Virus record (IMG/VR): IMGVR_UViG_3300032285_001947 | Span: 1-26,807 of that record | DNA length: 26,807 nt | Strand: one strand, 5' to 3' | From: a virus | In this document: positions 1 through 26,807 of the stretch, in pieces | Layout of the letters: each line of letters begins with the position of its first letter | Position numbering within the stretch: the stretch's first letter is position 1 | The notes under the pieces: model-generated | Told to the model about the DNA's origin: nothing | Databases searched by the model: none | The model's input: the letters and a program-made list of their open reading frames with translations, nothing else | Made by a program: the position numbers and the translations under genes

Positions 1-278
1 ATGGACTCAGGAGGATCTTGTAACTGAGTACCATTCATTATATCTCGGTAATCACCTTTTGGGAAGACTCCGAGTCGGCGTAGCTGTTCCGCATAATCAT
101 CAATGGCACCTTGTGCATCTTCATATATGTGCTCTAACATCTTGTGATATTGCGGAAAGTCCTTTCCCATTACAGTCCAATGGAAATTGTGTGTCTTTAG
201 GTAATAGGTAAAGTTATTACCAAAAGCTGTATAGAGTAGATCAATAGTTTGTTGTACTTGTTTAGGATCTATTTTCAT
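1..278 (-). CDS. Dps/ferritin-like protein, 3' end beyond window
   Basis: My translation gives 92 residues before the window edge. It begins MKIDPKQVQQ and holds the Dps signature HNFHWTV, then YHKMLEHIYED and AIDDYAEQLRRLG. The ferroxidase positions of Dps miniferritins are all present at the right spacing: H33, H45 (+12), E49 (+16, often Asp), D60 (+27) and E64 (+31). Family knowledge: Dps proteins form 12-subunit cages that oxidise Fe(II) with peroxide and can protect DNA. The N-terminus is short and lacks a long lysine-rich tail, so DNA binding by that route looks unlikely. The ATG overlaps the portal stop codon (TAATG), so it is probably translated by coupling and expressed late with packaging genes. 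The C-terminal helices are not visible. Family assignment is strong; its role in the phage is unknown. Confidence 0.88.
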   Translation of the reverse strand, partial: MKIDPKQVQQTIDLLYTAFGNNFTYYLKTHNFHWTVMGKDFPQYHKMLEHIYEDAQGAIDDYAEQLRRLGVFPKGDYRDIMNGTQLQDPPES

Positions 279-1807
279 TATAAAGGTCTCATGTTAAGTG
301 TTTTGCGAATATATGTGTTCGCTGGTGTAGACGGATTCGCTCCCGGCTGTTTAATTGGTTGTGTAGTACCATCAGGTGTAACTTTTACAGCACCGGCGGC
401 ACTGGGTTCAACTAATGGTTGTGGAGGCCACATGACATCCTTTTCTTGTTGTGTATAAGCACTATCTGGACCAGCTTCACTGATGTCTAGGTCTTCATAC
501 AACAACTCCATCAGTTTACGGTCAACAACAGCAAGTACTTCTGGACTTGTTGCACTTGCCTTGGCCACTTGTAGTTTGGTATACTCTGCTTGTTTATCCT
601 GTATGCCATAACCATCTTGATATTTGATTTCACCGGTAAACTCGCCTAGGCCTTGGTACTTGGCAAAAATTTCCCATAACTGTTCTTCAGCCAGTTCCAG
701 GTTCTTGGCCTTCTCTGCAAGTTTGGCATTAAGCAATTGAAATTCAGTTTGCATTGCAACACCACTCAACAACTTGGCGGCTGTGGCTCTAACTGATCCA
801 GTATTGGCCATTAGGTCAATTGCGGCAACTGAATGGTCAATGGCTTGGTATATGCTGGAGATTTGAGCACCATTGGTTTCCAGCAAATAAGGCTTTAATC
901 CAGGATCCAAGTTCTCTGGCATAGCAACAATACTACCAGCACCACTTGATGCTTGTGTTTCATTGGTCTTAACTAGGCTAGGATGGTTGTCAAGTCTAAC
1001 GGCTTGTTCCACTTCACTCAATTGGTTATAGATGAATTGTTGAGTTTTGGCAATGTCTTGAATATCGCTTACACCAAATCCACGAACAATGCTTCGTTGA
1101 CTGTAAACACATATCATGGGAATGAATCCAAGGCCATTTGGCTCTTGTGTTTGAGCAAGTTCTTCGCGTGTGTCATAATTGACTTCGTGTGTGGTAATAA
1201 ACTCTGGAGTCCATTCTTTAATAGTTTGTACACTACCGTTGATTTCTTCCACATATTTCACATAGCATAGTTCGTGACGGCCACTTGCTCCACGCTCCCA
1301 ACGCCAATCAATCACAACTAATGGTGATAGAATGTTTACATATGGACGCAAACCTACCGCTTCTTCGTCTGCTTTGGTAACAGCACCAACATCTGGTTTG
1401 GCAACCATGATCCAGCAATGTCCAAACACACTTGCCCATGTGCTTACTTCTTTCATAAAGTGATCTAGGGTGCGGCCATCTAGGTCAGCATCATCAAGAA
1501 AGTCTTCTACTTCTGGTAAGCCATCTAGATTGCCTAAGTTACGCTCTGGAGCTTCTTGGAATAAAAAGCTATTATAAACATTGATTACACTTTTGCAATG
1601 GTTGTGTAAAGGAGTCTGGTCTAGGCGTTGCCCATATTCACTATCTGTTTCTAATTGATAACGAGTAAGCAATTGGTAGCGTTTGTAATCTTCGCCACCC
1701 ATGTAACTTACCAAGAGAAAACGCCAGTTGGCACGGTTGTAATTGTAGAATCTATTGGGAGAGGCAATACGCCCCAGTTGTTCGTCCACTATTTGTATGG
1801 TTGACAT
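278..1807 (-). CDS. Portal protein
   Basis: A 509-residue protein of typical portal length directly downstream of the large terminase (one base between genes). Portals form the dodecameric ring at the capsid vertex through which DNA is packaged and to which the tail docks. The N-terminal half has YMGGEDYKRYQLLTRYQ and HNHCKSVINVYNSFLFQ segments, followed by a mixed alpha/beta wing. The segment LMANTGSVRATAAKLLSG and the long helix rich in Ala, Glu and Leu (about residues 345-385) fit the stem/clip helices of portals. The C-terminus is Pro/Thr rich and probably disordered. The stop TAA shares a base with the start of the Dps-like gene. The call rests on gene order plus general features; I see no enzymatic motif. 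Confidence 0.85.
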   Translation of the reverse strand: MSTIQIVDEQLGRIASPNRFYNYNRANWRFLLVSYMGGEDYKRYQLLTRYQLETDSEYGQRLDQTPLHNHCKSVINVYNSFLFQEAPERNLGNLDGLPEVEDFLDDADLDGRTLDHFMKEVSTWASVFGHCWIMVAKPDVGAVTKADEEAVGLRPYVNILSPLVVIDWRWERGASGRHELCYVKYVEEINGSVQTIKEWTPEFITTHEVNYDTREELAQTQEPNGLGFIPMICVYSQRSIVRGFGVSDIQDIAKTQQFIYNQLSEVEQAVRLDNHPSLVKTNETQASSGAGSIVAMPENLDPGLKPYLLETNGAQISSIYQAIDHSVAAIDLMANTGSVRATAAKLLSGVAMQTEFQLLNAKLAEKAKNLELAEEQLWEIFAKYQGLGEFTGEIKYQDGYGIQDKQAEYTKLQVAKASATSPEVLAVVDRKLMELLYEDLDISEAGPDSAYTQQEKDVMWPPQPLVEPSAAGAVKVTPDGTTQPIKQPGANPSTPANTYIRKTLNMRPL

Positions 1808-1808
1808 A

Positions 1809-3080
1809 TTATCTCATTCCTTGAATTGTATGGCCTTTGTGTGCTACTGAGTGTCCCCAGCGTTGCGGCACATGTGGCATTGTGTCTAAATCTCTACGCA
1901 CAGGAAACAAGTAATCAACAAGATAGCCTAATGCGTCGTTCATATGGTCATAACCACTGTCTTTGTCAGGCTGAACGGTGCCTTCCTTATAAGTGTGTCG
2001 TTCTAATGCTTCAATAGTGTATTTACATTGATTAGCAATATATAGGTGTCTTTTACCGTCACTTGAGCCTAATCTTGCATTGACAGCATTGATACGGTCT
2101 CTCACTTGGGTGTGGCTATTGGGGGCCTTGACAACAAAGCCGGCGTTCGCGAGGATGGTAAGGTCAGTGGCTCCTCCTGCACTAGTCTTTCTTTGCCTGG
2201 CGGCTGGGTCAGGATACACCCAGATCTTGCTACGCGGGTAACGGCTTTTAAGTTCGTCGCAGATCTCTTGGGTGTTAGATCCAAAGATCCTGAGTTCATC
2301 AATGACATATAAATCATCTCCTCTTCTTATGGCCACAACGGCACTCATTGGGTCTATGTTAAAGTCCATTCCAACATAGATTGATCCAGTGTCTACATCC
2401 TGTATGTCATTAAAACAGTTGCCAACGCGGTCAAAAGCATAATAGATTCTGCCAGCATAGGTTTCGAATGTGGCCATAAACTCTTGCCTAAACTGTCGTT
2501 CATCAAGGTCTCGCATAGCCGCATCAACTTCTGCTTTAGTGACATTACCGCCTTCAATAGTTGTGTAACTAAATGACTTCCAAGCATCCGGAAACTCCTG
2601 CTCCATTTGATACAAGTTATAGGCCCAGTTGGCAATGCCTTTGGGTGTGCCAATGAACATGGCCTTACCTTCACGATCTGCCAAGGTAGGACGCAGAACT
2701 TCAAAGAATGCCTCAGGATCCACATCGGCAAACTCATCCATAATGAGATAGTCTAGACCAACACCACGCAGGCTGTCTTCATTGTCCGCACCTTTGAGAG
2801 CAATAGTTGATCCATTCTTGAGCAAGATGCTGAGTTCGCTTTCATTGGCCTTGCGAACCCATTTTAAATCATTGAGTTTTTGTTTGAGTTTACGCCAAAC
2901 AATCATCTTGGCCTGTTTGTATGTGGGTGCAACATACCACACTTCTTGTTCAGGTATGCGAGCATAATAGCAAAGCTCACGAATGGCCAGGTGTGTTTTG
3001 CCGAAGCGTCTTCCAGCTACTACTACCTTAAAACGGTGAGTATCATTGGCAATTGTTTGTTGTGGAACACTTAAAGCCAT
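1809..3080 (-). CDS. terL: Terminase large subunit
   Basis: 423 residues with both parts of a packaging motor. ATPase: Walker A VAGRRFGKTH (residues 21-30), Walker B LIMDEF (112-117, D115 and E116), and coupling motif GTPKG (144-148). The RNase H-like nuclease follows, with GMDFNID (D239), an acidic VIDEL strand near 261, and DHMNDALGYL (D382) near the C-terminus. It translocates DNA into the prohead through the portal and cuts the concatemer. The start ATG overlaps the stop of the upstream gene in a TAATG. It sits between the coiled-coil membrane protein and the portal. All key residues appear intact. Confidence 0.96.
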   Translation of the reverse strand: MALSVPQQTIANDTHRFKVVVAGRRFGKTHLAIRELCYYARIPEQEVWYVAPTYKQAKMIVWRKLKQKLNDLKWVRKANESELSILLKNGSTIALKGADNEDSLRGVGLDYLIMDEFADVDPEAFFEVLRPTLADREGKAMFIGTPKGIANWAYNLYQMEQEFPDAWKSFSYTTIEGGNVTKAEVDAAMRDLDERQFRQEFMATFETYAGRIYYAFDRVGNCFNDIQDVDTGSIYVGMDFNIDPMSAVVAIRRGDDLYVIDELRIFGSNTQEICDELKSRYPRSKIWVYPDPAARQRKTSAGGATDLTILANAGFVVKAPNSHTQVRDRINAVNARLGSSDGKRHLYIANQCKYTIEALERHTYKEGTVQPDKDSGYDHMNDALGYLVDYLFPVRRDLDTMPHVPQRWGHSVAHKGHTIQGMR

Positions 3081-3364
3081 TAATGGAATAGTCGGATTAT
3101 GGTTTCAAGATGACCAAATACCAAACTCATTATGGTTAAAATAGCACCACCTATCCACATGCCTTTATTTTTAAACAGCATCAGTTCATCCAACATCTTC
3201 ATGACTTTGGCATGGTCTCGGGCATTTTCTTCACGATAGCCATCCAACTGTTTCATCATTTTGTTATGACTATCGTCGAGACAATGTTTAAGGTCATCAA
3301 TACCTTCTTTGAGATTGTCTACTTTTGTTTCTACTACAGCAATGCGTTCAGGTATTGAGGCCAT
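3080..3364 (-). CDS. Small coiled-coil protein with C-terminal membrane segment
   Basis: 94 residues. Residues 1-65 form a heptad-like, charged coiled coil (IAVVETKVDNLKEGIDDLK and onward). Residues 69-86 (MWIGGAILTIMSLVFGHL) form one hydrophobic helix, and a short amphipathic tail follows. This layout resembles XhlA/holin-like or other small phage membrane proteins that may take part in lysis or membrane association, but no family-specific residue proves that. Both ends are locked into TAATG overlaps, with the small terminase upstream and the large terminase downstream, so it is co-translated with packaging genes. No lysozyme or spanin gene is in the window, so the lysis role is only a possibility. 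Confidence 0.7.
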   Translation of the reverse strand: MASIPERIAVVETKVDNLKEGIDDLKHCLDDSHNKMMKQLDGYREENARDHAKVMKMLDELMLFKNKGMWIGGAILTIMSLVFGHLETIIRLFH

Positions 3365-3864
3365 TATAGGTCGTTATCGCTCCATGGTAAAGGTTGATTT
3401 GCGGCTGAATCCTGGGGAGCATCGCTTTGTCCCAAGATGTTTTTGCCCAGCCAAATCAGCATGGTGGCATTGCCGCCCATGGCAACTTTGAGTTGTGCCG
3501 CCCTTAATCGTCTCTTAAGTTCCGCACGGCCTTTTGCAATATAATCCGCAAAGTTGTATTTTAAGGTATCTGGCTTGACTTGAAACCAATCTGCCATCTC
3601 TTCTAGAGTACAGCCCATAGCGGCCAGCTTCCTTACTTCATCAGGAGGTACAACCTTGCGGTTCGCACCTCTCCCAACAACCAAGCCGTCCCTGGTAACT
3701 GTGCCCCATCGGGGCTGTTGGCGTGCTTTGTATTCCCACTTGGCACTGTATTCTTGTACAGGTGCTTCAGCGGCAATTTCACATGAACAGTCGTGCTCAT
3801 GTGTACAGATGTTTTGAGGATTTGGTGGGGTTGCTACGATGCCCCCGCTGTCTATTGTGGCCAT
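3364..3864 (-). CDS. terS: Terminase small subunit-like DNA-binding protein
   Basis: 166 residues from the ATG at 3864. Residues from about 75 on carry a helix-turn-helix-like segment (EVRKLAAMGCTLEEMADWF, then QVKPDTLKYNF), followed by GRAELKRRLRAAQLKVAMGG and NATMLIWLGKNILGQSD, a pattern I associate with phage small terminases that recognise packaging sites. The N-terminus has a Cys/His cluster (CTHEHDCSC) that could bind metal. A TTG eight codons upstream (3888) would add MLGRLKYN; I prefer the ATG, although the AGGA at 3883-3880 is somewhat distant for it. Its position just before the large terminase, with one small gene between, supports the call. Confidence 0.8.
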   Translation of the reverse strand: MATIDSGGIVATPPNPQNICTHEHDCSCEIAAEAPVQEYSAKWEYKARQQPRWGTVTRDGLVVGRGANRKVVPPDEVRKLAAMGCTLEEMADWFQVKPDTLKYNFADYIAKGRAELKRRLRAAQLKVAMGGNATMLIWLGKNILGQSDAPQDSAANQPLPWSDNDL

Positions 3865-3897
3865 ATTGTATTTAAGTCGTCCTAGCAAAATAAGGCA

Positions 3898-4110
3898 TTA
3901 TTTAGGCACTTTCAACAACAAATGACCTATGGCTTCACTCAATACTTGTTCGTTTTGTTGTAGTTGTTTTAAAAGAGCATTTTGTTCTCGAATCAATCTA
4001 GTGGCATCCAACAGTTGGTGTTGAGTATCTTTCAGCGTGGTTTCCACGAGATTCAGTCTAACATTGTGCTGTATCAGCATGTCATAGGGATCAATATTAA
4101 TGTGCATCAT
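3898..4110 (-). CDS. Small coiled-coil protein, unknown function
   Basis: 70 residues from the ATG at 4110 (MMHINIDPYDML). This start has a GGAG seven bases upstream and overlaps the end of the previous gene by 14 bases; a longer frame to 4185 would run deep into that gene and has no better site. Most of the protein is predicted helix with heptad Leu spacing (VETTLKDTQHQLLDATRLI) and it ends KVPK. I recognise no family. It sits in the short-gene run before the terminase genes and may be an adaptor or regulatory helper; this is not testable from the sequence alone. Confidence 0.65.
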   Translation of the reverse strand: MMHINIDPYDMLIQHNVRLNLVETTLKDTQHQLLDATRLIREQNALLKQLQQNEQVLSEAIGHLLLKVPK

Positions 4111-4477
4111 AATCTGGCTCCAGGATAATTTCATAATCAGTATCATAAAACAGTCTATTCCAACGATCAATAGGTGCCTTGGCAAAATCTTTTAATGATC
4201 CATCTTTCTTCTTGCCACCTGCTTCTGTTAGTATGTCACTGATAATAGTATATATGGTTCGTGAACGATTAAAGCCTCGTAATCGTTGTTGTGCTAAGTG
4301 TTCCCAAACTTTGTCACCTTCTATAGCACGAGCCAGTTCTTCAACACACGATTTTATATGAGAGCATAATTCAGCTCTTTGCTGTCGAGTCTGTTGAACA
4401 TAGGTAGTTGAATAAGTGAGGCCTTCTCTTGGGGGCATCTTTAAAAGGTCTCTATACAAGATCCTTTTAGCTGGCAT
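4097..4477 (-). CDS. Hypothetical protein, 126 residues
   Basis: Not recognised. It is basic at the N-terminus (MPAKRILYRDLLKMPPREG), helical in the middle (RQQRAELCSHIKSCVEEL), then has a short Lys/Gly linker (GGKKKDGSLKD) and an acidic C-terminus (EIILEPDYDAH). The start overlaps the end of the upstream gene by 11 bases, and its own 3' end overlaps the next gene, which fits an expressed operon member. No membrane segment or cysteine motif is visible. Confidence 0.65.
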   Translation of the reverse strand: MPAKRILYRDLLKMPPREGLTYSTTYVQQTRQQRAELCSHIKSCVEELARAIEGDKVWEHLAQQRLRGFNRSRTIYTIISDILTEAGGKKKDGSLKDFAKAPIDRWNRLFYDTDYEIILEPDYDAH

Positions 4478-4856
4478 CGGCTTTCACCTTTTTGTTGTAC
4501 TTGCGTTTGACACCTGCGGCGGCCCATTTGGCCCGGGTATTAGCGGCTTGTCTTTGGCAATGTTCTTTACGAGTTACCAATTGAACATTGTCATTAGTCC
4601 ATGCACCATCCCAATCCTTGCGTGTCATGCATAGATTTTCACTGTGGCGGCCTCTCAAATGCCAGAATCCATTCCACATGTTGTAGTAATCTTCGAATTC
4701 AAATGCCCAGGGTTCGCCTCTAAAATCTGCTTGTGCTTTGGCCATTTGCCACGGGGTATACATTTGATGCTTGTATTCATCTGGACCACAACGCCACATA
4801 TAGGGTCTTGGACCAATGCCGCCAGCACCTGGAATATGCTTGCCTCTTTCTCTCAT
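4467..4856 (-). CDS. Conserved phage-type protein, possibly HNH-like
   Basis: 129 residues, rich in Trp, Arg and His. Visible blocks are GPRPYMWRCGPDEYKHQMY, a WNGFWHLRGR segment, and CMTRKDWDGAWTNDNVQLV ending TRKEH. The final block resembles the C-terminal half of HNH-type nucleases, where an Asn residue and an L.T...H/N pattern close the fold, but a full HNH catalytic triad cannot be assigned, so nuclease activity is a guess. The C-terminus is Lys/Arg/Ala rich, fitting nucleic-acid binding. A strong ribosome site (GAGGAG) lies before the ATG, and a 16-base promoter-like motif lies just upstream (4866-4881), so it may head a transcription unit leading into the terminase genes. Confidence 0.7.
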   Translation of the reverse strand: MRERGKHIPGAGGIGPRPYMWRCGPDEYKHQMYTPWQMAKAQADFRGEPWAFEFEDYYNMWNGFWHLRGRHSENLCMTRKDWDGAWTNDNVQLVTRKEHCQRQAANTRAKWAAAGVKRKYNKKVKADAS

Positions 4857-4865
4857 ATTATTCTC

Positions 4866-4881
4866 CTCTATAATATATTTA
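4866..4881 (-). promoter_or_regulatory. Promoter-like repeat motif, copy 1
   Basis: On the minus strand this reads TAAATATATTATAGAG, ending in the ribosome site of the 4856 gene. The same 16 bases with one change (TAAATACATTATAGAG) occur at 5995-6010. Weaker similarity continues upstream of both for about 30 bases. It holds a TATTAT/TATAAT-like box. Recurrence at two likely transcription starts suggests a phage promoter, but strong overlap with the Shine-Dalgarno region means it could also be a translation signal. Confidence 0.4.
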
Positions 4882-4912
4882 TTAAAGAGTTGTAAATATG
4901 GTATAGAAATGA

Positions 4913-5125
4913 CTAATCTTCGTAACCGCAGGGATCCACTTCATCTTCATGCTGACTTAAACGCAATTTTAGTGTGGCAATGTCCTGTTCCAATTGCTGG
5001 CGTTCCCGTTGTCTATTGAGTCTAATGCGTATGTGAGCAATACATTGGGCCACTTCTTGGCCGGTGTAATTGGCATACACCTGTTCCATAATTGTTAATA
5101 GTTCTTTATTCAAAGCAATCTCCAT
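4913..5125 (-). CDS. Small helical protein, unknown function
   Basis: 70 residues, mainly predicted helix: MEIALNKELLTIMEQVYANY, then Gln/Arg/Leu rich (LNRQRERQQLEQDIATLKLR), ending in an acidic tail with DPCGYED. The C-terminal half has coiled-coil character. The start lies within the last 20 bases of the preceding gene, typical of coupled small phage genes. No family recognised. Confidence 0.6.
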   Translation of the reverse strand: MEIALNKELLTIMEQVYANYTGQEVAQCIAHIRIRLNRQRERQQLEQDIATLKLRLSQHEDEVDPCGYED

Positions 5126-5285
5126 ACTTTAAAATCACCAAGGTGTAAGTTCTGCTACCCTTCAATACAAAGAAACACTGGTAATCTTCTCTATATTCGC
5201 AATCTGGTGCTGAATGAAGCCAATTGAGTTCCGCTCCGTGCTCAATCACACGCATGAGATCCAAACGGGCATATTCAAGTTTCAT
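5106..5285 (-). CDS. Small hypothetical protein, 59 residues
   Basis: I place the start at the ATG at 5285 (MKLEYARLDLMRV) rather than at a GTG at 5348, because the longer version would overlap most of the CxxC gene at 5275-5439. The chosen ATG overlaps that gene's TGA by 11 bases and has no clear ribosome site, so coupling is likely. The protein looks like a compact alpha/beta fold (ELNWLHSAPDCEYREDYQC, then FFVLKGSRTYTLVILKYGD). I recognise no family. Confidence 0.55.
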   Translation of the reverse strand: MKLEYARLDLMRVIEHGAELNWLHSAPDCEYREDYQCFFVLKGSRTYTLVILKYGDCFE

Positions 5286-5439
5286 TGGCTTGTAACAATT
5301 CAACAGCTTGCTTACTGAGCCATTGTATGTGTTTATTGCAAGTGACACATCTCAGGGCGGCATAATGCTTACTGGGTTGTGAGCAGAGATGTATGCTCGT
5401 GGGATGGGTATCGTGCGTGTTCAATCGAGTTATTGCCAT
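5275..5439 (-). CDS. Small CxxC protein, 54 residues
   Basis: A short gene found by translating the minus strand from the ATG at 5439. It has an excellent ribosome site, AAGGAG eight bases upstream. The product begins MAITRLNTHDTHPTS and contains HYAALRCVTCNKHIQWLSKQ. The CxxC plus nearby His residues suggest a small metal-binding or zinc-knuckle-like protein; similar short motifs occur in other phage proteins as I remember them, without an assigned function. The 3' end overlaps the next gene. It is the first gene after the structured non-coding stretch, and its leader ends in that stretch. Confidence 0.72.
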   Translation of the reverse strand: MAITRLNTHDTHPTSIHLCSQPSKHYAALRCVTCNKHIQWLSKQAVELLQANET

Positions 5440-5455
5440 TTTTCTTTCTCCTTGA

Positions 5456-5461
5456 TTATAT
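5456..5461 (-). promoter_or_regulatory. Possible -10 box before the 5439 gene
   Basis: A TATAAT hexamer on the minus strand, directly upstream of the AAGGAG ribosome site of the CxxC gene. No convincing -35 element at 16-18 bases was found, so a sigma-70-type promoter is only a weak suggestion. Confidence 0.25.
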
Positions 5462-5477
5462 GATAACAGAGATTTAG

Positions 5478-5669
5478 TAGATATGTCTATCTATTTGGTT
5501 ACTCAAGGACCAACTTCGTTAGTCCAATAAATGAAACTTCGTTTCTGCCTTTGGCATCAACTCATTTTCATTTATTTGTTTTGTTTTATAAAATTGATGT
5601 TAAAGCGTCGAGTGCCAATTGGGCACGAAGTGCTTTAACGGAATAGGCAAACGCAAAGCGTTTGACTAT
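5478..5669 (-). ncRNA. Cluster of six hairpins, candidate structured leader RNA
   Basis: Six inverted repeats in under 200 bases: 5643-5669 (CAAACGC/GCGTTTG plus an outer ATAG/CTAT), 5599-5639 (GTTAAAGC/GCTTTAAC outside GTGCC/GGCAC), 5546-5556 (TGCC/GGCA), 5533-5545 (GAAAC/GTTTC), 5507-5525 (eight pairs on the minus strand, one of them G-U), and 5478-5493 (TAGATA/TATCTA). The hairpin at 5507-5525 pairs fully only as minus-strand RNA, because the plus strand has a C-A mismatch there. This favours minus-strand transcription, in which case the cluster is the 5' leader of the CxxC gene. A replication or packaging site is an alternative. No known RNA family recognised. Confidence 0.4.
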
Positions 5670-5765
5670 GAATGATTCTTTTATATTCTCTACCATTTTC
5701 AAGTCATGACTAGCAACAGCAGTTTTTTTGGATTTGAGAAATCCTCACAGACCATCGTTTATCAT
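5586..5765 (-). pseudogene. Interrupted micro-ORF (in-frame TGA)
   Basis: On the minus strand an ATG at 5765 with AAGGG seven bases upstream starts MINDGL, meets TGA at 5747-5745, then the same frame stays open for 52 codons (GFLKSKKTAVASHDLK, then MVENIKESFIVKRFAFAYSV and KALRAQLALDALTSIL). An internal ATG at 5696 would give a 36-residue peptide. In the neighbouring frame an ATG at 5752 reads into A AAA AAA, a well-formed -1 slippery heptamer that would enter the long frame. It may be a decayed small gene, a recoded one, or chance; the hairpins inside argue for RNA structure instead. Confidence 0.25.
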
Positions 5766-5792
5766 GTTTATACCCTTGGCTGTCTGTGCCTA

Positions 5793-5909
5793 ACATTATT
5801 CAATTAGATCCCTGCGTCTAATTCACAACCTTTTCAGTTAACCCATATTTGTAGGTAACCGCATTAGCCTAGACAGTGAGTCTGCCATCAGCTGGGAATT
5901 GAATAATGT
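5793..5909 (-). ncRNA. Candidate structured RNA, three-way junction
   Basis: A 13-base perfect inverted repeat (ACATTATTCAATT at 5793-5805 with AATTGAATAATGT at 5897-5909) is extended by CCC 5810-5812 with GGG 5894-5896. Inside are two further hairpins: 5837-5859 (GTTA.CC with GGTAAC, one bulge) and 5871-5883 (AGAC/GTCT). Together they form a closed three-way junction of about 117 bases. The strand is assumed from the neighbouring genes. It contains no reading frame of note, no tRNA T-loop, and does not match a hammerhead core. Confidence 0.4.
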
Positions 5910-5994
5910 ATATCGGGTGGGTCCTGTTTTAACCCCGTTATATGAGCCTAGATGTGTGTGCCATTTGTTGAGCCATGTTTGCCTGAATGTTGTT

Positions 5995-6010
5995 CTCTAT
6001 AATGTATTTA
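5995..6010 (-). promoter_or_regulatory. Promoter-like repeat motif, copy 2
   Basis: Minus strand TAAATACATTATAGAG, matching the copy at 4866-4881 in 15 of 16 positions, with diffuse similarity over about 50 bases around it. Here no gene starts close downstream (only a 12-codon frame from 5976), so if it is a promoter it would transcribe the structured non-coding stretch toward the CxxC gene. Confidence 0.4.
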
Positions 6011-6050
6011 GTAAAAACTCAAATATTAGGGTGGAAATGTGGCTAAAAGT

Positions 6051-6129
6051 GAGGGGGTAGCCGCTCGTCTGCCAATGCGTTGATGCCTAGTATGGAAACG
6101 GACAAAACATACTAATTCAGCCTACCCTC
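6051..6129 (-). ncRNA. Candidate structured element below the fibre operon
   Basis: An outer helix pairs GAGGG(GG)TAG (6051-6060) with CTACCCTC (6122-6129), with two bases bulged, and encloses a perfect 7-base hairpin TAGTATG (6088-6094)/CATACTA (6108-6114). A competing short helix GGCTA (6041-6045)/TAGCC (6058-6062) overlaps the outer arm. It starts 18 bases after the stop of the 6147 gene and could be a 3' processing or rho-independent-like structure, but it lacks a T tract on the minus strand. Confidence 0.3.
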
Positions 6130-6146
6130 GCGGTCCGTTGACACCG

Positions 6147-6470
6147 TTAAGCACTACGGCTTATTGTTCTTACTTTGAAATTTCTGCGTTCAATCAGACC
6201 ATTGGCTGTGGTCACAGTAACAAACACAGTATAGGTCTTGTCCTGTTGTCCACCACTCAATTGAATAAAAGTTTTGGTGCCACTACTAACGCCACTGGTA
6301 ACTTTGACCAAGGGTGTGGGGTCATTGGCACGGGCTTGTACAGTTTGGCTGGCCGATGCAATGGTATCACCCGTTGCCAGCCATTGGCTCCAATCTAGTG
6401 TATAGGTCAATTGACTTGAAGTATCCTTGTCAATGTATAGTTGTTCGTTTTGAATATAAAATCCGGTCAT
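6147..6470 (-). CDS. Small Ig-like virion protein
   Basis: 107 residues, mostly beta strand by appearance. It contains LDWSQWLATGDTIASAS in the first half, and TYTVFVTVTTANGLIERRNF at the end. This pattern (a W..WL..GDTI block followed by an Ig-like sandwich ending in a short positively charged strand) is familiar from small phage structural proteins near tail fibre genes; the exact role is not known to me. A strong ribosome site, AAGGAG, stands six bases before the ATG. It is the last gene of the fibre group; the structured interval follows its stop. Confidence 0.7.
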   Translation of the reverse strand: MTGFYIQNEQLYIDKDTSSQLTYTLDWSQWLATGDTIASASQTVQARANDPTPLVKVTSGVSSGTKTFIQLSGGQQDKTYTVFVTVTTANGLIERRNFKVRTISRSA

Positions 6471-6480
6471 TTCAGACTCC

Positions 6481-9400
6481 TTATAATATGTATGTTCTTT
6501 CGTCAGATTCTATAGTATAAGAATCTATTTCTGCTTCGATTGAGTAAACAGATCGATCCAGTTCAATGGTCCAATTTGCTGTATCAGCTTCAATGGACCA
6601 ATTGGTTTGATCTGCTGATATGGTCCAAGTTAATAGCGGATCCAAATGTATTTTGGTAACAGCTATCAATTCAAAGCTCAGGGCTGTTAATCTAGCTTGA
6701 GCTTGTACTCGTTTGCCAGCATTGGTTTGCAACCTGGCTGTACTAACCAATTGGCTAGAATTGCGTCTTAGTCTTTGACCTGTTATGGAGATAGAACTTG
6801 TACAGCGTAGGTTGGCCTGTTCTTGTCCAACTATGCCACCTTTGGCTGTTAATGAACTGGTAACATATAGATTAGCCTGTGCAACTCTAACATCTTGTCC
6901 AACTACTAATTCGCTGGACAATGCTTGAATATGTACACTGGTACTACGAGTTCTCTTAATAGTTGATGTTAAAGAACTGGCAGAATTTAGATTGCTTGCC
7001 GACAATACTCTACGACTTGCTATGGCAGTAATGGTAGATGTTGCAGTTAATCTAGCACTGGCTTGTTCAATTCTATAATCTCTAGCTGTTAACTGTGTGG
7101 TCGCAGAAAGATTGGCTAGGAATTGAATATACTTGTAACTGGTAACAGTTACTGAACTTGTCACTGACAAGTTGCTTGTGGTGCTTCTTATTCGGTTGGT
7201 TGTTTCAGTTAACGAGCTGGTAGATGCAACAGAACTTGAAATTACACGGATTCTTGTACCAGTGATGGAACAGTTGCTATTTGCTTGTAAAAGGGCTGTA
7301 ACACCGCGTGTTCTCTTGGTAACTTCAGTTAAACTTGAGGTTGAATTTACTGTTTGACTAATTCTACCTATTTTAACCGGTGTCGCTACCAGAGTACTTG
7401 AGACTGATAAATTAGCAACATCTGCAGAGCTTTTTGCCGCAACAACTACTTCGCTGGCCAAAGCCAATAAAGTCAAACTAATAGTTTTAACACTGGAAGC
7501 ATTAGCACTAACAACCGTTTGACAATTAAGATTAATTGTTGCTCTTTTAACATTGGTTGATGTTGTAGTTTGAGTTGATGTTGCAGTTAAATTAATTGCA
7601 CTTGAACGAACTCTTGTTGTTGTTTGGGTAATTGAACTTGTACTGGTTAATTGAGCACTGGCCACAGTTGTTCTAGCAACAACAGCAGTTTGATTTGATC
7701 TAGCAACCAGTTGAGCACTGGCAACTTGTAATTTACCGCCTAAAGTAATTTGTGTTGTGGTACTGGAAACACTACTTGCACCTGAACGAATTCTAGTGGT
7801 TATTTCAGTTAAACTAAAATTAGAATTTAGTGCAACTTTTCCTCGGTTTATTTTAATAGCTACAGCAAATAAACTACTTGAACTGGTTAAACTAGCAATA
7901 GCAGGACTACGCTTGCCAATAATATTGGTAAATGTACTTCTTGCGGTTAAATTGGCACTGGCTTGATATACAATATAAGGAGCATACGAAACACTAGTAG
8001 ATAAAGTATTATCAGTTATACCTGAATAATTGGGATTGGTATTAACAGTAAAACTACCAGAATTAAAACTATCAGTATTGTTAATAACAGTAATATTACT
8101 GGCACTTGCAATGGTTGTTGTGGTATCATCTGTTATTTGGTATCCATTATCATAGGTTATATTTTCACCTTGATCGGACATGGTAACAGTATAAACATTT
8201 GAAGAAATGTATAATATTGTGTTTTTAATTGTTAGATAATAAAGAGGTGCTGGTAATAATTTATTCCAAGCCGCTGTTCCATTTGTATTAAATTTTATTA
8301 TGGAACTATTAGTGGATAGTCGGCATAACATATACACTTGATTATTTGAATCAATTTTGAGGTCATATAATATAGTGCCATTACCCAAAATTCCAGTCAG
8401 ATTGGTGGCCCAAACAGCAGTGCCAGATGAATTGTATTTTTGTAAGAAAACAGTATTGGTATTTGTATCATAACCACCAATAAAATAATTACCACTTGAA
8501 TCAGCAACAATATTGGTTAATATAAAATTAGTTGTGGTAAAATATTTCTGTGTGGTTATGGCTCCAGATTGGATAACCATAAATCCATATTTGGGGCCCG
8601 AATAAAATGCATTTATGGCATATATGCCAGTGCCATTTACAAATATATCTGGAAAATATTTTGTTGCATTATTTCTAAGTAATGAATAACTGGTAATGCC
8701 AGCTCCAGCTGATGTATATGAAACTATATTTGCCTCGGCCGTTTGGCCTGCTCCAGCATTATAATTAGTGGTCATATTAATATAAACACCAGCATATGTA
8801 CCTGTACCAACAGCAACTGTTCTAGTTTGTGAAGTACCACTGACACCTATGGTAGAACTAAATTCTTTTTGCCAATTAACACTACCTCCAGTGCTAATAG
8901 ATGTAATACTAGGAGTCCTATCAACTAAAAAGATATTATCACTAGCATCTATAGCAATATCATTAAAATATACACCAGTGGTGCTGGTAAAAAATGATTT
9001 GCTCCACTGAACAACACCATATTTGTTATATTTTATAACGGTATTTGAAAAACCTGATAATACATAAACATTACCAACACTATCAACTACTGATTGCCCA
9101 GAAGAAGTAGTTGAATTAAACCAGAACACAGTTGGTTTAGTTCCAATAGCAGTAACAGTTGATTGGCTAGATAATCCTACCGGTGTTGAACGATATCTTA
9201 ATGTATTGCTAGTTTGAATAAAGGTACTGGATAACTGTCTAGTAATATCAGCAACACGATTGCCAGTAATACTAATAGTTGAACGAGCAACCATTGCGTC
9301 AAAGCCGTTCTTGTTGGCAAAGCAAACAACACCAATAGTAAACAAGGCATATTCAGCACTGGCTCCAGATCTTATTCTCGTATAACTTTGGGTTTGTGTA

Positions 9401-10833
9401 AATGAACTGGTAAGGTTACTGGAATAACCTGTGGTCTTTTTACCAATACTAGACTGTGTTGTGGTGGCTTGTAAAGTTTTAACAATATCAACAGTTTTGA
9501 CCGCAACGACAGTTATCGAACTGGTCACAACCAATGTGGCACTGGTATTGCGAACACGGAGAATTGTTTCAGTTAATGAGCTAGTGGAATATAAATCGAC
9601 TTGATCATTCTTTGTGGCACGGCAAACAAATGTAGTTGAGAATTGATCAGTCAATGCGGCTGAGAACTGAACAATCTTGTAATCAACGGCTGTTAAGGCA
9701 CTTGTACTGGTTAAGGCAACTGGTGTTGTTCTTGTTACATTGATTGTTTCAGTTAATGAACTTGAACTGGATAGATGTATTTCATCATTCTTTGTAGCAC
9801 GACAGATAATGATTGTATTAAACTGATTAGATAGTGCCGCATTGAATTGAACAATCTTGTAATCAATGGCTGTTAAGGCACTTGTACTGGACAAATTGGC
9901 ACTGACATTGCGAAGCCTAATTTGATCTTGAGTTAATGTTGAACTACTAGATAAATTGGCAGTGGCAGATTCAATCTTGTAACCAACAGCCGTTAATGTT
10001 GAATTAACAGTTAATGCTACTGTGGTTGAACGGAATCTATCTCCACTTGTGGTAATAGCAGTTGAAACATTTAGATTTATTTCATCATTCTTTGTGGCTG
10101 TACATACAAGAGTGGTTGAGAATTGATCGGTTAAATTAGCTGATGCCGATTGTAATAAGCCAACTGTGGCAGTAATAGTGGATTGACTAGATAATGTGGC
10201 TGTAGCATTGACAATAGCTCTATAACTAATCGCACTAGCAGTTATGCTAGAAGTACTGAATAAGTTGGCTGAAAATCTAATTAAATGATCAAAATTAACA
10301 GTTTGATTAAAAGTACTTGATATGGTACTATCAAAATTTCTCAATCTTGTTTGATCTTCAGTCAATGAAAAAGCCGCAGATGTCGCGGCTTGATATGAAC
10401 GAATACGATAATCAACCGCAATGATGCTGGTAGTACTGGCTTGAGCACTGGAATATAATCTACTTCGTGAACCTGTGGCCACAATGCTGGTTGTGGTACT
10501 TAAAGCTGTGTTGACACTTCTAATGCGACTAACAGCAATGGCCATTGAACCTGTGACAAATGCGTGACAAATGATTTCACGAATTTCTTTGCCATACGCT
10601 GATTGTGTGAACGAGCTGGTTAAACTGGCATTACCATTTCTTGTTCTACTTGGTGTGGTAACCGTGCTACTGGTTGTAGTCATGGCCACCGATGCTGTAC
10701 GAATTCTTGTGGTAGTTTCAGTAACTGTACTGGTACTGGCCAAACTACTGGCCGCATCAGCTGTGTAAACAAAATAGCCTAGACCGGGTGTAAAGTAACC
10801 GTCGTCAAAATAATAAAGATCTTGTGTTGCCAT
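6481..10833 (-). CDS. Giant repeat-array fibre/adhesin with propeller-like insert
   Basis: 1450 residues. Residues about 25-560 and 950-1390 are long arrays of a degenerate unit of roughly 20-24 residues with the pattern A.L.S.S.(L/I)T......RIRS (for example ANLSSTSALTAIDYKI). Between them, residues about 562-950 form a different segment with repeated DSxGNxY/W..../G.aVW.. strands (SVGNVYVLSGFSNTVIKYNK, DSSGNYFIGGYDTNTNTVFL), like NHL/SBBP-type beta-propeller repeats. The C-terminus has W.I and Y.I.(A/S)(D/E) repeats (LTWTISADQTNWSIEADTAN). The N-terminus MATQDLYYFDDGYFTPG is typical of a virion-attached fibre. It has no signal peptide or membrane helix. Its start overlaps the glycine-rich gene's stop (TAATG). 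Likely a tail fibre or host-binding surface protein; receptor unknown. Confidence 0.75.
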   Translation of the reverse strand: MATQDLYYFDDGYFTPGLGYFVYTADAASSLASTSTVTETTTRIRTASVAMTTTSSTVTTPSRTRNGNASLTSSFTQSAYGKEIREIICHAFVTGSMAIAVSRIRSVNTALSTTTSIVATGSRSRLYSSAQASTTSIIAVDYRIRSYQAATSAAFSLTEDQTRLRNFDSTISSTFNQTVNFDHLIRFSANLFSTSSITASAISYRAIVNATATLSSQSTITATVGLLQSASANLTDQFSTTLVCTATKNDEINLNVSTAITTSGDRFRSTTVALTVNSTLTAVGYKIESATANLSSSSTLTQDQIRLRNVSANLSSTSALTAIDYKIVQFNAALSNQFNTIIICRATKNDEIHLSSSSSLTETINVTRTTPVALTSTSALTAVDYKIVQFSAALTDQFSTTFVCRATKNDQVDLYSTSSLTETILRVRNTSATLVVTSSITVVAVKTVDIVKTLQATTTQSSIGKKTTGYSSNLTSSFTQTQSYTRIRSGASAEYALFTIGVVCFANKNGFDAMVARSTISITGNRVADITRQLSSTFIQTSNTLRYRSTPVGLSSQSTVTAIGTKPTVFWFNSTTSSGQSVVDSVGNVYVLSGFSNTVIKYNKYGVVQWSKSFFTSTTGVYFNDIAIDASDNIFLVDRTPSITSISTGGSVNWQKEFSSTIGVSGTSQTRTVAVGTGTYAGVYINMTTNYNAGAGQTAEANIVSYTSAGAGITSYSLLRNNATKYFPDIFVNGTGIYAINAFYSGPKYGFMVIQSGAITTQKYFTTTNFILTNIVADSSGNYFIGGYDTNTNTVFLQKYNSSGTAVWATNLTGILGNGTILYDLKIDSNNQVYMLCRLSTNSSIIKFNTNGTAAWNKLLPAPLYYLTIKNTILYISSNVYTVTMSDQGENITYDNGYQITDDTTTTIASASNITVINNTDSFNSGSFTVNTNPNYSGITDNTLSTSVSYAPYIVYQASANLTARSTFTNIIGKRSPAIASLTSSSSLFAVAIKINRGKVALNSNFSLTEITTRIRSGASSVSSTTTQITLGGKLQVASAQLVARSNQTAVVARTTVASAQLTSTSSITQTTTRVRSSAINLTATSTQTTTSTNVKRATINLNCQTVVSANASSVKTISLTLLALASEVVVAAKSSADVANLSVSSTLVATPVKIGRISQTVNSTSSLTEVTKRTRGVTALLQANSNCSITGTRIRVISSSVASTSSLTETTNRIRSTTSNLSVTSSVTVTSYKYIQFLANLSATTQLTARDYRIEQASARLTATSTITAIASRRVLSASNLNSASSLTSTIKRTRSTSVHIQALSSELVVGQDVRVAQANLYVTSSLTAKGGIVGQEQANLRCTSSISITGQRLRRNSSQLVSTARLQTNAGKRVQAQARLTALSFELIAVTKIHLDPLLTWTISADQTNWSIEADTANWTIELDRSVYSIEAEIDSYTIESDERTYIL
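9602..10150 (-). repeat. Larger duplicated module inside the repeat-array gene
   Basis: Three near-copies of one block start near 9602, 9782 and 10082 (each with TCATTCTTTGT in plus orientation). The first two also share about 100 following bases (ACAATCTTGTAATCAA and GGCTGTTAAGGCACTTGTAC). In protein they read C(R/T)ATKND(E/Q) followed by repeat units and VDYKIVQF. A more diverged relative lies near 9305 (CFANKNGF). This indicates recent expansion by unequal recombination within the fibre gene. Confidence 0.7.
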
Positions 10834-12485
10834 TATGCTATCCTATATCTTACTATAATAATACCTTGATTACCATTACCACCAACAAATGCTGATGATG
10901 TTGTATTTCTTGCTCCACCACCACCACCACCATATTGATTGGTATTATTATTACCATTTCCATTAGTACTCCTACCAGCACCATTACTAGAAGAACTGGC
11001 TAATGTTCCACTCGAATTATAAATTTGTCCTGCTGTTGTTCCTGAACCACCACCGCCATTGGCATAATAAAGATTATTACCATCAATATTATTTTGAACA
11101 CCTATACCACCATTTCCACCTGTAGCATCTGCGGCATCTGTTCCAGCACCACCTGCTCCAGCACCACCACCACCAGCTCTTGATGCTGTGGTAGAAGATC
11201 CAAAAGCGTTACCACCTTTATAAGCATAAGTACCAATTGTTGCTGTGTTACCTGTTGGGGTACTCTGCTGAGTACCTGCTCCACCACCGTTTGTGGCGGT
11301 AAAAACGATAGTACCTGCTCCACCACCGTTGGCAGTATAACCTAAACCAGTTGATGCTGTTCCAGAATTACCATTACCACCACTAGTTCCTCCTCCTCCA
11401 GCACCTACAGTTAATGTATATGTTTGAGCAGTAATACTAACACCAGTTTGATAAACAACAGCACCGGCTCCACCGCCGCCACCGGCTCCAGGAGTAGTTG
11501 ATGCACCACCGCCAGCACCACCGCCACCGACTATTAAAATATCTACAGAGCCACTACTGGATACAACTAAATTGTTTGAACCTGTTGTGGTGAATGTGTG
11601 TACATTGTAATAATAAGTCCCATCAAAATAAATTGTTTGTGTGCCACCTGATACTGTTGGATAACTTACTGTTGGTGCTGGTGAATAAGCAATAATAATA
11701 CCACCTGCTTGACCCGCACTTCCAGCCACATTATTATTACGGGCACCAGCACCACCGCCACCTATGGACGCGGATGTAGTGCTTAAAGCATTTCCATCAC
11801 CACCACTGGCATAAACTTGTGCTGAAGGAGTCCAAGTTAAACCAGTACCACCAACACCGCCACCTAAACTTGTAGCATTAGCACCACCACCAACAGCACC
11901 ACCACCACCACCACCAAAATATACTGAGCCGTTGGCAAAAGCAGTTCCTCCTGCTTGAGTTCCCGTACCGGGAGCAGAAACTGAACTACTAGCAGATAAT
12001 GCGGCTCCACCACCGCCACCGGCGTTACCACCATTTGTTCCGGTGCTTACAGTTGCTGTACCGGTAGCTCCACCTCCACCTCCACCTCCTCCCACAGCAG
12101 TATTACCAAATGCCACAGTAGAAACACCAGTTCCGCCACGATTAAAAGCGGCACCAGTACCTCCGGTTCCATATGTAAATGAATATGTTTGTGGTGTTAA
12201 TGCAAGGGTTGTTAATTGAACAACTTGTCCAGCACCACCTCCTCCGCCTGATATATTCACTGAACCGAATGTGGATCCTGAACCTCCGGCACCACCGCCA
12301 CCTATAACCAATGCTTGAGCAGTTCCGCCTGCAGTAACTACAAATGTACCTGAGGTTAAAGTATGAATTTTATAAAGGATACCGCCAGTTAAATTATAAC
12401 TTATAGTTCCACCAGTAGCCACGGGTGGAGTTGCAGATTGTAAAGCCGCCGCTAAGGTATTAAGACGAAATGCTCCAAATGTCAT
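10833..12485 (-). CDS. Glycine-rich tail fibre protein, two tandem domains
   Basis: 550 residues. After MTFGAFRLNTLAAALQS come two copies of a glycine-rich fold, about residues 30-275 and 280-550. Each begins with (I/V)HT(L/F)T....FVV...G....LVIGGGGAGG, continues with many GGGG runs and ends in GGIIIAYSPAP or QGIIIVRYRIA. Such domains in phages are tail-fibre tips or adhesins that build polyglycine helix sandwiches; this is family knowledge and I cannot check the fold here. It lies between two other fibre genes and is TAATG-coupled at both ends. The repeats in Gly codons make the DNA locally CCACCACC-rich on the plus strand. Confidence 0.75.
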   Translation of the reverse strand: MTFGAFRLNTLAAALQSATPPVATGGTISYNLTGGILYKIHTLTSGTFVVTAGGTAQALVIGGGGAGGSGSTFGSVNISGGGGGAGQVVQLTTLALTPQTYSFTYGTGGTGAAFNRGGTGVSTVAFGNTAVGGGGGGGGATGTATVSTGTNGGNAGGGGGAALSASSSVSAPGTGTQAGGTAFANGSVYFGGGGGGAVGGGANATSLGGGVGGTGLTWTPSAQVYASGGDGNALSTTSASIGGGGAGARNNNVAGSAGQAGGIIIAYSPAPTVSYPTVSGGTQTIYFDGTYYYNVHTFTTTGSNNLVVSSSGSVDILIVGGGGAGGGASTTPGAGGGGGAGAVVYQTGVSITAQTYTLTVGAGGGGTSGGNGNSGTASTGLGYTANGGGAGTIVFTATNGGGAGTQQSTPTGNTATIGTYAYKGGNAFGSSTTASRAGGGGAGAGGAGTDAADATGGNGGIGVQNNIDGNNLYYANGGGGSGTTAGQIYNSSGTLASSSSNGAGRSTNGNGNNNTNQYGGGGGGARNTTSSAFVGGNGNQGIIIVRYRIA

Positions 12486-13582
12486 TACGCAAATCCTTTG
12501 GCTAATGAAGCATAATAATTTGTGCCATCATAAAACACAGTTATGATATCAACTGAGTTTGCCGCAGTTGATAGGGTCTTTGACGCACCACTAAATTTCA
12601 TAGTTGATGTAAGAAGTCTTGAACCAGTAGCATCTTGCGTGATAATCAATGTCAAACTTTGTCCTGTAACCGGATTGGCAAATGCTGAGAATGTCACATT
12701 ACCTGTGAGAGTTACTTTTTGAACTGTACCGTTGGCCACATCTGGCGTGATAGTTGCCGCATAGGTTACCGTAGCAATGGTTTCAGTTAGATCTTTAATT
12801 GTTGTGCGACCAGATGCTGTAATTGTAGTAAAACTTCCTGTTGTTGGTGTTGTCGCTCCAACAGTTCCGTTAATGTTAATGCTGGCAGTTCCTGTTAAAT
12901 TGGTAACTGTGCCACTTGACGGAGTGCCTAATGCACCGCCAACTGACACATAATCAGTGCCTGCTATTGCCGCTGACACTACACCACTTGCGGCTTTTAA
13001 TAACCCGCTAAGTCCAGTTGCCAATGTGGTTGTGCCAGTAGCTGTTAATGATGTAAATGTTCCAGCGGCGGCTGTTGTTGCTCCAACAGTTCCATTAATA
13101 TTGATTGATGCTGTGCCAGTCAAGTTGGTAACTGTTCCTGAACTGGGTGTGCCCAATGCACCACCACTTACCAATATTGTGCTACTGGCATCTGGCAATG
13201 TAAATGTTCTTTCTGCTGTGGTTGGGCCTGTGAACTTGGTAAATCCATTACCAGTACCACCATATGTTGAAGCAATGATGTTTGTTACATCAGCTGATCC
13301 ATTAAATGAACCACCGTGTATTGATCTTGCTGTTGTGAGTGTGGCCACACTGGTGGGTTGAGTGGCATTGATTGTAACAGCACCAGTTGTGGCATTCACA
13401 CTTAAAGTCACATTGGTACCTGCTGTGAATGTCAGTGTGTCATTCAAATTCAAGGCTTTGGTATTTGTTCCGTCCGTGACGCTGATAGTAGCATCACGCA
13501 AATTTGTTAGATTAGTATCACCTTCTGTCCAAGTTAGGGCACTTCCTTTACCTGACCTAGTGACGATTACTGGTTTTGTCAT
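12485..13582 (-). CDS. Repeat-containing tail fibre protein
   Basis: 365 residues from the ATG at 13582 (MTKPVIVTRSGKGSALTW); GGAG lies nine bases upstream, and a GTG at 13597 is inside that ribosome site. The N-terminal part is a phage fibre-type beta segment (TNLTNLRDATISVTDGTN), then YGGTGNGFTKFTGPTTAERT, found in many fibre and neck-fibre proteins as I remember them. A duplicated block (GALGTPSSGTVTNLTGTAS) occurs twice, followed by ININGTVGATT each time. The C-terminus is a beta-rich domain with LTGNVTFSAFANPVTGQSL. Likely trimeric fibre shaft. Coupled by TAATG to the glycine-rich protein. Confidence 0.72.
   Translation of the reverse strand: MTKPVIVTRSGKGSALTWTEGDTNLTNLRDATISVTDGTNTKALNLNDTLTFTAGTNVTLSVNATTGAVTINATQPTSVATLTTARSIHGGSFNGSADVTNIIASTYGGTGNGFTKFTGPTTAERTFTLPDASSTILVSGGALGTPSSGTVTNLTGTASININGTVGATTAAAGTFTSLTATGTTTLATGLSGLLKAASGVVSAAIAGTDYVSVGGALGTPSSGTVTNLTGTASININGTVGATTPTTGSFTTITASGRTTIKDLTETIATVTYAATITPDVANGTVQKVTLTGNVTFSAFANPVTGQSLTLIITQDATGSRLLTSTMKFSGASKTLSTAANSVDIITVFYDGTNYYASLAKGFA
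12849..12940 (-). repeat. 92-base direct repeat, copy 1
   Basis: Aligns over 92 bases, without gaps, with 13074-13165. It encodes the repeated ALGTPSSGTVTNLTGTAS block and the next 11 residues. Most differences are third-position changes, which suggests selection on the protein after duplication. Confidence 0.8.
13074..13165 (-). repeat. 92-base direct repeat, copy 2
   Basis: Partner of 12849-12940. The 133 bases between the copies encode a linker (TTLATGLSGLLKAASGVVSA). Recombination between the copies would remove 225 bases, a whole number of codons (75), so the frame would be kept. Confidence 0.8.
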
Positions 13583-13661
13583 TGTGACTTGCTCCACTTA
13601 TTATTGTTTTCTACAATACTCTAGGAGTCCAAGTCTAGAATACTGGTGTACTCAGCCTGAA

Positions 13662-13676
13662 AGGGGCAATGCCCCT
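13662..13676 (-). terminator. Weak hairpin terminator candidate
   Basis: Six-pair stem AGGGGC/GCCCCT with a 3-base loop about 20 bases after the stop of the 13698 gene. Only a short TTTC follows on the minus strand, so it may attenuate rather than stop transcription, or act as RNA protection. Confidence 0.35.
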
Positions 13677-13697
13677 AGCAGGTGTTGGCTTAAAAGA

Positions 13698-14135
13698 TTA
13701 AGCTAGGGCTACAGTCAAGTTGCCACTGGTAATCTGGAATGTATCACCTGTGTCAATTTGCTTGGCAGTTGTTACAGCACCGAAGAACAGCACATTACCA
13801 GCTGTTGATGCGTCCATTACGGCCACATGAGTGATTGAACCAAAGCTAGCTGTTGCTGTTGGGAATGTAACAGTTGCGTTGGTAGCACTTGTAGTTACGG
13901 CTGTTAGACCACTACCAGTAGTTGCGGCGGCAGCGAATGTTACCGTTTGACGAGCATAAGCAGTACCTGAAGTTGAAACTTCGTCTGTTAATGTTCCGTT
14001 TTGTAGGTTGGCTAATGCGTTACCACTTGTGTTGTTGAACAAGGCCACATAGCGTGTGCCAGGTTGTGTGTATGCTGTTGCTGTAAGTACATGGTTTAGT
14101 ACCTTGGCTTCTAAATATGTTGATGCGGCTGACAT
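13698..14135 (-). CDS. Small virion/tail-fibre-associated protein
   Basis: 145 residues: MSAASTYLEAKVLNHVLTAT, then TRYVALFNNTSGN, ARQTVTFAAAATTGSG, TNATVTFPTATASFGSITHV, AVMDASTAGNVLFFGAV and a final GDTFQITSGNLTVAL. This order of motifs is familiar from small phage structural proteins, usually annotated as tail fibre or decoration proteins, with a beta-sandwich fold. An AAGGAG ribosome site is five bases before the ATG. It starts the left-hand fibre operon and is divergent from the plus-strand gene at 14264. Exact location in the virion is not known. Confidence 0.75.
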   Translation of the reverse strand: MSAASTYLEAKVLNHVLTATAYTQPGTRYVALFNNTSGNALANLQNGTLTDEVSTSGTAYARQTVTFAAAATTGSGLTAVTTSATNATVTFPTATASFGSITHVAVMDASTAGNVLFFGAVTTAKQIDTGDTFQITSGNLTVALA

Positions 14136-14187
14136 AATGTCTCCTTAAGGGTTATGAATTTAGTGTTGATCTTTCTGATCACATTAC

Positions 14188-14193
14188 TATTTA
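14188..14193 (-). promoter_or_regulatory. TAAATA box upstream of the fibre operon
   Basis: Minus strand ACTAAATAG, about 50 bases upstream of the 14135 start, just after a minus-strand terminator. It resembles the TAAATA cores at 4876, 6005 and 24823. It may be part of a phage promoter, but the hexamer is common in AT-rich DNA. Confidence 0.25.
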
Positions 14194-14203
14194 GTGATAA
14201 CAC

Positions 14204-14250
14204 AAAAAAACCCAAGAAAACCCAAGAAAAACTTGATAAAAGTTTTGGGT
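14204..14250 (-). terminator. Minus-strand intrinsic terminator
   Basis: On the minus strand a hairpin (AAAACTT/AAGTTTT with loop TTATC, extendable through CCC with a downstream GGG across a bulge) is followed by TTTT, then CTTGGG and a run of seven T. The plus strand shows CCCAAGAAAA twice in tandem (14211-14230), so two alternative 3' arms exist. It would stop antisense read-through coming from the tail operon before the fibre operon begins. Confidence 0.6.
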
Positions 14251-14263
14251 CATTAAATACTGG

Positions 14264-14662
14264 ATGAAAAATCAAGATATAAAACAGTTTATTGAATCGG
14301 TGGCCATTATCGATAAGAAAAAGAAATGGGCCAAACCCAAGCGAGTGAAACAAATAATTGAAAATGAATTTGGCGAAGAAGAAATTATAGAAGTGATTGA
14401 AACTTCAGCAGATGAAAATAAAACATTGCCAATGGAAATTACAAAATTAAAACCTGTCAATAGATTGTGTGATCTTGGTTGTGGAGAAATTGTCACTGAT
14501 CAAATAGTTGAACGGCGTTTGGTTTTAACTCCAGAAAAACATTGGCGTACTCATTGTAGAAATTGTAGTGCATTTGTTCATCCAGATGGCATAACATTAA
14601 TCAAAGGAGCATATAGAATTCAATCTATTTTCTATGCATATTTCACTGAGCGGAATAAATAA
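14264..14662 (+). CDS. Zinc-ribbon-like protein, only plus-strand gene
   Basis: 132 residues. The N-terminal half is highly charged (KKKKWAKPKRVKQIIENEF, then GEEEIIEVIET). The C-terminal half has four cysteines in two pairs: C69/C73 in LCDLGCGEIV and C98/C101 in HWRTHCRNCSAFVHPDG, a zinc-ribbon-like layout seen in small conserved phage proteins. No clear ribosome site precedes the ATG; a TTAAATA box ends only four bases before it, so the message could have a very short leader. It is isolated: divergent from the fibre operon, convergent with the tail operon, followed by a structured RNA and a strong terminator. A regulatory or nucleic-acid-binding role is plausible but unproved. Confidence 0.78.
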   Translation: MKNQDIKQFIESVAIIDKKKKWAKPKRVKQIIENEFGEEEIIEVIETSADENKTLPMEITKLKPVNRLCDLGCGEIVTDQIVERRLVLTPEKHWRTHCRNCSAFVHPDGITLIKGAYRIQSIFYAYFTERNK

Positions 14663-14664
14663 GT

Positions 14665-14781
14665 GTGTTAGGGAGAATTGTATCTCGTCCTGTGATACAA
14701 GGTTCTGACATCGTTGGCATAACGATAAATTCTCCAGGGTTACAGCCATTACCCTTATTTCTCTGAATTTCTCCCTAACAC
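14665..14781 (+). ncRNA. Cloverleaf-shaped RNA candidate with alternative pairing
   Basis: A perfect 13-pair outer stem (GTGTTAGGGAGAA 14665-14677 with TTCTCCCTAACAC 14769-14781) closes three hairpins: TTGTATC/GATACAA (14678-14700), ATCGTT/AACGAT (14710-14726) and AGGGT/ACCCT (14736-14755). The 5' arm can instead pair GGAGAATT (14672-14679) with AATTCTCC (14728-14735), eight perfect pairs, which excludes the outer stem and the first hairpin. The outer stem is followed by CCTTTTTC and then a strong terminator. This fits a stable small RNA or a 3' regulatory switch of the 14264 gene. No known family recognised; not a tRNA. Confidence 0.6.
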
Positions 14782-14788
14782 CTTTTTC

Positions 14789-14817
14789 AAAGACTCGCTA
14801 TAAGCGGGTCTTTTTTT
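14789..14817 (+). terminator. Strong intrinsic terminator
   Basis: Stem AAAGACTCGCT/AGCGGGTCTTT (one G-U pair) with loop ATA, running straight into seven T. It ends the plus-strand unit (14264 gene and RNA candidate). Its T tract overlaps the stop codon of the minus-strand gene at 14816, so the two operons converge here; on the minus strand only three T follow the hairpin. Confidence 0.85.
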
Positions 14818-14998
14818 ACCACTTTTTTTCCGGGCAATGAAAAATAGGAATGAATGTTTTAACAGTCATTAGGCATCCACAAACACCGCATTGGTCTGTT
14901 TTCATATTGAACTTTGGACATTGAATACAAATTTCAAATCTAGCTTTGGCTTGTGGATTATCAACAAGATTTTTAATAAATTCAGTTAATTGATTCAT
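14816..14998 (-). CDS. Cysteine-rich small protein, 60 residues
   Basis: From the ATG at 14998 (MNQLTEFIKNLVDNPQAKAR), whose A shares a base with the stop of the 655-residue fibre gene (TAATG). Six cysteines: C24 and C27 (ICIQCP), C37, C40 and C42 (QCGVCGC) and C55 (HCPEKKW), a rubredoxin-like or zinc-ribbon-like arrangement. Similar small proteins ending in CP..KW occur in several phage groups as I remember them, with unknown function. A longer start at 15031 would overlap the previous gene and has no better site. Last gene of the tail operon. Confidence 0.75.
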   Translation of the reverse strand: MNQLTEFIKNLVDNPQAKARFEICIQCPKFNMKTDQCGVCGCLMTVKTFIPIFHCPEKKW

Positions 14999-16965
14999 TA
15001 TGATGGAAAACTTGGTCTTGGCAAGGTCCAACTGGTAGCACCGGTGTCAAAATCAGTATGATAAAGAACATTTTGAACATTCCAACCACTCAAGTCTTGA
15101 TTAAATGATGAGCAAAGATACATAAGTCCATAAAAATCAGCACCTGTTGTAACGCCATAAGTCGAACTATCAGATATGGTATTATCAAGATGTAATAATA
15201 ACATTGTGTTTTTATCTGAAGTAAATGTAGTTGTAGGAACAGTCAATGTTGATGAAATACTTACAATACCATACCTGTTAATATCCGAAACTCTTAATTC
15301 ATCAATATATCCAACATTACCTGGGGTAATTGTCAAATTAGTAATTCCGTATCCCGGAGTTGAATTTGCATAATATACCCTAGTACCATTGATATATAAT
15401 CCATAATATGTGCTATGAGCACCATCAACAGCAAATACAATATGATTCCATGCATGATAATTTACATTATATCCATTAATTTTTCCTGCATTAAATGATA
15501 TAATTGATGTGTACTGTCCGATTGTTATGAGATCTTGATATCCAGTTGTGGCATTTGAATAAAACCAAAATTCAACAGACCAACGATTAATATTACTTGA
15601 TACTGTGCCAAAATTCATAGTATCTGTTGTTAAAGTTCCACCTGATAAACTATAAGTTCCAAATTTACTAGTACCTACAAATGTTGGTGTTCCTTTTACA
15701 ATAGTGCCGCTTCGACTGAACCATTGTTTTACATTGGGATCATTAAGACTCCGACAACCTCCAAGTAAACTAATAGTATTACTGTAATATAAACCGTAAT
15801 CTGGTTGGGTTGAATTTGGAAGATAGTCGGGTACATTGGTCAATTGAGCATTACAACCCAATTTAACACCAAAATTATTAGAATTCCAAATTCCCCAATC
15901 ATACACTTTGGTTACTAAACCATATCCATAATCATATTGACTAAGTCCACTATTAACTGGCCAATCTACTCTTTGTATTGAATTTCCAGGACCATTAACA
16001 ATGATATTATAATATCCTGCAGTAGTATAGGTATGATTAAATGTGGTAGTACCACCAATGGTAGTACCTGTACTAAAATATGAATCTCCCCAATTAACAG
16101 TCCAGGCGGGATTAGTTCCTGCTATTGCAAATGTACAAGAATAATTGTTTGTTGGAATAATAACTTGGAAACTTAAATTATTATTTTGAGCAGTAACAGA
16201 ACTTGTTGATGTTAATCTTGCCACAGCAGTTGAATGTCGTTTTCTTGGGATAATAGTCATAGATGATTGTACCACGATATTGACCAGTCCATGATATTGC
16301 AAAGCAACAATGGCTATTGATGCATTTGATTGCAAATTTGCAATCAATCCATGAAATTGCGGTTCATTACTGGTTGTAATTGTTGCAGTATTAGATGAAA
16401 TTGCTATATTAGATAAGAAAAAATCATCAACAACAATACCAGAAGGAGCTGTTATATAATAGCTGGTATTGGCACTTAATAATCCTGCGGCTTTGTATGT
16501 GACTGATGTTCCAGTGGTTGATGCAACACGATTGGTAGTTCCAATCAATGTGCCTCCTGCAGAATATATACTGATACTTCCAGTATTTGTATAAATTTTC
16601 TTATCAAATGTAATAGTTATATTTGAGTTATTATCCACAGTGATGCTTTGATATTGAGATCCAACTGATGGAGTTTGTAATAATAAAGTTTGTTGTTGAT
16701 TGGTACCACCACCTAAATCTGTTAAAAATCCAGCACTGACAACAAATGAATATGTGGTATTTGGTTGAAAATTAATTCCCAATGATGATAAAAATATATT
16801 AATATAACTGGTTCTTTCAACATTCATTGTTGAAATAGCCGTTAATACAACAGGAGTTGTTCCATCTTCATTGGCTGGAGTTATAATAGATCCAGTCAAG
16901 TTGGCATTACATGTTAAAGTTGATGTTGGAGAACTGATATTTGATTTAAAAACATAAATTGGCAT
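14998..16965 (-). CDS. Multi-domain fibre: Ig-like, repeat, PKD-like, BspA-like split by LamG-like
   Basis: 655 residues. Order: two bacterial Ig-like (SbsA-type) segments to about 200 (ITITFDKKIYTNTGSISIYS); a short stretch of the same unit seen in the 1450-residue protein (AVARLTSTSSVTAQ, about 205-275); a PKD-like strand set (WTVNWGDSYFSTG, FNHTYTTAGYYNI); a BspA/DUF285-like region with VTKVYDWGIW and SLNDPNVKQW to about 415; a LamG/concanavalin-like domain (VEFWFYSN, HAWNHIVFAVDG, GYIDELRVSD) at about 416-606; and the rest of the BspA-like motif (SSFNQDLSGWNV) to the end. Probably a host-surface adhesin. GGAAGGA before the ATG. Confidence 0.75.
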   Translation of the reverse strand: MPIYVFKSNISSPTSTLTCNANLTGSIITPANEDGTTPVVLTAISTMNVERTSYINIFLSSLGINFQPNTTYSFVVSAGFLTDLGGGTNQQQTLLLQTPSVGSQYQSITVDNNSNITITFDKKIYTNTGSISIYSAGGTLIGTTNRVASTTGTSVTYKAAGLLSANTSYYITAPSGIVVDDFFLSNIAISSNTATITTSNEPQFHGLIANLQSNASIAIVALQYHGLVNIVVQSSMTIIPRKRHSTAVARLTSTSSVTAQNNNLSFQVIIPTNNYSCTFAIAGTNPAWTVNWGDSYFSTGTTIGGTTTFNHTYTTAGYYNIIVNGPGNSIQRVDWPVNSGLSQYDYGYGLVTKVYDWGIWNSNNFGVKLGCNAQLTNVPDYLPNSTQPDYGLYYSNTISLLGGCRSLNDPNVKQWFSRSGTIVKGTPTFVGTSKFGTYSLSGGTLTTDTMNFGTVSSNINRWSVEFWFYSNATTGYQDLITIGQYTSIISFNAGKINGYNVNYHAWNHIVFAVDGAHSTYYGLYINGTRVYYANSTPGYGITNLTITPGNVGYIDELRVSDINRYGIVSISSTLTVPTTTFTSDKNTMLLLHLDNTISDSSTYGVTTGADFYGLMYLCSSFNQDLSGWNVQNVLYHTDFDTGATSWTLPRPSFPS

Positions 16966-16968
16966 AAA

Positions 16969-17145
16969 TTATCCTTCCTTGACTGATATTTCAGGATCAC
17001 TACCATAAATGATTTTAAGTTGGTTACCATTGTTATCATAAATGGTAATAGTACCGGAAGGATTAATTTGCGAAACAAGTCTATCGCAATTGAATCCAAT
17101 CCCATTAGTTGTTGTAGAATTATTAACCGTTAAATATTGTGCCAT
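16969..17145 (-). CDS. Small tail-operon protein, 58 residues
   Basis: Found by translating between the tip protein and the 655-residue fibre gene: MAQYLTVNNSTTTNGIGFNC, then DRLVSQINPSGTITIYDNNG and NQLKIIYGSDPEISVKEG. It looks like a compact beta-rich domain. The ATG lies 23 bases inside the end of the tip-protein gene with no clear ribosome site, and its TAA is three bases before the next ATG. Tight packing and a protein-like composition argue it is real. Role unknown; probably a virion component. Confidence 0.65.
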   Translation of the reverse strand: MAQYLTVNNSTTTNGIGFNCDRLVSQINPSGTITIYDNNGNQLKIIYGSDPEISVKEG

Positions 17146-20128
17146 TGTCTATTGTCCATGTTGCTGTTGTTGAATCTGCTATTTGTGTATTGCCGCCTGT
17201 ATTGCATTTATTTCTCACACAATTACTGGTCATTGTGACCCAATAAGTTGTGCCGGCAATCATATCTTTTGTTGGGTTTAACCAAAGTGTATCACCTTCT
17301 ATCCAAAATAATTCACCTATTTTATTAGTATCAAATGTTTGGCTAAGGTTAAAAGTTTGAAATACACCTGAACTACTATTAATAGTTATAGTTCCAGTTG
17401 TTTGTAACAGTATAGTCTGATTAAATTCTAAACCTATATTGGATTCTGGATCGACTTTTGTATTATCATTGGTTTGTTTTACTTGTCCAGTATATAGTGG
17501 ACTTGTTGCTGTTGCCAGTTTATAATATGAAAACAAATAGGTTTTTAATTTTAAGAATTTAACTGGAGGACAAACTGGTTGTCTAACTGATGTTTGTGGA
17601 TATGTATGAGGTGCTATGGCATCTTGTGGATCAGCTGTGTGAAAATTCCAACTGTATGGATCTAAAATGGCATCGCTTTTGCAAGTGCCATCTGTCAACA
17701 CATTTTTATCCAAAGTGATATAATAATCAACACCAATTTCTCTATCATTAAATGGAATAGTAGCACCGTATCCAGATATGGTCATTGCACTTGCAGCCAC
17801 TGTTTGTACCAGTGTTCCATTGCTTTTATAAAGTTTAATACTTCCTGTTCCGGCAGTTAATGCTGTACCAGGACTTGGAGTACATGTAATTGAATAAGGC
17901 CCAGTATGTGTTGCTCTATCACCGCTGGTATTTCTTTCGGGATTTTCATGAGTACTTCTGTCAGCTGGATAAAATGGTGTAATTGTTAAACTACATGGTG
18001 TGGTTGATAATGCTGAAACCACTGTGGGATCTAAACTGACTTTTCCAGATCCACTAACAATAATTCCAGATCCTGGATCAGTACTAATACCACCAGTAAC
18101 TTGGCTAGATACACTACTTTTGATGCTGGCCACAGTGTCAGGACTAATACCAAAAATACTGGCCAGTTCATCGGTAGCAGTACTAAAGATTCCGCCCCAA
18201 TCCAATTTACCAGCAACATAAAATGCCAATGCACCTAAGGCCAAATTTCCAGCGGTACCCAAACCACCACCAGGACTGTTGGTTATTGGTGTTGTATAAG
18301 GAAGAATATCAGGTGCTTGAGTATAGGTATAAGCTAATCCATCGCTGGCTGGACTAAACGCACTGGTGCCTTGCACATTGGCCGCACGAACTTTGAAATA
18401 CCAAGTGGCTGTTTGTAATTCTATGGTTTTGAAACTGGTTGTGGTGCCTGTGGTAAATGGTCCACTATTGGGATTACGCATGGTGCCTTGAAACACATAA
18501 TTGGTTCCATCACTTGATGCCCAAAATTCCATATCAGTAACAACACCACTTGGTATTGTGGCAGTAATGGTAATGCTGGGTTGACTACTAATTGTACTAC
18601 TGGTCACAGTGGGTTTGATTGGAGTACCAATTGCACTCAGGGCAGGTATACTATGGCCAGCACCTAATAATGGAATAAACTGGCTAATATTATCAACAGT
18701 ATAAACACTTGGATTATAACTTAATCCAGTAACTTCGATTGTGAGTTCACCGGCATCACTTTCCACTTTGATCAACTTGATCACGCGGAATTGGCGATTG
18801 CTAAATCCATAAGTTGAATTGGTAATACCAATAACATCACCCACTTGTAGGTTATAACTGGAAAAATCGGTTTTGAATACAACAACAAGATCTTCTCTGC
18901 TTTGTCTTAGTTGTATATTGGAAATGATTGTGGCCTGTACCACATTGTTAATCAAGTCATTTTGAATTTTAAGAATATTGACAGGTTCATTAAAATCCAA
19001 ATCAGCACTGGGCAGATCCACACGAACAAAATTGGCTTGATCACGCAAGTAAGCATATGGAAATTGCATTTCGACACTGTTGTAATAACTGTCCAGTGCT
19101 GTGCCTGTGGCATTGATTTGACCAAGTATGTTGCTGTCATTGAATGAGAATGATTGGCTGATAACTCGTTGTATCAATACAGCCCATTGTCCGCTTGAGA
19201 TATCATAGGTAATATAACTGGCAGCCGCGGCCGCAATGATATCCATATTATTCAATACTTTTTGGCTGGTATTAACAATACCATTGATTGTGTAACGAGG
19301 CTGTGCTGGATATGGACTATAAGTTACACTTTCACTACTGTAACTATTCAAAGCAGTTATACTAGCACTGTTAATTAAACCGCTATCTATATTGGCACCA
19401 TACAATCCATTGGTCATGTAATCATACAACACATCACCGGGTTTGGTCATAGTATTGCAAACATGAAATTTAAGATTGGGAATACTGTGCTGACCTTTGC
19501 TTTGGTCATAATTCAATTTAACAATGGCAAATACAAGATTGCTTGCAGTATAGGTATTGTTCCAACCAGGCATAACATTATAAGCCGCTGATGGTACTGT
19601 TCCACTGATTGGTGTTGTGGTATTTGCTTGGCAAGGCAACATTGGATTGTTGCTGGAACCTTGATACAAAGCAATACTCATCAAACCGCTGGGATTGGTG
19701 TCTTGAACACCAGTGTCATCAGTTACATAATCAACTGTTGTTCCATCGCTTTTGAATGTAATAAGTTTATTGTCTAGATAGATGGCATCAATGGTAATAC
19801 TACTGGCTGAACCAGTTGAAAACAAATTGCCTGTAGTTTCACACAACACAATGGCAGCATAAAGACTTTTGTTGCTATTGGTCAGTTGAACATCAAAGAT
19901 TGTTCCATTAAAATAACTTTTACCATAGGCAACTGGAATTTTATTGCTGGTTGCAGGTGGAACTTGGATGCGATTGTTTGGAGCTGTGGTAGCTGTGGAG
20001 GGTTGTTGTTGAGTTCCAGATAACCATCTCATTAAACCAAATGCCACAGCCACCCTGGCAAATGAAGCCGCAATGCCGCCACCACTTAACCATGAAAACA
20101 TTGATCCTATTGCTTCTAACCAACCCAT
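17123..20128 (-). CDS. Tail tip attachment protein (J-like)
   Basis: 1001 residues. The N-terminus MGWLEAIGSMFSWLSGGGIA followed by a hydrophobic stretch, then NKIPVAYGKSYFNGTIFDVQ, matches the start of lambda J-like hub proteins. The middle contains hub-like segments (NMDIIAAAAASYITYDIS, VNILKIQNDLI, LQVGDVIGITN). A fibronectin type III-like domain follows (about 505-620: VTDMEFWASSDGTNYVFQ, TWYFKVRAANVQGTSAFSP). The C-terminal third holds two Ig-like segments of SbsA type (about 710-835 and 865-990, PESNIGLEFNQTILLQTTGT). It sits after the tape measure and two tip proteins, the usual place. It forms the tail end and probably anchors the fibres. Confidence 0.83.
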   Translation of the reverse strand: MGWLEAIGSMFSWLSGGGIAASFARVAVAFGLMRWLSGTQQQPSTATTAPNNRIQVPPATSNKIPVAYGKSYFNGTIFDVQLTNSNKSLYAAIVLCETTGNLFSTGSASSITIDAIYLDNKLITFKSDGTTVDYVTDDTGVQDTNPSGLMSIALYQGSSNNPMLPCQANTTTPISGTVPSAAYNVMPGWNNTYTASNLVFAIVKLNYDQSKGQHSIPNLKFHVCNTMTKPGDVLYDYMTNGLYGANIDSGLINSASITALNSYSSESVTYSPYPAQPRYTINGIVNTSQKVLNNMDIIAAAAASYITYDISSGQWAVLIQRVISQSFSFNDSNILGQINATGTALDSYYNSVEMQFPYAYLRDQANFVRVDLPSADLDFNEPVNILKIQNDLINNVVQATIISNIQLRQSREDLVVVFKTDFSSYNLQVGDVIGITNSTYGFSNRQFRVIKLIKVESDAGELTIEVTGLSYNPSVYTVDNISQFIPLLGAGHSIPALSAIGTPIKPTVTSSTISSQPSITITATIPSGVVTDMEFWASSDGTNYVFQGTMRNPNSGPFTTGTTTSFKTIELQTATWYFKVRAANVQGTSAFSPASDGLAYTYTQAPDILPYTTPITNSPGGGLGTAGNLALGALAFYVAGKLDWGGIFSTATDELASIFGISPDTVASIKSSVSSQVTGGISTDPGSGIIVSGSGKVSLDPTVVSALSTTPCSLTITPFYPADRSTHENPERNTSGDRATHTGPYSITCTPSPGTALTAGTGSIKLYKSNGTLVQTVAASAMTISGYGATIPFNDREIGVDYYITLDKNVLTDGTCKSDAILDPYSWNFHTADPQDAIAPHTYPQTSVRQPVCPPVKFLKLKTYLFSYYKLATATSPLYTGQVKQTNDNTKVDPESNIGLEFNQTILLQTTGTITINSSSGVFQTFNLSQTFDTNKIGELFWIEGDTLWLNPTKDMIAGTTYWVTMTSNCVRNKCNTGGNTQIADSTTATWTIDNGTIFNG

Positions 20129-20140
20129 ATATCTATGTCC

Positions 20141-20794
20141 TTATGCTTTTATCATCTGCCCAGTAGTGGGACTAATTGTTGATGCAGGTGTAGTTCCGCC
20201 AAAATCCCAAACCGCTTCGGCCAATTGAGCCACACGGTTCATACTATTATCACTGGGAAACCAATAGGTTTGATCCGCTTGATTGGTTCTACGGCCTGAT
20301 TCTTGCTTGTTTAAAACAGAAAGTGTGCTGGCACAGGTCAATGCTATGCTGGTTGTTACACTTTGGCTATCATATTTGGTCCAGCCTTCATCAACAGAAA
20401 AATTACTAACAACACCTACAAATTCCAATATTGGATTGCCAGTAATGTTCAACAAGTTACCATTGATATCAAAAAAAGCACGACGAATTTCAATTGGTGC
20501 CGCTTTGATTGGGTTGGCAATTATGTCACTCATGTATTGATTGGGAATACCGCTTAGGGTAACAGTTACATCTGCTTGACTTGATTTGAGTTCATTGGTC
20601 ATTTGAGTAACATTCAATAATGTACCCACAGCAGGATACACATAATTGTTGCCATCATTTTCACGAATGGTAACTGGTGTATTATGATTGCTCACACGAA
20701 CAACCACTTCAGTACCATTTTCACTAAACACCATTCTAATAAATGTTGCCTGTTGTAAACTTTGATATGAATTTAAATTCAATGCTGTGGTCAT
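20141..20794 (-). CDS. Tail tip/hub protein
   Basis: 217 residues with FSENGTEVVVRVSNHNTPV, EIRRAFFDINGNLLNITGN and a C-terminal block with SGRRTNQADQTYWFPSDNS before VAQLAEAVWDFGG. The GRRT..AD...F..D block occurs in phage tail-hub proteins of the region between tape measure and J. Its ATG overlaps the previous gene by four bases (ATGA). Likely part of the cone at the tail end; exact lambda counterpart (L or M-like) not decided. Confidence 0.7.
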   Translation of the reverse strand: MTTALNLNSYQSLQQATFIRMVFSENGTEVVVRVSNHNTPVTIRENDGNNYVYPAVGTLLNVTQMTNELKSSQADVTVTLSGIPNQYMSDIIANPIKAAPIEIRRAFFDINGNLLNITGNPILEFVGVVSNFSVDEGWTKYDSQSVTTSIALTCASTLSVLNKQESGRRTNQADQTYWFPSDNSMNRVAQLAEAVWDFGGTTPASTISPTTGQMIKA

Positions 20795-21375
20795 AACAAA
20801 CTCTCAACAAATATGAAAGGACCAGTCCAAGAAATTATGTTACCTGGTAATATTTTATAATCTGGAATTTGTGTACAAATCAATTTAAATGTCACAGCAG
20901 ATCCTACTAATGGCGTATATGTACCACTTGTTTCAATAAATGGACGATTTAATGTCACTGTGGTCCCTGTAACATCGCCATATACTGAATAAACACGAGA
21001 TTGTCCAGTGCATTGAATCACATCACCATTCTTTAACTTGGTTCCGCTACCACCGCTTATTGTTGCTTGGTTACTACCTTGTGTTACTGTGATGCTTGTT
21101 GGAGCACCGGTGCCTTGATATGGAAATAAATTTAAATGGCTAAAATTAGCTGTAAAAGATGTCAATCGATCCAAGTTATCAATTGTTTCAATATAACTTC
21201 TAATGCCAGGATCATTGTATCTTGTACCAGAATTTGGTGTAACTGTAAAACGCCAAATAACACCGCCACGACTGACACTACGAACTGTTTGGTCGCGAGC
21301 TACAGTGGAGGCAACAATACCTCTTTTGTTGATTTGAACATCTTCAGCGTTGTCTATAATCCATTGAAAACTCAT
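20791..21375 (-). CDS. Minor tail protein, distal tail-like
   Basis: 194 residues, all-beta in appearance: MSFQWIIDNAEDVQINKRG, VSRGGVIWRFTVTPNSGTRY, then a central ITVTQGSNQATISGGSGT segment like a small beta barrel inserted in the fold, and the ending GNIISWTGPFIFVESLL. The first gene after the tape measure normally encodes the distal tail or M-like protein; the call rests on this position. TAATG overlap with the tape-measure stop. Confidence 0.65.
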   Translation of the reverse strand: MSFQWIIDNAEDVQINKRGIVASTVARDQTVRSVSRGGVIWRFTVTPNSGTRYNDPGIRSYIETIDNLDRLTSFTANFSHLNLFPYQGTGAPTSITVTQGSNQATISGGSGTKLKNGDVIQCTGQSRVYSVYGDVTGTTVTLNRPFIETSGTYTPLVGSAVTFKLICTQIPDYKILPGNIISWTGPFIFVESLL

Positions 21376-23726
21376 TATCTACCTCCTCCAGGAATCATAT
21401 TTTGGCCACGAACTGTAACGGCATAGATAAAACTTGGATCCTGGGCAACCAATTGTTGGAAACTTCTGCTATCCACAGCATTGATATTGTATGTTACATG
21501 TGTTCCCATTGCACTATTTGGAGTTACTGTTTTACCAGCGGCACCGCTTATAATCTCTGGGCCTCGTTCGCCAACAAGTACTGGCCCATTAGTTGGAACA
21601 ACACCGCCATCGGCGAAACCAAGTAATTTACCCAGACTTCCAAATAAACCAACCCCGCCTTGTGTACCACCAGTCATACCACCAGCTGAAAATAAATTAG
21701 CAAACAATTGTTTAATTTGACTACGAAGAATATCTTCTGCTATACTTTGTAATAATTGGTCAAAACTTAATTTACCTGTTTTGGCAAAATTTACAATAAC
21801 ATCTTCCATGCCCTTGGTTGCATCATCAAATAATTTTTTAGCAGTACTTGCACCATCTTGTGCATCTTGTTTATATTGATTAAATGCTAATTTCCAACCA
21901 TTTGACCAATCTCTACTTGCTTCAACTTCTGCTCTTGTAGCGTCAAGTACAGCTTCTTGTTTTTCTTTAATACCTTTAATGGTATCTTGCAATACTTTGT
22001 CTGCTTTTAAATCATCATCAGTTGTTTGAGAACCTAATTGAGCACGACGCTTTTCAGTTGCCAATTTAATATATTCATTAGTTTGTTTTTGTACATTGGC
22101 AATCTTCTTTTGATCGCTTGACATTGTCATCTCATCAATATTAATTTGAATATCGGCAAGAACTTTTTGGATTTTAATTTGATCTTCTTTTAATAATAAT
22201 GCCATTTGGTCAGCATCATTATTTTTAGCTTTCATTGCGGCAGCTTCGCCGGCAGCAGTTACATATCCTTTTTGGGAAGCAGTTAAATCAGCAATAGCTT
22301 TCTTCAAAGTACCTTGAGTGTAATATGCTTCAGTTTCTGGACGAGCCGCTTGAGCTTCTTTTAATTTGGCTTGTAATTCACCTATCTTTTTAGCAAATTC
22401 ATCACGGACTTTAATTTCTTCATCCATTTTGGCTTTGGCTTCGTTACTCATGCCGGCAGTCGAATCTTTGGCTTTTAAATCATCAATTTGTCTTTGAATA
22501 TTTTCTTTGAACAATCTTGTTTGCTCTTTAATTGCCTCATTCATATGGGCATATTGAGTATAAACTTGTTGTCCACTTGTTGATCGTTTGTTGTTTAAAT
22601 CAACTTCTTTTTTAGCTTCTTCATTTCTAGCTTGGTTTGTTTTGGTGCTGTCTTCAATGAGTTTATTCATTGCGGCTTCAACACCAAAGAACACAGCTAA
22701 TCCAGCAACAACTTTAAGTACTAGGTTAAGCAATGCACCTAAGCCGGTTGCATTGGCCGCAATTGCTTCTGCAATACTAAATTCTCTTAATGCAACAGCC
22801 GCGGCCTTAACAGCAATACCCATTTCAATAAACGCAGTTCCATAAGCAACAAGTTTACTAGCAAAATTAAATGCAATTACAGCAGAAATAGTAGCAACAA
22901 CATCTTTAAAAATTCTTTGAAATTCTTGAACACTGATTGTTGTTTCACCCATTGCTTTAAAAATTGGTTGAAATACACTTAAGACAGCAATTTTAAAATT
23001 CTGAAGATCTTGCATTAATGCACGATATGCCGCACCTGCATCATCGAGTACGGGACCAAATTCTTCAAATGTATCTTTGGTCTTTTCAAATTGTTTTTGA
23101 ACTTCGGTAAGTGGAATACCGCGGAAACTTCTTGATAATAATTCAACTTCAATTCGATTACGCTCAGCACTAGGTGGCATTGCAGCCAAGGCTTTTAGAG
23201 TTTCTTTGAATAAGGTTGGATCATCTTTGTCTTTTAGATCTTTAAGACTAATACCAATGCGTTCAAATGCATATTGTTGTTCTAAGCCACCTTGACGAGC
23301 CTGGTCAAGTTTCATATAGAACATTTCAATACCGCGACTTGCGGCTTGTGCTGTTCCACCTGCTTGCATTGTGGCAGCTTGGAAAGCTACTAATTCACTT
23401 GTTGTAAAATTAATAGCACGGGCAGTCATAGTAATATTATTTGCCCAATCCATCCAATTTAATAATTGTTTGGCGGCATATAAACTTACCAGTTGATTTC
23501 TTAATTGAGCGACACCTTTATCTAAATCATCAAAAGCATCTTTTGCTTTTTTAGATTCTTGTGCAAGTCCTTTCATGCCAGTAGTTGCGGCACCACTCAT
23601 CTGTTGGAACTGTTGTTGTGTTCCAATAGTTTGTTTTCCTAATTCTCCTAGACGGGCTCTTGCTTCATCAAGTGCTTTGTTAAGATCACTGGCATCTCCG
23701 CCTAAGGTAAAATTTAAATCTGCCAT
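21375..23726 (-). CDS. Tail tape measure protein
   Basis: 783 residues. N-terminal MADLNFTLGGDASDLNKALD and coiled coil; a hydrophobic region at about 280-365 (VIAFNFASKLVAYGTAFIEM, LLNLVLKVVAGLAVFFGV); long charged coiled coils from about 365 to 650; and near the C-terminus the tape-measure signature FADGGVVPTNGPVLVGERGP. The protein spans the tail lumen and sets its length. If the usual ratio near 0.15 nm per residue holds, the tail is of the order of 110 nm; this is an estimate. GGGAG lies nine bases before the ATG. Largest gene of the tail assembly module. Confidence 0.93.
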   Translation of the reverse strand: MADLNFTLGGDASDLNKALDEARARLGELGKQTIGTQQQFQQMSGAATTGMKGLAQESKKAKDAFDDLDKGVAQLRNQLVSLYAAKQLLNWMDWANNITMTARAINFTTSELVAFQAATMQAGGTAQAASRGIEMFYMKLDQARQGGLEQQYAFERIGISLKDLKDKDDPTLFKETLKALAAMPPSAERNRIEVELLSRSFRGIPLTEVQKQFEKTKDTFEEFGPVLDDAGAAYRALMQDLQNFKIAVLSVFQPIFKAMGETTISVQEFQRIFKDVVATISAVIAFNFASKLVAYGTAFIEMGIAVKAAAVALREFSIAEAIAANATGLGALLNLVLKVVAGLAVFFGVEAAMNKLIEDSTKTNQARNEEAKKEVDLNNKRSTSGQQVYTQYAHMNEAIKEQTRLFKENIQRQIDDLKAKDSTAGMSNEAKAKMDEEIKVRDEFAKKIGELQAKLKEAQAARPETEAYYTQGTLKKAIADLTASQKGYVTAAGEAAAMKAKNNDADQMALLLKEDQIKIQKVLADIQINIDEMTMSSDQKKIANVQKQTNEYIKLATEKRRAQLGSQTTDDDLKADKVLQDTIKGIKEKQEAVLDATRAEVEASRDWSNGWKLAFNQYKQDAQDGASTAKKLFDDATKGMEDVIVNFAKTGKLSFDQLLQSIAEDILRSQIKQLFANLFSAGGMTGGTQGGVGLFGSLGKLLGFADGGVVPTNGPVLVGERGPEIISGAAGKTVTPNSAMGTHVTYNINAVDSRSFQQLVAQDPSFIYAVTVRGQNMIPGGGR

Positions 23727-23727
23727 G

Positions 23728-24063
23728 TTATCTTGCTCCCATTATCCTTTGTGCAAGTGCCTGAGCTAATTTTTTCATAAAAAATTGCTTAGTTGGTTCG
23801 GACATACCATATGGTGCTTGTTTACTACCACGCATTCTTCCATTACTAAAAGTTCTTCCATTATCCAATACTTTAGCATATGGATAACTTGCATTAATAA
23901 TATTACCAGACAATGTTGTTCGTGCTCTTGCATTTCCAGTATCTTTTGGTGTAAGTTGTCGGAAATGTTGAAAAGTAGGAGGCATAATTTGAGGAACTAA
24001 TTGTTTTAATCCTTGTAATTTTTTATCTATTAGCACTATATCAAAATCGAATTTAAAACTCAT
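23728..24063 (-). CDS. HK97 gp10-like / tail completion protein
   Basis: 111 residues with the block LTPKDTGNARARTTL, AGY-like NASYPYAKVLDNGRTFS and RGSKQAPYGMSEPTKQFF, which matches the gp10/minor tail family: (T.DTG.(A/L).....I....YA..vE/DnGr...R). The family usually lies between the connector genes and the tail tube; here it comes after the chaperones and before the tape measure, which is a less common arrangement. AGGAG is five bases before the ATG. Confidence 0.72.
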   Translation of the reverse strand: MSFKFDFDIVLIDKKLQGLKQLVPQIMPPTFQHFRQLTPKDTGNARARTTLSGNIINASYPYAKVLDNGRTFSNGRMRGSKQAPYGMSEPTKQFFMKKLAQALAQRIMGAR

Positions 24064-24071
24064 ACCAGCTC

Positions 24072-24329
24072 CTATTTGTCATTCTTTGCTCGTTCAAGCA
24101 TTTTTAACATCTCTGCTTCAGATGGGCGGGAAGCTGAACTTGTCTCCCCGTTTGCTCGCTCATTTTGATATCTATTCCAACGAGAACTAACATCAAGAAC
24201 ATACAAATCTAAAGTTGTAGCATTATTCAATGCATAACTTGGAAGGCAATTATACCTATGGGCAAGGTTATCTAGCGTAATTGCCAACATAACCTCTTTA
24301 TCATCCCAATTTAACTCCCCGCCAATTAC
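24072..24329 (-). CDS. Tail assembly chaperone, frameshift (T) extension
   Basis: This frame is entered by a -1 slip on GGGAAAG at 24335-24329: after GGG AAA the next codons are GTA ATT GGC GGG GAG, giving VIGGELNWDDKEV and then MLAITLDNLAHRYNCLPSYA to the end, 85 residues added to the 100-residue chaperone. An internal ATG at 24290 exists, but the reading frame is open and protein-like right back to the slip site, so the fusion is favoured. The fusion (gpGT counterpart) recruits tube protein to the tape measure in lambda-like tails. Its sequence LPSYALNNATTLDLYVLDVS is typical of chaperone T-parts. Confidence 0.82.
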   Translation of the reverse strand, partial: VIGGELNWDDKEVMLAITLDNLAHRYNCLPSYALNNATTLDLYVLDVSSRWNRYQNERANGETSSASRPSEAEMLKMLERAKNDK

Positions 24330-24628
24330 TTTCCCAGGCGACCAACAATCAATGTTACAGCTTTCATCATAACAGGAGCTGGAAGACTTAATTCATCACT
24401 GATAATTTCTTTACCATTTTCATCAAGTATTAATCTTCGAACAACATTAATCATTTCGCTATTATCTTCGCCTTGAGTAGCGGCTAATTTCATAAATGTA
24501 TGTAATGGTTGGCGATCCCAAGTCCAAAATTCAATAGGTTCTCCATTACCATATTCAGCTACCATAGCCTCATCGGTAATTTCTAATTTAATCAGTTGGG
24601 GTTTTGCCGCAAGTTGTGATAATTTCAT
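24326..24628 (-). CDS. Tail assembly chaperone (G-like)
   Basis: 100 residues: MKLSQLAAKPQLIKLEITDE, then EYGNGEPIEFWTWDRQPLHT and VVRRLILDENGKEIISDE, ending VGRLGK at TAA. Sequence and position, between the tube protein and the tape measure, fit the G part of the G/GT pair. It has an AGGAG eight bases upstream and a 4-base ATGA overlap with the small helical gene. Its last two sense codons are part of the slippery heptamer, so a minority of ribosomes are expected to read on. Confidence 0.85.
   Translation of the reverse strand: MKLSQLAAKPQLIKLEITDEAMVAEYGNGEPIEFWTWDRQPLHTFMKLAATQGEDNSEMINVVRRLILDENGKEIISDELSLPAPVMMKAVTLIVGRLGK
24329..24335 (-). promoter_or_regulatory. Programmed -1 frameshift site GGGAAAG
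   Basis: Zero frame is CTG GGA AAG TAA, so the heptamer is G GGA AAG, the same as in lambda gene G, with the zero-frame stop immediately after it. The -1 frame is open for 85 codons with a coherent protein. No obvious strong hairpin follows, similar to lambda, where none is required. Confidence 0.85.
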
Positions 24629-24804
24629 CTTTTAATCTCCTGTCTATTAATCAGTTCATTTGCTAATACCAGTAGGAATGATATCCTACCATTAACTTTT
24701 TCTAAATCTTTTTTAGCACAACGCAGTTCATTGGCCGCTTTGGCTATTTCTGGAATTAAGGTATCCAGAAGGTCCTTTTCTGTTTTTGTATCTAAAACAT
24801 CCAT
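24625..24804 (-). CDS. Small helical tail-region protein, 59 residues
   Basis: MDVLDTKTEKDLLDTLIPEI, then AKAANELRCAKKDLEKVNGR and ISFLLVLANELINRQEIKR, almost all helix with coiled-coil character. I choose the ATG at 24804 because GAGGAG lies seven bases before it; an ATG at 24819 overlaps that ribosome site and would add only MRRRF. Position between the tube protein and the chaperone suggests a tail-assembly helper; not recognised. First gene after the terminator, probably with its own promoter. Confidence 0.7.
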   Translation of the reverse strand: MDVLDTKTEKDLLDTLIPEIAKAANELRCAKKDLEKVNGRISFLLVLANELINRQEIKR

Positions 24805-24822
24805 AAATCTTCTCCTCATTCA

Positions 24823-24833
24823 TATTTATTATA
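24823..24833 (-). promoter_or_regulatory. Promoter-like TATAATAAATA
   Basis: On the minus strand TATAAT runs into a TAAATA box, just after the terminator hairpin and just before the GAGGAG ribosome site of the 24804 gene. It fits restart of transcription for the tail genes; no clear -35 element is seen. Confidence 0.4.
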
Positions 24834-24838
24834 GAAAC

Positions 24839-24867
24839 AAAATAAGGGCTATAAAAGCCCTTATTTT
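24839..24867 (-). terminator. Intrinsic terminator after the major tail protein
   Basis: Twelve perfect pairs (AAAATAAGGGCT with AGCCCTTATTTT) around a 5-base loop, with T-rich sequence at the 3' side on both strands. It lies 18 bases after the stop of the tube gene and should limit read-through so that the tube protein is made in excess over chaperone and tape measure. Confidence 0.85.
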
Positions 24868-24884
24868 ATTCTGTCAATTACAGA

Positions 24885-25394
24885 TTAAGTTACTGTACCA
24901 CCAGTTTGTGTCACAGTATATTCGCCTACAACAGCAATATTGACTGGAGTAACCCAGACTGGTGCTGAAGCAGAGATAGTTGGTGACAAACCGGTAATGT
25001 AACCTTGACCCAAGATCAAATAGTCATTAGTTGTACTGGTCAAATCTTGCACTTTGATTTGGAATGCAATTTTAACCTTGTTACGGCTAAGGCCCATAAT
25101 ACCTTGAGCGGCCACTGTGTCCGATTGAGTCGAACCTACAGTTGTACCAAAGAAGGTTGCTGGATCTACAACTAAGTTCATTGTAACTTCGTTAGTTGCA
25201 GTGGTTGGCACTTGGAGTTTGGCTGAAGAATCTAATTGTGCCCATACATGGACATCGTTAGCATTCTTAATAGTCATATCCATAAGTGCTGGGATGCTTA
25301 AAGGTGATCCCCCTAGTGTTGTAGTGCCTGTTGATACATCGATTTTCAATGTAATCTGCGAAGCACTACCAGGACCTGGATTAATATAACTCAT
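24885..25394 (-). CDS. Major tail (tube) protein
   Basis: 169 residues, beta-rich. MSYINPGPGSASQITLKIDV at the start, then PALMDMTIKNANDVHVWAQL, TATNEVTMNLVVDPATFFGT, KVKIAFQIKVQDLTSTTNDY and APVWVTPVNIAVVGEYTVTQ at the end. Its size, position between the tail terminator and the chaperones, and a following strong terminator are typical of tube proteins, made in high copy. AAGGA lies a few bases before the ATG. The fold is assumed; no motif is decisive. Confidence 0.72.
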   Translation of the reverse strand: MSYINPGPGSASQITLKIDVSTGTTTLGGSPLSIPALMDMTIKNANDVHVWAQLDSSAKLQVPTTATNEVTMNLVVDPATFFGTTVGSTQSDTVAAQGIMGLSRNKVKIAFQIKVQDLTSTTNDYLILGQGYITGLSPTISASAPVWVTPVNIAVVGEYTVTQTGGTVT

Positions 25395-25403
25395 GTTTTT
25401 TCC

Positions 25404-25814
25404 TTATAGTGGTATTAATTTTACGAAATGAAACTCAAACTCTGTTACTAATGCATCTTCCATAAAATGAGTTCGGACATCACACAATCGTTGTATAACC
25501 GCTTGGTTATTCAATTCAGATGTTAGTCTTGCGTCTTTTATAATTTGTACAATAGTTTCATAATTTGGAATCGGCTGTTTTGCATCAGTAATTAAGAACG
25601 CACGGATATTAGTATGTTCATTAGTTGCACCAGAACCATCCAATGCATTTATAGCAGTTTCTTGGTTAACTTGGTCAATATCAACATAGATATGTTTTTT
25701 ATTCTTAAAATAAATGGGATTACCATCGATTGAATACGGAAGGTGTTCCGCGACAATAGCAGGAGTTAAACTCCTTTTATTGAGATTCAAATAATTTATG
25801 ATAGCGTTTCTCAT
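25404..25814 (-). CDS. Probable tail terminator / head-tail joining protein
   Basis: 136 residues with alpha/beta make-up: MRNAIINYLNLNKRSLTPAI, YFKNKKHIYVDIDQVNQE, NIRAFLITDAKQ, and a C-terminal beta strand (LVTEFEFHFVKLIPL). Position between connector and tube gene and overall pattern fit the tail terminator (U-like), which caps the tail tube. ATGA overlap with the connector gene. Assignment from order; medium certainty. Confidence 0.6.
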   Translation of the reverse strand: MRNAIINYLNLNKRSLTPAIVAEHLPYSIDGNPIYFKNKKHIYVDIDQVNQETAINALDGSGATNEHTNIRAFLITDAKQPIPNYETIVQIIKDARLTSELNNQAVIQRLCDVRTHFMEDALVTEFEFHFVKLIPL

Positions 25815-26323
25815 CTTACTCTATGAAGTCTAAAATTACCTGGACGCTTTTCTGTTTTGGCTATGTTTCCATCCGCATTGACATCATACCAGTCACCATT
25901 GTTGATCAGTTCAGTGAACAACAATTGAAACTTGGCTTGATAAAATCCAATCTTGGCCCTTTCGGCATTATCTTCTTTGCTGAAATCTGCCACTTTTGGT
26001 AGTAGATAATAGTAAAGTGAATAGAACACGCAGAGGTCTGTAAAGTCCTGCTGTCTAGCGATAATGTTTTTGGGAATAATATCGGGCACATCATCTGCGT
26101 TAACAAATGATGGACTCAGAGTGGTAGCAAGATATAAGTCTCTCCACCAGTCTGAGTATTTGATTTGAGTCAATATGCGTTGGGTAGCCTTGGTTAAAGC
26201 ATCCTCTACTATGTCATCCGTGAGGCCTTCGTTGTTTTCAAACACTCGCTGGTCAGCATCAAGAACATCTTGATACTCAGCAAAGCTGAGAACATTACTG
26301 GAATTGTCAGTTATGAAGGCCAT
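25811..26323 (-). CDS. Head-tail connector (adaptor) protein
   Basis: 170 residues, mainly helical: SFAEYQDVLDADQRVFENNE, DIVEDALTKATQRILTQIKY, then aromatic YSLYYYLLPKVADFSKED, ending in a positive tail (RPGNFRLHRVR). This resembles gp6/gp15-type connector helices that stack under the portal. It directly follows the capsid gene, the usual place. Start supported by AGGGAA upstream. Confidence 0.65.
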   Translation of the reverse strand: MAFITDNSSNVLSFAEYQDVLDADQRVFENNEGLTDDIVEDALTKATQRILTQIKYSDWWRDLYLATTLSPSFVNADDVPDIIPKNIIARQQDFTDLCVFYSLYYYLLPKVADFSKEDNAERAKIGFYQAKFQLLFTELINNGDWYDVNADGNIAKTEKRPGNFRLHRVR

Positions 26324-26335
26324 CCCAGTTCCCTA

Positions 26336-26807
26336 TTAGTTGGTTACACGAATGTCAGCAGTGATAACAACACCGTGCTTGGCGTTCAATGTTGTAGCAC
26401 CTGCTACAGCCTTCAATACAACATCAGTTGCACGAGCCGCTGGCAAGTACAATGTGTTCATATCGATTGAACCACGCATAGCGTGACCAAATGCTGTTTT
26501 AGCAAACACAGCATTGGTAGCGTCATTACCGCTTACTGGAACCAACGCACTTTCGTAAATCTCAACACCAGCTAGTGTACCGATATAGAAACCACGCAAT
26601 ACATCGTTACCAATGTCGCTTGGATTAATATAAGCAGTAGCAGTTGAATATGGAAGAGTTGCTGTTAGAGTTTTCTTTAGGTTGAAAGCTGAACCTGGGT
26701 GAATCACAGCGTAGAATGGACCTGTCAAGCGTTGTGCTCTCAATGTAGCGGCAGCTTTTAGGATGTCTTGTGCTGTTAATTCGTAACCGCTTGATCCCAA
26801 ATCAGAA
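26336..26807 (-). CDS. Major capsid protein, C-terminal part
   Basis: The frame is open through the window edge; a start placed at 26800 would be a TTG inside the gene (...SDLGSSGYELTAQDILK). Visible part is about 157 residues: LRAQRLTGPFYAVIHPGSAF, PSDIGNDVLRGFYIGTLAGV, EIYESALVPVSG, then FGHAMRGSIDMNTLYLPAAR and a C-terminal KHGVVITADIRVTN. The HPGSAFNL/G.aGV.I..S pattern is that of the P-domain end of HK97-fold capsid proteins (N4-like group as I remember). The N-terminus and any protease or scaffold lie outside. Confidence 0.8.
   Translation of the reverse strand, partial: SDLGSSGYELTAQDILKAAATLRAQRLTGPFYAVIHPGSAFNLKKTLTATLPYSTATAYINPSDIGNDVLRGFYIGTLAGVEIYESALVPVSGNDATNAVFAKTAFGHAMRGSIDMNTLYLPAARATDVVLKAVAGATTLNAKHGVVITADIRVTN

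Follow-up and report, generated by a model that had tools for sequence, protein, structure and literature searches.

The element at positions 14665–14781 of the window (the whole 26,807-nucleotide stretch analysed) is, on comparative grounds, a real and widely conserved noncoding RNA folding as a cloverleaf. It very probably belongs to an undescribed structured RNA family which is inherited as a cassette with a zinc-ribbon open reading frame (ORF). The explanation towards which we lean is a dedicated late small-RNA gene acting together with the zinc-ribbon protein. The result adds a covariation-supported family absent from Rfam and common in the sampled uncultured phages of ~30 kb, whose fixed partner gene belongs to a new zinc-ribbon family. 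The cassette has the following parts:

14253–14259 (+), T4-type late-promoter box TTAAATA, 4 nt ahead of the ATG of the ORF
14264–14662 (+), orphan zinc-ribbon protein of 132 aa (CxxxC...HWRTxCxNC), with invariant Cys and HW.T
14654–14661 (+), putative T4-type late promoter of the RNA, AATAAATA (−13 to −6), overlapping the stop codon of the ORF; fixed N5 spacing and genome-wide enrichment
14665–14677 (+), P1 5′ strand of the 13-pair closing stem, paired with 14769–14781; both-side changes in 7/12 counted pairs
14667–14779 (+), predicted RNA body, the P1–P4 cloverleaf, counted from the probable +1 at G14667
14678–14700 (+), P2 hairpin, stacking straight onto P1; from the fold and conserved stem pairs
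14710–14726 (+), P3 hairpin, with a UGKCA-like loop motif in most members and absent in L225
14736–14755 (+), P4 hairpin, with covariation at all 5 pairs
14741–14750 (+), P4 loop UACAGCCAUU, with the invariant GCCAU core at 14745–14749
14769–14781 (+), P1 3′ strand, partner of 14665–14677; from fold and covariation
14789–14817 (+), intrinsic terminator, an 11-bp hairpin plus T tract, read from sequence and fold

Fold and conservation of the RNA

The minimum free energy (MFE) of 14665–14781 was −37.3 kcal/mol, while dinucleotide shuffles reached −22.4 ± 3.2 kcal/mol (z −4.7), none of 200 being as stable. Folding recovered P1, P2, P3 and P4 at the coordinates and with the pairs given by the sequence-only reading, whose description of a structured plus-strand noncoding RNA of no recognised class is borne out by the fold, by covariation and by the negative Rfam scan. 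The terminator which it placed downstream of the cloverleaf was likewise found by sequence and fold, and a hairpin with a T tract occupies the same position in most relatives; a simple terminator scan did not list the one at 14789–14817.

Compared with the closest relative, 110 of 113 bases of the RNA were kept, whereas identity was 85.5% in the ORF and 66% in the 3′ flank; had the RNA changed as fast as the ORF, so few differences would have P = 3e-5. A chance origin of the fold is excluded because the RNA is conserved above both the ORF and the 3′ flank. Three contigs with an RNA 97% identical were found by protein search with the upstream ORF. Further members came from BLASTN of gp80-neighbouring loci, a P4 motif scan, a P1 scan and a scan with a profile of the ORF family, resulting in a window-type set of 23 distinct sequences, the window included, the 22 further ones keeping the fold with compensatory changes. 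P1, and the GCCAU hairpin as the last main branch, are present in 23/23, with one to several hairpins in between, and fold z-scores ranged from −3.7 to −8.0 across all of them. P3 has been lost in L225; L297, a 24th sequence that keeps the box and GCCAU in a rearranged fold, stands outside this set. The RNA varies from 93 to 138 nt in the family and its length is not tied to a reading frame; a coding function of the region was rejected, since the lengths are not confined to multiples of three and the stems covary.

Compensatory changes, which the sequence-only reading had proposed to look for, are present in P1 and P4 well above the controls. In the alignment of the 23 sequences (A5), 94.5% of P1 and P4 pairs were standard, as against 78.1% in shuffled and 38–54% in slid controls, of which the shuffles ignore relatedness and the slid ones retain it. 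Both sides had changed in 12 of the 17 P1/P4 pairs; there were 62 double-changed cells (15.3 in shuffles), and the covariation score was 0.483 (0.175 shuffled). P1 is fully replaced in some members, from GTTAGGGAGA to GTCGGGGGATTA or GTTGTAGTGC, with the complement changed each time. The P2 stem pairs were kept in 151/153 cases over 19 different 5′ strands, a descriptive count of stems hand-picked from the MFE folds. MAFFT misaligned P2 and P3, and model R1 was therefore left out of the conclusions.

A search of the window against Rfam 15 (4227 models, phage RNAs included), also proposed at the outset, matched no known class at the gathering threshold, and a permissive search with the window and 24 relatives gave isolated sub-threshold matches only. 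The best weak match was the Listeria sRNA rli32 (RF01468; 22.9 bits, E 0.024), which likewise has a GGAGA...TCTCCCTAA-like closing stem with a terminator after it. However, its gathering score of 100 was far from reached, the inner helices do not correspond, and no other member matches it. ARAGORN found no tRNA or tmRNA genes, and among GTDB genomes a motif scan gave no true member, all matches being without the fold.

The zinc-ribbon partner

In every member, the window-type RNA has an ORF of the zinc-ribbon family immediately on its 5′ side. The ORF was present in 25 of 30 contigs chosen for their gp80 gene, a sample in which some contigs were already known carriers. Each of the 18 diverged or new copies examined has NTAAATA at the ORF stop or no more than about 20 bases from it, and a GCCAU hairpin loop downstream of the ORF. 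At least three architectures exist: the window type, an AGCAGGG...CCCTGTT type, and a permuted one that starts with the GCCAU hairpin. Most copies of the last two types share a second loop motif, GGCUGUCA.

The zinc-ribbon protein had no significant match in Pfam, PHROG or PDB. Its AlphaFold2 model was fairly confident for the zinc-ribbon region and the C-terminal helix (mean pLDDT 83, pTM 0.56); compared with PDB structures it gave no match (best E 1.3), and its matches in BFVD were uncharacterised phage proteins only. The co-inheritance of one protein gene with one structured RNA recalls type III toxin-antitoxin systems and TnpB/IscB with omegaRNA, but here no nuclease or toxin domain was found in the protein, and the RNA has a promoter box and no repeat units.

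A late-promoter-like box ahead of the RNA

NTAAATAA is located at a fixed distance of five bases before the TTAG of P1 (in members found by pattern). The stop codon of the ORF uses this box in two frames, either AAT AAA TAA or TAA ATAA. As ATAAATAA is fixed relative to P1 while the frame of the stop changes, it must be a nucleic-acid signal; an explanation of the box as a protein-coding artefact (Asn-Lys-stop) fails on the relatives that keep it with the stop in another frame. Across 17 contigs, NTAAATA had 72 same-strand noncoding sites just upstream of genes, a 33-fold enrichment over the rest. The box agrees with the consensus of T4 late promoters, TATAAATA, which stands at −13 to −6 (PMC1524935), and the spacing, as in T4 late promoters, therefore puts the probable +1 at G14667, the first base of the P1 core. 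As in T4 late units, the TATAAATA-like box is at −13 to −6, strand-specific and ahead of many late genes, with no conserved −35 element (PMC2988020, PMC1524935). The differences are that these are non-T4 phages of ~30 kb with gp55, gp33 and gp45 unrecognised, and that the box is predicted to drive a noncoding RNA. The RNA thus seems to be the product of an autonomous late sRNA gene with its own promoter, and its transcription, as read from these signals, is likely. The sequence-only reading had overlooked this promoter box, as well as the joint conservation of the RNA and the upstream ORF.

TAAATA-N4/5-ATG precedes nearly every homologous zinc-ribbon ORF. TAAATA is also found 4 bases before the ATG of several genes (window 14253–14264, G002 5924, G004 reverse-complement strand 6480, and others), which predicts leaderless late mRNAs; the zinc-ribbon mRNA itself is predicted to be leaderless or nearly so. 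This promoter anatomy supplies exact predicted transcript ends for testing.

Other NTAAATA boxes are present on the minus strand of the window at 4882, 14194 and 24829, and throughout contigs G001–G016 the motif is sparse away from gene starts. The gp80 transcript seems to open with a short 5′ hairpin just after its late promoter (GTGCGATTCGCA-like; GATCAGAAAGATC in the window, minus strand, about 14194–14165; also G002 23804 and G012 12183), and a hairpin of this kind is conserved in relatives.

Possible function of the RNA

In the explanation that we favour, the RNA has a T4-type late promoter of its own, AATAAATA, from which transcription would start at G14667 (+1) and run to the terminator, about 14817. 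The transcript, roughly 150 nt long, would fold as a stable, single-state, multi-branched cloverleaf presenting the large P4 loop. The zinc-ribbon protein may bind the RNA, forming a late-stage ribonucleoprotein that would act in trans, and the GCCAU loop would recognise an RNA or protein target. The ribonucleoprotein part, with its binding, action in trans and target, is proposed tentatively; recognition through GCCAU is plausible. GCCAU occurs in the P4 loop of every member and the full loop is nearly invariant, usually UACAGCCAUU, thus offering one site whose mutation could probe function.

The same invariant GCCAU, exposed in a large loop whose stem covaries, would also suit an antisense sRNA that works without any protein partner: its UACAGCCAUU loop would pair with AAUGGCUGUA-like start regions (AUGGC) in mRNAs of the phage, a helper phage or the host. 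Genes of these phages commonly start with AUGGC, and complementary start regions were slightly over-represented in G002, G003 and G006 (p 0.02–0.04). However, most genomes had no significant excess, and the complementarity search over ten genomes (p 0.02–0.7) found no conserved phage target gene of the P4 loop. Moreover, the obligatory zinc-ribbon neighbour is left unexplained, and we consider this reading rather unlikely.

The constant position of the RNA immediately 3′ of the ORF could instead reflect a structure acting in cis at the 3′ end of the zinc-ribbon mRNA, either a stability element or an RNase-processed 3′UTR sRNA, with ATAAATAA as the cleavage site. Against it, ATAAATAA equals the genome-wide late-promoter motif, its spacing puts +1 at P1, and the ORF already owns a late-promoter box, so that a role in cis is unlikely.

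A role in the virion as a structural or packaging RNA, similar to that of the phi29 pRNA, with GGC and GCC loops kissing between copies, is very doubtful. The late-type promoter does sit within the structural gene module, and both RNAs are small, multi-branched phage RNAs with potentially complementary loops: GGC in the P2 or P3 loop complements the P4 loop in many members. The GGC loop is missing, however, in L182, L183, L187, L243, L280 and L296, and kissing of the P4 GCC with the P2/P3 GGC, possible in many members and missing in several, is not claimed. Furthermore, these phages have ordinary terminase genes (TerL is phrog_2 and TerS phrog_309-like), and neither a sequence nor a covariance-model match to the pRNA, nor any match to an Rfam phage RNA, was found.

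The sequence-only reading had taken the RNA for a bistable switch, and the perfect 8-pair alternative helix on which this was based, 14672–14679 GGAGAATT with 14728–14735 AATTCTCC, does exist; but when forced, it gave −28.4 kcal/mol, 8.9 above the MFE (probability about 5e-6), it was never favoured in 3′-truncated prefix folding, and alternative complementarity in the 23 members was no better than shuffled (a fraction of 0.065–0.895 of the shuffles equalled or surpassed it), so that two comparable conserved folds were not found and a switch is exceedingly improbable.

The phage lineage

Several contigs are circular permutations of one another (G001 starts and ends inside terL, G002 in a fibre gene, whilst G005 starts in terL and ends after the portal gene), which suggests complete genomes of about 29–31 kb. 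They carry genes for the head, tail and fibres and for packaging, together with an endonuclease VII homologue and a ferritin-like gene. The T4 endonuclease VII homologue (L301 4062–4427; Pfam E 3.5e-14, PHROG E 1e-30) is found in otherwise minimal genomes, and the ferritin/Dps-like gene adjoins the portal gene (window 3–278, minus strand; L301 9396–9845, with Pfam Ferritin E 8e-23 in L301). Among the ORFs searched in G001–G005 (L299–L308), a part of all ORFs, no replication or transcription genes were recognised. Likewise, gp55, gp33 and gp45 were not recognised among the part of the ORFs seen or scanned, the scan using profiles other than one for gp55.

Satellite phages encoding their own capsids are known (PMC10690885), and the gene content here recalls them. 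The lineage might consist of satellites riding on T4-like helpers, the zinc-ribbon protein and the GCCAU RNA forming a ribonucleoprotein that would act on late functions of helper or host; we regard this as distinctly unlikely. The occurrence of T4-type late promoters without recognised replication genes makes helper dependence directly testable. The cassette was also considered as a replication origin and rejected: GC-skew extremes coincide with it only in G005 and are near it in G003 (2.1 kb), an inconsistent pattern.

A related lake phage, Phage DSL-LC06 (L325, OR003941.1), has a circular genome of 29.8 kb with no annotated replication gene; the paper on this phage states replication genes in all its genomes (PMC10611076), from which the annotation of L325 differs. 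In L325, 7 of the 9 plus-strand NTAAATA sites are located just upstream of genes.
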